From Subtercola boreus (GTDB lineage: Bacteria > Actinomycetota > Actinomycetes > Actinomycetales > Microbacteriaceae), in NCBI RefSeq assembly GCF_003399635.1, contig NZ_NBXB01000021.1:1-64000 (forward strand): 64,000 nucleotides of DNA, in the 5' to 3' direction. This document shows positions 1 to 64,000 of the stretch, in pieces. A program made the position numbers and the translations under genes. The notes under the pieces are model-generated. The model was given only the letters and a program-made list of their open reading frames with translations. It was not told where the DNA came from and searched no databases. How positions within the stretch are numbered: the first letter of the stretch is position 1; each line of letters begins with the position of its first letter.

Positions 1-90
1 AGGACACGCTGGACAGTGCGGTGGAAACCCGCGCTGAACGCGTTCGCGATCACCTTCGCCGACCGCTGGCCGGCAGCAGAAACCTACTAA
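1..90 (+). CDS. IS256/Mutator-type transposase, 3' end only
   Basis: The window opens inside a reading frame that ends at the TAA at 88-90. The last 29 residues include WKPALNAFAITFADRWPAA, which resembles the conserved C-terminal tail of IS256-family transposases (a W..ALN.F.I.F..R pattern). The rest of the gene, including the DDE catalytic residues, lies outside the window, so it is unknown whether the element is intact. The call rests on the tail motif and on an inverted-repeat-like sequence just downstream. It marks the left edge of the carbohydrate island. Confidence 0.6.
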   Translation, partial: RTRWTVRWKPALNAFAITFADRWPAAETY

Positions 91-101
91 CCAAAAATGC
101 T

Positions 102-127
102 GGAAACACCGAAAACGTTACAGACCC
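102..127. repeat. Probable terminal inverted repeat of the IS256-type element
   Basis: About a dozen bases after the transposase stop lies GAAACACCGAAAACG followed by TTACAGACCC. Read inward from the end this is GGGTCTGTAACGTTTTCGG, the style of terminal repeat seen on Mutator-type elements. The partner end is outside the window, so the boundary at about 127 is an inference. Confidence 0.4.
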
Positions 128-133
128 GCCTTT

Positions 134-172
134 GCGACGGAGGTGGGGATGTCGGTGTCCCGTCTCCGTCGC
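134..172. terminator. Stem-loop downstream of the fructanase gene
   Basis: GCGACGGAG (134-142) pairs with CTCCGTCGC (164-172) around a 21-base loop, 11 bases past the stop of the leftward fructanase gene. There is no clear T-run. It could end fructanase transcription or block read-through from the IS. Confidence 0.4.
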
Positions 173-183
173 AGGGCTTCTGG

Positions 184-2496
184 TTAGGCGGGGCCGTTCC
201 AGTTTTGGTCGGCGCCTCCGACGCAGTCGTAGATTTGGAGTTGTCTACCGTTCGTAGTGATTCCGCTGTCGAGGTCCAGGCATCGGCCGGTGGCCTGGTT
301 GATGATGGTGTTGCTGTTTCCTTTGCTCCAGATCTGGGTGGTGCTGCCGGTGCAGGTTGCTGCGTCGACGAGGGTGTGGTTGGCAGTTTGGCCGGCGGGC
401 GTTTCGACGCAGGTGCTGCCGGTGGTGAGGGTGCCGTTCGCATTCAGGGTGAAGGACTGGTTGGCGTGACCGTTGCAGTCCCAGAGTTGGATGCGACCGG
501 ACGCGACATCAAGGTCTACGCACTTGCTGGTGTTGTTCCAAGTGATTCGCCCGGTACTTCCGGCAGATGCGCTCGTCGGGCCGACCCAGCTTTGGTTTGC
601 TGATCCGACGCAGTCATAGGCTTGCAGTTGGGTGCTGTTTGTGAAGTTGCTGCTGGGTAGGTCAAGGCAGCGTCCGGATGCTTGGTTGATGAGTGAGCCG
701 AAGTTCCCTCTGGACCATTTCTGGTTGCTGCTGCCGGCGCAGGTCGCGGTTTGCAGGAGGGTGCCGTTGGCTGTTTGGCCGGGTGGTAGTTGCAGGCAGG
801 TCCCGCCGGTGGTGATGGTTCCGTCGCTGTTCAGCAACCAGGCCTGGTTGGGATGGGCTTGGCAGTCGTAGATTTGTACTTTGTTGGTGGCGGTGTCGCG
901 GTCGACGCATTTGGATTGCTGCGTGGTTGAGACGATTTCGTTGCTGGGTGCCCGGCCCTCGGGTGCGGGGGTCCAGGTCGACCCGATTCGGTAGAACGCG
1001 AGCGAGACGAGGTTCACGGTTCCGCCGTTGGAATAGAGATGTATGCCTTGGCTGGTGGGGGCGGAGTTGAAGTTGACGTTGTCGCTGACGACCATTTTGC
1101 CGTCGTTGCCGTAGACCTCGAGTTGTCCGCGGTCGACGAGCATCCGTACTTTGATGTGGTTGTTGCTGGTGGGCGGCATGGATTGGCCGTAGAGTGTTTG
1201 GGCGCCGACAGAGTAGGCGACGGTGTGGTCGCTGCTTCCGTCGGCGCGTTTGTGCAGTTGGAATCCGAAGTCGGTTGCGGTGGTGCCGGTGAGGTCGAAT
1301 TCTGCTTGAATTTCGTAGGTGTCAGCGCTGATGCCCGCGAACGGGTCGTTCGCGCCGTTCGCGGTGATGGTGCTGGCGCCCCAGGTCTGGCTGCTGGAGT
1401 GAATGGTGCTGATTTCTGCGACGGGGTTCCTCGTGATGCGGATGCCTTCGGAGAAAGTTTTCAGTGCGATGTCGACGGGGAAGGAGGCGTTGCCGTTCCA
1501 GGTCACGCCTTGGTTCCCGGGCTGCCACGCCATTTGGACAATGCGGTTGTTGGGCATCTGGTTGAAGGTCTGTGCGGCATACCAGGTGGACGGTGAACTG
1601 TAGCCGGTTTGTGCCTTGTCCATTGTTTGCGGGGTGGCCCAGTCGGAGACGAAGACGCTGTTGGCGTCGAGTGAGCCGATCACGTAGCGGCCGCTGGCGT
1701 CTTGGAGCACCCATTTCTGGTTGCCGGTGTTGCCGTCGACGGGGAGCTGGTAGAGGTCGGGGCATTCGTACAGCCAGGAGCCTGCGTACCGTCCCACTGG
1801 GGTCCAGCTGAGCAGGTTCGTTGAGGTGTAGAACGTGGCGCCGTGACCGTTGCTTTCGTCGTATTCGGTGAGTACCCACCGGTTGTGGGCGGGGTCCCAT
1901 TGCACTTTCGGGTCGCGGCTGGTCGATGTGGTAGTGATGACTCTTTGGCCGCCGTTATACATCTGGAAGGTTTTCGCGCCGTCGGTGCTGTACGCGATGC
2001 TGACACCGTTGGTGTTGGTGAAGAGCAGGATGGGGTCATCGCTGCCGTTTTTCAATCCGGTGACGTTGTTGACGTCGACCCATGCGGAGCCGGAGGCGAG
2101 GTCGGTGGCCGGGTGGACGCCCGGTTCTAAGGCGACGGGTTGCTGGGTCCAATGAACGAGGTCGGTGCTGGTGGCATGGCCCCAGTGAATGGTGCCGTGG
2201 GTGAGGTCGTGGGGGTTGTTCTGGTAGAAGAGGTGGTAGGTGCCTCGGTAGTAGACGGGCCCGTTCACATCGTTCATCCAGCCGTTCTGAGAGCTGAAGT
2301 GGAACTGCCCGCGTAGAGGTTCGGTGTAGTCGGTTGCAGCGTACGGGTATTCCGGGTAGTCGATGTTCGCGCCGGCTGAAGCACGTTGCGCCCCGCCGCC
2401 GAGCGTGACAACGAGGGTGAGGAGCATGGCCAGACAGGCCAGCAATGCGACGGCCCTTCGGTAGTGCCTGGGTTGGATGGTTCGGCGCATTGTCAT
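184..2496 (-). CDS. Secreted GH32 fructanase/levanase with C-terminal ricin-type lectin repeats
   Basis: This is a glycoside hydrolase family 32 enzyme that cleaves beta-fructosides such as levan, inulin or sucrose outside the cell. A signal peptide ends at about residue 41 (RASA). The GH32 nucleophile block WMNDVNG (usually WMNDPNG) is near residue 73, the RDPK motif lies in the middle, and YECPDLY carries the ECP acid/base glutamate. A beta-sandwich follows. From about residue 525 to the end there are two tandem ricin-B (beta-trefoil) modules with repeated CLD/QxW-like motifs, which probably bind polysaccharide. The ATG at 2496 follows a GAAAG-type ribosome site; GTG 2502 and ATG 2490 are alternatives. 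It sits at the end of the sugar ABC operon, so released fructose is the likely transporter substrate. Confidence 0.9.
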   Translation of the reverse strand: MTMRRTIQPRHYRRAVALLACLAMLLTLVVTLGGGAQRASAGANIDYPEYPYAATDYTEPLRGQFHFSSQNGWMNDVNGPVYYRGTYHLFYQNNPHDLTHGTIHWGHATSTDLVHWTQQPVALEPGVHPATDLASGSAWVDVNNVTGLKNGSDDPILLFTNTNGVSIAYSTDGAKTFQMYNGGQRVITTTSTSRDPKVQWDPAHNRWVLTEYDESNGHGATFYTSTNLLSWTPVGRYAGSWLYECPDLYQLPVDGNTGNQKWVLQDASGRYVIGSLDANSVFVSDWATPQTMDKAQTGYSSPSTWYAAQTFNQMPNNRIVQMAWQPGNQGVTWNGNASFPVDIALKTFSEGIRITRNPVAEISTIHSSSQTWGASTITANGANDPFAGISADTYEIQAEFDLTGTTATDFGFQLHKRADGSSDHTVAYSVGAQTLYGQSMPPTSNNHIKVRMLVDRGQLEVYGNDGKMVVSDNVNFNSAPTSQGIHLYSNGGTVNLVSLAFYRIGSTWTPAPEGRAPSNEIVSTTQQSKCVDRDTATNKVQIYDCQAHPNQAWLLNSDGTITTGGTCLQLPPGQTANGTLLQTATCAGSSNQKWSRGNFGSLINQASGRCLDLPSSNFTNSTQLQAYDCVGSANQSWVGPTSASAGSTGRITWNNTSKCVDLDVASGRIQLWDCNGHANQSFTLNANGTLTTGSTCVETPAGQTANHTLVDAATCTGSTTQIWSKGNSNTIINQATGRCLDLDSGITTNGRQLQIYDCVGGADQNWNGPA

Positions 2497-2613
2497 TCTC
2501 ACTTTCGTCGTTGAAACTGAATCGGTGCGGGCGTGCGGGAACGGACGTCTTCGGGGCCCGGCACTGCGGTGTGCGGGTTGGTTTCAGGCCCCGTGTCGGG
2601 TGGTGCCTTCGTG

Positions 2614-3414
2614 TTAGCTGGTGGCGGCGCCGGTCATGATCGCGACGGCGTCGGTCATGCTGTGGCTTTGGGGGGTGATGACGGCGGCGCGTTTGCCGAG
2701 GCGTTGGATGTGGATGCGGTCGGCGACGTCGAAGACCTGGGGCATGTTGTGGCTGACCAGGATGACGGGGATTCCCTCTTCGCGCAGGCGTTTGATGAGG
2801 TCGAGCACTTGGTTGGATTCGCGTACGCCGAGGGCTGCGGTGGGTTCGTCGAGGACGACGACTTTGGAGCCGAACGCGGCGGCGCGGGCGACGGCGACCG
2901 CTTGGCGTTGACCGCCGGAGAGGTTTTCTACAGGTACGGTGACGTCTTGCAGGGTGGAGATGCCTAGCCTGTCGAGCTCGCTTTTGGAATTCGCGCGCAT
3001 CAGCTTCGTGTCCATCATCCGGAACAAGCTGCCGAGGATGCCCGCCTTTCGGAGTTCTCGGCCGAGGTAGAGGTTGGATGCGATATCGAGGGCGGGGGAC
3101 ACGGCGAGGCTCTGGTAGACGGTTTCTATGCCGGCGAGTTTGGCGTCTTGGGGGCGTTTGAACTGTACGTCGTTGCCCTGAAGGTTCAGGTGTCCTTCGT
3201 CGGGCACTTCGGCGCCGGTGATGCATTTGATCAGGGTCGATTTTCCGGCACCGTTGTCTCCGATCACGGCGAGTACTTCGCCGGGGAACAGTTCAAGGTC
3301 CACGCCGTCTAGGCCGACGACCCGGCCGTACGTTTTCACCAGTCCGGTTGCGCGAAGGGTCGGTTCTGCTGCGGTGGAACGTCCGGCGGGGATGCCGTGG
3401 CTGGTGAGGGTCAT
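2614..3414 (-). CDS. Sugar ABC importer, ATP-binding subunit (FrcA/RbsA-like, single ATPase domain)
   Basis: This is the ATPase of a CUT2-type (ribose/fructose) importer. Walker A GDNGAGKST is at residues 52-60, the signature LSGGQRQ near 160, Walker B VVVLDEPTAAL near 180, and a switch His in VSHN. At 266 aa it has one nucleotide-binding domain, like FrcA of Sinorhizobium, not two as in RbsA. The ATG at 3412-3414 overlaps the permease stop as ATGA, so an upstream in-frame start is rejected. It is encoded with its permease and binding protein and the downstream fructanase. Confidence 0.92.
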   Translation of the reverse strand: MTLTSHGIPAGRSTAAEPTLRATGLVKTYGRVVGLDGVDLELFPGEVLAVIGDNGAGKSTLIKCITGAEVPDEGHLNLQGNDVQFKRPQDAKLAGIETVYQSLAVSPALDIASNLYLGRELRKAGILGSLFRMMDTKLMRANSKSELDRLGISTLQDVTVPVENLSGGQRQAVAVARAAAFGSKVVVLDEPTAALGVRESNQVLDLIKRLREEGIPVILVSHNMPQVFDVADRIHIQRLGKRAAVITPQSHSMTDAVAIMTGAATS

Positions 3415-4466
3415 TTGCGTACCTTTCGGATCCACTGATCAAGCGCGACGGCGACAATGATGAGAACGCCGACCGCGAGGGTTTGATAGAGCACGTCAAG
3501 CCCAGCGAGGGCGAGACCGTTTCGGAATATGCCGACGATCAGTGCGCCGAGCAGTGATCCCCAGATCGTTCCGCGACCACCGAACAGGCTGGTGCCGCCG
3601 ATGACAACGGCGGTGATGGAGTCGAGGTTGAGGTCTACGCCGGCGTTGGGGCTGGCGGCGTCTGCGCGGCCTATCTGAATCCACGCAGCAACGGCAACGA
3701 TTGCGCCTGCGGCGATGTAGACGCTCAGAAGTACTCTGTTCACCCGAATGCCCGCGAGACGTGCTGATTCCTTATCGTCGCCGACCGCGTATACGTGCCT
3801 GCCCCACGCCGTTTTACTCATAATGAACGCCATGATCACGTACAAGATCAGCATCGTGACAACGCCGTAGGTGATACCGATTCCACCGATTTTGAAGGTG
3901 TTTCCGGTTGCGGTGATCAGATTGGGGAGGTCTTGGCCAACAACCGAGGCGCTGTGTGAATACAGCAAGTTCAAAGCGACGAAGATGTTCAGTGTGCCGA
4001 GAGTCACGATGAAGGGAGGAAGTTTCAGTCTGGTGACGAGTAGCCCATTCAGGGTGCCTGCGGCGAGTCCTACGACTAGGCCGAGAAGGAGGGCCAGCGG
4101 GGCGGGTACGTTGTTTTGGGTGGCTGTTTGCGCGATCACCATGGTGGCCATCACCATCATCGCGCCGACTGAGAGATCAATGCCGGCGGTGAGGATGATC
4201 AGGGTTTGGGCGATAGCGAGGGTGCCGACGACGGCGACCTGCTGGGTGATCAGGGAAAGATTGTTGGCGAGGAAGAATCGGGGGCTGATGATGCCGAAAA
4301 CGATGACGGCGATGACCAGTACCAGCGCTGGGCTGAGCGCGGGGTAACGATGTAGAGCGTTTCTGACCCGGCTGAGGGGGGTGCTGCGGTCAAGGAATTC
4401 GGCGGCCAGATCGACCGGTTTCCGCTCGGCGGTGGGGTTTGGCCCGGTTTGGGTGGCGTTAGACAC
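3411..4466 (-). CDS. Sugar ABC importer, permease subunit (CUT2 / FrcC-like)
   Basis: This is the membrane subunit of the importer, 351 aa from a GTG at 4464-4466 preceded by AGGAG. A longer reading frame upstream has no membrane character and is not used. After a polar N-terminus of about 45 residues there are eight to ten hydrophobic segments, the BPD_transp_2 fold of ribose/fructose permeases. The conserved ITAVVIGGTSLFGGRG block near residue 270 is typical of CUT2 permeases. It probably imports fructose or a related monosaccharide or polyol, since a fructanase is in the same transcript. Confidence 0.93.
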   Translation of the reverse strand: MSNATQTGPNPTAERKPVDLAAEFLDRSTPLSRVRNALHRYPALSPALVLVIAVIVFGIISPRFFLANNLSLITQQVAVVGTLAIAQTLIILTAGIDLSVGAMMVMATMVIAQTATQNNVPAPLALLLGLVVGLAAGTLNGLLVTRLKLPPFIVTLGTLNIFVALNLLYSHSASVVGQDLPNLITATGNTFKIGGIGITYGVVTMLILYVIMAFIMSKTAWGRHVYAVGDDKESARLAGIRVNRVLLSVYIAAGAIVAVAAWIQIGRADAASPNAGVDLNLDSITAVVIGGTSLFGGRGTIWGSLLGALIVGIFRNGLALAGLDVLYQTLAVGVLIIVAVALDQWIRKVRK

Positions 4467-4545
4467 TGTTGCTCCTGAACTGCGTTGTTCGTGCGATGAG
4501 GGGGAAGGGCCAGGTGCACACGGGCGGCCTGGCCCTTCCTCTTGA

Positions 4546-5667
4546 TTACTTGCCCCAGCAGGTGGTGGTGCCTTCGGCGCTGGTAATACTCGGCAACCCG
4601 GCGACGGGTTTGTCGGTGACGAGTTTGGATCCGGTGTCGAAGAAGTCCAGCCCATTTGTGGTCGTGGGCTTCACCCCGGTGGTTGCGAGCTTGACGATAG
4701 CGTCCATGCCGAGCTGCGCCATCTGCGACGGGTACTGCTGGCTGGTTGCACCGATGATGCCCTGAGTGACCTGGCCCACTCCCGTGCACCCGCCGTCGAT
4801 GGCGACCAGCAGAACACTTTGGTCTTTGCCGGCCGCTTTCAAGGCCTGGTACGCGCCGTACGCCGCGGGTTCATTGATGGCGTACACGACATTGATATCC
4901 GGGTTCTTCGACAGCAGCGTCTCCATCGCAGTACGGCCATCAGCCTGGTCACCGTTGGACGCTGCGTTGCCCGCGATGACGTAGTCGCCGCCGGTACCGC
5001 CGGTGTACGTACCGGTGGGCGCCTCATCACCGTTCTTCTTCGCATCGTTGACCGGGATTCCCATGCCGGTCAAAAAGCCCTGATCGCGGTTGTAGTCCAC
5101 CGAGACGACCTGGTTGGCGAGATCATCGATCAGACCGATGACCGCCTTCTTGCCGCCGAGCTGCCCAGCTGTCCACGCCCCGATTGCTTTGCCGGCAGCG
5201 AAGTTGTCGGTAGCGAAGGTGATATCGACCGTGTCTGCCGGGTCAGGCGGAGTGTCCAGAGCGATGACATAGAGCCCGGCGCTTCGGGCTTTCTCGATCG
5301 CGCTGTTGACGGTGGAGTCGACGGGGGTGATCAGGATGCCTTTGTCGCCCCGGGAGACGGCGTCTTCGATGGCCTGGATCTGTGTCGCTGAGTCGCCGTC
5401 TTTGGTGCCTGCGGCGAGCGTCAACGACACGTTGCCGCTCTTGGTCGCTTCAGCTTTGGCCGCGTCTTCCATGGCGACGAAGAACGGGTTCGTGGTCGTT
5501 TTCACGATCAACGAAATCCCAACTGGTCCAGAGTCAGCGGTTCCTGTGGCGCCCGCGGTACCCGTGCCGCTGGAACATCCAGCTAACGTCAAGGAGACGA
5601 TGGCGCTGACGGCGCCGAGCGCAAAGATCGTTTTGCGGCGGCTGCGGAAAATGGTGTGATTCAACAT
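4546..5667 (-). CDS. Sugar ABC importer, substrate-binding lipoprotein (FrcB/RbsB-like)
   Basis: This is a periplasmic-binding-protein-type (Peripla_BP_4) lipoprotein of 373 aa. A lipoprotein signal ends in LTLAGC with the acylated Cys at residue 31. Two Rossmann-like lobes follow, with typical blocks such as NPFFVAM near residue 65 and LVAIDGG near 270. The ATG at 5667 follows GGGAG. It is the first gene of a leftward operon (binding protein, permease, ATPase, fructanase). Its promoter carries a perfect LacI-type palindrome at 5702-5715, so it should be induced by the island's sugar. The ligand cannot be read from the sequence; fructose is inferred from the fructanase. Confidence 0.92.
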   Translation of the reverse strand: MLNHTIFRSRRKTIFALGAVSAIVSLTLAGCSSGTGTAGATGTADSGPVGISLIVKTTTNPFFVAMEDAAKAEATKSGNVSLTLAAGTKDGDSATQIQAIEDAVSRGDKGILITPVDSTVNSAIEKARSAGLYVIALDTPPDPADTVDITFATDNFAAGKAIGAWTAGQLGGKKAVIGLIDDLANQVVSVDYNRDQGFLTGMGIPVNDAKKNGDEAPTGTYTGGTGGDYVIAGNAASNGDQADGRTAMETLLSKNPDINVVYAINEPAAYGAYQALKAAGKDQSVLLVAIDGGCTGVGQVTQGIIGATSQQYPSQMAQLGMDAIVKLATTGVKPTTTNGLDFFDTGSKLVTDKPVAGLPSITSAEGTTTCWGK

Positions 5668-5687
5668 TGAACTCCCTCAGTGTGTGG

Positions 5688-5716
5688 AACATCAATGAAA
5701 ATGACATCGATGTCAA
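5688..5716 (-). promoter_or_regulatory. LacI-controlled promoter of the ABC importer operon
   Basis: On the minus strand TTGACA (plus-strand 5711-5716) is the -35 box and GATGTT (5688-5693) a weak -10 box, 17 bases apart. The perfect 14-bp palindrome TGACATCGATGTCA at 5702-5715 overlaps the -35. It has the central CG of LacI-family operators and is repeated exactly at 11565-11578. Confidence 0.75.
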
Positions 5717-5867
5717 ATGACAGGTCTACCCTACGTTTTCGATTGAGTCAATTCAGTTTCAGAAACTTTCACGAATCGTGATCGAGCGCCGGGGCGGCCA
5801 CGGTGGCTGGTTGCGGTTCGGGTTGCGAAGCAGGCTGCGACGCGCCGAATCGATCTCCGTGGGTCGA

Positions 5868-6596
5868 TCAGCGGGCGGTGTATCCGCCGTCAATCGGCAA
5901 CGACACTCCGGAGATCATGGCGGCGGCGTCGCTGAGCAGGAAGACGATGGGGGCCGCGATGTCGTCTTCGGTCGCCCATCGGCCAAGCGGCATTTGGGAA
6001 AGGAAGGGTCCTTCGATTTCGGGTAGGCCCCAATAGAACGCGGACATGTCGGTCATCACTACGGTGGGGTTCACACTGTTTACGCGGATGCCGTACTGCC
6101 CGAGTTCCAGCGCGGACACGCGGGTGATGTTATCCAGCGCCGCTTTGGATGAGCCATAGGAGATATGTCCGGTCAGCGCCACGAGACTGGCTTGGCTGGA
6201 CACATTCACAATCGCTCCGCCTTTGCCGAGTCGGATCATCGAGGCGGCCGCGTACTTGGTCACCAGCAGGCTGCCGCGGGCATTGATACTGATGACCTTG
6301 TCGAACACATCAATGTTCGTGTCGGTCGGGCTGGCGATTTCACCGCCGTACCCCCCGCAGTTCACGACTCCCCAGAGGTCCAGCCCGTCGAGGGCATCTC
6401 TGACGCTGTCTTCGGATGTCAAGTCGAACGGTAGGGTCTGGCAGCCGGTCGCTTCGGCCAGCGCGTCGAGTGCTTCGATCGATCGGCCACTCGCGATGAC
6501 GTTCGCGCCGGCCGCAACCAGGTGTCTGACGGTGGCTCCGCCGATACCGCCGCTGGCGCCGGTCACTAGAATGCTGCGTCCGTTGAAATCTGTCAT
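5868..6596 (-). CDS. Short-chain dehydrogenase, L-xylulose/dicarbonyl reductase-like
   Basis: This is an NAD(P)-dependent SDR of 242 aa. The cofactor motif TGASGGIGG is near residue 12, the catalytic Ser lies in NVSSQ, and YGSSK carries Tyr-x-x-x-Lys. The block VNPTVVMT after the active site is characteristic of L-xylulose reductases (DCXR), so a ketopentose/pentitol or related polyol interconversion is likely. In place of the usual NNAG motif it has NCGGYGG, a departure worth noting. The start is the ATG at 6594-6596 after an AAAGAGAA ribosome site. It is transcribed away from the kinase gene, with a LacI-type half-conserved operator at 6694-6707 between them. Confidence 0.85.
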   Translation of the reverse strand: MTDFNGRSILVTGASGGIGGATVRHLVAAGANVIASGRSIEALDALAEATGCQTLPFDLTSEDSVRDALDGLDLWGVVNCGGYGGEIASPTDTNIDVFDKVISINARGSLLVTKYAAASMIRLGKGGAIVNVSSQASLVALTGHISYGSSKAALDNITRVSALELGQYGIRVNSVNPTVVMTDMSAFYWGLPEIEGPFLSQMPLGRWATEDDIAAPIVFLLSDAAAMISGVSLPIDGGYTAR

Positions 6597-6692
6597 GGTG
6601 ATTCTCTTTCGTCGTTTGGACTGATGGTTCGTGGACAGCGCTGCGTGGTCGGGCGCCAGCCGGGTGCTAGTGTACTCAGAAATCGGATCAAA

Positions 6693-6722
6693 TTGACATC
6701 GATGACATTTTGGGTTTAGCGT
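6693..6722 (+). promoter_or_regulatory. LacI-type operator/promoter between SDR and kinase genes
   Basis: TTGACA (6693-6698) and TAGCGT (6717-6722) form a rightward promoter with an 18-base spacer. The operator is TGACATCGATGACA (6694-6707), one arm perfect and the other with one change. The promoter is near-identical base for base to that at 11564-11593, which implies shared control. The leftward SDR gene may use the same operator. Confidence 0.7.
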
Positions 6723-6838
6723 CGACCCGTCGGGTTGGTTCGAAGGTCTGCGGCAGCATCTCTGCTTCGGCATTCTGACCGACGCACGTCACTGCTGACG
6801 TGAGCATCGGCGACGACGAGATGACGGAGACACATACC

Positions 6839-7507
6839 ATGGAAGCTCGGATGAGCCAGCGCCCTGTTGGGCACGGGCCGGTATCGGCGCGGTTGAACGT
6901 GGAGGAGCTCGCGGTCCGGGCCCGGCAGATGATCGTGCCGGGGCAGAGGCGGATATTGGGAATCACAGGCTCGCCCGGGGCAGGTAAGTCGACGGTCTGC
7001 GCTCGGCTGGTTGGTGCGTTGGCAGGCGATGCTGTGCTGGTGGGAATGGACGGCTTTCATCTGGCCAATGCCGAATTGGAGCGTTTGGGTCGGGCGGACC
7101 GGAAAGGTGCCCCGGACTCGTTCGATTCTTTCGGTTTCGCGGCGCTACTGGTCCGGCTCAGGAGCGCTACGGAGACCGTATACGCCCCGTACTTTGACCG
7201 CGGGATCGAGGAATCGATCGGTAGCGCCGTACCTGTTGACCCGTGGGTGCCGTTGATCATCACCGAGGGCAACTACCTCCTCTTCCAGGACGACGGCTGG
7301 CAGAGCGCGGGCGCTGCCCTTGATGAGATCTGGTATCTGGACGTACCTGATGACGTCAGAGCGGCCCGACTGGTGCTCCGCCATCAAGCCTTCGGGCGTT
7401 CGCCCGCAGACGCAGAGCGCTGGGTGCAGACGGTGGATCAAAAAAACGGCGAAAAGATTGGCGCCACGAAAGAGCGCGCCGACCTCATCATCGACCTGGT
7501 CGGCTAG
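6839..7507 (+). CDS. FrcK/uridine-kinase-like P-loop kinase
   Basis: This is a P-loop NTP-dependent kinase of 222 aa, of the type found with fructose ABC transporters (FrcK) and related to the pantothenate/uridine kinase fold. Walker A GSPGAGKST is near residue 43, followed by GMDGFHL with the acidic base, and TEGNYLL. These motifs are shared with phosphoribulokinase/uridine-kinase proteins. It probably phosphorylates an imported sugar, but the substrate is not proven. The ATG at 6839 has GGAG nine bases upstream; a GTG at 6800 and ATG 6821 are less likely. It starts the rightward operon kinase - polyol dehydrogenase - transaldolase. Confidence 0.75.
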   Translation: MEARMSQRPVGHGPVSARLNVEELAVRARQMIVPGQRRILGITGSPGAGKSTVCARLVGALAGDAVLVGMDGFHLANAELERLGRADRKGAPDSFDSFGFAALLVRLRSATETVYAPYFDRGIEESIGSAVPVDPWVPLIITEGNYLLFQDDGWQSAGAALDEIWYLDVPDDVRAARLVLRHQAFGRSPADAERWVQTVDQKNGEKIGATKERADLIIDLVG

Positions 7508-7559
7508 CCGAACCCGCGCATCCGAACCAAACACTCACCTCGACCGGAACAGAGCACCC

Positions 7560-7622
7560 ATGACCACCTTTTCGACATCCCCAGATTCCTTCCTCTCCAC
7601 ACTCGGGGAGGTGCTTCGATGA
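7560..7622 (+). CDS. Possible 20-codon leader peptide overlapping the polyol dehydrogenase start
   Basis: ATG at 7560 opens a 20-codon frame that ends at the TGA at 7620-7622, overlapping the dehydrogenase ATG as ATGA. The ribosome site of the dehydrogenase lies inside it. It has no strong ribosome site of its own. It could be a coupling leader or chance, as there is otherwise a 111-base gap after the kinase. Confidence 0.25.
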   Translation: MTTFSTSPDSFLSTLGEVLR

Positions 7623-9121
7623 CGGCGCCGACATCGTCGTCGATACGGTTGACGGGCTCCACCCTTGCCCGCATTGGTTCGAGAGTCGCAACACCCGCGT
7701 ATGACAGGGCAAGCATCAGCATCGGCGTTGTGCACTTCGGCGTCGGATCGTTTCATCGCTCGCACGAGGCAATGTTCCTGGACCGGTTCTTCAATGCCGG
7801 GGGAGACCCGTCCTGGGGAATTTGCGGGGTGGGACTGTTGCCGCAGGATGCCCGGATGCGCGACGTGCTCACGCGGCAAGACGGCCTGTACACGCTGCTC
7901 CTTCGTGAACCGGAAGGCGCGGTGACGGCGCGGGTGATCGGCTCGATCACCCGGTACCTGTTCGCGCCCGATGACCCGGGGAAAGTTCTGGACACACTGG
8001 TCGCACCGAGCACTCGGATCGTTTCGCTGACGGTCACCGAAGCCGGGTATAGCGTGAACGACGCGACGGGTCTGTTCGACGCGACTGGTGAAAATACCCG
8101 CGCGGAACTTCGGGAAGGCGCGGCGCCCGTCACGGTGTTCGGGTTTCTCACCGAAGCTCTCCGCCTGCGGAGGGAGAACGGAACCGCACCGTTCACGGTG
8201 ATGTCCTGCGACAACATTCCAGGAAATGGCCGGATTGCGCGGACTGCGTTGGTGTCCTTCGCCCGACTGAAGAACCCGGAGCTTGCCGAGTGGATCGAAG
8301 CATCAGTATCGTTTCCGAGTTCAATGGTCGACCGGATCACGCCCACTACTACCGATGAGGTGCGCGCCGAAGTCGCCCGCGAATACTGGATCGAGGACGA
8401 ATGGCCGGTGGTCGCCGAATCGTTCGAGCAATGGGTCCTCGAAGACTCCTTCCCCGCCGGTCGGCCCGCGTTTGAGCGTGTCGGCGTGCAACTGGTGACG
8501 GATGTCGAACCCTACGAACGGATGAAGCTGCGCCTCTTGAACGCCAGCCACCAGGCCATGAGTTATCTCGGGATCCTCGCCGGGCACCTCTTCGTGCACG
8601 ATGCACTCTCTGACCCGGCGCTTTCACAATTCGTCTCCGGTTACATGCTGTCAGAAGCCACCCCCACGCTTCATCCGGTACCCGGCGTCGACCTCGCGGA
8701 ATACCGACGCCAGCTGATCACCCGATTTTCCAGCCCCGCGGTCGCAGATACTCTGGCCCGCCAAGTCGTTGACGGGTCCGAGCGGATCCAAAAGTTTTTA
8801 CTGCCCGTGCTCCGGGACCAACTCGAAGCTGGCGGCAGCATCGACCATCTCGCATTGATCATCGCAGGCTGGAGCCGGTTCCTGGAACGCAACGATGAAG
8901 ACGGGCGCCCGCTGCCCGTCCAAGACCACCGGGCGCTGGTTGTCGTCCCCGCGGCACGAGCCGAGCACGAAACCCCAGGCGCATTGCTGGATGTTCGAGA
9001 GGTGTTCGCTGATCTCGGTGAGAATCAGCGATTCCGCACCGCCTACCTCCTTGCCCGCGGCCGACTCCAGAGCGGCGGCGTTCACTACGCTCTCGGTGAG
9101 CTTGGAACGGCTGCCCAGTGA
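7619..9121 (+). CDS. Long-chain polyol dehydrogenase, mannitol dehydrogenase family (copy 1)
   Basis: This is an NAD-dependent polyol (or hexuronate) dehydrogenase of the MtlK/UxuB family, 500 aa. The N-terminal Rossmann domain begins with [17 protein letters not shown] (residues 35-51). The C-terminal domain carries the family block [16 protein letters not shown] with the catalytic Lys at its start. Substrates in the family include mannitol, arabinitol, sorbitol, fructuronate and tagaturonate; the exact one cannot be read here. The ATG follows GGGGAGGTG and overlaps the stop of a 20-codon frame (7560-7622). A second family member lies 5 kb away at 12872. Confidence 0.9.
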
Positions 9122-9279
9122 CTCTGCTGCTTCGAATAGCCAGCGTTGCGGCGGAAACCATCGCACCTCACATCCGGAGCGACACCGACAACACTCGTTC
9201 TTCTACTTCTCGTCCGCCCCGTGCTGGACGCACCGCCCCGTGCCTGCAATGCTGGCCAAATCTTGAAGGACAACACCTG

Positions 9280-10398
9280 ATGCCTCTCACCGCCAGCCCC
9301 ACCCAAGCATTGACCGAGGCGGGAGTCAGTATCTGGTTGGACGACCTCTCCCGGCACGCCATTGACGCCGGCACCTTGGATACGTTGATCGTTACCCGAA
9401 ACGTCACCGGGGTGACGACGAACCCCACAATCTTCGCCGCAGCGTTGTCGGGAAGTAGCGCCTACGACCGACAGTTGCAGCTTCTTGCCAACCGAGGCAG
9501 CGAGGTGAAAGAGGCGGTGTTCGAGATTACGACGGATGATGTCGTCAGCGCCTGTGACACGTTCCGGCCGATCTATGACAAGACCGGAGGAGTCGACGGC
9601 CGGGTCTCGATCGAGGTCGCACCCGCGCTCGCCCATGACGGGCCAGGAACCGCCCGGGAGGCTGCGAAACTGCACGCGAAAATCGGTCGGCCGAACCTGC
9701 TGATCAAGATACCGGCAACGCGGGCAGGGTTGGACGCCATCACCGCAGTGACCGCCGTCGGAATCAGCGTGAATGTGACCCTGATCTTCAGCCTGCAACG
9801 CTATCGAGACGTTATTGCGGCATACCTCGCGGGCTTGGCGAAAGCCGAAGCTGCAGGACTGGATCTGGCCGAGATTCACTCGGTGGCATCCTTTTTCATT
9901 TCCCGCGTCGACACCGAGATCGATAGTAGGCTCCGCCAGCTCGGCACCGCCGAAGCGTTGAAGTTGACCGGTTTGGCTGGGATCGCGAACGCCCGTCTCG
10001 CCTATGAAGTGTACGAGCACTCTTTCTCGGAGCCTGGAGCGGTACGGCTGCTGAAGGCCGGTGCGAACCGGCAGCGCCCCCTGTGGGCTTCTACCGGGGT
10101 CAAAAGTCCGCATCTGGCCGATACCGCCTACGTCACCGAACTCATCGCGCCCGGCGTGGTGAACACCATGCCCGCGGCCACGCTTGATGCCACGTTTGAT
10201 CACGGCGATGTGCGAACCGATACCATCCGGGCCGGCTACACCAATGCTCGCGCCGTGCTGGGCGCCCTCGCTGCCGTCGGCGTCGATTACGACGACGTCA
10301 CCGCGACGCTGGAACAAGAGGGAATCGAGAAATTCACCGCATCCTGGGACGAGCTCTGCCAGACCGTTGCTGCCGCCCTCACCCGACTGACAACATAA
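9280..10398 (+). CDS. tal: Transaldolase
   Basis: Transaldolase transfers a dihydroxyacetone unit between sugar phosphates in the non-oxidative pentose phosphate pathway. The protein is 372 aa, the length of the actinobacterial type. The Schiff-base lysine is in LLIKIPAT (Lys143), preceded by TTNPTIF (about residue 46) and followed by a [11 protein letters not shown] block. The ATG at 9280 follows GAAGGAC; a GTG at 9118 overlapping the upstream gene would add about 54 residues without family similarity. It lies third in the kinase-polyol dehydrogenase operon, as expected when a pentose or hexose is routed to central metabolism. The genome probably has a second, housekeeping copy. Confidence 0.95.
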
Positions 10399-10442
10399 GC
10401 TGCGATGTACCGCCCCCGAGTTGTTCGGGCACAACCCCGGAG

Positions 10443-11456
10443 CTAGCGGCCGCGGGCCGCTGCCGCCTCGCCCACAAATTCTGCTGACGATGCCCTTTCG
10501 ATGAGATCGGCGGTGAACACGTTTCGGCGGCGGTACCGTTTCGTCGGCTCGTCAAGGCGGGCGAACAGCCGTTCGGCGGCTGCCCGGCCGAGACGTTCGG
10601 GATTTTGATCAACGACCGTCACCGACGGTTGCAGCGCAGCCGCCATGGGAAAATCTCCGAAACTCACCAACGCCACCCTGGGCTGGTTCAGTTGTTGCAA
10701 GGTGGGGAAGATCTCCTGAGACGTTCGGGAGTTGGACGAGAACACCGCGGTCGGGGAATCGTTGGAACTCAGCAACGCAGCAATCAGCTCGCTCGCGTTC
10801 TCCGGTTCCGTCAGTAACACCCGCTCGGGCCTTCGCGGAATTCCCGCAGCCGCCAATGCTTCCCGATAACCCTCGAGCCGACGCCTCGTGGTTATGACGT
10901 TCTCTGAGTCGCCGATGAACGCGATATCGGTGTGGCCGTGCTGCAAGAGGTGCTGCACGGCGGCGTGGGCGGCGCCTTTATCATCTTCGACGAAGAGGTC
11001 GGCGGCAATATTTGCTGGCTCCCGGTCCACAAAGACCAGTGGGACATTCACTAACCATTTCGCCAAGTAGCTCTGATCGTTGCTGATCGGCGCGATGATG
11101 AACCCGTCCATCTGACGGCGCAGCAACGCTTCGACGATTGGTTGTTCGCGGTCGGCATCGTGCCCCAAGCTCGTCACCGCGATTGCATGCCCGTTCCGCT
11201 GGGCCACCTGGTCAATCGCCCGAATGATCGATGCGAAAAAAGGATCACCAAGATCGGGAACCGCGATGGCGAGCACCGACGCTTTCCCCTCCCGGAACGT
11301 GCGTGCCAGCATATTCGGAACATAGTTCAACTCGGCCATGGCCGCATTTACTCGATCCCGTTTCGCCGGAGAGACATGCAATTCGTCGTTGAAGACCCTG
11401 GACACTGTCTTCGCGCTCACCCCGGCAAGCTTGGCAACATCTTGCATCGTACTCAT
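10443..11456 (-). CDS. LacI-family transcriptional repressor of the polyol/fructan island
   Basis: This is a LacI/GalR repressor of 337 aa. The N-terminal helix-turn-helix MQDVAKLAGVSAKTVSRVFN is at residues 4-23, with the hinge LARTFREGK near 57. A sugar-binding core follows with typical blocks (PDLGDPFFASII, LLSSNDSPTAVFSSN). The ATG at 11454-11456 has AAGGTC upstream. Its gene lies between the two operons it should control, and palindromic operators are found at the promoters of the importer, kinase and zinc-dehydrogenase genes. Two operators lie just upstream of its own start, so it is probably autoregulated. The effector is unknown; a sugar or sugar phosphate is expected. Confidence 0.93.
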   Translation of the reverse strand: MSTMQDVAKLAGVSAKTVSRVFNDELHVSPAKRDRVNAAMAELNYVPNMLARTFREGKASVLAIAVPDLGDPFFASIIRAIDQVAQRNGHAIAVTSLGHDADREQPIVEALLRRQMDGFIIAPISNDQSYLAKWLVNVPLVFVDREPANIAADLFVEDDKGAAHAAVQHLLQHGHTDIAFIGDSENVITTRRRLEGYREALAAAGIPRRPERVLLTEPENASELIAALLSSNDSPTAVFSSNSRTSQEIFPTLQQLNQPRVALVSFGDFPMAAALQPSVTVVDQNPERLGRAAAERLFARLDEPTKRYRRRNVFTADLIERASSAEFVGEAAAARGR

Positions 11457-11542
11457 GCTGTGACCTTTCCCGTCAACTCGGCACCGGCGGCGGGTGCTGC
11501 TGAAACATACCCGTCGCGACACCAATTGATCTCAGTTCTATC

Positions 11543-11593
11543 TGACACCGATGACAACAGCAATTGACATCGATGTCATTCTGCGTCTAGCAT
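11543..11593 (+). promoter_or_regulatory. Double LacI-type operator and promoter of the zinc-dehydrogenase operon
   Basis: Two sites are present: TGACACCGATGACA (11543-11556) and the perfect palindrome TGACATCGATGTCA (11565-11578), 22 bp apart. The second overlaps the perfect -35 TTGACA (11564-11569); TAGCAT (11588-11593) is the -10 with an 18-base spacer. The 284-base gap 11457-11740 separates the repressor gene from the dehydrogenase. The remaining leader of about 140 bases shows no clear gene. Confidence 0.8.
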
Positions 11594-11740
11594 CGGAACA
11601 CGTCAGATCCAGTCTCAGTGATGATGCTGAATCGCTTCTCGGCCCAGGAGCAGGAGTGTCTCCTGGCAACCCAGGGTCCGAATTCCAGTCGTTTTACAGC
11701 GCAACGCCAGGCGGCCGATCTCTTAGAAGGAACCAAACCA

Positions 11741-12793
11741 ATGAGCCATGAAACCATGCAGCGTGTCGTCGTGCGAACCGGTGAGATCGCGTTGATCGAA
11801 ACCGACAAACCTGCACCTTTGCCTGCGGAGGTGTTGGTGGAAACAACAGTCACCGGTGTCTGCGGGTCTGACACGCATGCTGCGGCCGGGCATCATCCGT
11901 TTGTGCCGTTGCCTTATTTCCCCGGTCACGAAGTTGTCGGAATCGTGCGCGAGATCGGCGCGGAGGTGACCGGGGTCGCCGTCGGTGACCATGTCACAGT
12001 GGAACCCACGCTGCCGTGCTGGACGTGCAAAATGTGCACCACGAATCGCAGCAACCTGTGCGAAAACCTGCGTTTCTTCGGTTGCGGTTATGAGCAGGGC
12101 GGGATGGCCGACTTCTTCACCATTCCCGCGAACCGCATCCACGTCGTGCCTGGCGGGATGTCCGACCTGCAGGCAGCACTGATCGAACCGCTCTCCACCC
12201 CGGTGCATGCCGTGCGGCTCAGCGGGGGAGTGGCAGGAAAGAAAGTCGCCATCATCGGCGCAGGAACGATCGGTCTGCTCGTGCTCGCAGCGGCCCGCTA
12301 CGCCGGAGCAGAAACCATCGTGATGACCGACATGTTAGAAAGCAAACGGGTCCGGGCGCTTCGGCTTGGCGCTGACGCAGTCATCGACGCCGCCCGTGCT
12401 GATGTCGTGTCGGCGATCCGCGCGGAACTCGGCGAGAGCGCCGATGTGGTCTTTGACTGCGTCTCGATTCAATCCACCGTCGACCAGGCCATTCAGCTGG
12501 CGCTGAAGGCCGGCACGGTGATGATCGTCGGGGTGCCGGCCAAACCAGTCAGCGTTGCGCTGCCTCAAATCCAGGACTTGCAGGTCCGCATCCAAGGCAG
12601 CGCCACCTACATGCCCGAGGACTACGCCTTGGCCACCGAAATCATCCAGGCCGGAAAAGTTCGCGTCGAGGACTTCATCACAGCCCAATACCGATTCGCT
12701 GACGTCGCCGAAGCCTTCGCCGCGTCCGCCGCAGGCGAAGAGGTGAAAGTCGTTCTCACCCGACAGATCGAGAGCGAATGGCGATCCACCTAA
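11741..12793 (+). CDS. Zinc-dependent polyol/alcohol dehydrogenase (MDR, sorbitol-dehydrogenase-like)
   Basis: This is a medium-chain dehydrogenase of 350 aa. GVCGSDTH (residues 37-44) carries the first catalytic-zinc ligand, and FPGHEVVG the His-Glu pair. The four-cysteine structural zinc site is represented by CWTCKMCTTNRSNLC. The NAD site is GAGTIG near residue 170. The pattern suits L-iditol/sorbitol or threonine-type dehydrogenases; in this island a sugar alcohol is the likely substrate. The ATG at 11741 has AAGGAA upstream; an upstream in-frame start would overlap the promoter and is rejected. It leads the operon with the second mannitol-type dehydrogenase and the ABM protein. Confidence 0.92.
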   Translation: MSHETMQRVVVRTGEIALIETDKPAPLPAEVLVETTVTGVCGSDTHAAAGHHPFVPLPYFPGHEVVGIVREIGAEVTGVAVGDHVTVEPTLPCWTCKMCTTNRSNLCENLRFFGCGYEQGGMADFFTIPANRIHVVPGGMSDLQAALIEPLSTPVHAVRLSGGVAGKKVAIIGAGTIGLLVLAAARYAGAETIVMTDMLESKRVRALRLGADAVIDAARADVVSAIRAELGESADVVFDCVSIQSTVDQAIQLALKAGTVMIVGVPAKPVSVALPQIQDLQVRIQGSATYMPEDYALATEIIQAGKVRVEDFITAQYRFADVAEAFAASAAGEEVKVVLTRQIESEWRST

Positions 12794-12871
12794 ACGTGAC
12801 AGTAACGGGTCACGAAACAACCACGATGCTCCCGCACCCGCCCCTAGAAGATCCGATTGGAAAGAACAGCT

Positions 12872-14353
12872 GTGACTCACCTGTCTACCGAAACTTTGCA
12901 TCAGCTCGCTCCAGAAACCGTCATACCAACTTATGACCGAAGCGCCGTGCGGGTCGGGATCGCGCACTTCGGGGTGGGCAACTTTCATCGCAGCCACGAA
13001 GCCGTCTATGTCGATCGTTGCCTGCACCTTCCCGGTAACGAAGGTTGGGGCATTGTGGGCATCGGGATCAGCGACACCGCCGCATCACGCGAGAAAGCGG
13101 CCGCCTTCCACCGGCAAGATGGCCTCTATACCCTCACCGAATTCGCCCCCGACGGGAGCTCGCACTCCCGGGTAATCGGCTCGATCGTTTCCTACCTGCA
13201 TGCCCCAACCAACCCTGAAGCAGTTCTTGACCAGCTCACCGAGCCAAACGTGCGGATCGTTTCACTGACAATCACCGAGGGCGGATACAACCTCGACGAA
13301 TCGACCAAAGAATTCGTTCTCACCAACCCGGACGTGCAAGCCGATCTCGCAGGAAACCCGCCCCGCACCGTCTTCGGATTCATTGCCACCGCGCTCGCCC
13401 GCCGCCGCGCCAACGGCATAGAGCCGTTCGCAGTGATTTCCTGCGACAACCTCCGCCACAACGGCGATACTGCGAGAAAGGCTATCCTCGGTTACGCTGC
13501 CGCCATCGATCTGGACCTGGCCGCCTGGATCGCTGAGCATGTTTCATTCCCGAACGCGATGGTTGACCGGATCGCCCCCTACGTCAGTGCAACAGACCGG
13601 GACAGGCTGAACAGCGCGACCGGGGTTGAGGACCTCATCCCTGTGATGAGCGAAAGCTACCTGCAATGGGTGCTGCAAGACCACTTCCCAGCAGGCCGCC
13701 CAGACCTGGGTGATGTCGGCGTGCAACTGCGTGAAGACGTCACCCTCTTCGAGACTGTCAAAGGCCGCCTGCTGAACGCTTCGCACGTTTTGTTGTCCTA
13801 CCCGGCACTTTTGATGGGCTACCGCCTCGTGCACGACGCGATGGCCGACCAGGGGCTGCGGGGCCTCTTGGACATTTTCATGGAACACGACGTGCTGCCC
13901 CTGTTGATCGAACCAGAAGGCGTGTCACTTCCGGACTACAAAAACCTCATCCTTGACAGGTTCGCGAACCCCGCAGTCGGCGATCAACTGATCCGCATCG
14001 CCACCGACGGGTCAGCCAAAATCCCGGTCTTTCACAGCCAAACAATCACCGAGCTGATCAACGGAGGAAAAGTGCTAGAACGCGAAGCGTTCCTGTTCGC
14101 ATGCTACGACCGTTACCTTGCCGGAACCGACGACAACGGCGAACCTTTGGGCACCACCGAGCCCTCACTCAGCAGAAACGACCGGGACGGGCTCGATGCG
14201 GCCGACGGACTCGGACTCCTCAGAGTCGCCGCGTTCAGCACCCTTGATTTGCCGAACAGCCCCTCATTTGTTTCGTCGTACATTCATCTTCGCGCCAGCA
14301 TCGCGCGCGACGGAACTACCAAAACCCTGTCAACCATGCTCGGAAGCGTGTGA
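12872..14353 (+). CDS. Long-chain polyol dehydrogenase, mannitol dehydrogenase family (copy 2)
   Basis: This is the second member of the mannitol dehydrogenase family in the island, 493 aa from a GTG at 12872 with GGAAAG just upstream (TTG 12857 is an alternative). The N-terminal motif IAHFGVGNFHRSHEA and the C-terminal KGRLLNASHVLLSYP block with the catalytic Lys match copy 1. The proteins differ through most of their length, so this is an old paralogue or a separate acquisition and not a recent duplication. Two such enzymes with one repressor suggest either two polyols or successive oxidation steps. Confidence 0.9.
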   Translation: MTHLSTETLHQLAPETVIPTYDRSAVRVGIAHFGVGNFHRSHEAVYVDRCLHLPGNEGWGIVGIGISDTAASREKAAAFHRQDGLYTLTEFAPDGSSHSRVIGSIVSYLHAPTNPEAVLDQLTEPNVRIVSLTITEGGYNLDESTKEFVLTNPDVQADLAGNPPRTVFGFIATALARRRANGIEPFAVISCDNLRHNGDTARKAILGYAAAIDLDLAAWIAEHVSFPNAMVDRIAPYVSATDRDRLNSATGVEDLIPVMSESYLQWVLQDHFPAGRPDLGDVGVQLREDVTLFETVKGRLLNASHVLLSYPALLMGYRLVHDAMADQGLRGLLDIFMEHDVLPLLIEPEGVSLPDYKNLILDRFANPAVGDQLIRIATDGSAKIPVFHSQTITELINGGKVLEREAFLFACYDRYLAGTDDNGEPLGTTEPSLSRNDRDGLDAADGLGLLRVAAFSTLDLPNSPSFVSSYIHLRASIARDGTTKTLSTMLGSV

Positions 14354-14396
14354 CCACCAAGCTGCGCCGAGCCCCGTACTTCAGAAAAGAAAAGCC

Positions 14397-14726
14397 ATGA
14401 CAGTCGACCTCTACGCAGAATTCACCGTCCATGACGGCCACGAGGATCGGGTCGCCACCATGATGCATGAACTCACCAAGAACGTGCGTGCTGAGCCCGG
14501 CAATCTCTTGTTCCTCCCGTACACCCTCGCCACCAATCCACGGCAATACTTCGTCCTGGAACGATACACGGACGACGCCGCGTTCCATGAACATCTTGCT
14601 GCGCCGTACGGGTCAGCCTTCAACAACGAAATCGGCACCCACATCACAACCGAAACGACAAACTTAACCAGCCTCACCGACTTCCTCACCAGCCTCAGCC
14701 GCCTCCAGCCAAGACCCTGCTGTTGA
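14397..14726 (+). CDS. ABM-fold (antibiotic biosynthesis monooxygenase-like) small protein
   Basis: A 109-aa dimeric alpha-beta-barrel protein of the ABM/YgiN type is predicted. It starts MTVDLYAEFTVHDGHED, and the conserved block LERYTDDAAFHEHLAAPYG lies near residue 55. Relatives include quinol monooxygenases and the sugar-linked LsrG; members often sit in sugar operons. The ATG at 14397 follows AGAAAAG, 43 bases after the polyol dehydrogenase stop, so it is the last gene of that operon. The precise reaction is unknown. The C-terminal tail is Leu/Pro-rich and ends in two cysteines. Confidence 0.8.
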   Translation: MTVDLYAEFTVHDGHEDRVATMMHELTKNVRAEPGNLLFLPYTLATNPRQYFVLERYTDDAAFHEHLAAPYGSAFNNEIGTHITTETTNLTSLTDFLTSLSRLQPRPCC

Positions 14727-14729
14727 TGA

Positions 14730-14850
14730 GATGGCCTACGGGAAGCGGACGCGCGAGGCATCCAGACCGTCGGGATGGACGACCTGCGCCAGGCGTCTGG
14801 AGTGTCGCTCAAGAGTCGGTACAGCATTTTCCTCGAAGTCATCAACGCCT
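14730..14850 (+). pseudogene. Fossil of a TetR-family regulator (DNA-binding domain only)
   Basis: In the frame from 14730 the translation ARGIQTVGMDDLRQASGVSL continues KSRYSIF. This is the helix-turn-helix core of a TetR-type regulator (pattern: G...T..M.DL..A.GVS..S.Y..F). There is no plausible start, the sequence drifts out of family pattern after about 14820, and the ligand-binding domain is missing. It looks like the stump left by a deletion at the right edge of the carbohydrate island. Confidence 0.45.
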
Positions 14851-14931
14851 TCGGGGAACTGAGAGCCGTGTGCAGCCAGGACGCTCATCAGCGTGAACAC
14901 CGGAACGCCCGTGGATGCGGTCGGAGTCTGA

Positions 14932-14979
14932 AGCCGGTTAGCTCACCAGCCGGTTAGCTCACCAGCCGGGTAGCTCACG
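14932..14979. repeat. Three tandem copies of a 16-bp unit
   Basis: The unit AGCCGGTTAGCTCACC occurs at 14932-14947 and 14948-14963 exactly, and at 14964-14979 with two changes. The gap 14727-15006 otherwise holds only the TetR fossil. The unit resembles part of a tRNA D-arm, but there is no tRNA fold here. Confidence 0.75.
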
Positions 14980-15006
14980 CAGAGGCGGAAGACGCCCCTG
15001 GCCGGG

Positions 15007-15831
15007 TCAGGCCAGCCCGACCATCCGCTCGCTCGCGTCCCAGAGGGCAGCCGCCAAGGCAGGGTCATACGCCTGCTTCGTCGCCTTCTGGATCTTGCGG
15101 CGCTCGTAGTACTCACCGGGCACCCAGTCGGCGCCGGGCTCGGTGGTCGCCAGCCAGACCAGCGTGTCGCTGCCTTTCTCCGGGCTCATCATCAGGCGAC
15201 CGAGCACGGTGCGGTAGACGAAACGGAGGTTCGACGTCGAGCCGGCCGCGAAGCTGGTGCCGACGATTCCGGGGTGGAATGCCGCGGTTCGGATGCCCGC
15301 GCTCCCGTGCCGCTTCTGCAACTCCCGGGTGAACAGGATGTTCGCGAGCTTGGCATTGCCGTAGGCGAGGTTCGGCCGGTACTTCTTCTCCAGGTTCAGG
15401 TCGTCGATGTCGATCTTGCCGTAGAGGCTGTTCGCGATGCTCGCGGTGTTGATGACGACACCCTTAGAGTGCTCGAGGCGCTCGAGCAGGAGGTTCGTCA
15501 GCAGGAAGGGAGCGAAGTGGTTGACCTGCATCGTCTTCTCGAGACCGTCGATCGTCACCTCTCGCTCAGACAGGAGACCGCCCGCGTTGTTGGCGAGCAC
15601 GTCGATACGGTCGTGGTTCGCGAGCAGCGAGGCGGCGAGTGAGCGCACGTCATCGAGTTTCGCGAAGTCGGCGACGTAGAACGGCACTGCGAGCTCGTCG
15701 GCGATGGCCTTCGTTTTCGCGGGGGAGCGCCCCACGATCACGACGTCGTCTCCGCGCCGTTTCAGGGCCCGGGCGGCCGCGGCACCGATGCCGTCGCTTG
15801 CACCCGTGATGACGACTGTTCTCTGGGGCAT
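15007..15831 (-). CDS. Short-chain dehydrogenase (retinol dehydrogenase-like)
   Basis: This is an SDR oxidoreductase of 274 aa. The cofactor motif TGASDGIG is at residues 10-17, NNAG near 83, and the active site includes YGNAKLAN (Tyr-x-x-x-Lys). The layout and the C-terminal extension (YYERRKIQKAT and on) match the RDH11/WW-type SDRs annotated as retinol dehydrogenase-like in actinobacteria; the substrate is unknown. The ATG at 15831 has GGAGAG at good spacing. It is transcribed away from the Nit cluster and shares the 170-base upstream gap containing the GlnR-like array. Confidence 0.88.
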   Translation of the reverse strand: MPQRTVVITGASDGIGAAAARALKRRGDDVVIVGRSPAKTKAIADELAVPFYVADFAKLDDVRSLAASLLANHDRIDVLANNAGGLLSEREVTIDGLEKTMQVNHFAPFLLTNLLLERLEHSKGVVINTASIANSLYGKIDIDDLNLEKKYRPNLAYGNAKLANILFTRELQKRHGSAGIRTAAFHPGIVGTSFAAGSTSNLRFVYRTVLGRLMMSPEKGSDTLVWLATTEPGADWVPGEYYERRKIQKATKQAYDPALAAALWDASERMVGLA

Positions 15832-15940
15832 GAATCTCTCCTCGAGGGGCGACCTGCCGGGGCCGCGCGGTTGCGCATCCGGTTCATCTCCATTGTCGCC
15901 GATCGCCGATGCACCCAGTGTTCACACGGCGGGCCTCCCC

Positions 15941-15978
15941 GAAACACGACCGTATTCCGCATGAAACCAAGCCGAAAC
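15941..15978 (+). promoter_or_regulatory. GlnR-like array of four 5-mers on an 11-bp grid
   Basis: GAAAC at 15941, GTATT at 15952, GAAAC at 15963 and GAAAC at 15974 lie exactly 11 bp apart. This matches the actinobacterial GlnR layout (GTNAC-n6-GAAAC repeated). The array ends 24 bases before the first gene of the Nit cluster. Nitrogen-dependent control is inferred. Confidence 0.55.
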
Positions 15979-16001
15979 AGCCGCGACTTTGACTTGACTG
16001 C

Positions 16002-16826
16002 ATGGCCCCCACCACCTCAGACGCCCACCGGCACATCGGTGTTCTCCCGGCGTATCCATTCTATGGTGGCCCGGCGATCAACCCCGATACGACGGCGCGG
16101 GCGACGATCTCCGAGTTCATGGCCGATGTGGATGCCGAACAGACCGATCGCGCCCTGGTGCTGCCGAACTACGGGGTGCCGCTCGCGTCGGCGGCCTTTG
16201 ATCTGAACCCGCTCGCCATCGAGGCGGCCCAGCAGAACGAGCGGATCGTCTGCGGGTTGTGGGTGTCACCCCGGCCCGAGGACATCCTGCTTACCGAAAA
16301 CGCCCTGAAGCTGGCCGGGGAGCAGGGCGTGCGGGCACTGAAGACGAGCTTTCTGCTGGGCGGCAGCGCCACCGATGAGGCCTGCGCTTCCGCACTCGAC
16401 CGCATCTTCGAAACCGCGAAGCTGCATGACCTCGTGGTGCACGTGCACACCTCGCCGGGCGGTGCATCCGACATCGATCAGGTCGGCACACTTGTCGAGA
16501 AGTACGGCGACGATGTGAAGATCCACCTCGTGCACCTCGGCGGCGGCATGAGTGGCAACCTGAAGCTCATCGGCGGCCGCCTCTTCGACTGGATCGCGGC
16601 CGGCAAGAAGGTCTACACCGACACCAGCTGGACGATCGGATTCGCCCCACGCTGGCTGGTGCAGGAGATCGAGCGACGGGGGTTCGGCGAAGACCGGATC
16701 CTGTTCGCCAGCGACGCCCCGTGGGGCGACCACGAGGGTGAGTATGCCCGCATGCACGCCGCGGTGAAGGACACCGAACTCGCAGACCTCTTTCTGCGCG
16801 AGAACTTCGCAACGCTCTACGCCTGA
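16002..16826 (+). CDS. Amidohydrolase-2-type metal-dependent hydrolase, Nit cluster
   Basis: This TIM-barrel amidohydrolase is 274 aa. The N-terminal DAHRHIG (residues 7-13) supplies the first metal ligands; HVHTSPGG, HLVHLGG and the late FASDAPWG give the remaining His/Asp ligands. Family members hydrolyse or decarboxylate small cyclic or amide substrates. The start is fixed by the metal motif lying almost at the N-terminus; there is no clear ribosome site, so the transcript may be leaderless. It is first in a cluster of about ten co-directional genes. Its stop codon lies in a 15-bp tandem repeat. The substrate is unknown. Confidence 0.8.
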   Translation: MAPTTSDAHRHIGVLPAYPFYGGPAINPDTTARATISEFMADVDAEQTDRALVLPNYGVPLASAAFDLNPLAIEAAQQNERIVCGLWVSPRPEDILLTENALKLAGEQGVRALKTSFLLGGSATDEACASALDRIFETAKLHDLVVHVHTSPGGASDIDQVGTLVEKYGDDVKIHLVHLGGGMSGNLKLIGGRLFDWIAAGKKVYTDTSWTIGFAPRWLVQEIERRGFGEDRILFASDAPWGDHEGEYARMHAAVKDTELADLFLRENFATLYA

Positions 16827-16888
16827 ACACCGCACGCCTGAACACCGCACGCCCGAACACCGCACGCCTGAACTATGCACGCCTGAAG
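16821..16888. repeat. 15-bp tandem repeat starting at the amidohydrolase stop codon
   Basis: The unit GCCTGAACACCGCAC occurs at 16821, 16836, 16851 (one change) and 16866 (changed), with a partial copy at 16881. The first unit contains the last Ala codon and TGA stop of the amidohydrolase. The unit is a multiple of three, so each copy repeats the stop in the same frame. Confidence 0.85.
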
Positions 16889-16916
16889 CTCCACCCAACC
16901 CCGAAGGAGAAACACC

Positions 16917-17444
16917 GTGTCAGACGACATCGAAACCACCATCACCGAGAACATCGCCACGTCGATCGGCGAGATCGCCCACCCGTCGCTCCCGAAGGGC
17001 AGCAACATCTACGGGTCGACGAAGATCTTCCCCGACTACCAGGCCGAGCCCGGCCAGTCGTACTTCACGCTCGTGCACGGCATCGCGCACGAGTCATCCG
17101 TGAGCTTCGTGGCGATCCTGCAGGCGACCCGTGCACTTCGCAAGGGGTTCGAGTCGGCGATCTACTTCTACGGCCCCGGCGCGATGAACGCGATGGCCAC
17201 CCGCGGCTTCCCGACCACCGGCGACAGCGCCTTCCCGGGTGAGCAGAACATCAACGGCTCGCTCGAGACGTTCATCAAGGAGGGCGGCCGGGTCTTCGTC
17301 TGCCGCTTCGGCCTGTCGCTGCACGGCCTCCGCGAGGAAGACCTGATCGAGGGCGCCATTCCGGCCCACCCGCTCGATGTTCAGGACGCCCTCATCCACT
17401 ACGCCCGAAAGGGCGCCATCATCAACTCGACCTACAACTTCTAG
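16917..17444 (+). CDS. NitB-like protein (MSMEG_0572/Sll0783 family)
   Basis: This 175-aa protein belongs to the conserved MSMEG_0572/Sll0783 'nitrogen starvation response' family (NitB of the Nit1C cluster). Its biochemical role is not known. It has the alpha/beta character of DsrE-like proteins: an ILQATRALRKGFESAIYFYGPGA block near residues 67-89 and GGRVFVCRFGLSLHG near 122. No catalytic motif can be named. The GTG at 16917 has GAAGGAG at good spacing. It lies between the amidohydrolase and the radical SAM gene and is always found with the nitrilase cluster. Confidence 0.85.
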   Translation: MSDDIETTITENIATSIGEIAHPSLPKGSNIYGSTKIFPDYQAEPGQSYFTLVHGIAHESSVSFVAILQATRALRKGFESAIYFYGPGAMNAMATRGFPTTGDSAFPGEQNINGSLETFIKEGGRVFVCRFGLSLHGLREEDLIEGAIPAHPLDVQDALIHYARKGAIINSTYNF

Positions 17445-17451
17445 GCCGAGC

Positions 17452-18513
17452 ATGTCCAACGCCCTCTCCACCCGAGTGGATGTCGCGATCCGCGGCATCC
17501 GGGTCGATGCTCCTGTCACACGGCAGGCCGGTGCCGGCCCGAGCGACGACGCGCACGTCATGTTCGGTGGCGAGCAGGCGGCCATCCCGCAGAATTCGAA
17601 CAGCCCGTATCTCGTGAAGAACGGTCGGCTGCTTCTGGATGGTGCGGACATGGGTCTCGACGTCGTGCCGGTCACCCGGCCGAAGTTCTACGACCTCTCG
17701 ACCGCCGATGGCGTCTCGTACGAGCAGATCGCCAGGCTCCACGGCGCGAACGTGCTCGCCACGACGGTCGTGCAGACGTGCATCCGATACGGCGAGACCG
17801 ACCGCTGCCGGTTCTGCGCGATCGAGGCGTCGCTGCGCTCGGGTTCGACGATCGCGGTCAAGACGCCGGCGATGATCGCCGAGGTGGCGCTCGCCGCGTA
17901 CGAGCTCGACGGCATCCAGCAGATGGTGATGACGACGGGCACCTCGAACGGCAAGGATCGGGGTGCAAAACATCTCGCCCGCTGCGTTCGCGCCGTTCGC
18001 GCGGTGCTGCCCGACCTGCCCATCCAGGTGCAGTGCGAGCCGCCCGGCGACCTCGCGACGATCACCGACCTCTACGAGGCGGGGGCACGGTCCATCGGCA
18101 TCCACGTCGAGTCGATGGATGACGACGTCAGGGCGAAGTGGATGCCCGGCAAGAGCTCGGTCACCCTCGACGAGTACCGCGCGGCCTGGCGTGAGGCCGT
18201 GCGCGTGTTCGGCCACAACCAGGTGTCGACCTATCTGCTCGTGGGGATGGGTGAGGATCCGGACGAGATGGTGGCCGGCGCGCAGGAGCTCATCGACATG
18301 GGGGTGTATCCGTTCGTCGTGCCGTTCCGACCGTTGAAGGGCACGCTCGCCACCGATGTCGACCACGTTCCCGCGCCGAACCGGCTCGTGCTCGAGGACA
18401 TCTCGCGCCGGGTCGGGGCGTCGCTGGTGGCGGCCGGGATGCACGGGGCCGACCAGCAGGCCGGCTGTGCGGCCTGCGGTGCGTGCAGCATCCTGAAGAC
18501 GGCTGGCGCCTGA
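17452..18513 (+). CDS. Radical SAM protein, MSMEG_0568 family (NitD-like)
   Basis: A radical S-adenosylmethionine enzyme of 353 aa, one of the signature genes of Nit1C. The cluster-binding cysteines are Cys110, Cys119 and Cys122, a CX8CX2C spacing unlike the common CX3CX2C but typical of this family. The TIM-barrel core follows with MTTGTSNGKDRG near residue 163. The C-terminus has a second Cys group (GCAACGACS), perhaps for an auxiliary cluster. The ATG at 17452 is seven bases after the NitB-like stop. The chemistry is unknown; its strict linkage with nitrilase suggests it makes or modifies the nitrilase substrate. Confidence 0.9.
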   Translation: MSNALSTRVDVAIRGIRVDAPVTRQAGAGPSDDAHVMFGGEQAAIPQNSNSPYLVKNGRLLLDGADMGLDVVPVTRPKFYDLSTADGVSYEQIARLHGANVLATTVVQTCIRYGETDRCRFCAIEASLRSGSTIAVKTPAMIAEVALAAYELDGIQQMVMTTGTSNGKDRGAKHLARCVRAVRAVLPDLPIQVQCEPPGDLATITDLYEAGARSIGIHVESMDDDVRAKWMPGKSSVTLDEYRAAWREAVRVFGHNQVSTYLLVGMGEDPDEMVAGAQELIDMGVYPFVVPFRPLKGTLATDVDHVPAPNRLVLEDISRRVGASLVAAGMHGADQQAGCAACGACSILKTAGA

Positions 18514-20024
18514 TGAGCGTCGACGTCCCGTTCCTGACGGGGGCGCCGCGGGCGGTGCCCTCCGGGGTCGCCGCCGCTCCGGTGCCCTACCTGGTGCATG
18601 AGGCCGACGCCGCCGAGGTGCAGGCGTACCGGTTGCTCCGCCGCGAGACGTTCGTCGAGGAGCAGGGGCTGTTCGAGGGGCACGATCTCGACGAGCTCGA
18701 TCTCGATGCGCGCACCGTCGTGCTGGTCGCGCGGGCCGCCGACGGCACGGTGCTCGGCGGGGTGCGGCTCGCCCCGGCGACGCCCGACGTCGACCTCGGC
18801 TGGTGGACGGGCTCCCGCCTGGTCGTCGCCCGTGCCGCACGGGGTCAGCTCGGCATCGGCCCGGCGCTCGTGCAGGCCGCGTGTGCTCACGCCGAGGCCC
18901 GTGGGGTGCTCCGGTTCGAGGCGACGGTGCAGCCGGCAGCCGAGCGGATGTTCGCAAGACTCGGTTGGGAACGGATCGGTGAAGCGACCGTCGCCGGCGC
19001 CCCGCACGTGAGACTCCGCTGGCCGATCGGGCGGATCCAGCGGGCATCCGACTCCGCGAAGGCGCACCTGGAGGCGCTGCTCGACCCGTTCGGCGGCTGG
19101 GTGAACGCGCATCCTCTCTCCCTCGGCGGGCCCGACTACGTGGGCGACGACGGTGCGCCCGTACCCGGCACCGACGTGATCGCCGCGTGCGACGCCATCC
19201 TGCCGGCGATGGTGGAGCGCGACCCCGAGTGGGCGGGCTGGTGCGCGATCCTGGTGAATTTGAACGACATCAGCGCGATGGGGGCGACGCCCGTGGGCGT
19301 GCTCGACTCGCTCGGTGCCCGCGACGCCTCCTTCGCCCGGCGCATCATGGCAGGCCTCCGCAACGCGACCGAAGCGTGGGGCGTGCCGGTGCTCGGTGGG
19401 CACACGCAGCTCGGGGTGCCCGCGTCGCTCAGCGTGACGGCGCTTGGCCGCACCTCTGCTCCCGTGCGGGGTGGGGGCGCCCGCGCCGGGCACGCCCTGA
19501 CGGTGACCGCCGACCTCAGCGGAGGCTGGCGGCGCGGGTACGAAGGTTCCCAGTGGGATTCGACGTCGGGCCGTTCGGGCGCTGAGCTCCGTGCACTCAG
19601 CGCGCTGGTGCCGACCGCCCGGCCCGCCGCTGCGAAGGACATCAGCATGGCCGGCCTTGTCGGCACGATCGGCATGATGGCTGAGGCATCCGGTGTCGGG
19701 GCCGAGGTGAGCGTTGCCGACATCCCGCGGCCGGAAGCTGCCGGGATGGCCGACTGGATGACGTGCTTCCCCGGGTTCGGGATGGTGACGGCCGACGCGC
19801 CCGGCGCCGGACGGATGGCGGCGGCGCTCACTGCCGCGGGTGACCGGGCTGCGGGCGCGGGTGCGGGCAGCGCGGGTCGTGCAGGTTCCGCCGAGCATCC
19901 ACCCCTCGCCACCTCGGCCGAGTGCGGCACCATGACACACCAGCGGGGCGTCCGCCTGCGCTGGCCTGACGGCGAACTGACGACGGTGGTCGACTCCACG
20001 GTCACCGGATTGGGACGAGCATGA
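18513..20024 (+). CDS. Fused GNAT acetyltransferase - AIR-synthase-like protein (NitE-NitF)
   Basis: This is a two-domain protein of 503 aa. Residues 1-170 resemble the MSMEG_0567/Sll0786 GNAT domain, with RGQLGIGPALVQAA (about 110-124) as the acetyl-CoA loop. Residues 185-503 resemble the Sll0787 PurM/AIR-synthase-like family: VNLNDISAMGATPVGVLDS near 248 is the conserved Asp-containing PurM motif, and GHTQLG follows. In cyanobacteria and Pseudomonas the two are separate genes; fusion is known in actinobacteria. The ATG overlaps the radical SAM stop (TGATG), and the end overlaps the nitrilase start (ATGA). A Gly/Ala-rich insert lies near residue 445. Confidence 0.88.
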   Translation: MSVDVPFLTGAPRAVPSGVAAAPVPYLVHEADAAEVQAYRLLRRETFVEEQGLFEGHDLDELDLDARTVVLVARAADGTVLGGVRLAPATPDVDLGWWTGSRLVVARAARGQLGIGPALVQAACAHAEARGVLRFEATVQPAAERMFARLGWERIGEATVAGAPHVRLRWPIGRIQRASDSAKAHLEALLDPFGGWVNAHPLSLGGPDYVGDDGAPVPGTDVIAACDAILPAMVERDPEWAGWCAILVNLNDISAMGATPVGVLDSLGARDASFARRIMAGLRNATEAWGVPVLGGHTQLGVPASLSVTALGRTSAPVRGGGARAGHALTVTADLSGGWRRGYEGSQWDSTSGRSGAELRALSALVPTARPAAAKDISMAGLVGTIGMMAEASGVGAEVSVADIPRPEAAGMADWMTCFPGFGMVTADAPGAGRMAAALTAAGDRAAGAGAGSAGRAGSAEHPPLATSAECGTMTHQRGVRLRWPDGELTTVVDSTVTGLGRA

Positions 20025-21043
20025 CGAACGCAGTGCGCGTCGGGGCGGTGGCCGAGAACTTCGGCCGCGACCTCGAGCAGAACTACCTCCTGATCGGGGC
20101 CCTGCTCGCTGAGGCGCGGGCCCTGGGCGTCGCGCTGCTCGCCCTGCCCGAAGCCGCACTCGGCGGATACCTGTCGAGCCTCGGCGGGGGGCGGGATGTT
20201 GCGGCAACACTGAAACGTCGTCCCGACTCGCTGCCGCCGGCGCTCCGTCTCGACGGGCCGGAGCTCGCCCGGGTGATCGCGATGGCCGGCGACGTCGTCG
20301 TGGTCGTCGGGTTCTGCGAGGCAGACGGCGACCTCCGCTACAACACCGCTGTGGCGCTCGACGGCACGGGCGTGCTGGGGGTGCATCGCAAGGTGCACCA
20401 GCCGCTCGGTGAGAACATGTCGTACGCCGCGGGGACCGACTTCGAGGCCTTCGACACTCCCGTCGGCCGCATCGGCCTGCTGATCTGCTACGACAAGGCG
20501 TTCCCCGAGGCCGCCCGATCGCTCGCCCTCGACGGCGCGGAGATCGTGGTGTGCATCTCGGCCTGGCCGGCCTCCCAGACCGCCTCGAGCGACGACCTCA
20601 GCGAGGACCGCTGGACGAAACGCTTCAACCTCTTCGACCAGGCCCGCGCACTCGAGAACCAGATCGTCTGGGTGGCGTCGAACCAGAGCGGCACGTTCGG
20701 TTCGCTGCGGTTCGTGTCGAACGCGAAGGTGGTCGGGCCGGGTGGCGACATCCTCGCCACCACGGGCACGGCGAGCGGGATGGCCGTGGCCTCCGTCGAC
20801 GTGGCCGAGCTGCTCGGCACCGCGCGCCGCTCGATGTTCCACCTGCGCGACCGGATGCCCGCGACCTACCGCGTCGTCGAGCCGCCTGCCGCCGCCCCGC
20901 CCGCCGCCTCCCCGCCCGTCGGCGCCGCCACACCCACCGACGCCGAGGCCGTTTCCGCCACCCCCGCCGCTGCCGAGCGGACCGTTATTCAGGCACGGGA
21001 CACCGACGCGTTCGTATCCGAGCCGGAGGTCACCCATGCCTGA
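20021..21043 (+). CDS. Nitrilase, Nit1 type (NitC-like), catalytic triad intact
   Basis: This carbon-nitrogen hydrolase is 340 aa. The catalytic triad is complete: Glu44 in LPEAALGGY, Lys124 in HRKVHQPLGE and Cys156 in LLICYDKAFPE. It belongs with the Nit1 aliphatic nitrilases (Nit6803 type) that define the Nit1C cluster; such clusters have been tied to cyanide-nitrogen assimilation in Pseudomonas. Residues 285-335 are a Pro/Ala-rich tail not needed for the fold. The ATG overlaps the preceding stop by four bases, and the end overlaps the NitG-like start. A paralogue with a broken triad lies 1.8 kb downstream. Confidence 0.92.
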   Translation: MTNAVRVGAVAENFGRDLEQNYLLIGALLAEARALGVALLALPEAALGGYLSSLGGGRDVAATLKRRPDSLPPALRLDGPELARVIAMAGDVVVVVGFCEADGDLRYNTAVALDGTGVLGVHRKVHQPLGENMSYAAGTDFEAFDTPVGRIGLLICYDKAFPEAARSLALDGAEIVVCISAWPASQTASSDDLSEDRWTKRFNLFDQARALENQIVWVASNQSGTFGSLRFVSNAKVVGPGGDILATTGTASGMAVASVDVAELLGTARRSMFHLRDRMPATYRVVEPPAAAPPAASPPVGAATPTDAEAVSATPAAAERTVIQARDTDAFVSEPEVTHA

Positions 21044-21341
21044 AATGACGTTCACCGTGCGCTGGCCCGACGGTAGCGTGGCCGACTGCTACTCGCCGTC
21101 GTTGGTCATGCACGACCACCTTCTCGTGGGCGAGAGCTACCCGCTCGCCGAGTTCGTCTACCGCACGAATACCGCTCTCGATCTGGCAAGCGAACGGGTG
21201 CGGGCCAAGTACGGATTCGAATGCACGTCGGCCCGGCAGCAGCAGAGCGAGATCGCGGTGGTTGCGTCGCGCTTCGCCGCGGCTCCGGATGCCCGCGTCG
21301 AGGTTCTCGCGATGGTGCCGCCGCTCGGGGTGAACCCGTGA
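21036..21341 (+). CDS. Small NitG-like protein (MSMEG_0570 family)
   Basis: A 101-aa protein of the MSMEG_0570 'nitrogen starvation response' family, a constant and uncharacterised member of Nit1C clusters. It starts MPEMTFTVRWPDGSVADCYSP. The 'RWPDG...YSPS' block is the family hallmark, and a similar RLRWPDG phrase ends the NitE-F fusion. Translation overlaps at both sides: the ATG lies eight bases inside the nitrilase gene and the stop overlaps the flavoprotein GTG as GTGA. No catalytic residues are recognised. Confidence 0.85.
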   Translation: MPEMTFTVRWPDGSVADCYSPSLVMHDHLLVGESYPLAEFVYRTNTALDLASERVRAKYGFECTSARQQQSEIAVVASRFAAAPDARVEVLAMVPPLGVNP

Positions 21342-22792
21342 ACGGGGAGAGCCGGTCATCCGGAGCCCCCGGCGCGACCGATGCTGCGCCAGCGCCGGAG
21401 CACCACACCGTCGTCATCATCGGGGCCGGCCAGGCCGGGCTCTCCGCAAGTTGGCACCTCACGCAGCAGGGCATCGAGCATGTGCTCCTCGAACGCGGCA
21501 CGATCGCGCACGAATGGAAAGATGGGCGCTGGGACAACTTCACCCTCGTCACCCCGAACTGGCAGTGCAGGCTGCCGGGCTACGAGTACGCGGGTGACGA
21601 CCCCGAGGGGTTCATGAAGCGCGACCTCGTCCACGACTTCGTACGCGAGTATGCACAGCTCTTCGGCGCGCCCGTGCGCGAGAACGTCTCCGTCGACCAG
21701 CTCACCGAGGGTGCCGCCGGCGGGTTCTCGCTCAGCACCTCGGCGGGGCCGATGACGGCTGACAACGTGATCGTCGCCACCGGTGGGTACCACAGGCCGA
21801 TCATCCCGGCCTCGGCGGAACGCCTGCCGCCGTGGATCACCCAAGTGCACTCCTCGGAGTACAAGAACGCCGCCGCGTTGCCGCCCGGGGCCGTGCTGGT
21901 CGTCGGCACCGGCCAGTCGGGCGCCCAGATCGCCGAAGACCTGCACCTCGAAGGACGGAAGGTGCATCTCGCAGTGGGTGGCGCCCCGCGCGCCCCGCGC
22001 TTCTATCGGGGCCGCGACAGCCTCGACTGGCTGGACGCGATGGGCGTCTACGACATCCCCGTCGAGCTCCAGCCCGGCGGGCTCGCCGCGCGCGAGAAGA
22101 CGAACCACTACTTCACCGGTCGCGACGGCGGGCGGGACGTCGACCTCCGCCAGTTCGCGCTCGAAGGTATGAGGCTCTACGGCCGGCTGAAGTGCGCGAA
22201 CGGGACCTCGCTGCAGTTCGCGCCCAACCTGGCGACGTCGCTCGACTACGCGGACTCCGTGGCCGAGTCGATCAAGAACGACATCGACCGCTACATCGTG
22301 CGGGAGGGGATCGAGGCACCCACCGAGGCGCGGTATGTCCCGGTGTGGCGTCCACCGTTCGAAGCCACCGAACTCGACCTGGCCATCAACGAGGTGTCGA
22401 CCATCATCTGGTCGATCGGCTACCGGGCCGACTACAGCTGGATCCGGGTCGGCGTGTTCGACGGGGTCGGCCAGCCGACGCACACGCGGGGCGTGACGGG
22501 GATTCCGGGGCTCTACTTCCTCGGGCTGCCGTGGCTGCACACGTGGGGTTCCGGCCGGTTCGCGGGCATCGCGCGCGATGCGGAGTACGTGGCGGGGGCG
22601 ATCGGTGGCGCGCTGGGCGGGTCGGGTGCTGTGGCGACCGGCGCGACGGTGGCGGGTACGGCGAAGGTGGCGGGTGCGGCGAAGGCGGCGGGAGCGGTGG
22701 CTGGCGGCGCGATGGCAGCGAGTGCGGCACCGGATGTCGCGGGGGCGCCCACTTTGGCGCGGCAGACGGTCCCCTCCGCAGCGGGAGCCTGA
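21338..22792 (+). CDS. FAD-dependent oxidoreductase, MSMEG_0569 family (NitH-like)
   Basis: A class-B flavin monooxygenase-like protein of 484 aa. The FAD motif VVIIGAGQAGLSASWHL is at about residues 24-40 and an NADPH-type site VLVVGTGQSGAQIAEDL near 188. IATGG and a late GLPWLHTWGSGRF are typical of this family. Its role in Nit1C is proposed to be oxidation of the nitrile-forming substrate, which is not proven. The GTG at 21338 overlaps the upstream stop. From about residue 425 on, the protein carries an Ala/Gly/Val-rich tail, a lineage-specific addition also seen on other proteins of this cluster. Confidence 0.9.
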   Translation: MNGESRSSGAPGATDAAPAPEHHTVVIIGAGQAGLSASWHLTQQGIEHVLLERGTIAHEWKDGRWDNFTLVTPNWQCRLPGYEYAGDDPEGFMKRDLVHDFVREYAQLFGAPVRENVSVDQLTEGAAGGFSLSTSAGPMTADNVIVATGGYHRPIIPASAERLPPWITQVHSSEYKNAAALPPGAVLVVGTGQSGAQIAEDLHLEGRKVHLAVGGAPRAPRFYRGRDSLDWLDAMGVYDIPVELQPGGLAAREKTNHYFTGRDGGRDVDLRQFALEGMRLYGRLKCANGTSLQFAPNLATSLDYADSVAESIKNDIDRYIVREGIEAPTEARYVPVWRPPFEATELDLAINEVSTIIWSIGYRADYSWIRVGVFDGVGQPTHTRGVTGIPGLYFLGLPWLHTWGSGRFAGIARDAEYVAGAIGGALGGSGAVATGATVAGTAKVAGAAKAAGAVAGGAMAASAAPDVAGAPTLARQTVPSAAGA

Positions 22793-22823
22793 CGGGCATC
22801 CGCTCGCTCGTACACTCGACTCC

Positions 22824-23765
22824 ATGGCAGAAATCACGCTGGCCGCCGTCGCCGCGCACTTCGGGCGCGACATCTCGCGCGCGATGCCGAAGATCGAGGG
22901 CATCATCTCCGATGCGCGCTCGCAGGACGTCGACCTGCTCGTCTTTCCCGACGCCACGCTCGGCGGCTATCTCGCGAGCCTGGCGAGCCCCGACCCGGCC
23001 GAGCTGCCGCCGTCGGTCTCGATCGACGGGCCGGAGATCGGCCAGATCATCCAGTGGGCCGGTGACATGGTGGTGTGCCTCGCGTTCACCGAGGAGGTCG
23101 CGATGGCGGATGGCCGGCACCTTTACAACACGTCGGTGTGTGTCGATTCGACCGGCGTGCTGGGGGTGCATCGCAAGGTGCACCAGCCGCTCGGGGAGTC
23201 GCTCGTCTACGACCACGGCGACTCGTTCACGGCTTTCGACACGCCTGTGGGCCGGATCGGAATGCTGATCGACTACGACAAGACGTTCCCCGAGGCTGCC
23301 CGGTCGCTGGCGCTTGACGGCGCGGAGATCATCGCCTGCCTCTCGGCATGGCCGGCGAGCACCACGAACCGAGCGGAACGGCTGCCGCAAGATAGGCAGT
23401 CACGGCTCTTCGACCTCTACGACTGCGCTCGCGCGGCCGAGAACCAGGTCATCCTGGTGTCGTCCAACCAGACGGGGGTGATGGGCGGGCTGCGCTTCCT
23501 CGGGCAGGCGAAGGTGGTCGGGCCGGGCGGCGACGTGCTCGCGAAGACGTGGAACAAGGGCGCGCTCGCGGTGGCGCACATCGACGTGCAGCACGAGGTC
23601 GGACGCGCGAGGCGGAAGCTCCACCACCTGCGGGAGCGGGCGGTCGGGGCGTACCACCCCGGGATCGTGGGGGGTGGAGTGGCAGGCGCGGGCGCGGCGG
23701 CGCTCGACGGTGTCGCCCGAGACGCACCCGCCCGGGCATCCGTCCCGCTCGCCGGGCTGGTCTGA
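22824..23765 (+). CDS. Nitrilase-fold paralogue with two catalytic residues lost
   Basis: This 313-aa carbon-nitrogen hydrolase homologue aligns without gaps at the motifs of the intact nitrilase at 20021. The catalytic Glu is replaced by Asp43 (FPDATLGGY) and the nucleophilic Cys by Asp150 (MLIDYDKTFPE); Lys118 (HRKVHQPLGE) is kept. Loss of the Cys should abolish nitrilase chemistry. Nitrilases assemble into spirals, so a regulatory or structural partner of the active copy is plausible, as is a new reaction. The codon context is clear in the DNA (ATC GAC TAC GAC), so this is not a misread. The ATG at 22824 follows the flavoprotein by 31 bases. Confidence 0.9.
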   Translation: MAEITLAAVAAHFGRDISRAMPKIEGIISDARSQDVDLLVFPDATLGGYLASLASPDPAELPPSVSIDGPEIGQIIQWAGDMVVCLAFTEEVAMADGRHLYNTSVCVDSTGVLGVHRKVHQPLGESLVYDHGDSFTAFDTPVGRIGMLIDYDKTFPEAARSLALDGAEIIACLSAWPASTTNRAERLPQDRQSRLFDLYDCARAAENQVILVSSNQTGVMGGLRFLGQAKVVGPGGDVLAKTWNKGALAVAHIDVQHEVGRARRKLHHLRERAVGAYHPGIVGGGVAGAGAAALDGVARDAPARASVPLAGLV

Positions 23766-23768
23766 ACC

Positions 23769-25115
23769 GTGCGCATCGCGCTGCTCACCTACTCGACCAA
23801 GCCGCGTGGCGGTGTCGTGCACACCCTCGCGCTGGCCGAGGCGCTTGTCGCTGCGGGCGAGCAGGTCGACGTCTGGACGCTCGGACGAGGCGGCGACCGC
23901 ACTTTCTTCCGCCGGGTCGATCCGCGGGTCGGTCTGTGCGTCGTGCCGTTCACCGCGCAAGACGGAGAGACGGTGGGGGAGCGCATTCTCCGTTCGATCG
24001 AGAGCCTCCGGGCATCCTTCACCCCCGATCTGTACGACATCGTGCACGCTCAGGACTGCATCTCGGCGAACGCGGTGGATCGCTCGGTGCGCACCGTGCA
24101 CCACCTCGACACGTTCACGACTCCCGAGCTCGTCGCCTGCCACGAGCGGGCGATCGTGCGCCCCCTCGCGTTGATCTGCGTCTCGGCGGCCGTCGCGGCC
24201 GAGGTGCAGCAGGGCTGGGGGCTCGCCGCCACGGTCATCCCGAACGGAGTCGACTCCGCTCGTTTCGGGGCCGCGGCCGGCGCGACTCCGGATGCCATTG
24301 CCGCCGTCGCCCGCTGGCAGCGGTCGCTCGGGCGCTACGTGCTCGCGGTCGGCGGGATCGAACCGCGGAAGGGCAGCATCGACCTGCTCGAGGCCTTCGC
24401 GCTCGTACAGACCGCGGTTCCGGATGCCCGTCTGGTGTTCGCGGGCGGCGAGACGTTGTTCGACTACTCCGGGTACCGCGCGCGGTTCGAGGCGCGGGCG
24501 GCGGAGCTCGGGGTGTCGTACGAACTGCTCGGAACGGTCGACGACGACGAGCTGCCGTCCCTCGTGGCGGGCGCGGCCGTGCTGTCGTTCGTCTCGACGA
24601 AGGAGGGATTCGGGCTGGCCGCGATGGAGGCGCTCGCGGCCGGCGTGCCCGTGGTCGCGCGCGACCTCCCCGTGCTGCGGGAAGTCTTCGGCGGCACGGT
24701 CTCGTACGCCTCAGACGTCGCGGGCATCGCGGCGGCGCTCGCGCGCCTGCTCGCCCTCCGCCCGGCGCCCGGGGCCCCCGCGCCTCCCGCCCGCCCCGCC
24801 GCCGCGCGCCCCGCCGCCACCTCTCTCACTCCTGATTCCGCCTTTCCCGCGCGTTCAGGGGACGCAAATCGTTCGTCCGCACCATCGTTGGAGCGTTTTG
24901 GGGCCCTTCGACGGGTTGAGGAGGATGCGGCGCCCGGGGAGGGAGGCTGGGATCCCGAGCGCGGGCGGGCGCTGGCGCGGACGTTCAGTTGGGCATCCGC
25001 CGCCGAGAGCCACCGCGACCTGTATCGCGCTCTGATCGCCCGCTCGGCGTTCGGACCGGTGGCTCCGGGCGGGCCAGCGGTCACGGCACCCACGCCTCCC
25101 GCAGCGGATGCCTAG
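23769..25115 (+). CDS. Glycosyltransferase, GT4 / MSMEG_0565 family
   Basis: A GT-B fold glycosyltransferase of 448 aa, the MSMEG_0565 type linked to nitrilase clusters. The N-terminus LLTYSTKPRGGVVHTLALAE is the donor/acceptor loop; VIPNGVD near 155, VGGIEPRKGSIDLL near 197 and the catalytic E-x7-E region STKEGFGLAAMEALAAGVPV near 277 are GT4 motifs. Residues 333-392 are a low-complexity Pro/Ala stretch followed by Ser/Arg-rich sequence, splitting the last helix (RTFSWASAAESHRDLY) from the core; the DNA there (24760-24960) looks inserted. The GTG at 23769 follows the nitrilase paralogue by three bases, so the genes are coupled. Confidence 0.88.
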   Translation: MRIALLTYSTKPRGGVVHTLALAEALVAAGEQVDVWTLGRGGDRTFFRRVDPRVGLCVVPFTAQDGETVGERILRSIESLRASFTPDLYDIVHAQDCISANAVDRSVRTVHHLDTFTTPELVACHERAIVRPLALICVSAAVAAEVQQGWGLAATVIPNGVDSARFGAAAGATPDAIAAVARWQRSLGRYVLAVGGIEPRKGSIDLLEAFALVQTAVPDARLVFAGGETLFDYSGYRARFEARAAELGVSYELLGTVDDDELPSLVAGAAVLSFVSTKEGFGLAAMEALAAGVPVVARDLPVLREVFGGTVSYASDVAGIAAALARLLALRPAPGAPAPPARPAAARPAATSLTPDSAFPARSGDANRSSAPSLERFGALRRVEEDAAPGEGGWDPERGRALARTFSWASAAESHRDLYRALIARSAFGPVAPGGPAVTAPTPPAADA

Positions 25116-26787
25116 CGCCGTGGCGCGCATGTCGATCTCGCGGGCGATCTCGTGGCTGGCGGCGGAGCATCCCGACACCATCGCCGCGCGCGACGACGAC
25201 ACCGCCCTCACCTGGCGGGAGCTCGACCTCCGCACGAACCGTCTCGCCCGCGCCTACGCCGAGCTCGGAGTGGGCGTCGATTCGTTCGTCACGGTGGCCC
25301 TGCCGAACTCCGTGGAGTTCGTCGAGAGTTGCGTCGCCGCCTGGAAGCTCGGCGCCACCCCCCAGCCGCTCTCCTACCGTCTGCCACCCGCAGAGCGGGC
25401 CGCTGTGCTGGCGCTCGCGCGGCCCGCGCTGGTCGTCGGGTTGGACGCCGCGCCCGGCACGGCCGTGCCCGCTGCCGCCGCCTCACCCACCACCGCCGCG
25501 CAACCCGGCGGCGTCGCAACACCGTCGGCCGCGACATCCATCGCCGTGCCTCACCTCCCGCCGGGCTTCGCACCGCGCGCGGACCTCTCCGACGCTGAAC
25601 TCCCCGACGCGGCAGCCGCCTCGTGGAAGGCTCCCACTTCCAGCGGGAGCACCGGGCGTCCGAAGCTGATTCTCGCTGCGGCGTCAGCGCACGTCGACCC
25701 CGAGGGCCGCGTCGCCTCGTTCGTGCCGGCGCAGGCCGTGCAACTCGTCTCGGGCCCGCTGTTCCATTCGGCGCCGTTCACCTACGCGATGCGGGGGCTG
25801 ATGACAGGGCACACCCTCGTGATCCTGCCGCGCTTCGACGAACGCCGCGTGCTCGAGGCCATCGGCCTTCACCGCATCACCTGGGCGCCGCTCGTGCCGA
25901 CGATGATGAACCGCATCTGGCGCCTGCCGGCCGCGGTGAAGGATGCCTCGGACCTTGGCTCGCTCGAATCGATCCTGCACATCGGATCGGCGTGCCCGCC
26001 CTGGCTGAAGCGCGCCTTCATCGACTGGATCGGCCCCGACCGCGTCGTGGAGGTCTACGCGGGCACCGAATCGCAGGGCATCTCCACTATCACGGGCGGG
26101 GAGTGGCTCGAGCATCCGGGTTCCGTCGGGCGTCCGGGAGCCGGATCCGAGATGCAGATCTGGGGGCCGGATGATCGCCCCCTGCCCATCGGCGAGACCG
26201 GCCGCATCATGATGAGGCGGTCGGGAGGGCCCACCTACTCGTACCGGGGTAGCGCGGCGCAGCTGCGCCCGGACGGCTGGGACACCCTCGGCGACCTCGG
26301 CCACCTCGACGCCGACGGCTACCTCTACGTGGCCGATCGCGCGGACGACCTCATCATCACGGGAGGGGTGAACGTCTACCCCGCGGAGGTGGAGGGGGTG
26401 CTCGAGGAGCACCCCGGCATCCGCTCGGCCGTGGTCTTCGGACTGCCTGACGACGACCTCGGCGAGGTGGTGGTGGCGCTGGTCGACGTGGGCGGCGTGT
26501 CGGCTGGCCCTGCGGGCGTGGGTGGCGCGGCGGCTGACCCTACGGGCATGGTGTCGGGCGTGCGCGCTGACGGCACGGTTTTGGGGGTCGGCCAGCCGGT
26601 TACCGAGGCAGCGCTGCTCACCTGGCTGCGGCCGCGGCTCGACCCTGAGAAGCGCCCGCGCCGCATCGAGTTCACGACGGAGCCCGTGCGCGACGACGCA
26701 GGCAAGGTACGCCGTCACCTGTTGCGCGCCGAGCGCGGCGAGCGTGCCGAGCGCGCCGAGCGCGGCGCTCCGCCGTCGTACTCCTGA
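25108..26787 (+). CDS. Acyl-/aryl-CoA ligase-like AMP-dependent enzyme
   Basis: An ANL-superfamily adenylating enzyme of 559 aa. The P-loop TSSGSTGRPKLI is near residue 182 and the AMP/hinge motif GDLGHLDADGYLYVADRADD near 395. The latter is followed by TGGVNVYPAEVE. The catalytic Lys region near the C-terminus is DDAGKVRRH. Similarity is to bile-acid/acyl-CoA ligases; the substrate is unknown. Two Ala/Gly/Val-rich inserts (about 115-150 and 460-490) and a C-terminal ERAERAERG repeat resemble the low-complexity additions of neighbouring genes. The ATG overlaps the glycosyltransferase stop. It is the last gene of the Nit-cluster transcript. Confidence 0.85.
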   Translation: MPSAVARMSISRAISWLAAEHPDTIAARDDDTALTWRELDLRTNRLARAYAELGVGVDSFVTVALPNSVEFVESCVAAWKLGATPQPLSYRLPPAERAAVLALARPALVVGLDAAPGTAVPAAAASPTTAAQPGGVATPSAATSIAVPHLPPGFAPRADLSDAELPDAAAASWKAPTSSGSTGRPKLILAAASAHVDPEGRVASFVPAQAVQLVSGPLFHSAPFTYAMRGLMTGHTLVILPRFDERRVLEAIGLHRITWAPLVPTMMNRIWRLPAAVKDASDLGSLESILHIGSACPPWLKRAFIDWIGPDRVVEVYAGTESQGISTITGGEWLEHPGSVGRPGAGSEMQIWGPDDRPLPIGETGRIMMRRSGGPTYSYRGSAAQLRPDGWDTLGDLGHLDADGYLYVADRADDLIITGGVNVYPAEVEGVLEEHPGIRSAVVFGLPDDDLGEVVVALVDVGGVSAGPAGVGGAAADPTGMVSGVRADGTVLGVGQPVTEAALLTWLRPRLDPEKRPRRIEFTTEPVRDDAGKVRRHLLRAERGERAERAERGAPPSYS

Positions 26788-26833
26788 CGGGACGGCGGGA
26801 GTCCTACACTGCCGTTTGTCGTGCCTCGACCCA

Positions 26834-26899
26834 GAACGGACACGCTTGCGGCGATCCGCCGCAGCATATGCCGAGGGATTGCCGAAACCGTGTCCGTTC
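26834..26899. terminator. Nested palindrome between convergent genes
   Basis: GAACGGACACG (26834-26844) pairs with CGTGTCCGTTC (26889-26899), and inside lies a second stem GCGGC-GATCC-GCCGC (26848-26862). It sits between the end of the ligase gene and the end of the leftward DMT exporter gene, so a bidirectional terminator is likely, though there is no T-run. Confidence 0.5.
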
Positions 26900-26909
26900 C
26901 CGTGGGCGG

Positions 26910-27890
26910 TCAGTTGCGCGGGCGTGACCCGGGCGCGCGTGACCCGCGCGCCCGCACCGCGAACCCCGCGCACGCCACCACCACGAGGGCCGCCACCACC
27001 ACGAGCCACTCCAGGTGCTCCCCGAAGAACAGCGCTGCCCAGACGATCGTCAGCACCGGCTGCAGCAGCTGGATCTGGCTCACGTTCGAGATCGGTCCGA
27101 TCGCCAGCCCGCGGTACCAGACGAAGAACCCGAGGAACTGGCTGATCACGCTCACGTAGGCGAACGCCAGCCACCCGTCGACGCCGGCGACGAGCGGGCC
27201 GTGCGACGCACCGAGCAGCGTCAACGGAAGCATCACCGGCAGCGCCAGCACCAGCGCCCAGCAGATGATCTGCCATGAACCGAGTTCGCGGGCGAGCAGG
27301 GCGCCCTCCGCATAACCGACGGCTGCGAGGGCCACGGCGGCGAGCAAGAGCAGGTCGGAGGGCTGGAGTCCGCTGAAACCGCCACCGCTGACGGCGACGA
27401 ACGCGACCACCGCTACGAGGCCCGCGATGCTGGCGATCCAGAACGATCGGCTGGGCCGTTCTCCACCCCGCAGCACGGCAACGACGGCTGTTGCGGCGGG
27501 CAGCACGCCGATGACCACGGCGCCGTGCGCTGCGGGCGCGGAGTGCATTGCGAAACTGGTCAGCAGCGGGAATCCTGCCACCACCCCCGCGGCCACGATG
27601 AGCAGCCTCAGCCACTGTCGCCCGCGAGGCAGTCGGGGCCGGATGATCGCCAGCACGATCCCGGCGAGCACAGCGGCAACCACGGCGCGCCCGGCTCCCA
27701 CGAACAACGGGTCGAGGGTGCCCACCGCGACCCGTGTGAAGGGAAGCGTGAACGAGAAGGAGAGCACGCCGAGAAAGCCGAAGAGCAGCCCCCCGGGCAT
27801 CCCGCGTCCGGCTGCCGGCGTGTTGCCCGCGAGCTCGCCTGCCGATAGCGGAGTTCTCCAGGACCGGATAGCGCTACTCTTGTCTGTCAT
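26910..27890 (-). CDS. EamA/DMT-family transporter
   Basis: A ten-helix drug/metabolite exporter of 326 aa with two EamA repeats. Hydrophobic segments start near residue 30 and continue to the C-terminus; SPLLTSFAMHSAPAAHGAVV-like and YRGLAIGPISNVSQIQLLQPV blocks are typical of EamA repeats. The ATG at 27888-27890 shares two bases with the ATG of the divergent MocR regulator. A TATCCT hexamer five bases before it suggests a leaderless start. It is probably the transport target of that regulator. The substrate (an amino acid or vitamin-like amine) is unknown. Confidence 0.88.
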   Translation of the reverse strand: MTDKSSAIRSWRTPLSAGELAGNTPAAGRGMPGGLLFGFLGVLSFSFTLPFTRVAVGTLDPLFVGAGRAVVAAVLAGIVLAIIRPRLPRGRQWLRLLIVAAGVVAGFPLLTSFAMHSAPAAHGAVVIGVLPAATAVVAVLRGGERPSRSFWIASIAGLVAVVAFVAVSGGGFSGLQPSDLLLLAAVALAAVGYAEGALLARELGSWQIICWALVLALPVMLPLTLLGASHGPLVAGVDGWLAFAYVSVISQFLGFFVWYRGLAIGPISNVSQIQLLQPVLTIVWAALFFGEHLEWLVVVAALVVVACAGFAVRARGSRAPGSRPRN

Positions 27891-29298
27891 GGATGAGGAT
27901 AGCACCGACCATCGTCTCGACCGCCACCTCCGTCACCTCATCGAATCCAGTGGGGCCGGTGCGAAACTGCCGCCCACCCGCGCGCTGGTCAGCGACTTTG
28001 CCGCGAGTCCGCTGACAGTGCAGCGGGTGGTGCAACGTCTCGTGCAGGAAGGGCTGGTCGAGACGCGGCCAGGATCCGGCACCTTCGTCGCCCGGCCGCG
28101 CGTCATCGCGCGCTCGGACTTCTCCTGGCAGACCACCGCGCTCGGCCCCGCGCGGAACGGCGCAGCAACGGTCGGCACGTCGATGTCGCTCACGGCCCCG
28201 GATGCTATCGCTATGCACGGCGGCTACCCGTCCGAGGATCTGCTGCCCACCCGCCTCGTGCGCTCGGCGCTCACCCGGGCTGCCCGCGGGGGAGCGGCGC
28301 TCGACCGGCCGCCCGTCGCGGGCCTCAGCAACCTCCGCGCCTGGTTCGCGAACGAGGTGCGGTCGGGGCCGGGCGGGCGGTCCTCCGGAGTCTCCGGTGA
28401 CGACGTGATCGTGGTTCCGGGCAGCCAGAGCGCCCTGACCTCGATCTTCCGCGCGCTGGCTCAGCCGGGGGATGCGATCGTGATGGAGTCTCCCAGCTAT
28501 TGGGGCGCGATCGCGGCCGCCCACCAGGCCGGGCTGGTGATCGTGCCCGTGGCACGGGGAGCGGCCGCACCCTCGGCGGAGGCCCTCGACGACGCGTTCG
28601 CCAGCAGTGGTGCGCGTCTGTTCTACGCCCAGCCGCACTTCGCGAACCCCACCGGCGCACTCTGGACCCTTGCCGAGACCCGCGCGATCCTCGCCGTGGC
28701 CCGCGCCCGGAACGCGTTCGTGATCGACGACGACTGGGCCCACGACTTCGGGATCGACGCGGATGCCCGCCCGATCATCGCCGACGACACCGACGCTCAC
28801 GTGGTCTACCTCCGCTCGCTCACGAAGAGCGTCTCGTCGTCGCTCCGGGTGGGTGCGCTGATCGCTCGCGGTCCGGCGTTGGCGCGCATCCAGGTGGATC
28901 GCACGGTGACCGACCTCTACGTCAGCGGCATGCTGCAGGCCGCTGCCGTCGATGTCGTCACCGATCCGGGCTGGCGCAGTCATCTCGCGCAGCTGAGGTC
29001 GCAGCTGCGGCTCCGCCGGGATACCCTGGCGGGCCTGGTCGCCGGTCGCCTGGGCGGCGATACTCTGACGTCGTTGCCCAAGGGCGGGCTGAACCTCTGG
29101 CTGCGTTTCGACGACCGGTCGGATGCCCGGGATCTGGCCGCGCGCTGCCTCGCGGCCGGCCTCGCCGTGGCGCCCGGCAACGACTGGTTCCCGACCGAGC
29201 CGCCCGGCTCGTTCCTGCGCCTCAACTATTCCGGGGCACGCCCGGAGCGCTTCGAGGAGGCCGTGGCGATCCTCGAGGCCGCCCGCGACCCCCGCTGA
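27889..29298 (+). CDS. MocR-type regulator (GntR wHTH fused to class I aminotransferase)
   Basis: A 469-aa regulator. The N-terminal GntR winged helix (residues 1-75) includes LPPTRALVSDFAASPLTVQRVVQRLVQEG and ends with GSGTFV. The remainder is a fold-type I PLP aminotransferase, with the PLP Lys in RSLTKSVSSSLRVG near residue 315 and YAQPHFANPTG near 243. MocR proteins sense PLP or amino compounds and usually control a divergent gene, here the DMT exporter. The ATG at 27889 has no ribosome site but has TACTCT eight bases upstream, consistent with a leaderless mRNA. Confidence 0.92.
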   Translation: MDEDSTDHRLDRHLRHLIESSGAGAKLPPTRALVSDFAASPLTVQRVVQRLVQEGLVETRPGSGTFVARPRVIARSDFSWQTTALGPARNGAATVGTSMSLTAPDAIAMHGGYPSEDLLPTRLVRSALTRAARGGAALDRPPVAGLSNLRAWFANEVRSGPGGRSSGVSGDDVIVVPGSQSALTSIFRALAQPGDAIVMESPSYWGAIAAAHQAGLVIVPVARGAAAPSAEALDDAFASSGARLFYAQPHFANPTGALWTLAETRAILAVARARNAFVIDDDWAHDFGIDADARPIIADDTDAHVVYLRSLTKSVSSSLRVGALIARGPALARIQVDRTVTDLYVSGMLQAAAVDVVTDPGWRSHLAQLRSQLRLRRDTLAGLVAGRLGGDTLTSLPKGGLNLWLRFDDRSDARDLAARCLAAGLAVAPGNDWFPTEPPGSFLRLNYSGARPERFEEAVAILEAARDPR

Positions 29299-29335
29299 CG
29301 CGGAGACTGCTCGGGCCGCCACCGCAGCTCACACC

Positions 29336-29713
29336 TCATCCCTCGGGCCGGGAGGGTAGCTCCTGCAACGTCCAGGTGTTGCCGTCGGGGTCGGCGAACG
29401 TCACGAACTTTCCCCACGAGAGCTCCTCGACCTCTGACGCCTCGACGCCGGCGGCCAGCAGTGCCGTGCGAGCATCCGCAGCGCTCCGCACCACTACCTG
29501 CACGGCCTTCAGTGACCCGGGCTCCATCTCGGTGATGCCCTCGCCGAACGCAATCGAACAGGCCGAACCGGGAGGCGTCAGCTGCACGAATCGCAGGGTG
29601 TCGCTCACCTGGTTGTCGAAGTCGGCGTGAAAACCGACTTGGTCGACATAGAAGGCCTTCGCGCGGTCGACGTCGGTGACGGGAACGAAGATGAGTTCGA
29701 TCTTCCAGTCCAT
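29336..29713 (-). CDS. VOC/glyoxalase-fold protein
   Basis: A small vicinal-oxygen-chelate protein of 125 aa, with one betaalphabetabetabeta pair of modules. It opens KIELIFVPVTDVDRAKAFYV and closes with FADPDGNTWTLQEL, the usual VOC ends. Metal ligands are not complete in the standard pattern, so it may bind a small molecule instead of catalysing. The ATG at 29713 has AGGAG upstream; 5'-extended starts lack similarity. It ends 37 bases from the convergent MocR gene. Confidence 0.88.
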   Translation of the reverse strand: MDWKIELIFVPVTDVDRAKAFYVDQVGFHADFDNQVSDTLRFVQLTPPGSACSIAFGEGITEMEPGSLKAVQVVVRSAADARTALLAAGVEASEVEELSWGKFVTFADPDGNTWTLQELPSRPEG

Positions 29714-29802
29714 GGGATGCTCCTCTGCAGTGCGGCGGCCCGGCATCGGTGCGTGAGCCTTTCTCACACTGTAGAGCGGGCCGCCGACATCCGCGCGGAA
29801 CG

Positions 29803-30630
29803 TCAGTTCACGCCGAGGGGATGAGACCCGTTGCGACCCTCTTCTCCGCGGTCGAGGCCCGCGATGACGGCCAGGTCCTCAGGGGTGAGCTCGAAATCGA
29901 ACAGGTCGAAGTTCTCGGCCATCCGGTCGCGATTGTTCGACTTCGGGATCACGATGTTGCCGATCTGCAGGTGCCAGCGCAGGATGACCTGGGCCACCGA
30001 CTTGCCGTGCGCCGACGCGATGGTGCCGAGCTCGGGCGACGAATTGATGCGCCCCTGGCCGAGCGGGCCCCAAGCCTCCGTCGCGATGCCGTGCTCGGCA
30101 TGGAACGCGCGGAGCTCGGTCTGCTGCAGGTCGACGTGCAACTCGATCTGGTTGACGGCCGGAACGATCCCGGTCTCTGCCAGCAGCTGCTCGAGGTGCG
30201 GCACAAGGAAGTTCGAGACGCCGATCGAGCGCGCGAGCCCCTGCTCCTGCAGCTGCTCGAGGGCCTTGTAGGCCTCGACGAACGTGCCCTTCTCGGGAGC
30301 CGGCCAGTGGATGAGGTACAGGTCGACATAGTCGAGCTGCAGGCGCCCAAGGCTCTTCTTCATCGCCTCGATGCCATTGGTCTGGTCGTTGTTCCACAGC
30401 TTCGTGGTGACGAACAGCTCCTCGCGGGCGATGCCCGATTCTGCAATGGCGTGCCCGACGCCCTCTTCGTTCTTGTAGATGGCAGCGGTGTCGAGATGGC
30501 GGTAACCGACATCGAGGGCGTCGCGCACGATACGGCCGGTCTTGTCCGGATCGACCTTGAAGACTCCGAAGCCGAGCTGGGGAATCGTGAGGCCGTCGTT
30601 CAGGGTGTCTTCAGGTACGGTGTTCGTCAT
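29803..30630 (-). CDS. Aldo/keto reductase
   Basis: An NADPH-dependent aldo-keto reductase of 275 aa (AKR5-like). The catalytic tetrad is visible: Asp in HLDTAAIY, Tyr five residues later, Lys in TTKLWN and His in LIHWP. NADP-binding IPKSNNRDRM lies near residue 235. Relatives reduce 2,5-diketo-gluconate, methylglyoxal and other aldehydes. The ATG at 30630 has no good ribosome site, but TAAGCT lies six bases upstream, so it may be leaderless. Confidence 0.93.
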   Translation of the reverse strand: MTNTVPEDTLNDGLTIPQLGFGVFKVDPDKTGRIVRDALDVGYRHLDTAAIYKNEEGVGHAIAESGIAREELFVTTKLWNNDQTNGIEAMKKSLGRLQLDYVDLYLIHWPAPEKGTFVEAYKALEQLQEQGLARSIGVSNFLVPHLEQLLAETGIVPAVNQIELHVDLQQTELRAFHAEHGIATEAWGPLGQGRINSSPELGTIASAHGKSVAQVILRWHLQIGNIVIPKSNNRDRMAENFDLFDFELTPEDLAVIAGLDRGEEGRNGSHPLGVN

Positions 30631-30720
30631 GCTTCAAGCTTAGGGAACTAATCTGGGGCCAGCCGCGGAACAGACCCTCTGCGAGCATGCGACCCCGCGG
30701 CGAGAAAGCGAGCAGCCCGA

Positions 30721-31656
30721 ATGCCCGACAGCCCGTTGTCGCGCACCCCCTACGAGGTGCTCGGAGTGAGCCCTCGATCGAGCGATGACGAGCTCCGGAG
30801 GGCGTACCGGCGACTGCTCAGGGAGACGCATCCCGACACGGGTGGCAGCGCAGCCGAGTTCCACGCCGTGCAGCTCGCCTGGGAACGGGTCGGCACGAGT
30901 TCGGAGCGCGCTGCCTACGACTCGGGTGCGGGCGCCCGGTCGTCGGCTCCGGATGCCCGTGCCGCGGGTGGGTTCGGGGGAGCATCCACGCCCCACCGCC
31001 CGGAGGGCAGCTCGCTCAAGGCTCGCTCGTACGGGCATCCCGGGGGCGACGAACGCGAGCACTTCCTCACTCTGATGCGCGAATGGGTGGGGCGGGGCGT
31101 CGACCTGCCCGACCCGTACGACCCCACCCTGGTGCGTTCGGCGCCGAGGGAGATCAGGCGCTGGCTCGCCAAGGCGATGGCCGAGGAGGAGACGGCGCGC
31201 ATCGTGTCGACCCTCGGCATCGGCTACACGATCTGGAACAACGTGCTGGTCGGCCGCACCGGCGGCAATATAGACCAGCTCGTGCTCGGCCCTGCCGGGC
31301 TGTTCGCCATCCAGTCCGAGGACTGGGGCGGCGTCATCCGGCTCTCGCGGGGTGAACTCGTTGGAGAGGGCATCGCGAGCGATGAGGAGCCGTTCCGGAT
31401 GCTTGGCCAGAACGCCCGCGCTCTCGGGCGTGAACTCGGCGTGAAGTTCACCGCCCTGGTCATCGTTGTGCCCGACGACGATCTCGACCAAGCGATCGGC
31501 CAGATCGAGCGCGGCAGGCTCGCCGGTGCCGTCGTCGTGCGGCGTTCCGTGCTGCCCCAACTCCTTCGGAACGGGGTGGGCGGAGGTGAGCGCGCGAGCG
31601 TCGACCGGGTCTTCGAACTGCGCTCCCGGTTGCAGCAGGGCGTGCGTTTCGTCTGA
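30721..31656 (+). CDS. J-domain protein with NERD-like C-terminal domain
   Basis: A 311-aa protein with an unusual pairing. Residues 9-65 are a DnaJ domain with the HPD tripeptide (ETHPDTGG) that stimulates Hsp70. A Ser/Gly/Ala linker follows. From about residue 150 the sequence GYTIWNNVLVGRTGGNIDQL and GPAGLFAIQSEDWGG resembles NERD, a nuclease-related domain. NERD Lys/Glu catalytic residues are not all evident, so nuclease activity is uncertain. The start ATG at 30721 gives the J-domain near the N-terminus. It is single, between a divergent AKR gene and an M15-like gene. Confidence 0.75.
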   Translation: MPDSPLSRTPYEVLGVSPRSSDDELRRAYRRLLRETHPDTGGSAAEFHAVQLAWERVGTSSERAAYDSGAGARSSAPDARAAGGFGGASTPHRPEGSSLKARSYGHPGGDEREHFLTLMREWVGRGVDLPDPYDPTLVRSAPREIRRWLAKAMAEEETARIVSTLGIGYTIWNNVLVGRTGGNIDQLVLGPAGLFAIQSEDWGGVIRLSRGELVGEGIASDEEPFRMLGQNARALGRELGVKFTALVIVVPDDDLDQAIGQIERGRLAGAVVVRRSVLPQLLRNGVGGGERASVDRVFELRSRLQQGVRFV

Positions 31657-31751
31657 GTGGATGCTGGACCCTCGCCCTGCGGCCGCTGAGGCTGCATGCG
31701 TGCAGAGGCATAGCTTGTAGCTTCAATGAACCTGAAAATGTGCTCAGCGAT

Positions 31752-31778
31752 GTGACAAAAAGGTAACGGTTGGGTAAC
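31752..31778 (+). promoter_or_regulatory. Three GT(A/G)AC sites on an 11-bp grid, MtrA-like
   Basis: GTGAC at 31752, GTAAC at 31763 and GTAAC at 31774 are exactly 11 bp apart. Tandem 5-mers with helical-turn spacing are the binding pattern of OmpR-family regulators; GTAAC-type repeats suit MtrA, which controls cell-wall hydrolases in actinobacteria. The 251-base gap 31657-31907 shows no gene. The leader of about 120 bases after the array could fold but matches no riboswitch I recognise. Confidence 0.5.
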
Positions 31779-31907
31779 CTCGAAAAGTCGCCGCGACCAC
31801 CCGAAGCGGTTTCGGTGACGATCTGGACACCAAGCACCCAGATCCTGACGGGCCCGTGAAAGCCGCGCGGCCCGTGCGCACCGCAGTGCGCCGGAGGAAT
31901 ACGACAC

Positions 31908-33428
31908 GTGACTGACTCGAACGGACGACCAGATGGTTCCCCTGATCTGGCACCCGATTCGAGCTACGAAGTCCCTGTTGTCACGGCCTCTCTGAGCCGT
32001 CGGGCCCTGCGCGAACGCCTCGCCGCGTCGTCCGTTCCGCCTGTGGTGGCGTCCCGCCGTGAGCGCCGCGAACGCGAGCTGGCCGGAGAGGCTCCGGTTG
32101 TACCCGTGGCAGTTGTCGGCCCTGTCGAACCGATTGTGGTCGGCGACGCCGAACCTACTGTTCCCAGTGCCCGCCGGGCGCGCCGCGACATCCGGGGGCT
32201 CGAGCATCTGCTGCTCGCTCCCGTCGGGCAGCCGCTCCCCGTAGACGAGCCGGCCGCTGAGGTCGAGACCGAGCCCCAGCCGGCGGCCGCCGCTGAGCCG
32301 GACGTCGCCGCCGAGCCGGTCGCCCCCGCCCCCGAGCCGATCGCAGCCCCCGCGCTGGCTGCCACCGCCGAGCCACGCGCGGCTGCCGCGCCGGCCGCCG
32401 CCACTCTCGCGCCGGCCGCCGCCACTCTCGCGCCTGCCGCCGCTGCACCCGCTGCCACCCCCGAGCCCGCCACGATCCACTTCGACACCGAAGACCTCCC
32501 CGAGGCGCACGCCACTTCCGTGCACACGATGACCTTCAGCCACGCCGACGAGGACGCGCCTGTCGCCCGCGTCTCCGCAACCACGCCCCCCCGGGCATCC
32601 GCCGCCGTCGATGCCTCTGGGCCGCCGCGCCGCACGATGCCGCGCATCCGCCGCGCAGGGACAACCCCCCGCCCCGGTGCCCGCAAGCGCACCATCGCCA
32701 GCACGGTCGTGATGGTGGCGACGGCCGGACTGGTTGCGACGAGCGCCCTTCCCGCCTATGCCTACACCTACACGGACAACCCGATGGGTGCGAACCGGCA
32801 GGCCGTGAGCGACCTCGGCATCCAGAGCCTCACCGTCTCGGGCGTGAACGGGCAGGCCTCCTCGCGCGATGACTACAGCACCACCGGCAACGTCGCCGAG
32901 ATGGACTCGACGACCGGCACGACCGTCTCCCCGACCGTCCAGGCCCTCGCCGCCGAGCTGATGGCAGACGTCGCCTCGGGCAAACTGGTCGGATCGGTGC
33001 CCGACCACATCGTCGAGATCCGCAACCTGGCCAACGGTGTGGCGGTTCCCGGATGCGGTGTCGACTATCGCGTTCTGCAGACCATCAAGGTCGCCGTCGA
33101 CAACTTCGACAAGGTGGGTGTCAGCGACATCAACCGGCACTGCACCGGCCAGATCGAGGGCGCCGGTACGGCATCCTCGCACTACAAAGACGGCGGCGGA
33201 CACGCGGTCGACTTCTACATCCTGAACGGGCACGGCCTCACGGGCGCCGACTCCGACTCACTGAAGCTGATTCGCCTGCTCGACCCCCTCGTGCCCAAGG
33301 GCAGCGGTCTCGGGCAGTCCGGGTGCCGCCCGTCGATCGCCGTGTCGAACTTCGCTCCCTTCCCCGACACCTGCACCCACATGCACGTCGACTTCGGCAA
33401 CGCCCAAGGCGTGGCGCTTAAGTCCTAG
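31908..33428 (+). CDS. Membrane-anchored protein with M15/VanY-like extracellular domain
   Basis: A 506-aa protein. Residues 1-260 are a cytoplasmic, Ala/Pro/Glu-rich, disordered region with an SRRALRER motif. A single membrane segment (TIASTVVMVATAGLVATSALPAYA) lies near 265-288. The outer part has two motifs of the LAS metallopeptidase type: SSHYKDGGGHAVDFY near residue 425 (His and Asp ligands) and THMHVDFG near 492 (His ligand). That suggests a peptidoglycan peptidase or inactive relative. Cys residues in the outer domain may form disulfides. The GTG at 31908 follows GGAGGAA. An MtrA-like array upstream fits a wall-related role. Confidence 0.65.
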   Translation: MTDSNGRPDGSPDLAPDSSYEVPVVTASLSRRALRERLAASSVPPVVASRRERRERELAGEAPVVPVAVVGPVEPIVVGDAEPTVPSARRARRDIRGLEHLLLAPVGQPLPVDEPAAEVETEPQPAAAAEPDVAAEPVAPAPEPIAAPALAATAEPRAAAAPAAATLAPAAATLAPAAAAPAATPEPATIHFDTEDLPEAHATSVHTMTFSHADEDAPVARVSATTPPRASAAVDASGPPRRTMPRIRRAGTTPRPGARKRTIASTVVMVATAGLVATSALPAYAYTYTDNPMGANRQAVSDLGIQSLTVSGVNGQASSRDDYSTTGNVAEMDSTTGTTVSPTVQALAAELMADVASGKLVGSVPDHIVEIRNLANGVAVPGCGVDYRVLQTIKVAVDNFDKVGVSDINRHCTGQIEGAGTASSHYKDGGGHAVDFYILNGHGLTGADSDSLKLIRLLDPLVPKGSGLGQSGCRPSIAVSNFAPFPDTCTHMHVDFGNAQGVALKS

Positions 33429-33498
33429 CCCGCGCGTACGAGGCCGTCGCATGCCGCGTCGCTGACGCGCTGCCAGCCGTGCGCCACCGCCCTGTCGG

Positions 33499-34053
33499 TC
33501 AGTGCAGCGTTCCCGGTACCGGTTGAGGGCACGCATGGTTGATCGCCTGCCACTCGGCGTCTGACATCGTCTGGCTTCGGTCGGCCACGCCCGACGAGGC
33601 CATCGCCGACCAGGGTTCTGATTCGTAGCCGTCGAGGAAGGCCTGGAGGCTGGGCGCGTCAGCGACCGCGTAGCCCTGGGCAGCGAGGCAGTCGCGTTCC
33701 CTGAGCTCCGCGTCGTACAGCAGCCGCTTCTGCCGGTCGTCGACAGGGAACCGGGCGGAGACGGTCTGATTGCAGGCCCAGGTGTCGGCGAGGTAGCGAT
33801 CGTACTGTTCGGCCGGGATCGTGTCGCTCGATGCATCGATCCCGCCGTCATCGGTGAGGGTCACCTCCCAGCCGCTCTCGGTGATGCAGCGGTAGAGCGC
33901 ATCGGCGACGGGGGACTGGCTGAGGGGCGCTTCGGTTGTGGTCTCCGGATGCCCGGGGTCGCCGCTGCACGCGCTGAGCGCTCCCAGCGAGGCCAGCGCC
34001 ACGGCGCCCAGCACGGCCAGCCGAGCGATCGTCGATCGGTGGATCACGGGCAT
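33499..34053 (-). CDS. Hypothetical lipoprotein
   Basis: A 184-aa predicted lipoprotein with the lipobox LSAC (SLGALSACSG, Cys near residue 25). The rest is rich in acidic residues and contains four more cysteines (YRCITESG, TWACNQ, RDCLAAQ, NHACPQ), suggesting two disulfide bonds outside the cell. No named family is recognised. The ATG at 34051-34053 follows AGAAGGAA. It is divergent from the small secreted-peptide operon; the shared 138-base gap holds a promoter and palindrome for that operon. Confidence 0.7.
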   Translation of the reverse strand: MPVIHRSTIARLAVLGAVALASLGALSACSGDPGHPETTTEAPLSQSPVADALYRCITESGWEVTLTDDGGIDASSDTIPAEQYDRYLADTWACNQTVSARFPVDDRQKRLLYDAELRERDCLAAQGYAVADAPSLQAFLDGYESEPWSAMASSGVADRSQTMSDAEWQAINHACPQPVPGTLH

Positions 34054-34086
34054 CCGGGTTCCTTCTCTGAGAGTTCTGACGGGTCG

Positions 34087-34125
34087 TTGTGGCCTCGGAG
34101 CATGGGGCATATAGTGAGAATCACT
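34087..34125 (+). promoter_or_regulatory. Promoter and palindromic operator of the secreted-peptide operon
   Basis: TTGTGG (34087-34092) and TATAGT (34110-34115) with a 17-base spacer form a good housekeeping promoter. The palindrome AGTGA-GAA-TCACT (34113-34125) overlaps the -10 and the expected start point, so a repressor there would block initiation. It partly resembles Zur/Fur boxes but not closely enough to name the regulator. Confidence 0.65.
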
Positions 34126-34191
34126 CATCGACAACATTCCCACCGAGAGGCTCCCGCGTCAACGGGATCCGGTGGGAGAAGGAAGCCAGAA

Positions 34192-34515
34192 GTGAAGTCT
34201 CTCCCCGCTACCGCAGCAACCCTCGTCGTGGCCGCCGGCCTCGTCTTCGCCAATGCCGTCGGCGCCTCCGCAACGACTGTCGACTTCGGTTCGCAGGTCT
34301 GCGGCTGGGGTGGTCCCTCGGCCGCATCCACTGCCTATGTCAGTGCCACGAGCGTGCACCAGCACCAGGCGAACGGTGTCAGCTGGACGAGCCGTACGTT
34401 CGGCTCGGGCTTCCACCGGTTCTCGAGCGGAAACGGCGTGGTCAGCATGCAGATCGCCTACCCGTCGGGTACCGAGACCGGCCGCGCCTTCTCGTGCGCG
34501 AACGGCTCGTTCTGA
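34192..34515 (+). CDS. Small secreted two-cysteine peptide, bacteriocin-like (possibly lactococcin 972-like)
   Basis: A 107-aa precursor starting at GTG 34192 after GAAGGAAG. A signal peptide ends at VGASA (residue 27), leaving a mature peptide of about 80 residues. The mature part is rich in Ser, Gly, His and aromatic residues and has exactly two Cys, one near each end (QVCGWGG and FSCANG), so one disulfide is likely. The blocks TAYVSATSVHQHQANG and GVSWTSRTF recall lactococcin 972-type bacteriocins, but the match is weak. It is the first gene of an operon with an adaptor, ATPase and permease, as expected for an exported antimicrobial or signal peptide. Confidence 0.65.
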   Translation: MKSLPATAATLVVAAGLVFANAVGASATTVDFGSQVCGWGGPSAASTAYVSATSVHQHQANGVSWTSRTFGSGFHRFSSGNGVVSMQIAYPSGTETGRAFSCANGSF

Positions 34516-34584
34516 CCGACCCGTCGAGCGAACGGCGAACCGGCTACCGGAACGTCGTCAACGGCAACTGAGAGGGGAACACGA

Positions 34585-34821
34585 ATGTCGAACGGTCGGG
34601 CCTCGGTCACGGGTCCATTCGAAACACTGGCCGATGCCCGCACCGCCATGGCGTTCGGGCGGGTGAGGGGTGTCGACACCCTTCTGCTCGCCTGCGCCGA
34701 GGCCGGTGTCTCGCTCGGCCGTTTCGACACCCGGGTGCTCGACGAGCTGGCCGACCTCGACGGCGACTCGGTCTGGGTGATCGCGTCGATCATCCGGCGT
34801 GCCGGCAGGCAGGTCGCGTGA
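34585..34821 (+). CDS. Small protein of unknown function in the peptide operon
   Basis: A 78-aa, mildly acidic, soluble and mostly helical protein. It starts at the ATG at 34585 after AGAGGGGAA and its stop overlaps the adaptor GTG as GTGA. It has no signal peptide, cysteines or known motif. Its place between the secreted peptide and its presumed exporter suggests a chaperone, immunity or regulatory role, but nothing in the sequence shows which. Confidence 0.65.
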   Translation: MSNGRASVTGPFETLADARTAMAFGRVRGVDTLLLACAEAGVSLGRFDTRVLDELADLDGDSVWVIASIIRRAGRQVA

Positions 34822-36035
34822 ACGGCCGGACCCGTTCGCGCTGGGTGCGCCGCCTTCCCCGGGGCGGCGCACGCACGGGAGGCCTCCACACCCGCAGGCT
34901 CCGGATGACCACCCTCACGGTGCCGGGTGTGGTCGCGCTCGTGGTCGGCCTGGCTCTCGCGGCCTGGGCGTCGACGGTTCTGCTGTCGCCGCCCGGGCAC
35001 GCGGCAGAGCCCGGCGGTTTCGCCACGGCGACGGTCATGCTGGGGGAGGTCGGCTCGGAGCTGTCGCTGAACGCCGCCGCCGAGTGGCAGGCTGCACCGG
35101 TGGCCCGCAACGAGGCGGCCGGGGTCGTCACCAGCGTCGACTCCGCGCAGGGCGGCGACGCGCGGCAGGGGAGCCGACTCTATTCTGTCAACGGGCGGGC
35201 CGTGATCGTGGCCCGGGGTGAGATCCCCGCCTACCGCCCACTCTCTACGGGTGATTCCGGTGACGATGCCCGCCAGCTGCAGCAGCTGCTGAGCGACGCG
35301 GGATTCTTCACCGGGGAGGTCGACGGAGCATTGGGCGCGGATGCCCGCACAGCCATCGAGCGGTGGCAACAGTCCCTCGGCGAACCAGCCTCGGGCGAGG
35401 TTGCGCTCGGCGACGTGGTCTTTGTGCCATCGCTGCCCGCTCGCCTGACCCTCGACGGGGTCGTCACACGCGGGGCCCGCCTGGCCGGTGGCGAGCAGGT
35501 CGTGGTGGGGATCGGATCGTCTCCGCAGTTCACCGTGCCTGTCGGCCCTGCCCAGGCGGCCGGCATCGTGACCGGCGCACGAGTCGAACTCACGTCGGCC
35601 TCGGGACAGCAGTGGAAGGCCGTGGTCGCGGGCCGAACCGCGGCGGCGACGGGCAGCACGGTGGTGCTCACGCTCGATCCCGTGCCGACGGTGGCTGCGC
35701 CATCCGGTGCCACTCCCTCCGCCCCCACTCCCTCCGCCCCCGCTCCGATCTGCGGCGCATCGTGCAGCGAGATCCCCGCCACCGGCCAGACCCTGCTCGC
35801 CGCCCGGATCATCACGGTCGAGAGTGTGCACGGCTCCGTCGTTCCGTCGATGGCCCTGCAATCGGATGCGCAACAGGGCCTTCTGCTCGTCGACAGTGCC
35901 GGGGCGCGGCATCCGGTCACCGTGCTCGCCTCGGCACGCGGCATGTCCGTGGTGCGGGGCGTCGATCCCGGGTTGGTCGTGCGCGTTCCGAACACACCCT
36001 CGAGCGCGGGGGAGCCGGCGGGCGATGGCCCATGA
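34818..36035 (+). CDS. MacA/HlyD-like efflux adaptor with peptidoglycan-binding domain
   Basis: A membrane-anchored adaptor of 405 aa. One membrane segment is near residues 33-56. A PG_binding_1 domain lies at about 142-190 (DDARQLQQLLSDAGFFTGEVDGAL is its core). Beta-barrel/MacA-like blocks follow, ending with SVVPSMALQSDAQQGLL and a GVDPGLVVRVP close, as in MacA-type proteins. A CGASC pair near 312 lies in a Pro/Ser-rich linker. In Gram-positives such proteins couple MacB-type ABC transporters to the cell wall. The GTG overlaps the upstream stop and the stop overlaps the ATPase ATG. Confidence 0.82.
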   Translation: MNGRTRSRWVRRLPRGGARTGGLHTRRLRMTTLTVPGVVALVVGLALAAWASTVLLSPPGHAAEPGGFATATVMLGEVGSELSLNAAAEWQAAPVARNEAAGVVTSVDSAQGGDARQGSRLYSVNGRAVIVARGEIPAYRPLSTGDSGDDARQLQQLLSDAGFFTGEVDGALGADARTAIERWQQSLGEPASGEVALGDVVFVPSLPARLTLDGVVTRGARLAGGEQVVVGIGSSPQFTVPVGPAQAAGIVTGARVELTSASGQQWKAVVAGRTAAATGSTVVLTLDPVPTVAAPSGATPSAPTPSAPAPICGASCSEIPATGQTLLAARIITVESVHGSVVPSMALQSDAQQGLLLVDSAGARHPVTVLASARGMSVVRGVDPGLVVRVPNTPSSAGEPAGDGP

Positions 36036-36676
36036 CCGTCTTCCGAGTCGAAGCGCGAGACCTGACCTTCGGGTACCGCGGAGGCAGACCCCTCTTCGAG
36101 CACTGCGGCACCGGTGTCGAGGCGGGAGAACTGGTGGCCCTCACCGGGGCCTCCGGGCGGGGAAAGTCGACCCTGCTCTACCTCCTCGGGCTGATGGTCC
36201 GTCCGCACGGCGGGATCATCCTGGTCGATGGTGTGCCGGCAGACGCCCTGCCCGACGACCGCCGCGCCGAGCTCCGCGCGCGGCTCCTCGGGTTCGTGTT
36301 CCAGGATGCGCTGCTCGACCCGGGGCGCACGGTGCTCGACAACGTGCTCGAGACCGCGCTCTACCGGTCGGAGTCCCGCCGCGTCTCCGTGCGCCGCGCC
36401 CACGAACTCCTGGCGCGCTTCGGTGTGGAGCAGCGTGCTGAGGCGCGACCTGGCCAGCTCTCGGGCGGGCAGGCCCAGCGCATCGCCCTCTGCCGCGCGC
36501 TGATGAACCGCCCCGGCATCCTGCTCGCCGACGAACCGACCGGCAACCTCGACGCGCAGTCGGCTGCGGTCGTTCTCGGGGCGTTCCGCGAAGCTGCAGA
36601 GGGCGGCGCGGCGGTGCTCGTCGCCACCCACGACCCCTGGCTCGTCAGTCGCTCCGACCGGGTCGTGACGCTCTGA
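36032..36676 (+). CDS. ABC transporter ATP-binding protein (MacB/LolD type)
   Basis: An ATPase of 214 aa. Walker A GASGRGKST is near residue 41 (an Arg where Ser/Gly is usual), the Q-loop FVFQDALL near 88, the signature LSGGQAQR near 145, Walker B ILLADEPTGNLD near 165 and the switch His in ATHD. The DEPTGNLD form is typical of MacB/LolD-type exporters and of lactococcin 972-group export ATPases. The ATG overlaps the adaptor stop as ATGA; the end overlaps the permease start as TGATG. Confidence 0.92.
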   Translation: MTVFRVEARDLTFGYRGGRPLFEHCGTGVEAGELVALTGASGRGKSTLLYLLGLMVRPHGGIILVDGVPADALPDDRRAELRARLLGFVFQDALLDPGRTVLDNVLETALYRSESRRVSVRRAHELLARFGVEQRAEARPGQLSGGQAQRIALCRALMNRPGILLADEPTGNLDAQSAAVVLGAFREAAEGGAAVLVATHDPWLVSRSDRVVTL

Positions 36677-37902
36677 TGGGGCTTCACGAGACGGGCGGTG
36701 GCGCGGGTGCGGGCGGATGGTGTCGTGCAGGGGCACTGGCACGGGAGGCGGCCGTCTCGGCGGTCACCCAGAGGCTCGCGTCGCTGCTGACGGTCGCTGT
36801 GGTCGCCTCCGTGTGCGTGGCCGTACTGCTGACCGCCGGACGCGCAGACGGAAGTGCCCACGAGGTGCTGTCGAGCCTCGACGATTCCGGTACGCGGTCG
36901 ATCATCGTGCGTGCCGAAGCGGGCTCAGGGCTCGACACGGAAGTGCTCGACCGACTGCGCACCCTCGGCGGCATCGAATGGTTCGGGGCCTTCGGAGCGG
37001 CGGACGACGTGACGAACGCCGCCATCGACGGAGGCCTGCCCGTGTCAGCGCGGCTCTTCTATGGGGTTGAACCCGTTGTCGGAATCGCCGGGGGAGACCC
37101 TCTCTCCGGCCCCGAGGGGGCAGACCTTCTCTCCGGCCCCGAGGGGAGCCATTCCGCACCCGGCGGCCGCGCCTCGCGGGCCGCCGCCGGGCAGCTGGGG
37201 CTCGCCGACGGGGTGGGCGCAGTGGTGTCGCGGCAGTCCGGTACATCCGTCGACATCGACGGACTCGTCGACCTCTCGCCCGACCTTCGTTTCCTGGAGC
37301 CCGTTGTGCTCCTTCCCGCCGCGCCGCACGAAAATCCCGCCGCGCCGCACGAGAACCTCGCCGCGTCGCACGAGAAACCGGTCGCGGCGCTGGTCATCCG
37401 CGCCGACAGCCCGCAGATCGTCGGGGCGGTCGCCGCCGCCGTCACCTCGGTGCTCGGGGTCGACGACCCCACGACCGTGACGGTGCAGACGAGCGAGCGT
37501 CTTGCCGCCGTGCGTCACCAGGTCGAGAACCAGCTCGGTGAATTCGGCCGCACGTTGGTGCTCTCGACCTTCGCCGGCTCGTCGGCGCTGGTGGCGGCGA
37601 TCCTGTTCGCTCTGGTCATGATGCGTCGGCGGGACTTCGGTCGCCGGCGCGCCCTTGGTGCAACCCGGTCGCTCATCGTCGCCCTGTTGCTCGGCCAGGT
37701 CGGCCTCACCGCCGGCGCTGCATCGGTGTTCGGCACGGGGGTGGCAGTCGCCTTGCTGGCACTTCTCCGGCAGCCCCTGCCCCCTCCGGCCTTCGCGGCG
37801 GCCGTGGCCATCCTCGCCGTGACGACCAGTCTGGTCGCTGCCCTGCTGCCGGCCGTCTTCGCCTCGACGCGGGATCCGCTCCGGGAGCTCCGGGTGCCGT
37901 GA
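36676..37902 (+). CDS. FtsX/MacB-like ABC permease
   Basis: A permease of 408 aa with FtsX/MacB topology: one membrane segment near residues 34-54, a large outer domain, then three segments from about residue 288 to the end with a RRRDFGRRRALGATRSLIVALLL loop. The outer domain has two in-frame repeat patches: a nine-residue DLLSGPEG unit doubled near 135-155, and AAPHEN-type heptads repeated three times near 213-235, both likely recent slippage. With the adaptor and ATPase it forms a MacAB-like exporter; the secreted peptide upstream is the probable substrate. Confidence 0.82.
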   Translation: MGLHETGGGAGAGGWCRAGALAREAAVSAVTQRLASLLTVAVVASVCVAVLLTAGRADGSAHEVLSSLDDSGTRSIIVRAEAGSGLDTEVLDRLRTLGGIEWFGAFGAADDVTNAAIDGGLPVSARLFYGVEPVVGIAGGDPLSGPEGADLLSGPEGSHSAPGGRASRAAAGQLGLADGVGAVVSRQSGTSVDIDGLVDLSPDLRFLEPVVLLPAAPHENPAAPHENLAASHEKPVAALVIRADSPQIVGAVAAAVTSVLGVDDPTTVTVQTSERLAAVRHQVENQLGEFGRTLVLSTFAGSSALVAAILFALVMMRRRDFGRRRALGATRSLIVALLLGQVGLTAGAASVFGTGVAVALLALLRQPLPPPAFAAAVAILAVTTSLVAALLPAVFASTRDPLRELRVP

Positions 37903-37937
37903 GCCCGGACCCGCAACCCGTGACCCGGGCACAGTGA

Positions 37938-38009
37938 CCCCACCGCACCCACCGCACCCACCGCACCCACCGCACCCACCGCGCCCACCGCACCCACCGC
38001 GCCCACCGT
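37938..38009. repeat. 9-bp simple tandem repeat
   Basis: About eight copies of CCCACCGCA (some with CCCACCGCG) fill half of the 146-base gap after the permease gene. No gene is seen in the gap. Confidence 0.85.
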
Positions 38010-38048
38010 CTCAACCGGGCCACCACCCCCGTCTTATAGGCTCGGAGC

Positions 38049-38984
38049 ATGCCCTCAATCGCTACCGCCGTGCCCCCCACCGGGCGAACGGAGGCGACGC
38101 TCCTCGACAGAGACGCGTGGACCGCACTCGAGAGCGATCATCAGCGGCGGGCTGATGCCCTCAGCGCAGCCTGGCGGGCGCGCCGCCAGACGGGCGAGGC
38201 CCACCCCGTCGACGACTTTCTCTTCACGTACTACCCGTTCCGGCCGAGCCTGCTCCGCCGCTGGCATCCCGGCGCGGGTGTGGTTCTCGACGGCACCGTC
38301 GGCCTCGACCGGCACGAGTGGCGCTGGTACAGCCGCGGAGTCGGGGCGGACCAGGCGATCCCGGTGGGTGCGAGCAGAGTGGATGCCCGGGGGTTTCTGG
38401 AAACAAAATCGTCGACGGTCGCGTTCATCCAGAACCTGCTGGGCCACACAGCCGCACGACCGGCACGCTTCAGTTGCTTCGGGCTGCACGAATGGGCGAT
38501 GGTGTACAAAGTCGAAGCCGATGCGGTGCGCCACGAGGCGCTTCCCCTGCGACTGACCGCCGCCCAGACCGATGAGGTCGTCGAGCAGAACCGCATCACG
38601 TGCTCGCACTTCGACGCGTTCCGGTTCTTCACCCCGGAGGCGCGGCCCGCGAACGACCGGCAGCTGACCCGTGAGTCGCAGCCGCAGCTCGAGCAGCCCG
38701 GCTGCCTGCACGCCGGCATGGACGTCTACAAGTGGGCGATCAAACTCGGCCCTCTCGTGCCCGGCAACGTTCTGCTCGACAGCTTCGAGCTGGCCCGCGA
38801 CATCCGGCAGCTCGACATGCAGGCATCACCGTATGACGTCTCGGCCTTCGGCCTCGAGGCCGTTCGTATCGAGACAGCGGAGGGCAAGAAAAGCTATGCC
38901 GCTGAGCAGCGCCGGTTCGCCGAGCGTTCGAATGCGCTGCGCCGCGACATCGTGGACATCATCGAGCACGCCCGCCTGCTCTGA
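38049..38984 (+). CDS. Protein annotated in actinobacteria as 3-methyladenine DNA glycosylase family
   Basis: A 311-aa protein of an actinobacterial family commonly named 3-methyladenine DNA glycosylase, though it lacks the classic HhH-GPD motif, so the enzymatic claim rests on naming, not on visible residues. Distinct blocks are DDFLFTYYPFRPS near 57, FSCFGLHEWAMVYK near 140, CLHAGMDVYKWAIKLGPLVP near 218 and SPYDVSAFGLE near 257. The many conserved His and Asp residues could suit a metal-dependent enzyme. It stands alone, separated from the preceding operon by a simple repeat. Confidence 0.65.
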   Translation: MPSIATAVPPTGRTEATLLDRDAWTALESDHQRRADALSAAWRARRQTGEAHPVDDFLFTYYPFRPSLLRRWHPGAGVVLDGTVGLDRHEWRWYSRGVGADQAIPVGASRVDARGFLETKSSTVAFIQNLLGHTAARPARFSCFGLHEWAMVYKVEADAVRHEALPLRLTAAQTDEVVEQNRITCSHFDAFRFFTPEARPANDRQLTRESQPQLEQPGCLHAGMDVYKWAIKLGPLVPGNVLLDSFELARDIRQLDMQASPYDVSAFGLEAVRIETAEGKKSYAAEQRRFAERSNALRRDIVDIIEHARLL

Positions 38985-39003
38985 CAACACCCGCCGCGGG
39001 GCG

Positions 39004-39375
39004 TCAGCGCCCGCGCAACCTGTCCACTTCGCGCCGTTCCCGCTTGGTCGGTCGCCCCGCACCGCGGTCGCGCGTGGCGACCAGCGCGACAGTCTCGCGG
39101 GGAGGTGGCGGGGGAGTCCTGTCGACGAAGCACTCCGCGGCCATGACCGCGCCCACCCGCTTCACCACGAGGCGGCTCACGACCACGATGCGGTCGAAAC
39201 CGTCGCTCCGCACGCGCACCTCGTCACCGATCCGTAGGGGCTGGGCCGCTTTCACCTTCTCGCCGTTGATGCGAACGTGGCCCGCCCGGCAGGCCGTGGT
39301 GGCAGCCGACCGGGTCTTGAACAGTCGCACCGCCCACGCCCAGCTGTCGACGCGCGCCGCCGTGACGTCAGCCAT
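39004..39375 (-). CDS. S4-domain RNA-binding protein (Hsp15/HslR-like)
   Basis: A 123-aa basic protein with an N-terminal S4 fold: RVDSWAWAVRLFKTRSAATTAC near residues 8-29, followed by GHVRINGEKVKAAQPLRIGDEV. It matches Hsp15-type proteins, which bind stalled 50S subunits carrying tRNA. The C-terminus is a Pro run followed by Arg-rich sequence (RPTKRERREVDRLR), also typical. It is leftward, just after the convergent glycosylase-like gene, and follows the coiled-coil gene with a 24-base gap, so the two may share a transcript. Confidence 0.9.
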   Translation of the reverse strand: MADVTAARVDSWAWAVRLFKTRSAATTACRAGHVRINGEKVKAAQPLRIGDEVRVRSDGFDRIVVVSRLVVKRVGAVMAAECFVDRTPPPPPRETVALVATRDRGAGRPTKRERREVDRLRGR

Positions 39376-39399
39376 CGGCAGGCCCCCGGATGCCCCGCC

Positions 39400-41025
39400 T
39401 CAGGATGCTCGTCGGTGCTCCCGGCCGCCCCGCGAATTCGCCTCGGGCTCCTCGTCGGAGAACAGGCTCCCGAGCTTGTCGACGTCGTCGATCTCCGGCG
39501 TCTCGTCGCGCACGATCGTGTGCTCGATGACCGCCGTGTGACCGATGGCCGCATCGTGATGGGGGTGGGGCTCACGCTCGGCCTCGCGTTCGGCGGCTTC
39601 CTCGAAGGGAACGTCGACCTCGTCGCGGAGTTCTGCTGCGAATTCGGCGTCCGCCTCCTCGATCTCGGCCAGCTGGGCGCTGTCGTCATCCGGCGAGGCG
39701 TCGGCAACGCCAGCAACGGCCCCGTCGCCAGCGTCGTCGTCGCCGTCTCCGACCTCCGCGTCGTCGGTGCCGTAGAGCGAGTTCAGCACCAGCACAGCGG
39801 CATCGTTCGCGCCGATCGCGTAGTCACCCGTCTCGGACTCATCGACGAGCTGGGCAGTCGCGACCTCCTCGATCTCGTCGATCGTGGCGCGGGCAAGCTC
39901 GAGTTCGCTGGCGAGGGCCAGCTGCGACTCCGAGATGAAGTCCACGAGGCGGGCATCCGGAGCATTGTCGTTCGTCCACTCGCCCACGTCGAGCGTGGTG
40001 GCGAGGGCCGCAACGGTCTGCTGCAGGCGGTTGCGCCACTCGGATCCCTCGGCGATGGCCCGGTCGCGCTGGGCGGTGAGGCTGCCGGCCTCGAGCCGGG
40101 CATCTCTCAACTGCTGCGTGGTCGCCTCGGCGGTCGCGGCCGAGGCGGCGAGCTGGGCGTTCAGCGCGGTGACGGCTGCAGCATGGGCGGCCTCGAGTGC
40201 GGTGAGGGCGAGATGGTGCTCCGCCCGCACCTCGTCGCCGGCCTGCGTGTTGGCCATTCCGAGCGCCTCGACCGACTGGTCGTGCTCGGCCCGAAGGGCC
40301 TCGATCTGCTGTTCGTGCTCGGCGCGCTGGGCGGCCGTGTCGCCGGCGAGCTGCGCTTCGAGTCGGGCCACCTCGGAGTCGCGCTCCTCTGTGAGGGCGG
40401 CCACGGCCGCATCACGGTCGGCAGCGAGTTCGGCGAGCGCGCGATCGCGTTCCTCGGTGAGGGAGGCAATGCTCGCCTCGTGCCCTGCGAGCGCCCCGGC
40501 CAGCTCTGCGGCGTGGCTCGAGTGGAGACCGGACACCTCCGCTTCGAGCTGTTCGCCGAGTGCGACGATCCGGGCATCCGCAGCTTCGAGCCTGCCGGTG
40601 GTCTCGGTGAGGTTCTGCTGCAGGTCGGCCGCGCGCTCGCGCAGTTCGGCGAGGTTCCGTTCGGACTCCTCGTAGTGCACCTGGAGCTCGACCCGCGCCC
40701 TGTCGCGCTCCTTGCGGTCGTCGATCACGGCAGCGAGGTGCGATCTCACGATCTCCAGCGGATCGCTCGCCTCGTCGAGGCTCTGGATGCTCGCCAGAGC
40801 GGGCGGCACGAACGCCGGCTTTGCGGTGGGGTCGATGTAGACGTGCGTGAAGAGTTCGTCGGTGACGGGCCGGTAGCGTTCCTGGAACTCGGGAGTGCCG
40901 AATCGCACGGCCCAGTCGATGAAGTGGATGGCTGTACGGTCACGGCGGGTGAGCACGTAACCCGTCTCAGCCGCTGGCACCCGGGCAGGGGCCTCGTCGG
41001 CGGTGTTCTGGGTCTCGTCAGTCAT
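39400..41025 (-). CDS. Long coiled-coil protein of unknown function
   Basis: A 541-aa protein. Residues 20-100 form a small globular part (RDRTAIHFIDWAVRFGTPEF and VYIDPTAKPAFVPPAL). About 105-340 is a long Ala/Glu/Arg-rich coiled coil with repeated phrases such as SLTEERDRALAELAADRDAAV. After 345 a short helical domain (SEWRNRLQQTVAALATTLDVGEW) is followed by an acidic, disordered tail rich in Asp and Glu. There is no signal peptide or membrane segment. DivIVA-like or scaffold roles are possible, but no family is recognised. It is divergent from the HtrA-like protease gene. Confidence 0.8.
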   Translation of the reverse strand: MTDETQNTADEAPARVPAAETGYVLTRRDRTAIHFIDWAVRFGTPEFQERYRPVTDELFTHVYIDPTAKPAFVPPALASIQSLDEASDPLEIVRSHLAAVIDDRKERDRARVELQVHYEESERNLAELRERAADLQQNLTETTGRLEAADARIVALGEQLEAEVSGLHSSHAAELAGALAGHEASIASLTEERDRALAELAADRDAAVAALTEERDSEVARLEAQLAGDTAAQRAEHEQQIEALRAEHDQSVEALGMANTQAGDEVRAEHHLALTALEAAHAAAVTALNAQLAASAATAEATTQQLRDARLEAGSLTAQRDRAIAEGSEWRNRLQQTVAALATTLDVGEWTNDNAPDARLVDFISESQLALASELELARATIDEIEEVATAQLVDESETGDYAIGANDAAVLVLNSLYGTDDAEVGDGDDDAGDGAVAGVADASPDDDSAQLAEIEEADAEFAAELRDEVDVPFEEAAEREAEREPHPHHDAAIGHTAVIEHTIVRDETPEIDDVDKLGSLFSDEEPEANSRGGREHRRAS

Positions 41026-41070
41026 GTCTCCAGACTACAGAAAGCCCGGGGCGTACACCCTCAGGATCTG

Positions 41071-41121
41071 GACAGTCAGTTCTCAGGTTGTCCGAAAGCT
41101 GCGCATAGCTTCCTCATAGCC
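41071..41121 (+). promoter_or_regulatory. Direct repeats upstream of the HtrA-like protease gene
   Basis: CATAGC occurs at 41105-41110 and 41116-41121, 11 bp apart, and CTCAGG at 41071 and 41083, 12 bp apart. They lie in the 144-base gap between divergent genes, 50-100 bases before the protease ATG. Spacing near one helical turn suggests a response-regulator site, as expected for an envelope-stress protease; the regulator is unknown. Confidence 0.35.
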
Positions 41122-41169
41122 TCTGGGCGTTCTCTGGATCTTGCCCACAGGGGGCACCGAGAGGAAATC

Positions 41170-42546
41170 ATGGAAACGCCCGAAAGCCAGCCGCAGCCCG
41201 AGTTCCACGAGGCAGTACCTGCTGCCGCTGGAACGGCAACTCGTGAAAGGCGCATCTGGCGTCCCCGCAACTTCCTCATTCTCGGGGCGTCCGCCGCAGC
41301 CCTGGCGGTCGCCTGCACCAGTGTCGGTGTGACGCTCGGCGTGGGTGTTCCCCTCGCGCTGAACGCTGCGTCCGCCATATCCGGAACCAGCTCATCGTCG
41401 AGCCTGCTCGACACCCGCGGATCGGGCTCCGGTTCGTCCGGCAGCGGAACCGCCACCCTTCCCTACGGCGGCTACGGCTACGGCAGCGGTTCGACCGGCA
41501 GCGGCAGCACCGGATCGGGCAGCACCGGATCCGGTTCGGCCGGAAGCAGCACCGGCACGGCCACGCAGTCGGCCACCACCGCCACGGCAGACCAGGCGGT
41601 CGGCGTGGTGCTCATCAACACCGTGCTGAAGTATGAGGGCGCGGAGGCCGCTGGCACCGGCGTCATCCTCACCTCCGACGGGGAGATCCTCACCAACAAC
41701 CACGTCGTCGAGGGCTCGACCAGCATCTCGGTCACCATCGCCTCCACCGGCAAGACCTACACGGCGAAGGTCGTCGGCACTGACGCCACCCACGACGTGG
41801 CCGTGCTCAAGCTCGAAGGGGCCTCCGGCCTCACGCCCGCCACCCTCGATACGACTAAAGGCCTCGCGGTCGGTGACGCCATTACGGGTGTCGGCAACGC
41901 CGGCGGCACCGGAACGCTCTCGGCAGCAGCCGGAACCGTGACGGGTCTCGACCAGTCGGTCACCACGCAGGCCGAGGGATCGAGTGCTGGCGAGACGCTC
42001 GACGGCATGATCCAGGTCGCAGCGGACATCCAGTCGGGCGACTCCGGCGGGCCCCTCTACGCCGCTGACGGCGAGATCGTCGGCATCGACACCGCCGCCT
42101 CGAGCGGAAGCAGCGTCGTCACCGGCTTCGCGATCCCGATCACGGATGCGATCTCGATCGCCAAACAGATCGACTCGGGTGTCGCCACGTCGACGATCAC
42201 CATCGGCCTGCCCGCCTTCCTCGGCATCGAGGTCGCCAGCGGCGGCGCCTCCAGCACGTACCCCGGATCGGGCACCTCGGGCAGCGCCGGCTCGGGCACG
42301 AGCGCCGGCACGGTTGCGGGCGCCACGGTCGCTGGCGTCATCGACGGCACCCCGGCGGCAACCGCCGGCCTCACCGCGGGCGACGTCATCACCGCAGTCG
42401 ACGGCACGAGCGTGGCCAGCGAAAGCGCGCTCACCAGCACGCTGAAGACCTACAAGGTCGGCGACACCGTCACCCTCACCTACACGGATGCCGCGGGCAC
42501 CAGCCAGACCGTGACCGCGACCCTCATCGCAGGCCCCGCGGCCTGA
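41170..42546 (+). CDS. HtrA/DegP-like S1C serine protease with PDZ domain
   Basis: A membrane-anchored protease of 458 aa. A cytoplasmic N-terminus is followed by one membrane segment near residues 37-65 and a Gly/Ser-rich linker (repeated GSGST units, about 78-118). The trypsin-like domain has the triad His in TNNHVVEG, Asp in THDVAVLKL and Ser in SGDSGGPLY. A C-terminal PDZ domain starts near 350 and includes GTPAATAGLTAGDVITAVDG. It degrades misfolded proteins outside the cell. The ATG at 41170 follows GAGGAAATC; in-frame upstream sequence belongs to the antisense of the coiled-coil gene and is not used. Confidence 0.93.
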   Translation: METPESQPQPEFHEAVPAAAGTATRERRIWRPRNFLILGASAAALAVACTSVGVTLGVGVPLALNAASAISGTSSSSSLLDTRGSGSGSSGSGTATLPYGGYGYGSGSTGSGSTGSGSTGSGSAGSSTGTATQSATTATADQAVGVVLINTVLKYEGAEAAGTGVILTSDGEILTNNHVVEGSTSISVTIASTGKTYTAKVVGTDATHDVAVLKLEGASGLTPATLDTTKGLAVGDAITGVGNAGGTGTLSAAAGTVTGLDQSVTTQAEGSSAGETLDGMIQVAADIQSGDSGGPLYAADGEIVGIDTAASSGSSVVTGFAIPITDAISIAKQIDSGVATSTITIGLPAFLGIEVASGGASSTYPGSGTSGSAGSGTSAGTVAGATVAGVIDGTPAATAGLTAGDVITAVDGTSVASESALTSTLKTYKVGDTVTLTYTDAAGTSQTVTATLIAGPAA

Positions 42547-42578
42547 CCCCCGCGCCCTGCACCCCCCCGGGCGGTGGC

Positions 42579-42634
42579 CGAAGGGACCCATATCGCGCCA
42601 GGCCTTCTGTGTTGAAGCGATATGGGTCCCTTCG
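42579..42634. terminator. Perfect 18-bp hairpin between convergent genes
   Basis: CGAAGGGACCCATATCGC (42579-42596) pairs exactly with GCGATATGGGTCCCTTCG (42617-42634) around a 20-base loop. It lies between the end of the protease gene and the end of the leftward TRIC gene, so it is probably a bidirectional terminator. The stem is longer and more AT-containing than usual and has no T-run. Confidence 0.65.
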
Positions 42635-42694
42635 TCGCGTGCGGGAGGTGGGGAGGAAGGAGGGGCGAGGAGGAGGGGGAGGGCAGGGCGCGGG

Positions 42695-43324
42695 TCAGGC
42701 CACGTGCGGCAGCTGCCAGCCGAGCGTCACGGCGATCATCCGCAGCCCGAAGCAGAGCACGAAACCGATCCCCAGCGCGACCACGCCCGGGACGCGGAGG
42801 CGCGTCGCGACGAGCACTCCGAGAGCGCCCAGGGCCGCAGCCGTGGCGTAGATGTCCCCGGCGAGCACCGCCGGCACGCGATTCAGCAGCACGTCACGCA
42901 CCACTCCGCCGCCCACGCCGGTGGGGGTGCCGAGGATGACCACCACCACGCCGTTCGATCGGTGCTCGATCGCTTTCTGGGCTCCGGTCACAGCAAACAG
43001 GGCGAGCCCCGCCGCGTCGAACAGCACGAATGCCTCCGCCGGGAACGTGTCGAACACCCGGGAGCCCACGAACACCAGTGCTCCGCCGGCCAGCGCCACG
43101 ACGATGCGCGAGGGGGAGCGGAACGCCGCCGGCGGCACGTCCCCGATCAGCAGGTCGCGGAGGATGCCGCCCACCAGCGCGGTACAGAAGCCGACGACGA
43201 GGATGCCCAGCAGGTCGAGTCCGGCCGCCACACCTGCCCGTGCCCCCTCGATGGCGAACAGCGCCGTGGCCGCGTGGTCGGCGATCGAGTACAGCCGGGC
43301 GACCGTTCGCTTCACGACCGTCAC
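42695..43324 (-). CDS. TRIC-type cation channel family protein (UPF0126)
   Basis: A membrane protein of 209 aa with two repeats of three helices, the TRIC/UPF0126 (YadS/YicG-like) fold. Conserved glycine-rich helices FCTALVGGILRDLLIGDVPP (about 50-70) and TPTGVGGGVVRDVLLNRVPA (about 135-155) occupy equivalent places in the two repeats and form the pore. It probably conducts potassium or another cation. The GTG at 43322-43324 lies eight bases past the PabC-like stop, in an operon; a GTG at 43315 is also possible. Long upstream in-frame sequence is the antisense of the neighbour and is not used. Confidence 0.88.
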   Translation of the reverse strand: MTVVKRTVARLYSIADHAATALFAIEGARAGVAAGLDLLGILVVGFCTALVGGILRDLLIGDVPPAAFRSPSRIVVALAGGALVFVGSRVFDTFPAEAFVLFDAAGLALFAVTGAQKAIEHRSNGVVVVILGTPTGVGGGVVRDVLLNRVPAVLAGDIYATAAALGALGVLVATRLRVPGVVALGIGFVLCFGLRMIAVTLGWQLPHVA

Positions 43325-43332
43325 CCCGACCG

Positions 43333-44229
43333 TCAGGTCGTCCGCGAGGCGAGGCCGGCGTTGAGCGAATCGGTCAGGGGGGCATCCACCGCCCGCGGCG
43401 CGCCGTCGACCGACCGGATCGGCGCCGCATTCCGCACGCTCGACACCAGCCAGGCGGCGTCGGCGAGGCGGAGGTCCGCGGGCGTCAGCGCCTCGTACCC
43501 CGTCCTGTAGCCGTTGTGGGCGGCGATCTCGAAGACGCTCTCCTGCGTCGTTCCAGGCAGCAGGCCGAAGTCGGGTCGGGGGGTCACCAGCCGGCCGTCG
43601 AGCTTCAGGATGACCGTGGAGGTCGGCCCCTCGAGCAGCAGCCCGTCGCTCGAGACGAAAATCACATCGTCGGCGCCCCGGCGATGGGCCTCGCGGAGGG
43701 CCGCCTTGTTGACGGCGTACGACAGCGTCTTCGCGCCCTGCAGCAGCCACGGCGACGTCTGGGCCACGGTGCTGGGGTACCCGCGGTCGAGCAGCACCAC
43801 GTCGATCCCGTCGGTGCGCTCCCGGCTGAAGTCTCCGCTCGGCTGCATCCAGACCCAGCCGGTCGGCCGGCCCGAACCCTCGACACCACGCGTGTAGAGC
43901 AGCTTCACGAAGGCCTCGGGCACCTCGGTGTGCCGGTCGACGGCGGCGAACACGCTCGTTCGCCAGGCCGCGAGGTGGGGAGCCGGGAGGTCGAGCATCG
44001 AGGCGGAGCGTTCGAGACGGGCGAGGTGGGCATCCAGAGCCTGCGGAATTCCGCCCACCACCGTGATGGTCTCGAAGATGCCGTCACCCCGGGTGATGCC
44101 GAGGTCGAGCGCGTTCGCGACCGGTGACAGAGGATCGGCGAAATGGTCGGCCGGCGCTCCGTGCCGTTCGGCCTCCGCCTGGCTGGGCGAGCCGAGCACC
44201 AGCAGAACAGGACTCGTCCTGGTGGTCAT
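43333..44229 (-). CDS. Class IV aminotransferase, aminodeoxychorismate lyase (PabC)-like
   Basis: A fold-type IV PLP enzyme of 298 aa. The start of the fold is TRGDGIFETITV near residue 46, the PLP Lys is in AKTLSYAVNKAAL (about 165), and LLEGPTSTVILK near 200 is the cofactor-phosphate block. It suits 4-amino-4-deoxychorismate lyase (folate pathway), or a D-amino-acid/branched-chain aminotransferase; the family does not separate these by eye. The ATG overlaps the DUF3097 stop by one base (TGATG), so the two are coupled. Confidence 0.88.
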   Translation of the reverse strand: MTTRTSPVLLVLGSPSQAEAERHGAPADHFADPLSPVANALDLGITRGDGIFETITVVGGIPQALDAHLARLERSASMLDLPAPHLAAWRTSVFAAVDRHTEVPEAFVKLLYTRGVEGSGRPTGWVWMQPSGDFSRERTDGIDVVLLDRGYPSTVAQTSPWLLQGAKTLSYAVNKAALREAHRRGADDVIFVSSDGLLLEGPTSTVILKLDGRLVTPRPDFGLLPGTTQESVFEIAAHNGYRTGYEALTPADLRLADAAWLVSSVRNAAPIRSVDGAPRAVDAPLTDSLNAGLASRTT

Positions 44230-45080
44230 CAGCGTGCCCCCTCGCCGCTCGTCACGAAGTCGATCAGCTGTTCCACCCGGCCGAGCAGTTCCGGTTCGAG
44301 GTCGGTGTAGCTCCGCACCCGGCCGAGGATCCGCTGCCACGCCGCGGCGATGTCGGCCTGGTCGTCGTGGGGCCAGCCGAGCGAGGCGCAGATGCCGTGC
44401 TTCCACTCGATGTTCCGCGGGATGTTCGGCCAGGCCTCGATGCCGAGGCGCCCCGGTTTGACGGCCTGCCAGATGTCGATGTAGGGATGCCCGACGATGA
44501 GCACGGCGTTCTCGCCCTGCGCCCGCATCACGGCATCGGCGATCCGGGTCTCCTTCGACCCGCTCACCAGGTGGTCGACGAGCACTCCGACGCGGCGGGC
44601 CGGTGTCGGCTTGAACTCCTTCAGAACGGCGTCGAGGTGGTCGACGCCCTCGAGGTACTCCACGACCACGCCCTCCCCGCGGAGATCGTCGCCCCAGACC
44701 TTCTCGACGAGTTCGGCGTCGTGCCGGCCCTCGACGAAGATGCGGCTGGCCCGGGCGACCCTTGCACGGGCATCCGGAGCCTTCACCGAGCCTGACGCCG
44801 TGCGGAGTGCCCCGGCCGGCCGGGCCGCAGACGGGGCGACGAGGATGACCTGTGTGCCCTCGAACAGGAAGCCGCCGCCGAGCGGGAACATGCGGCGTCG
44901 GCCCCGCCGGTCTTCGAGTTCGACCATCTTTCCCTCTGTTCTCACGACGGAACCGCAGAAGTCACTGGCCACATCCTCGACGACGAGGTCGAAGGTGGCC
45001 TCCCTCGTGGGCGGCTTCTCGCGCACGGGCCGGCGTGAGAAATCTGCGAGAACGTCTGAGCTGTAGCGGTCGAAGGTCAC
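44229..45080 (-). CDS. DUF3097 family protein
   Basis: A 283-aa protein of the actinobacterial DUF3097 family, function unknown. After a beta-rich N-terminal part (VVRTEGKMVELEDRRGRRRM near 52) comes a Toprim-like half with RIFVEGRHDAELVEKVWGDDL near 117, VGVLVDHLVSGSKETRIAD near 165 and VLIVGHPYIDIW. The GRHDAE and VDH motifs are Toprim-like acidic sites, so nucleic-acid processing is possible. The GTG at 45078-45080 has TAACGT seven bases upstream, a leaderless pattern; this is why longer in-frame starts are rejected. Confidence 0.88.
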   Translation of the reverse strand: MTFDRYSSDVLADFSRRPVREKPPTREATFDLVVEDVASDFCGSVVRTEGKMVELEDRRGRRRMFPLGGGFLFEGTQVILVAPSAARPAGALRTASGSVKAPDARARVARASRIFVEGRHDAELVEKVWGDDLRGEGVVVEYLEGVDHLDAVLKEFKPTPARRVGVLVDHLVSGSKETRIADAVMRAQGENAVLIVGHPYIDIWQAVKPGRLGIEAWPNIPRNIEWKHGICASLGWPHDDQADIAAAWQRILGRVRSYTDLEPELLGRVEQLIDFVTSGEGAR

Positions 45081-45254
45081 CCGGACGACGTTAGTCGACC
45101 CACGGACGAGCGGCCGGGAGCGGCACGGTGGGTCGCCGTGGGCTCGCCGCGACACGCGGAACGGCGTTCAGATTGGCCCCACGAGTTGTACACACCCAGC
45201 ATTCTCACGAGGGGCTATCGGCTACGCTGGACACCGAGTAAGGAGGCCATCACC

Positions 45255-45812
45255 ATGCCAGACGACAGCGAATCAGAGTTCACTCGATCGCACAGCATTG
45301 TGCGCACCCCCGGCACGGGCGAGGCGGCTTCCGCAACACCGGGAACGGCGGCAGACCCCGGTACCAGCGCCATCGGTACGGCGGGCACCGACAGCACGAT
45401 GAACCTCACCGGCGAGTTCGCCGCGCAGATGGCGGCCCTCGAAGGCGGAGTCACGCCCGAGGAGCTCGACGCCATCGCTGCGCTGCCCTCTGGATCGGCC
45501 CTGCTGATCGTCCGCCGGGGCCCGAGCGCGGGCGCGCGGTTCTTGCTCGACAAGCTCTCCTCGATCGCCGGCCGCCACCCCGACGCCGACGTCTTCCTCG
45601 ACGACGTGACGGTCTCGCGCCGCCATGCGGAGTTCACCCGCTCCGGCACGACCTTCGCCGTGCGCGACCTGCACTCCCTCAACGGCACCTACTTCGACGG
45701 GGTGAGGGTCGACGACGCCCTTCTCGCCGACGGCTCGGAGATCCAGGTCGGCAAGTTCAGGCTCACCTTCTATCCCTCACGTCGTGACGTGGCGGCGAAC
45801 GCAGAAGCCTAG
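45255..45812 (+). CDS. garA: FHA-domain protein, GarA/OdhI-like
   Basis: A 185-aa protein with a flexible N-terminus and a C-terminal FHA domain (about 92-175): GRHPDADVFLDDVTVSRRHAEF and SLNGTYFDGVRV are the phosphothreonine-binding loops. In mycobacteria and corynebacteria the orthologue inhibits 2-oxoglutarate dehydrogenase and is switched off by Ser/Thr kinase phosphorylation of an N-terminal ETTS-type motif. That exact motif is not seen here, though several Thr/Ser sites are present. The N-terminal part is longer than in GarA. Following genes (FtsR and a second MerR) match garA neighbourhoods. The ATG at 45255 follows AAGGAGG. Confidence 0.88.
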   Translation: MPDDSESEFTRSHSIVRTPGTGEAASATPGTAADPGTSAIGTAGTDSTMNLTGEFAAQMAALEGGVTPEELDAIAALPSGSALLIVRRGPSAGARFLLDKLSSIAGRHPDADVFLDDVTVSRRHAEFTRSGTTFAVRDLHSLNGTYFDGVRVDDALLADGSEIQVGKFRLTFYPSRRDVAANAEA

Positions 45813-46552
45813 TGGGCGCCTCGCCTGCTCGTACTCTGCCGGGCGGTTCCAACTCCCTGCCGGGTGGCGCCAGCTCGGGCGGTTCGGCCGCCCGGCTCCT
45901 CAGTATCGGGCAGGTGCTCTCGCAGCTCAGCCCCGAGTTCAGCGACATCAGCCCGTCAAAGCTCCGGTTCCTCGAGGAGCGAGGCCTGGTCTCACCGGCG
46001 CGCACCCAGTCGGGGTACCGCAAGTTCTCGAACGCCGACGTCGAACGCCTGCGCCTCGTGCTGGCGATGCAGCGCGACTGCTACCTGCCGCTGAACGTCA
46101 TCAAGCAGTATCTGCACGACGTCGACGCCGGGCTCAATCCACCGATGCCGGGCGGCACCACCGCCACCGTTCCCTCGATGCTGGGCGGTGCCCGGCGGTT
46201 CTCCCGGAACGACCTGCTGAGCGAGACGGGGGCCACGGCGCAGTTGCTGAACGACGCCATCAGTGCCTCGTTGGTGACGGCGACGGAAACCTACGGTGAT
46301 GGTGCGGTCGGCGTGCTGAAGGCGCTGGTCGAGCTGCAGAAGGTCGGCATCGAGCCCCGGCACCTCCGGGGCTTCCGTGCGGCAGCCGACCGCGAGGTCG
46401 GGCTGATCGAGAGCGCCCTGCTGCCCATCGCCCGGCGCAACACCGTCTCCAGTCGGGCCCAGATCGCCGAGCGGGCGGCCGAGATCTCCGGCCAGCTCGA
46501 GATCGTGCGCGGGAGCCTGATCCGGGCGGCTCTCGGCACGCTCGCTCCGTAG
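45812..46552 (+). CDS. ftsR: MerR-family regulator, FtsR-like (Rv1828 orthologue)
   Basis: A 246-aa MerR-type regulator. The winged helix begins LLSIGQVLSQLSPEFSDISPSKLRFLEERGLVSP at about residue 29, followed by RTQSGYRKFSNADVERL. A long C-terminal domain replaces the usual short coiled coil. In Corynebacterium glutamicum the gene after odhI, ftsR, activates ftsZ and links division to metabolism; order and family match here. The GTG at 45812 overlaps the garA stop (TAGTG). Confidence 0.88.
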   Translation: MGASPARTLPGGSNSLPGGASSGGSAARLLSIGQVLSQLSPEFSDISPSKLRFLEERGLVSPARTQSGYRKFSNADVERLRLVLAMQRDCYLPLNVIKQYLHDVDAGLNPPMPGGTTATVPSMLGGARRFSRNDLLSETGATAQLLNDAISASLVTATETYGDGAVGVLKALVELQKVGIEPRHLRGFRAAADREVGLIESALLPIARRNTVSSRAQIAERAAEISGQLEIVRGSLIRAALGTLAP

Positions 46553-46658
46553 AACGGATAGGGTTCACACGACACGCCGGGGCGATTGGGCGGATGTCGT
46601 TGCCCGCATCACCTCACGTCGATAGCGTGGACTTCGAGAAGTACGAGAAAGGCAGACG

Positions 46659-47204
46659 ATGAGTGAGCATGTCCACGGCGAGGAAGCTCGTTACGACCAG
46701 GGCTTGCTCTTCACCGACGGTCTGCCCGAGCTCGACGACGCAGCGGGCTACCGCGGTGCCGTCGCTGCTCGCGCTGCGGGTATCACCTACCGCCAGCTCG
46801 ACTACTGGGCTCGCACATCCCTCGTCGAGCCCACCGTTCGTGGGGCAGCCGGATCAGGTTCGCAGCGCCTCTACGGATTCCGCGACATCCTGGTTCTGAA
46901 GCTCGTCAAGCGGCTGCTCGACACCGGTATCTCGCTGCAACAGATCCGCACCGCTATCGAGCAGTTGCGGGAGTCGGGCGTCACCGACCTCGCCCAGACC
47001 ACGCTCATGAGCGATGGCGCAAGCGTCTACCTCTGCACGTCGAACGACGAGGTCATCGACCTGGTCAGCCGCGGCCAGGGTGTGTTCGGCATCGCCGTCG
47101 GCAAGGTGCTCCGCGAGGTCGAATCCTCGCTCGTCGAGCTCGGCACCGATGTGGCCGACCCGATGGACGAACTCGCGGCCCGTCGCGCCGCTCGCTCCGC
47201 CTGA
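46659..47204 (+). CDS. MerR-family regulator (Rv1830-like)
   Basis: A 181-aa MerR-type regulator. Its DNA-binding domain differs from the classic type: GYRGAVAARAAGITYRQLDY followed by WARTSLVEPTVR near residue 29, then SQRLYGFRDILVLKLVKRLLDTGISLQQIR. The C-terminal part has SDGASVYLC and GQGVFGIAVGKVLREVE. It matches Rv1830 of Mycobacterium, which also follows garA and the first MerR; the bifunctional nuclease gene usually between them is missing here. The ATG at 46659 has GAAAGGCAG upstream. A hairpin at 47245-47297 ends the transcript. Confidence 0.9.
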   Translation: MSEHVHGEEARYDQGLLFTDGLPELDDAAGYRGAVAARAAGITYRQLDYWARTSLVEPTVRGAAGSGSQRLYGFRDILVLKLVKRLLDTGISLQQIRTAIEQLRESGVTDLAQTTLMSDGASVYLCTSNDEVIDLVSRGQGVFGIAVGKVLREVESSLVELGTDVADPMDELAARRAARSA

Positions 47205-47244
47205 GCCACAGTTCTCTGACCCGGTAGCCTGCAGGTCGCCATCC

Positions 47245-47297
47245 ATCCACCGTTTCTTGTCGGTTTGGGTACTGTTTAGCGACAAAAAACGGTGGAT
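47245..47297. terminator. 18-bp hairpin between MerR and ParA genes
   Basis: ATCCACCGTTTCTTGTCG (47245-47262) pairs with CGACAAAAAACGGTGGAT (47280-47297), one mismatch, 17-base loop. It lies between convergent genes and is much more AT-rich than the surroundings. A bidirectional terminator is the simplest reading. Confidence 0.65.
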
Positions 47298-47358
47298 CGA
47301 CGAGACGGCGCGGGACACCTCAGTAGTCGGCGGGCGCATGCCCGAGGGCGCCGGACGG

Positions 47359-48195
47359 CTAGTGGTCGGCGGGGGTGCGGCCGGCCGTGGCCGCGGCGTC
47401 GGCGTAGTCGCCGATGCGGCCGGTGCGCATGACGCGCTCGAGCAACAGGTCGAAGTTGCGCGCCATCTCCTGCGCACCCTCACCCGGCCAGACGTGCAGC
47501 GGCTTTGCCGCACCCTGCGCCTGCTGGAGCGACGTGCGCTCCGGCAGCTGAGGCGAGAGCACGAGGGGCCCGAACATGTCGCGGAGCTCCTTGATGCGGA
47601 ACTGGTGTTCGAGTGACTGCGACCGCACGCGGTTCACGATGATGCCGAGCGGCTGGAGCCGGGGGGAGAGACCGCGTCGGATCTCCTCGATCGCCCGGAG
47701 CGCCCGGTCGGCAGCGGCCACCGAGAACAGCCCGGGCTCGGTCACGACGGTCACGCGATCGCTCGCGGCCCACGCGGTGCGCGTGAGGGCGTTCAGCGAC
47801 GGCGCGCAGTCGATCAGAACGAGGTCGTAGTCGCTCTCGACGGTGGCGAGTGCTTCTTCGAGCTTCCAGATGTCACGGATCGACGGATGCGGCCCGTCGA
47901 AGTTGAGGGCCGAAGGCGATCCGATCAGCACATCGATTGTGCCGCCCCGGTCTTTGGTCCAGCCGGAGGGGGCGATGGCCGCCCGAACGATCTTCTCTTT
48001 GGGCGAGGCGAGCACATCGGCGACGTTCAGGTGACCGGAGACGTTGATGTCCATGCCGGTCGAGACATCCGACTGCGGGTCGAGGTCCACCACGAGCGTG
48101 CGGAGACCCTTCGCGAACGCCGCGGAAGCCAGGCCGAGGGTGACGGTTGTCTTACCGACCCCGCCCTTGAGTGAGCTGACGCTGAGTACATGCAC
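47359..48195 (-). CDS. ParA-family ATPase, orphan (PldP-like)
   Basis: A 278-aa Walker-type ATPase. The deviant Walker A KGGVGKTT is at residues 10-17, the A' motif LVVDLDPQSDVS near 36 and Walker B YDLVLIDCAPSLN near 125. No parB gene follows, so it is an orphan; Corynebacterium has such a ParA-like division protein (PldP). A role in placing the division site or a large complex is inferred. The gene is leftward and divergent from pyruvate carboxylase; its ATG lies 87 bases from that gene's start. Confidence 0.9.
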   Translation of the reverse strand: MHVLSVSSLKGGVGKTTVTLGLASAAFAKGLRTLVVDLDPQSDVSTGMDINVSGHLNVADVLASPKEKIVRAAIAPSGWTKDRGGTIDVLIGSPSALNFDGPHPSIRDIWKLEEALATVESDYDLVLIDCAPSLNALTRTAWAASDRVTVVTEPGLFSVAAADRALRAIEEIRRGLSPRLQPLGIIVNRVRSQSLEHQFRIKELRDMFGPLVLSPQLPERTSLQQAQGAAKPLHVWPGEGAQEMARNFDLLLERVMRTGRIGDYADAAATAGRTPADH

Positions 48196-48282
48196 AATCG
48201 ACTACGTTACCTTCACTAGGCTGGGAGAACCTAACTGTCTCCTGTATGCCGCATGGGTGCTGCACTGCTTCGGAAGGACCGT

Positions 48283-51200
48283 ATGTTCGCCAAGATTCTG
48301 GTTGCCAATCGAGGAGAGATCGCGATCCGCGCGTTCCGCGCCGCGTACGAACTCGGAGCCAAGACGGTCGCCGTCTTCCCCTACGAGGATCGCAACTCGA
48401 TGCACCGCCTGAAGGCCGATGAGGCCTACCAGATCGGCGAGATCGGGCATCCGGTTCGCGCCTACCTCGACGTGAGCGAGATCATCCGCGTCGCGAAGGA
48501 GTCGGGCGCCGACGCGATCTACCCCGGCTATGGCTTTCTGAGCGAGAACCCCGAGCTCGCATCCGCCGCCGCAGAGGCGGGCATCACCTTCATCGGCCCG
48601 GCGAACAATGTGCTCGAGATGGCGGGGAACAAGGTCACCGCGAAGGAGCACGCGATCGCGGCCGGCGTGCCGGTGCTGCGATCCACCCCTGCCACTCGCG
48701 ACATCGAGGAACTGCTCGCGGGAGCCGACGACATCGGTTTCCCGATCTTCGCCAAGGCGGTCGCCGGCGGCGGCGGGCGGGGGATGCGCCGGGTCGAGAC
48801 AAAAGAGGAACTCCGCAGCGCCCTCGAAGCGGCGATGCGCGAGGCCGACAGTGCGTTCGGCGACCCGACCATGTTCCTCGAGCAGGCAGTGCTCCGGCCG
48901 CGCCACATCGAGGTGCAGATCCTCGCCGACACGCAGGGCAACACCGTGCACCTGTTCGAGCGCGACTGCTCCGTGCAACGCCGCAACCAGAAGGTCGTCG
49001 AGATCGCTCCCGCCCCGAATATCAGCGACGAGCTCCGCGAGGCGCTGCACAGCGACGCCATCAAATTCGCGAAGTCGATCAACTACGTCAACGCGGGCAC
49101 GGTCGAGTTCCTCGTCGACACGGTGGGGGAGCGCGCGGGCGAGCATGTCTTCATCGAGATGAATCCGCGCATCCAGGTCGAGCACACGGTGACCGAGGAG
49201 GTCACCGACGTCGACCTCGTGCAGTCGCAGATGCTGATCGCCTCAGGGTCGAGCCTCGAAGAGCTCGGTCTGACCCAGGATCGCATCGTGCTCCGCGGCG
49301 CCGCCCTGCAGTGCCGCATCACGACCGAGGACCCGAACGCGGGTTTCCGGCCCGACACGGGCAAGATCACGACCTACCGCTCACCGGGTGGTTCGGGCAT
49401 CCGGCTCGACGGCGGCACGGTCGCCGCTGGCGCGCAGATCAGCCCCCACTTCGACTCGATGCTCGTGAAGCTCACCTGTCGCGGGCGCGACTTCCCCGCC
49501 GCGGTGCGCCGCTCGAAGCGCGCCCTCGCCGAGTTCCGCATCCGCGGCGTCAGCACGAACATCCCGTTCCTGCAGGCCGTGCTCGAAGACCCGTCGTTCG
49601 CGGCCGGCGACCTCAGCACCGCCTTCATCGAGGAGCGGCCCGAACTGTTCGCGACGCATGTGTCGAAAGACCGTGGGTCGAAGATCGTCAACTGGCTGGC
49701 CGACGTCACCGTCAACCAGCCGAACGGCAAGCGCGTCGGCACGGTGAACCCTGTCGCGAAGCTTCCCGAGATCGACATCACGACGCCGGCTCCGGATGGA
49801 TCGCGGCAGAGGCTGCTCGCCCTGGGCCCCGTCGGCTTCGCCGCAGACCTCCGCGCGCAGACGGCGCTCGGCGTCACCGAGACGACGTTCCGGGATGCCC
49901 ACCAGAGCCTTCTCGCAACGAGAGTGCGCACGAAGGACCTGCTGACGGTCGCGCCCTACGTCGCGCGCCTGACGCCCGAGCTCCTGAGCGTCGAAGCCTG
50001 GGGCGGAGCAACCTACGACGTCGCCCTGCGGTTCCTCGGCGAGGACCCGTGGGAGCGCCTCGCAGCGCTCCGCGAGGCCCTGCCGAACATCAACATCCAG
50101 ATGCTGCTGAGAGGCCGCAACACCGTCGGCTACACGCCGTACCCGACGGAGGTCACCGACGCGTTCGTGAAGGAGGCGGCATCCACCGGTGTGGACATCT
50201 TCCGCATCTTCGATGCACTGAACGACGTCAGCCAGATGCGACCCGCAATCGAGTCCGTGCTCGCCACCGGCACCACTCTGGCGGAGGTCGCGGTCTGCTA
50301 CACCGGCGACCTGCTCGACCCGGCCGAGGATCTCTACACCCTCGACTACTACCTGAAGCTCGCCGAGCAGATTGTCGGGGCGGGTGCGCACATCCTCGCC
50401 ATCAAGGACATGGCGGGGCTCCTCCGGCCCTACGCGGCCGAGAAGCTGGTGGCGGCGTTCCGGGAGAACTTCGACGTTCCCGTGCACGTGCACACCCACG
50501 ACACCGCGGGCGGCCAGCTCGCGACCCTGCTTGCGGCGAGCCGCGCGAGCGCTGACGCGGTGGATGTCGCGAGTGCCCCCATGTCGGGCACGACCTCGCA
50601 GCCCAGCGCCTCCGCGCTCGTCGCGGCGCTGGCCCACACCGAGCGGGACACCGGCCTGTCCCTCCAGGCGGTCAGCGACCTCGAGCCCTATTGGGAGGCC
50701 GTGCGGGAGCTGTATCGTCCGTTCGAGTCCGGACTTCCGGGCCCCACCGGGCGCGTCTACAAGCACGAAATCCCGGGCGGCCAGCTGTCGAATCTCCGCC
50801 AGCAGGCCATCGCGCTCGGCCTCGCCGACCACTTCGAGAAGATCGAAGACCTGTACGCCGCCGCCAACAGCATCCTCGGCCGCATCCCGAAGGTCACACC
50901 GTCTTCGAAGGTGGTCGGAGACCTCGCCCTGCACCTCGCGGCCGTCGGAGCCGACCCGGCCGATTTCGAAGCCCATCCGGGCAACTACGACATCCCTGAC
51001 TCGGTGATCGGCTTCATGGCCGGCGAGCTCGGCGACCTGCCGGGCGGCTGGCCAGAACCCTTCCGTTCGAAAGTGCTCGAAGGCAAGAAGATCACCATCG
51101 GAGTGACGGAGGTCAGCGACGACGACAAGGCGCTCATCGGTCCCGCCGCGACATCCGCCGACCGTCGCTCGACGCTCAACCGGCTGCTCTTTCCGGGCCC

Positions 51201-51690
51201 GACAGCCGCCTTCGAGCAGCAGCGTGAGACCTACGGCGACCTGAGCGTCGTCGAGACCGCCGATTATCTCTTCGGCCTGAACCAGGGCGACGAGCACGTC
51301 GTCGAGCTCTCACCCGGTGTGCAGCTGTTCATCGGCCTCGAGGCGATCGGCGAGGTCGACGAGAAGGGGATGCGCGCGGTCATGACCATCCTGAACGGCC
51401 AGCTGCGGCCGGTGCAGGTGCGCGACGCGAACGTCAAGGTCACCGTTACCCAGGCGGAGAAGGCGGATGCGTCCCGTCCCGGCCACGTCGCGGCACCGTT
51501 CTCGGGCGTGGTGACGCTGAAGGTCGAGGAGGGCTCGGTCATCGCGGCCGGCGACGCCATTGCGACCATCGAGGCGATGAAGATGGAGGCGGCGATCACG
51601 TCGCCCGTGGGCGGCACCGTCAGGCGGCTCGCGATCCCGAAGACGCAGCAGGTGGAGGCGGGCGACCTGCTGGTGGTCGTCGAGGGGTAA
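48283..51690 (+). CDS. pyc: Pyruvate carboxylase
   Basis: A multidomain enzyme of 1135 aa that makes oxaloacetate from pyruvate and bicarbonate. Biotin carboxylase occupies about 1-455, with ATP-grasp GGGGRGMRR near 170 and the MNPRIQVEHTVTEEVTDVDL block near 290. The carboxyltransferase barrel is about 520-800 (FRDAHQSLLATRVRTKDL, and the metal-ligand pair in HVHTHDTAG). A C-terminal biotin carrier domain has the biotinyl Lys in EAMKMEA near 1105. The ATG at 48283 has GGAAGGACC upstream. It replenishes the citric acid cycle and is a single-chain form as in other actinobacteria. Confidence 0.97.
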   Translation: MFAKILVANRGEIAIRAFRAAYELGAKTVAVFPYEDRNSMHRLKADEAYQIGEIGHPVRAYLDVSEIIRVAKESGADAIYPGYGFLSENPELASAAAEAGITFIGPANNVLEMAGNKVTAKEHAIAAGVPVLRSTPATRDIEELLAGADDIGFPIFAKAVAGGGGRGMRRVETKEELRSALEAAMREADSAFGDPTMFLEQAVLRPRHIEVQILADTQGNTVHLFERDCSVQRRNQKVVEIAPAPNISDELREALHSDAIKFAKSINYVNAGTVEFLVDTVGERAGEHVFIEMNPRIQVEHTVTEEVTDVDLVQSQMLIASGSSLEELGLTQDRIVLRGAALQCRITTEDPNAGFRPDTGKITTYRSPGGSGIRLDGGTVAAGAQISPHFDSMLVKLTCRGRDFPAAVRRSKRALAEFRIRGVSTNIPFLQAVLEDPSFAAGDLSTAFIEERPELFATHVSKDRGSKIVNWLADVTVNQPNGKRVGTVNPVAKLPEIDITTPAPDGSRQRLLALGPVGFAADLRAQTALGVTETTFRDAHQSLLATRVRTKDLLTVAPYVARLTPELLSVEAWGGATYDVALRFLGEDPWERLAALREALPNINIQMLLRGRNTVGYTPYPTEVTDAFVKEAASTGVDIFRIFDALNDVSQMRPAIESVLATGTTLAEVAVCYTGDLLDPAEDLYTLDYYLKLAEQIVGAGAHILAIKDMAGLLRPYAAEKLVAAFRENFDVPVHVHTHDTAGGQLATLLAASRASADAVDVASAPMSGTTSQPSASALVAALAHTERDTGLSLQAVSDLEPYWEAVRELYRPFESGLPGPTGRVYKHEIPGGQLSNLRQQAIALGLADHFEKIEDLYAAANSILGRIPKVTPSSKVVGDLALHLAAVGADPADFEAHPGNYDIPDSVIGFMAGELGDLPGGWPEPFRSKVLEGKKITIGVTEVSDDDKALIGPAATSADRRSTLNRLLFPGPTAAFEQQRETYGDLSVVETADYLFGLNQGDEHVVELSPGVQLFIGLEAIGEVDEKGMRAVMTILNGQLRPVQVRDANVKVTVTQAEKADASRPGHVAAPFSGVVTLKVEEGSVIAAGDAIATIEAMKMEAAITSPVGGTVRRLAIPKTQQVEAGDLLVVVEG

Positions 51691-51765
51691 GCGGGCGCGG
51701 TGGGGCATCCGGGGCGGGGCTGAACCGGTAAAATCGGTTCCGCCCTACAACGAGGAGTGCCCCCT

Positions 51766-52257
51766 GTGACTGCCCGCGAGATCCGAATCTTCGGAGATCC
51801 CGTTCTCAAGACCGTCAGCGACGAGATCGGCGTCATCGACGACCGGGTGCGGGCGCTGGTGGATGACCTGCTCGACTCGGTTCGCCTGCCGGGCCGTGCC
51901 GGAGTGGCCGCCTCGCAGATCGGGGTGAACCTCCGCGCGTTCAGCTACAACGTCGACGGCGAGCTCGGTTACCTGCTGAACCCGCGCCTCGTGGAGGTCT
52001 CGGGCGAGCCCGTGCTGATGGACGAGGGCTGCCTCTCGGTGCCGAACCTGTGGTTCAAGACGCTCCGCTACCCGTTCGCCCGCGCCGTCGGGCTGAATCT
52101 CGACGGCGAGGAGGTCGAGGTGTCAGGTACAGGTGTGATGGCGCAGGCGCTGCAGCACGAGACCGACCACCTCGACGGGATGCTCTACCTCGACCGTCTC
52201 GAGAAGGAGACCCGTCGGCAGGCGATGCGCGAGGTGCGCGAGTCCGACTGGTTCTGA
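51766..52257 (+). CDS. def: Peptide deformylase
   Basis: A 163-aa metal-dependent deformylase that removes the formyl group from nascent proteins. All three motifs are visible: GVAASQIG (about 46; GLAAxQ is usual), EGCLSVP (Cys ligand, about 90) and HETDHLDG (HEXXH-type site, about 131). The GTG at 51766 has GAGGAG ten bases upstream; GTG 51757 lies inside that site and is rejected. An imperfect hairpin at 51717-51745 separates it from pyc. It is encoded apart from fmt, and a second deformylase elsewhere is likely. Confidence 0.95.
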
Positions 52258-52439
52258 CCGTCCCCGCCCCCCACCCCCGGCCCGTGCTCCCGCCCGGCCC
52301 CGTCGTCCGTGAGACGGCTGCGCGCATCCGCAGCCTCATTCGCCCCCGGCCCCCCGTTGTTCGTGAGACGCCCGCGCGCAGGTGAGACGCGCACGCCGGT
52401 CTCACTTGGCCGCAACCGTCTCACGTCGCGCCAGCTGGC

Positions 52440-52520
52440 GCTCAGTGCGCGCGACGACTCAGCGCGCGCGACGGCTCAGTGCGCGGCGACGACTCAGTGC
52501 GCGAAGACTCAGTGCGCGAC
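52440..52520. repeat. Degenerate tandem repeat carrying the fadD stop codon
   Basis: About five copies of a 12-18-bp unit around GACTCAGTGCGCG run from 52440 to 52520. On the minus strand the copy nearest fadD contains its final codons and stop (GTC GCG CAC TGA), and the others repeat CGCACTGA further out. The 251-base gap 52258-52508 also holds several GTGAGACG units and the inverse CGTCTCAC, possibly a terminator region; no gene is seen. Confidence 0.7.
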
Positions 52521-54335
52521 GGAGATGCCCTCGGTCGCCGGGGCGCTGGAGTACATGCGCTCGATCACGTCGGAGAAGTCCGAGACGATCACGCTCCGCT
52601 TGATGGTGAGCTTCGGCGTGAGGTGACCGCTCTCCTCCGTGAGGTCTGAGGGCAGCACGATGAACTTGCGGATCGACTCGGCCCTCGAGACCGTGGCGTT
52701 CGCGGCATCCACCGCCCGCTGGATCTCGGCGAGCACCGCCGGGTTCTGCGATGCCTCGGCGAGCGTCATGTCCTTCTTCTCGCCGTGGTTGCCGAGCCAG
52801 ACGGGCAGCATCTCGGTGTCGAGCGTGACGAGCGCGGAGATGAAGGGCTTCTGGTCGCCGACGACGACGACCTGGCCGACCAGGGGGTTCGCGCGGATGG
52901 GGTCTTCGAGCACGGCAGGCGCGACGTTCTTGCCACCGGCGGTGACGATGATCTCCTTCTTGCGGCCCGTGATGGTGAGGAAGCCGTCGTCATCGAGCGC
53001 ACCGATGTCGCCGGTGCGGAACCACTCACCGTCCATCGCCTCGGCCGTGGCCTTCTCGTTGTTCCAGTAGCCCGCGAACACGTTGATGCCGGAGACCTGG
53101 ATCTCGCCGTCCTCAGCGATCCGGACGCCCACCCCCGGCAGGGGCGGACCGACCGTGTCGATCTTGAACTGGTCGGTCAGGTTCACGGTCGCCGGTGCCG
53201 TCGTCTCGGTGAGGCCGTAACCTTCGAGGATCGTGATGCCGAGGCTCCGGTAGAAGTGGCCGAGGCGGTGGCCGAGCGGCGCGGAACCCGAGACGGCGTA
53301 CTTCGTGCGACCGCCGAGCGCGGCACGGAGCTTCGAATAGACGAGGCGATCGAAGAGCGCGAAGCGGAGCTTCAGGCCGAGCGGCACGCTGCCGGCATCC
53401 AGTGCCTCAGAGTGCGCGATCGCCACGGCGGCGGCCTGACGGAAGATCTTGCCGCGGCCGGCGCCCTCAGCCTTCTGCTCCGACGAGTTGTAGACCTTCT
53501 CGAACACCCGCGGAACCGCGAGCAGGAAGGTCGGCTTGAACGATCCGAGGGCGGGCAGCAGCTGCTTGGTGTCGGCCTGGTGCCCCACCTTCACACCCGC
53601 GTGGATGCAGATGATCGAGATGAACCGGGCGAACACGTGCGCGGTCGTGATGAAGAGGAGGGTGGAGGCGCCGTCATTCACGACATCGGCGAGTTTGACC
53701 GCGGCGTTCCGGGAGAGCTCCACGAAGTTCGAGTGCGTCAGGATGCAGCCCTTCGGGCGCCCCATCGTGCCCGAGGTGTAGATGAGGGTGGCGAGGTCGC
53801 TTCCCTTCGCGAGGGAGCGGCGACGCTCCACCTCGGCGTCGTCGACCCCAGTTCCGCCGGCGACGATCTTGTCGAGGTCGCCGAGGCCGACCTGCCAGAC
53901 CTTCGAGACGAGGGGGAGGTCGGCCGCGACTTCGTCGAAGCGGGCGAAGTGGTCGGGGGTCTCGACGAGCACCGCGACGGCCCCGGAGTCGCTGAGGCTC
54001 CACTGCACCTGTGAGGGAGAGGACGTCTCGTACACAGGCACGAGAACCGCACCGGCGAACCAGGTCGCGAAGTCGATCAAGGTCCACTCGTAGCGCGTGC
54101 GGCACATCAGGCCGATCTTGTCGCCCGGCCCGATTCCGGCTGCGATGAGCCCCTTGGCGAGGGCCCGCACCTGATTGAGGAACTCGGTGGCCGAGACATC
54201 CGTCCACCCGCCGGTGCCCGACGGCACGGCGAACAGCGGCGCGTCGGGCGTGAGCGCGACCCGCTTCACCAGCAGGTCGGTCGCGTTGGCCTCGGGATCG
54301 GCCGCGACGACGGCGGGGGCGACAAACTGGTCCAC
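52509..54335 (-). CDS. fadD: Long-chain fatty-acid-CoA ligase (FadD15-like)
   Basis: An acyl-CoA synthetase of 608 aa. The P-loop YTSGTMGRPKGCILTH is near residue 190, EGYGLTET near 370 and the hinge GDIGALDDDGFLTITGRKKEIIVTAGGKNV near 445. It activates long-chain fatty acids for lipid synthesis or breakdown. Gene order (fadD, then plsC, aroG, kinase, idsA) matches the Rv2187-Rv2173 region of Mycobacterium, supporting a FadD15 orthologue. The GTG at 54335 has AAGGAG upstream. Its last codons lie in a tandem repeat. Confidence 0.93.
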   Translation of the reverse strand: MDQFVAPAVVAADPEANATDLLVKRVALTPDAPLFAVPSGTGGWTDVSATEFLNQVRALAKGLIAAGIGPGDKIGLMCRTRYEWTLIDFATWFAGAVLVPVYETSSPSQVQWSLSDSGAVAVLVETPDHFARFDEVAADLPLVSKVWQVGLGDLDKIVAGGTGVDDAEVERRRSLAKGSDLATLIYTSGTMGRPKGCILTHSNFVELSRNAAVKLADVVNDGASTLLFITTAHVFARFISIICIHAGVKVGHQADTKQLLPALGSFKPTFLLAVPRVFEKVYNSSEQKAEGAGRGKIFRQAAAVAIAHSEALDAGSVPLGLKLRFALFDRLVYSKLRAALGGRTKYAVSGSAPLGHRLGHFYRSLGITILEGYGLTETTAPATVNLTDQFKIDTVGPPLPGVGVRIAEDGEIQVSGINVFAGYWNNEKATAEAMDGEWFRTGDIGALDDDGFLTITGRKKEIIVTAGGKNVAPAVLEDPIRANPLVGQVVVVGDQKPFISALVTLDTEMLPVWLGNHGEKKDMTLAEASQNPAVLAEIQRAVDAANATVSRAESIRKFIVLPSDLTEESGHLTPKLTIKRSVIVSDFSDVIERMYSSAPATEGISVAH

Positions 54336-54463
54336 GGTGACTCCTTCGGTTCCTTACCCGCCGAGTCTATCGGTGGGCGATCACAGCCGACTGTGGGCGG
54401 ATCGTCAGCCTTCGCTGCACGGATGATTCGACACAGGCCCCCCGCGACAGCGAAGATGTCTCT

Positions 54464-55411
54464 GTGCAAGCCATAGGAATCGACATTGGCGGAACGAAGA
54501 TCGCGGGCGCGCTCGTCGACGAGCTGGGAACCATCCTGCGCTCCGACCGGCAGCCGACCTCGGCCAGCAGTCCGCAGCTCATAGAAGACGCCGTCGTCGC
54601 GATGGTCGAACGACTCTCCGAAGGTGCGGAGGTCGAAGCCGTCGGTGTTGCCGCGGCGGGGTTCATCGACGCCGCGCAGTCGACCGTCTACTACGCGCCG
54701 AACATCGCCTGGCGGAATGAGCCGTTCCGGGAGAAGCTCGAACGGCGCCTGCACAAACACATCATCGTGGAGAACGACGCGAATGCCGCCGGTTGGGCGG
54801 AGTTCCGCTTCGGTGCGGGCCGGCTCGTGAGCGACATGGTCATCCTCACCATCGGCACGGGCGTGGGCGGGGCGATCGTCTCCGGCGACAAGCTGTTCCG
54901 CGGTGGTTTCGGTGCTGCCGCCGAACTCGGCCACCTGCGTGTCGTCCCCGACGGACTGCCCTGCGGCTGCGGCGCGCGCGGCTGCATCGAGCAGTATGGA
55001 TCGGGCCGCGCCCTCCTCCGCACCGCGAACGAACTCGCCGATGCGGGCGGCGTCGGCATCGGCCTCGCGGATGCCCGGGCCCGGGTCGGCACCCTGACCG
55101 GGCTCGACGTGAGCGAGCTCATCCAGAGCGGGGACCCGGGTGCGCTGCTGGCTCTTCGCACCCTCGGGCACTGGTTGGGGCAGGCGTCGGCCAGTCTCGG
55201 CGCCGTTCTCGACCCACAGCTGTTCGTCATCGGCGGGGGAGTCGCGCAGGCGGGGGAGCTGCTGCTCGACCCGATCCGTTCGGCCTACCTCGACGTGCTG
55301 CCGGCGCGGGGGTTCCACCCGGAACCCGAATTCCGCATCGCGGAGCTGGTCAACGACGCCGGAGTGGTCGGTGCCGCCGACCTCGCGCGGCTGTATGCCG
55401 AGTCCATCTGA
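54464..55411 (+). CDS. glk: ROK-family glucokinase
   Basis: A sugar kinase of 315 aa. The ATP phosphate loop IGIDIGGTKIAGALVDE is at residues 4-20, VENDANAAGWAE (catalytic Asp) near 104 and GTGVGGAIV near 128. The ROK zinc motif is GHLRVVPDGLPCGCGARGCIEQYGSG near 155, with three Cys and one His. It phosphorylates glucose, by homology to actinobacterial GlcK. The GTG at 54464 is close to the start of similarity; there is no good ribosome site. Confidence 0.93.
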   Translation: MQAIGIDIGGTKIAGALVDELGTILRSDRQPTSASSPQLIEDAVVAMVERLSEGAEVEAVGVAAAGFIDAAQSTVYYAPNIAWRNEPFREKLERRLHKHIIVENDANAAGWAEFRFGAGRLVSDMVILTIGTGVGGAIVSGDKLFRGGFGAAAELGHLRVVPDGLPCGCGARGCIEQYGSGRALLRTANELADAGGVGIGLADARARVGTLTGLDVSELIQSGDPGALLALRTLGHWLGQASASLGAVLDPQLFVIGGGVAQAGELLLDPIRSAYLDVLPARGFHPEPEFRIAELVNDAGVVGAADLARLYAESI

Positions 55412-55455
55412 CCGGTCGGCGTCCCGTAGAATCGGGGCCAGACGCAAGGACGACG

Positions 55456-56142
55456 ATGTTTTACTGGTTCATGAAGTACATAGTTGCCGGCCCGATCGTG
55501 AAGGCCGTCTTCCGCCCGTGGGTGCGGGGCGCCGAGAACATTCCCCAGACGGGCGGTGCCATCCTCGCGAGCAACCACCTCTCTTTCGCCGACTCCGTCT
55601 TTTTGCCGCTGATGATGGATCGGCGCGTCAGCTTTCTGGCGAAGAGCGAGTACTTCACGGGTAAGGGCCTGAAGGGCCGGCTCGTCAAACTGTTTTTCAC
55701 AGCCACCGGGCAGCTGCCGATCGACCGTTCGGGCGGCAAGGCCTCCGAGGCGTCCCTGAACACGGGGCTCGAGGTTCTCGGCAAGGGCGACCTGCTCGGC
55801 ATCTACCCCGAAGGCACGCGGAGCCCTGACGCGAAGATGTACCGCGGCCGCACCGGCGTGGCACGCATGGTGCTCGAGGCGGGGGTGCCGATCATCCCGG
55901 TCGCCATGATCGACACTGAGAAGGTGATGACGGTGGGATCGGGCATCCACATCCGCCGGATTGGCATCGTGTTCGGCGAGCCACTAGATTTCTCTAGGTT
56001 CGAAGGCATGGAATCCGACCGGTTCGTACTTCGTTCGATCACCGACGAGATCATGTACGAACTGCACCGCATCAGCGGTCAGGAATACTCCGATGTGTAT
56101 GCGACTTCTGTGAAGGACAAGCGCACGCGGGCGCGACGGTGA
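55456..56142 (+). CDS. plsC: 1-acylglycerol-3-phosphate acyltransferase
   Basis: A membrane-associated acyltransferase of 228 aa. The HX4D motif is in NHLSFAD near residue 41, and the phosphate-binding block YPEGTRSPD near 116. VPIIPVAMIDTEKVM follows. It adds the second acyl chain in phosphatidic acid synthesis. The ATG at 55456 follows AAGGACGACG; the stop overlaps a possible aroG start. Neighbour order matches Rv2182c in Mycobacterium. Confidence 0.93.
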   Translation: MFYWFMKYIVAGPIVKAVFRPWVRGAENIPQTGGAILASNHLSFADSVFLPLMMDRRVSFLAKSEYFTGKGLKGRLVKLFFTATGQLPIDRSGGKASEASLNTGLEVLGKGDLLGIYPEGTRSPDAKMYRGRTGVARMVLEAGVPIIPVAMIDTEKVMTVGSGIHIRRIGIVFGEPLDFSRFEGMESDRFVLRSITDEIMYELHRISGQEYSDVYATSVKDKRTRARR

Positions 56143-56189
56143 ACGGCCCGAGGGCCGACCTGTGGGCAAAATTCGAGAAAAGTGTTGTC

Positions 56190-57572
56190 GTGATAGATCT
56201 GTCTGAACGTGTCGTCGAAGCTGAAGCATCGGTCATCGACGGTCTCGACAACTGGCGGGGCCTCGTGGCCAAGCAGCAGCCCGAATGGCCGGATCGCGGC
56301 GCGGTCGAAGCCGCCTCGGCGCAGCTGTCGAAGTTCCCGCCGCTGGTGTTCGCCGGTGAGGTGGACACGCTCCGCGACCGCCTCGCCACGGCCGCCTCGG
56401 GCCAGGCTTTCCTTCTGCAGGGCGGCGACTGCGCCGAGACCTACGCTGGTGCGACCGCCGACCAGATCCGCAACCGTATCAAGACGGTGCTGCAGATGGC
56501 GGTCGTTCTCACCTACGGTGCCTCCATGCCCGTCATCAAGATGGGCCGGATGGCCGGGCAGTTCGCGAAGCCCCGGTCGAGCGACACCGAGACACGGGGC
56601 GGCGTGACGCTGCCCGCCTACCGCGGTGACATCGTGAACGGCTACGACTTCACGCCGGAATCCCGCACGCCCGATCCCGCGCGGCTCGTCGAGGGATACC
56701 ACACCTCCGCGTCGACGCTGAACCTGATCCGGGCCTTCACGCAGGGCGGTTTCGCCGACCTTCGCGAGGTGCACCACTGGAACAAGGGGTTCACGTCGAA
56801 CCCGGCGAACGCCCGCTACGAAGACCTGGCGCGGGAGATCGACCGCGCCATCCGGTTCATGATCGCGTGCGGCGCCGACTTCGAGGCGCTGAAGCGCACC
56901 GAGTTCTACACGGCGCACGAGGCGCTGCTGTTCGACTACGAGCGGCCGATGACGCGCATCGACTCGCGCACGGGCACGCCCTACAACACGTCGAGCCACT
57001 TCCAGTGGATCGGGGAGCGCACGCGCGACCTCGACGGTGCGCACATCGACTTCCTCTCGCGGGTTCGGAACCCGATCGGCGTCAAGCTCGGGCCGTCGAC
57101 GTCGCCCGACGACATGATGCGGCTGATCGACAAGCTCGACCCTGCCCGTGAGCCCGGTCGCCTGACGTTCATCACCCGCATGGGTGCCGGGAAGATCCGG
57201 GATGCCCTGCCGCCGCTGCTCGAAGCGATCAAGGCCTCGGAGGCCACACCCCTCTGGGTGACGGACCCGATGCACGGCAACGGCCTCACCACCCCCAACG
57301 GCTACAAGACCCGCCGTTTCGACGACGTTGTCGACGAGGTCAAGGGCTTCTTCGAGGCCCACCGCGCTGCGGGAACGCACCCGGGCGGCATCCACGTGGA
57401 GCTCACGGGTGACGATGTCACCGAGTGTCTCGGCGGCTCGGAGCACATCGACGAGGCGACCCTCTCGACCCGATACGAGTCGCTCTGCGACCCGCGGCTG
57501 AACCACATGCAGTCGCTGGAGCTGGCGTTCCTGGTGGCGGAGGAGCTCCGCGGGGCGAAGCTGCCCCTGTAG
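56190..57572 (+). CDS. aroG: Class II DAHP synthase (first step of the shikimate pathway)
   Basis: 3-Deoxy-D-arabino-heptulosonate-7-phosphate synthase of the plant/mycobacterial type, 460 aa. Strong blocks are FLLQGGDCAETY near 73 (metal Cys), MPVIKMGRMAGQFAKPRS near 112, and near the end GIHVELTGDDVTECLGG (metal Glu). It condenses phosphoenolpyruvate and erythrose-4-phosphate. The start is uncertain: GTG 56190 gives the family's usual length and has GAGAAAAG upstream, while GTG 56139 would overlap the plsC stop as GTGA and add 17 residues. Confidence 0.93.
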   Translation: MIDLSERVVEAEASVIDGLDNWRGLVAKQQPEWPDRGAVEAASAQLSKFPPLVFAGEVDTLRDRLATAASGQAFLLQGGDCAETYAGATADQIRNRIKTVLQMAVVLTYGASMPVIKMGRMAGQFAKPRSSDTETRGGVTLPAYRGDIVNGYDFTPESRTPDPARLVEGYHTSASTLNLIRAFTQGGFADLREVHHWNKGFTSNPANARYEDLAREIDRAIRFMIACGADFEALKRTEFYTAHEALLFDYERPMTRIDSRTGTPYNTSSHFQWIGERTRDLDGAHIDFLSRVRNPIGVKLGPSTSPDDMMRLIDKLDPAREPGRLTFITRMGAGKIRDALPPLLEAIKASEATPLWVTDPMHGNGLTTPNGYKTRRFDDVVDEVKGFFEAHRAAGTHPGGIHVELTGDDVTECLGGSEHIDEATLSTRYESLCDPRLNHMQSLELAFLVAEELRGAKLPL

Positions 57573-57606
57573 CTCAAGCCCGCCGCGCTGCTCGTCCGTC
57601 CGCACC

Positions 57607-57661
57607 GAATGCGCTGGGTAGAACCGCGGCGCCAGGCGCGATGGTCTGGCCGAGCGCATTC
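57607..57661. terminator. Weak inverted repeat between convergent aroG and kinase genes
   Basis: GAATGCGCT (57607-57615) pairs with AGCGCATTC (57653-57661), and GC-rich sequence inside can fold further. The 152-base gap has no gene. It occupies the same position as the stronger hairpins at 42579 and 47245, so a bidirectional terminator is possible. Confidence 0.35.
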
Positions 57662-57724
57662 CGTGGCGACTGCGTCGACGCGAGTGGTGTCCGGAAAGCG
57701 CGCGGTAGGCGCGGGGGAGCCGGG

Positions 57725-60184
<2,460 letters not shown>

Positions 60185-60307
60185 GCCCCGATTGTAAATC
60201 CAAGAACGCGCCGATCCCTGTATCGACATAGCCCGAGCCGATACCGCTACCGAATCGAGATTTCAAGGGATTGTCGCCTAGGACCGTCGCCGTGCCATCC
60301 TTGACGG

Positions 60308-60649
60308 GTGAGTGAGACTTCTGACGGCCGCATCTGGCTGAGCGTTCCCGACCTCGCCGACCGGTTCGGCACCACCATCAGCAAGGTACGGAAGCTCATC
60401 GAGGAGCGTTCCCTGCTCGCGACCCGCCGGGACGGCATCCTGTCGGTTCCGGAGGTCTTCATCGTCGACAACGCCCCGATGAGCGAGCTGAAGGGCACGA
60501 TCATCGTGCTGAACGACAGCGGCTTCTCGAACGACGAAATGATGCAGTGGATGCTCGAACCCGAGGATTCGCTCGGAGTAGCCCCCATCGACGCGCTCCT
60601 CGCCGGCCGGAAGGCCGAGGTGCGCCGCATCGCCCAGGCCCTCGGCTAG
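60308..60649 (+). CDS. Rv2175c-like DNA-binding protein, probable kinase substrate
   Basis: A 113-aa protein with an N-terminal winged helix-turn-helix: RIWLSVPDLADRFGTTISKVRKLIEERSL (about 8-36). The C-terminal part, GTIIVLNDSGFSNDEMMQWM and on, is the conserved half of the Rv2175c family. In M. tuberculosis Rv2175c is a DNA-binding substrate of the adjacent kinase PknL; the same divergent arrangement is kept here. The N-terminal Ser/Thr-rich start (SETSDG) offers a phosphosite. The GTG at 60308 is the only start that keeps the domain whole. Confidence 0.9.
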   Translation: MSETSDGRIWLSVPDLADRFGTTISKVRKLIEERSLLATRRDGILSVPEVFIVDNAPMSELKGTIIVLNDSGFSNDEMMQWMLEPEDSLGVAPIDALLAGRKAEVRRIAQALG

Positions 60650-60665
60650 AGCTCGGCGTCACGCC

Positions 60666-61796
60666 TCAGGCGTCGCGCTGGGTGATGGCGCGGGCCAGGG
60701 CCGCGAGCTCGATCCTGGCGGGCTCCGCGAGGGGCGCAGCCGCCAGCGCTGAAAGCGCGTCGTCGGTGTGCCGGGCGATCAGCGACTCGACGCGGTCGGC
60801 TGCCCCGCTGTCGGAGATGGTCGCCTGAAGGGTCGAGATCTGCTCCGGCGTGAGGTCGGGGTCGCCGAGCATCTCGTCGAAGATGCGCCGGCTGCCCGAT
60901 CCGAGTGTCTGCCGGGCGAGGGCGATGAGCACGGTGCGCTTGCCTTCCCTCAGATCGTCGCCTGACGGCTTGCCCGTGCGCGCGCTGTCGCCGAAGACAC
61001 CGAGCAGGTCGTCGCGCAGCTGGAAGGCGATGCCGAGCGGCAGCCCGAACGCGCGGAGCGCCTCGATCTGGGCACCGGATGCCCCGTGCAGGTGCGCTCC
61101 CAGAACGAGCGGAGCCTCGACGCTGTACTTGGCCGACTTGTAGACGATGACCCGTTCCGCGCGGGGCAGCAGCTCCGCTTCGGCGACGACGGGCCACGCG
61201 CTCTCCTCGAGCACGTCGAGATATTGGCCGAGTGTCACTTCGACGCGCATCCTGTTGAACTCACGGCGGGTGGATGACCGAGGCCCGGGTTCGAGCGCGT
61301 CGAGTGCGTCGCCGACCAGCTCGTCGCTCCACGCCAGGAGCAGGTCGCCCATCAGGATGGCGCTGGCGCGGCCGTAGGCCGGAGCGTTGCCGACGAACCC
61401 GTTCGAGACGTGCAGGTCTTCGAACCGCCGGTGCGCCGCGGGCATGCCGCGGCGGGTGTCCGAGTTGTCGATGATGTCGTCGTGCACGAGGGCCGCGGCG
61501 TGGAAGAACTCCAGGGCCGTGCACAACCCGACGAGCGCTCGGAACTCGGTCTCGCCCGGCCCCGAACCGTAGCCCGTGGCCTGCTCGGCGCTCCGGATGT
61601 CGGGCTCCAACACTGATCTCCAGCCCCAATAGCAGAATTGGGCGCGGAACCGCTTGCCTCCGCTGAGAAGATTCCGCGAAAATTCGCCGAAAGGAGTCAA
61701 TTCGTTCGCGATAGAGGCGAGAATGGGATCACGGTCAGTGAGGAATTCGACGATGTTGCTGTCGACGAACTTCGTCAGGCGTGTACTTTCAGTCAC
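60666..61796 (-). CDS. idsA: Polyprenyl diphosphate synthase (IdsA-like)
   Basis: A trans-isoprenyl diphosphate synthase of 376 aa. The first aspartate-rich motif is VHDDIIDNSDTRRG near residue 104, with GGKRFRAQ near 47 as the IPP site. The second motif is AFQLRDDLLGVFGD near 258. It makes geranylgeranyl or longer diphosphates for carotenoids, menaquinone or lipid carriers. Position next to the Rv2175c-like gene matches idsA2 in Mycobacterium. The GTG at 61794-61796 has TAGGCT six bases upstream, again leaderless-like. Confidence 0.95.
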   Translation of the reverse strand: MTESTRLTKFVDSNIVEFLTDRDPILASIANELTPFGEFSRNLLSGGKRFRAQFCYWGWRSVLEPDIRSAEQATGYGSGPGETEFRALVGLCTALEFFHAAALVHDDIIDNSDTRRGMPAAHRRFEDLHVSNGFVGNAPAYGRASAILMGDLLLAWSDELVGDALDALEPGPRSSTRREFNRMRVEVTLGQYLDVLEESAWPVVAEAELLPRAERVIVYKSAKYSVEAPLVLGAHLHGASGAQIEALRAFGLPLGIAFQLRDDLLGVFGDSARTGKPSGDDLREGKRTVLIALARQTLGSGSRRIFDEMLGDPDLTPEQISTLQATISDSGAADRVESLIARHTDDALSALAAAPLAEPARIELAALARAITQRDA

Positions 61797-61909
61797 GCGC
61801 CTAGCCTAGCTACGATCGCGGCAGTATCATTTGACGGCGCGGTACCATTCGGACCGCTCCCACACTGAGCTGCGTACTACGGTCGATACCGAACCTAGAG
61901 GTGAATGAA

Positions 61910-62314
61910 ATGCCGCTTTCGGAGCAAGAGCAGAAGCTCCTCGATGAGATGGAGCGCAGTCTCTACCACAACGACGCCGATTTCGTGTCGGCTGTCGGTG
62001 CCGGCAGAGGGCGGCTGAGCTACAGCTCGCTGGTTCTCGGTGTGCTGCTGGCCATCGTCGGGCTCGCCGTCGTGATCGTGGGTGTGGTGATCCACATCCC
62101 CCTCATCGGCATCCTGGGTTTCGCCGTGATGTTCACCGGCGTTCTCGTGGCCCTCCGTCCCACGAAGTCGCTCGGCAGGATGCGCGGCGGGAGTTCCCCC
62201 TCCGGTGCCGGCTCAGCCGGCACGCCCGGGCCGCAACGTGGCACCGCGAATCGCGCAGGCTTCATGGATCGACTGAACGACCGCTGGGACGACCGCAACG
62301 ACAAGAACGAGTAG
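61910..62314 (+). CDS. DUF3040 membrane protein
   Basis: A 134-aa membrane protein. It starts MPLSEQEQKLLDEMERSLY, the DUF3040 hallmark, and has two membrane segments near 40-65 and 66-88 (VLGVLLAIVGLAVVIVGVVI and LIGILGFAVMFTGVLVAL). The C-terminal tail is charged (RLNDRWDDRNDKNE). Function is unknown; the family precedes mraZ in many actinobacteria. The ATG at 61910 follows AGAGGTGA; a GTG at 61901 lies within that site. A strong terminator follows. Confidence 0.93.
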   Translation: MPLSEQEQKLLDEMERSLYHNDADFVSAVGAGRGRLSYSSLVLGVLLAIVGLAVVIVGVVIHIPLIGILGFAVMFTGVLVALRPTKSLGRMRGGSSPSGAGSAGTPGPQRGTANRAGFMDRLNDRWDDRNDKNE

Positions 62315-62347
62315 CACCAGGCACACCCCACAGACGCTCCACAAGTA

Positions 62348-62376
62348 GACCGGCCCACACGGGCCGGTCTTTTTTT
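62348..62376 (+). terminator. Rho-independent terminator before mraZ
   Basis: GACCGGCCC (62348-62356), loop ACAC, GGGCCGGTC (62361-62369), then seven T. A textbook intrinsic terminator, ending the DUF3040 transcript and separating it from the dcw cluster. Confidence 0.93.
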
Positions 62377-62404
62377 GTGCCCGGATGGAGGGTTCAGCGC
62401 GCCA

Positions 62405-62451
62405 GTGGAGGAAAACACCAGCAAAGTGGAGGGAAGTGGAGTAACGTGGAG
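62405..62451 (+). promoter_or_regulatory. MraZ-box array upstream of mraZ
   Basis: GTGGAG occurs at 62405, 62426, 62436 and 62446, with spacings of 21, 10 and 10 bases. MraZ binds tandem GTGG-type boxes spaced 10 bp upstream of its own operon, so this is its autoregulatory site. Confidence 0.8.
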
Positions 62452-62493
62452 CCATACCCGCAGTCTGGCCGGAAATGAGGGGAGTGAAGGAGC

Positions 62494-62925
62494 ATGTTCC
62501 TTGGTACCTACACCCCCAAACTCGACGACAAAGGTCGCATCATCCTCCCGGCCAAGTTCCGCGAAGAACTTTCGAGCGGAGTCGTCATGACCCGTGGGCA
62601 GGAACACTGCATCTACGTGTTCTCCACGCGGGAATTCGAGTCCGTGCACGAAAAGATCCGCCAGGCTCCCGTGACCGACAAGAAGGCGCGTGACTACCTC
62701 CGCGTTTTCCTGTCCGGCGCGAGTGCGGAAAACCCCGACAGCCAGCACCGGGTCACTGTGCCGGCACCACTTCGCACCTATGCGGGCCTCGACCGCGACC
62801 TCGTCGTGATCGGTGCGGGTTCCCGGGCCGAGATCTGGGACGCAGAGGCCTGGGAGACCTACCTCGCCGAACAGGAAGCCGCCTTCTCCGAGACCGACGA
62901 GGAGGTGATCCCGGGACTCTTCTGA
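62494..62925 (+). CDS. mraZ: MraZ transcriptional regulator
   Basis: A 143-aa AbrB-fold regulator, first gene of the division/cell-wall cluster. It begins [20 protein letters not shown], and the second half repeats the fold around [13 protein letters not shown]. The DXXXR signature is present in both halves (DDKGR, DSQHR). It forms a ring that binds the tandem boxes upstream and tunes expression of the dcw operon. The ATG at 62494 follows AGGAGC. Confidence 0.97.
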
Positions 62926-63031
62926 TGTTCCGCGCCCCGTGACTCCCAGCCGTTCGCCCTGACACACTTCCCCGGTGCCAGGTCGACTCGGATGGGGATC
63001 AGGGGGCACGGCCCGCCAGCACCCGTCATCC

Positions 63032-63985
63032 ATGGAGATCTCCCGCATCCACACCCCTGTCATGCTCGAACGCTCGATCGACCTGCTCGGCCCGGCCATC
63101 GAGGCCCCGGGCGCCGTGCTCGTCGACGGCACCCTCGGGCTCGGCGGCCACGCCGAAGCCTTCCTCACCCGCTTCCCCCAGCTCACGCTCGTGGGCCTTG
63201 ACCGCGACCTCGAAGCGCTTGCGCTGGCCGGCGAGCGGCTCGCTGCGTTCGGCGAGCGGGCGAAGCTGGTGCACTGCCGTTACGACGAGATCCGGGATGC
63301 CCTCCACGGGCTCGGCTACGACACGGTTCAGGGCATCCTGCTCGATCTGGGTGTCTCGTCGATGCAGCTCGACCGTGCCGAGCGCGGTTTCGCGTACTCG
63401 AAGGATGCGCCGCTCGACATGCGGATGGACGGCACGGCAGAGCTGACCGCCGAGGAGATCCTCGCCGAGTACTCCGAGCACGACCTCCGGCGGATCTTCT
63501 GGGAGTACGGCGAGGAGCGGCTGGCCGCACGGTTCGCCCGCCGCATCGTGGAGCGCCGCACCGAGAACCGTCTCGTGCGCTCGGCCCAGCTTGTGGACCT
63601 GTTGTCGAAGGCGACCCCCGCAGCACTCGCCCGCCAGGGCCACCCGGCCAAGCGGGTCTTCCAGGCCCTCCGCATCGAGGTGAACCAGGAACTGGCCTCG
63701 CTCGAGGCTGTCGTTCCCGCCGCAATCGCTTCGCTGGCACTCGGCGGCCGGATGGTCGTGCTGTCGTACCAGTCGCTCGAAGACCGCATCGTCAAGCGTG
63801 CGCTCGCGGCCGCCACCACGTCGTCAACTCCGCCCGGCCTGCCGGTGGAGCTACCGGAACACCAGGCGCAGCTGAAGCTGCTCGTTCGTGGCGCCGAGCT
63901 CGCCTCCGACGACGAGAAGGCCGCAAATCCCCGATCCACCCCCGTGCGCCTCCGCGCGGCCGAGCGAGTGAGAGTCGCATCATGA
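63032..63985 (+). CDS. rsmH: 16S rRNA (cytosine1402-N4)-methyltransferase
   Basis: An SAM-dependent methyltransferase of 317 aa acting on C1402 of 16S rRNA. It begins with [14 protein letters not shown], then [15 protein letters not shown] near 35 (SAM site), [13 protein letters not shown] near 105 and [14 protein letters not shown] near 207. The ATG at 63032 keeps the usual short N-terminus, but its ribosome site is weak; a GTG at 62975 would add 19 residues. The stop overlaps the next gene start as ATGA. Confidence 0.95.
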
Positions 63986-64000
63986 CCAGTGTCGCCCCGT
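63982..64000 (+). CDS. Start of the next dcw gene (probably ftsL-like), cut by the window end
   Basis: The ATG at 63982 overlaps the rsmH stop as ATGA, the coupling used throughout this region. Only six codons (MTSVAP) are inside the window. In dcw clusters the gene after rsmH is ftsL, a small septal membrane protein, so that is the expectation from order alone. Confidence 0.5.

Follow-up and report, generated by a model that had tools for sequence, protein, structure and literature searches.

In the accessible parts of its descriptions, the Nit1C cluster consists of a CN hydrolase gene (Nit6803/NitC-type) ringed by genes for radical SAM, GNAT, AIR-synthase-like and flavin oxidoreductase proteins, with a glycosyltransferase in some clusters (PMC1199592, PMC11049912). 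It has been described with one nitrilase (PMC1199592); in Pseudomonas, letter names such as nitC are used for nit1C genes (PMC11049912). The gpr cluster of M. smegmatis, MSMEG_0565-0572, is GlnR-dependent and has been linked to peroxide resistance in biofilms (PMC6039565, PMC4222082). MSMEG_0566 is called an aliphatic amidase in the available sections of the gpr papers, one that could help nitrogen assimilation (PMC6039565, PMC4222082, PMC4617892). Under nitrogen starvation its mRNA was 8.94-fold higher in the wild type than in a glnR deletion strain, and that of MSMEG_0571 48.04-fold higher (PMC4222082, Table 1); an expression ratio of 2.96 for MSMEG_0566 under nitrogen limitation has also been given (PMC4617892).

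The window analyzed here, 64,000 nt of the Subtercola boreus genome (contig NZ_NBXB01000021.1), contains a cluster made up of the same gene families as the M. smegmatis gpr cluster. Its 0572, radical SAM 0568, GNAT-AIR 0567 and flavoprotein 0569 products all score above the MSMEG family cut-offs, which places it among the gpr/Nit1C-type clusters, and it has a glycosyltransferase (GT). Unlike Nit1C, with its one canonical nitrilase, it encodes two CN hydrolases, neither of the Nit6803 family and one without the Cys. They are called here the D-copy (product of 22824-23765) and the C-copy (product of 20021-21043). The genes from 16002 to 26787 are tightly packed on a single strand in the order listed; a pattern-based scan gave 80 named loci out of 362 relatives for comparison.

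16002-16826, + strand: amidohydrolase (Amidohydro_2), upstream neighbor, also in 28 of the 80 named loci
16917-17444, + strand: MSMEG_0572/Sll0783 family protein (247.5 bits, cut-off 109.85)
17452-18513, + strand: MSMEG_0568 family radical SAM protein (500 bits, cut-off 303.7)
18507-20024, + strand: MSMEG_0567 family GNAT plus AIR-synthase-like protein (437.5 bits, cut-off 312.2)
20021-21043, + strand: C-copy, intact cluster nitrilase homologue, E44-K124-E131-C156, 340 aa
21042-21341, + strand: MSMEG_0570 family protein, start codon not fixed (125 bits, cut-off 79.85)
21338-22792, + strand: MSMEG_0569 family flavin-dependent oxidoreductase (642 bits, cut-off 498.35)
22824-23765, + strand: D-copy, nitrilase-fold paralogue, open frame of 313 aa, D43-K118-E125-D150 against E-K-E-C
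23769-25115, + strand: MSMEG_0565 family glycosyltransferase (GT), directly downstream of the D-copy (433 bits, cut-off 259.85)
25108-26787, + strand: AMP-binding acyl-CoA synthetase-like protein, overlapping the GT gene

The core order of the window is kept in 54 of the 80 named loci. At L174 and seven of the 80 named loci the order, ignoring the amidohydrolase and AMP-ligase, is 0572, C-copy, 0570, flavoprotein, radical SAM, GNAT-AIR, D-copy, GT. This matches the MSMEG numbering, so that by gene order alone the D-copy would correspond to MSMEG_0566 and the C-copy to MSMEG_0571. MSMEG_0566 is an amidase in print, whereas the D-copy clade has no amidase nucleophile (see below), which makes the aliphatic amidase label doubtful.

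Catalytic positions in the D-copy and its relatives

The two copies share 148 identities over 284 positions (52%, BLASTP E 2e-94). Both match CN_hydrolase (Pfam PF00795; D-copy 112.3 bits, C-copy 130 bits, cut-off 23.2), and the D-copy has the alpha-beta-beta-alpha nitrilase fold. They fall far short of the Nit6803 family TIGR04048 (36.8 and 37.8 bits, respectively, cut-off 502.6), and neither CN hydrolase of the window reaches any curated NCBIfam cut-off; the nearest model to the D-copy is an archaeal nitrilase, at 86 bits with a cut-off of 500, and the nearest to the C-copy is N-carbamoylputrescine amidase, at 93 bits with a cut-off of 410. The window's genome also has a third, distant homologue, with 32% identity over residues 17-187.

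MtCPA (N-carbamoylputrescine amidohydrolase, 5h8i-5h8l) and D-carbamoylase (1erz, 1uf4) have Glu-Lys-Cys, the triad of functional nitrilases and amidases. The D-copy instead has Asp43-Lys118-Asp150, with a second Glu, Glu125, near the triad:

22950-22952, + strand: GAC codon of Asp43, at the catalytic Glu position, aligned to MtCPA Glu48
23175-23177, + strand: AAG codon of Lys118, catalytic Lys kept, MtCPA Lys121
23196-23198, + strand: GAG codon of Glu125, auxiliary Glu kept, MtCPA Glu132
23271-23273, + strand: GAC codon of Asp150, at the nucleophilic Cys position in the model's strand-to-helix elbow (from codon reading, alignment and model)

In the C-copy the codons are GAA (E44), AAG (K124) and TGC (C156). 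An earlier note on this DNA had reported that Cys156 and Glu44 of the intact nitrilase are replaced by Asp150 and Asp43 in the paralogue, with the catalytic Lys kept, and the codons read here agree on all three points. Its statement that the motif positions align without gaps is right; over its full length the alignment has 13 gap positions. Glu44, which it counted as lost, is indeed replaced, but by the conservative Asp43 with the carboxylate kept, and the second active-site Glu (E125) is retained. Sequencing error was ruled out as an origin of the Asp: the change from Cys to Asp (TGC to GAC) takes two base changes, so a single error is insufficient, and the D-K-E-D set recurs at locus L084 of G007, another genome of the genus.

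Because the scan patterns included the Asp-bearing peptide GMLIDYDK, the named loci favor rows with Asp. The only set free of this bias is that of 26 genomes from a motif-free genome search: 21 of the 299 family genomes, that of the window among them, four more in a phylum sample of 396, and one more among 99 searched in the order of G667. Among 102 distinct members of the D clade (identical rows and rows under 190-200 aa left out, rows with an internal stop cut there and the longest piece retained), 98 are D-K-E-D, two D-K-E-S (L088, L090), one Y-K-E-D (L015, a MAG) and one D-K-D-D (L116). The 26 motif-free genomes comprise 23 with D-K-E-D, two with D-K-E-S, one with D-K-D-D and none with Tyr43. 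A search of relatives at positions 43, 118 and 150 had been proposed in the earlier note, and homologues keeping the Cys were found in none of the 102 clade rows and none of the 26 genomes. Before removal of identical rows, D-K-E-D was found in 98 of 101 D-copies and E-K-E-C in all 76 C-copies, counts that include the same genome from two collections and drop rows under 200 bits. Two rows that are D-like by best hit, yet E-K-E-C, were left out of the clade: L126 falls outside it in the tree, and L109 comes from a weak match (E 3e-22) and is absent from the trees. Three distant C-type rows (L003, L192, L193) have a gap at position 43. The clade ranges over the window's class (Actinomycetes) and at least one other actinobacterial class, and its carriers include many actinobacteria of soil.

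The two rows with Ser belong to one lineage, in which Thr149-Ser150 (GMLTSYDKTF) replaces Ile-Asp and so gives the nucleophile position a third state.

Origin, selection and the substrate pocket

In a tree of 58 rows, the 22 D-copy rows are one side of a single branch (SH-aLRT 96), and in a tree of 39 rows built without columns 43 and 150 the D-copy branch is still supported (97/90). With the D-copy on one side of one branch, the catalytic residues were lost once, as far as sampled. The root among the three groups of the tree is uncertain, and the grouping of the extra Cys set (below) with the D-copy in the 39-row tree depends on midpoint rooting.

Cys-bearing pairs in another class, where two genomes have two homologues (G398: L117, L122; G419: L119, L126), were considered as a possible older state of the D/C pair. 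The extra copies form a separate Cys group in the 58-row tree (L117, L118, L120, L126-L129, L134, L135), and are thus not Cys-bearing D-copies.

The D-copy is constrained at least as much as the C-copy. Pooled dN/dS is 0.072 for the D-copy, 0.108 for the C-copy, 0.042 for 0572, 0.072 for radical SAM, 0.134 for GNAT-AIR, 0.114 for the flavoprotein and 0.145 for GT. These values come from a simple Nei-Gojobori count over 15 non-overlapping close pairs (14 for three genes), leaving out pairs with high dS and pairs in which, for want of a C-copy at a locus, the D-copy itself was matched, and are rough in absolute terms given the high-GC codon bias. Between the window and G007, dN/dS is 0.057 for the D-copy and 0.068 for the C-copy. 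The dN/dS check that had been suggested for the paralogue thus gives purifying selection; with its catalytic residues lost and its fold so maintained, the D-copy has the features of a pseudoenzyme. Column identity averages 61% across 75 D-copies and 54% across 67 C-copies, which is not a fair pair because the C-copy set is wider in taxonomy.

For the substrate pocket, residue roles in MtCPA were taken from the available text of PMC4812014, and 18 positions were chosen as the MtCPA pocket and its direct neighbors. By alignment, MtCPA Tyr54, Lys121, Pro125, Glu132, Asp160, Gln161, Ala183 and Ile184 correspond to D-copy Tyr49, Lys118, Pro122, Glu125, Asp152, Lys153, Ala175 and Trp176, each held in at least 74 of 75 D-copies. 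In the D-copy 14 of the 18 positions are conserved at 97% or more, vs. 79 of 260 elsewhere (p 9e-5); in the C-copy the figures are 13 of 18 vs. 60 of 266 (p 2e-5). If the two swapped residues are left out, the counts become 12 of 16 and 11 of 16, respectively. A merely idle site would be expected to drift, and the D-copy pocket has not.

Fixed differences between the two copies, at a threshold of 90% or more, number only six: D43/E44, D150/C156, T154/A160, Q192/W198, L195/R201 and L226/V232 (D/C). Three of the six align with the MtCPA catalytic floor. T154 is aligned with MtCPA Trp162, which together with Gln161 hydrogen-bonds the hydrolytic water (PMC4812014).

Possible roles of the D-copy

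The account leaned towards here, with a little over even confidence, is of a fixed, non-hydrolytic, ligand-binding pseudo-nitrilase of the nitrilase fold whose pocket would still be in use. By sequence, the nucleophile and the base of the Glu-Lys-Cys chemistry have become two aspartates, once according to the tree, before the gene spread through at least two actinobacterial classes, the Actinomycetes among them. The two aspartates have been retained ever since, as have Lys118, Glu125 and the greater part of the pocket. With no cysteine there would be no thioester, so that a small intermediate of the gpr/Nit1C-type pathway, resembling an amide, a carbamoyl compound or a nitrile, could be bound but not cut by the usual route. 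Asp150 may adjoin Lys118 in a salt bridge that fills the nucleophile position, and the protein would serve as a binding or regulatory subunit of the pathway, either by itself or together with the C-copy. The Asp set has exceptions, namely Ser150 in one lineage (L088, L090), Asp125 in L116 and Tyr43 in the MAG row L015; new catalysis would fit the conserved pocket equally well, and folding or dimer packing may explain part of its conservation.

If the residue argument is true, the hydrolase or amidase label would be wrong for the whole clade, and models of ammonia release by the D-copy gene would need revision. To our knowledge there is no agreement on what the gpr/Nit1C-type cluster makes, and a conserved binder of an intermediate would for that reason be a handle for finding it. 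The pair also offers a natural comparison, of two homologues from one cluster with just six fixed differences, of which half lie in the catalytic floor.

Narrower than the ligand-binding account, and overlapping it, is the idea that the D-copy works as a partner subunit, forming mixed dimers or oligomers with the C-copy through the A-surface and tuning its activity or specificity. This is possible, though we regard it as rather doubtful. In its favor, the C-copy is present in every D-copy genome tested: all 21 from the 299 genomes sampled in the family, none of which has only one of the two at this similarity level, and five of five beyond that sample (G372, G512, G593, G667, G874). Both copies are found at 75 of the 80 named loci, and for the five D-loci without a C-copy (L005, L008, L030, L069, L074) it is found elsewhere in all five genomes. 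The copies are thus co-resident even where the cluster breaks, and not because they are neighbors. The helix after the nucleophile elbow and the helix at 191-210 are presumably the A-surface; the first is identical at 17 of 18 positions between the window copies, vs. 122 of 236 elsewhere, but the second at just 10 of 20, no better than the rest. Dimerization through the A-surface is described for members of the nitrilase superfamily, and Trp277 of the dimer mate forms part of the MtCPA pocket (PMC4812014).

Other observations count against pairing. Partial protein-distance correlations over 78 loci are -0.05 for D-C, compared to 0.39 for D-GNAT-AIR, 0.23 for D-radical SAM, 0.20 for D-0572 and 0.18 for D-GT. 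Although such a mirror-tree test is a weak one, it has no sign of special D-C co-evolution, and does not support the earlier note's proposal of an oligomer with the active nitrilase. In four genomes (L005, L008, L030, L069) the copies are on different contigs with other neighbors. In the last three the D-copy has kept radical SAM, GNAT-AIR and GT as neighbors, and the C-copy adjoins 0572 or the flavoprotein. In the first, genome G942 (a Lacisediminihabitans MAG), the D-copy is no longer part of the cluster: it comes after an AMP-ligase-like match, no cluster gene follows in 9 kb downstream, and the C-copy and GT are together on one other contig. The C-copy of the L074 genome is likewise beside 0572 or the flavoprotein, but this was not counted as split because its contigs are of only a few kb and may be one broken cluster. 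Finally, another class has clusters with a C-copy but no D-copy (L158, L161, L163, L170, L171).

The main rival to the ligand-binding account is new chemistry, with D43-K118-E125-D150 as a working active site that does without a cysteine thioester and acts on a pathway intermediate, for example as an acid-base lyase, a transferase or a hydratase or in a metal-assisted step. The clade would then have turned the nitrilase site into a non-cysteine one of two or three carboxylates and a Lys, with the D-copy and C-copy doing different steps of the nitrogen-starvation pathway. This is thought unlikely, but it fits much of the evidence: the two Asp are as tightly held as catalytic residues (74 and 73 of 75 rows), the pocket is conserved as tightly as in the C-copy, half of the fixed differences are at the MtCPA catalytic floor, as they might be in a retuned site, and the gene is inside a multi-enzyme cluster. 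Ser150 in two rows is, however, ill-suited to a required Asp150, and among the structure titles and alignments shown no solved nitrilase-fold enzyme with Asp at the nucleophile place was seen, which also counts against it. No paper joining nitrilase, pseudoenzyme and catalytic cysteine turned up in a literature search that mostly left subscription journals uncovered, and none of the related papers listed describes, by title or abstract opening, a Cys-less nitrilase in this cluster.

An Asp-based hydrolase, cutting an amide or nitrile by means of an Asp150 nucleophile or Asp43-activated water, is considered improbable. Part of the machinery is still there in the form of Lys118 and Glu125, but the position aligned with the water-holding MtCPA Trp162 also differs (T154 vs. 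A160), and structure entries of mutants in the equivalent Cys hold bound ligands, by their titles. Private decay of a redundant paralogue, for which the change of two catalytic residues might speak, can be dismissed almost entirely: the Asp set is fixed clade-wide across genera and classes, the clade has one origin in the tree, and dN/dS is low both for the close pair and pooled, so that the earlier argument from conservation against simple decay holds.

Glycosyltransferase, nitrilase-free clusters and other neighbors

GT directly follows the D-copy at 85 of 87 loci, the two exceptions being L021, which ends before a GT would be visible, and L005 with its 9 kb downstream. A strict tie between the two genes was nevertheless rejected, on the strength of L005 and of GT genes in clusters that have no CN hydrolase (all seven fetched, L217-L223). 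The five fetched C-copy clusters of another class mentioned above have no GT, and in two of these genomes, G398 and G419, no member of the GT family was found genome-wide at E 1e-60.

The L217-L223 clusters come from seven genomes in the phylum, none of them belonging to the window's class. They have 0572, radical SAM and MSMEG_0565-type GT genes, with GNAT/AIR matches in six of seven and an amidohydrolase in six of seven; neither tblastn nor the D/C-copy HMM found a CN hydrolase in the fetched stretches. Judging from gene content, this is a nitrilase-free relative of the Nit1C/gpr cluster. The recurrence of the Amidohydro_2 gene, both there and at the named loci, makes it look like an unlisted cluster member.

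In the split clusters L008/L176 and L030/L196, an MSMEG_0572-type gene precedes both halves (complete in the former, cut by a contig end in the latter), which suggests that these clusters hold a second copy of it. Four genes of the window encode Ala/Pro/Gly-rich C-terminal tails: those of the C-copy (20873-21043), flavoprotein (22620-22792), D-copy (23658-23765) and GT (24760-25115). The C-copy tail is much shorter in G007 than in the window.

A cluster with both copies is also found on a plasmid, the 565-kb pN9T4-1 of Rhodococcus qingshengii N9T-4 (L224), which is typed as mobilizable and has a transposase gene downstream of the cluster. Its public annotation gives both copies as carbon-nitrogen hydrolase family protein. 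Three other Rhodococcus plasmids have D-copy matches at 66-67% identity.

The UGA that ends MSMEG_0571 has been proposed as a selenocysteine codon, with a fusion reaching MSMEG_0569 (PMC6039565). The window's C-copy ends in TGA (21041-21043), and 0570 there is a family gene of its own. Three Williamsia loci (among L041, L048, L051, L069 and L195) have the C-copy and 0570 with no flavoprotein nearby, and in the L069/L195 genome the C-copy is apart from 0570. This range of gene arrangements would favor a plain stop for the UGA at the end of MSMEG_0571-type genes.
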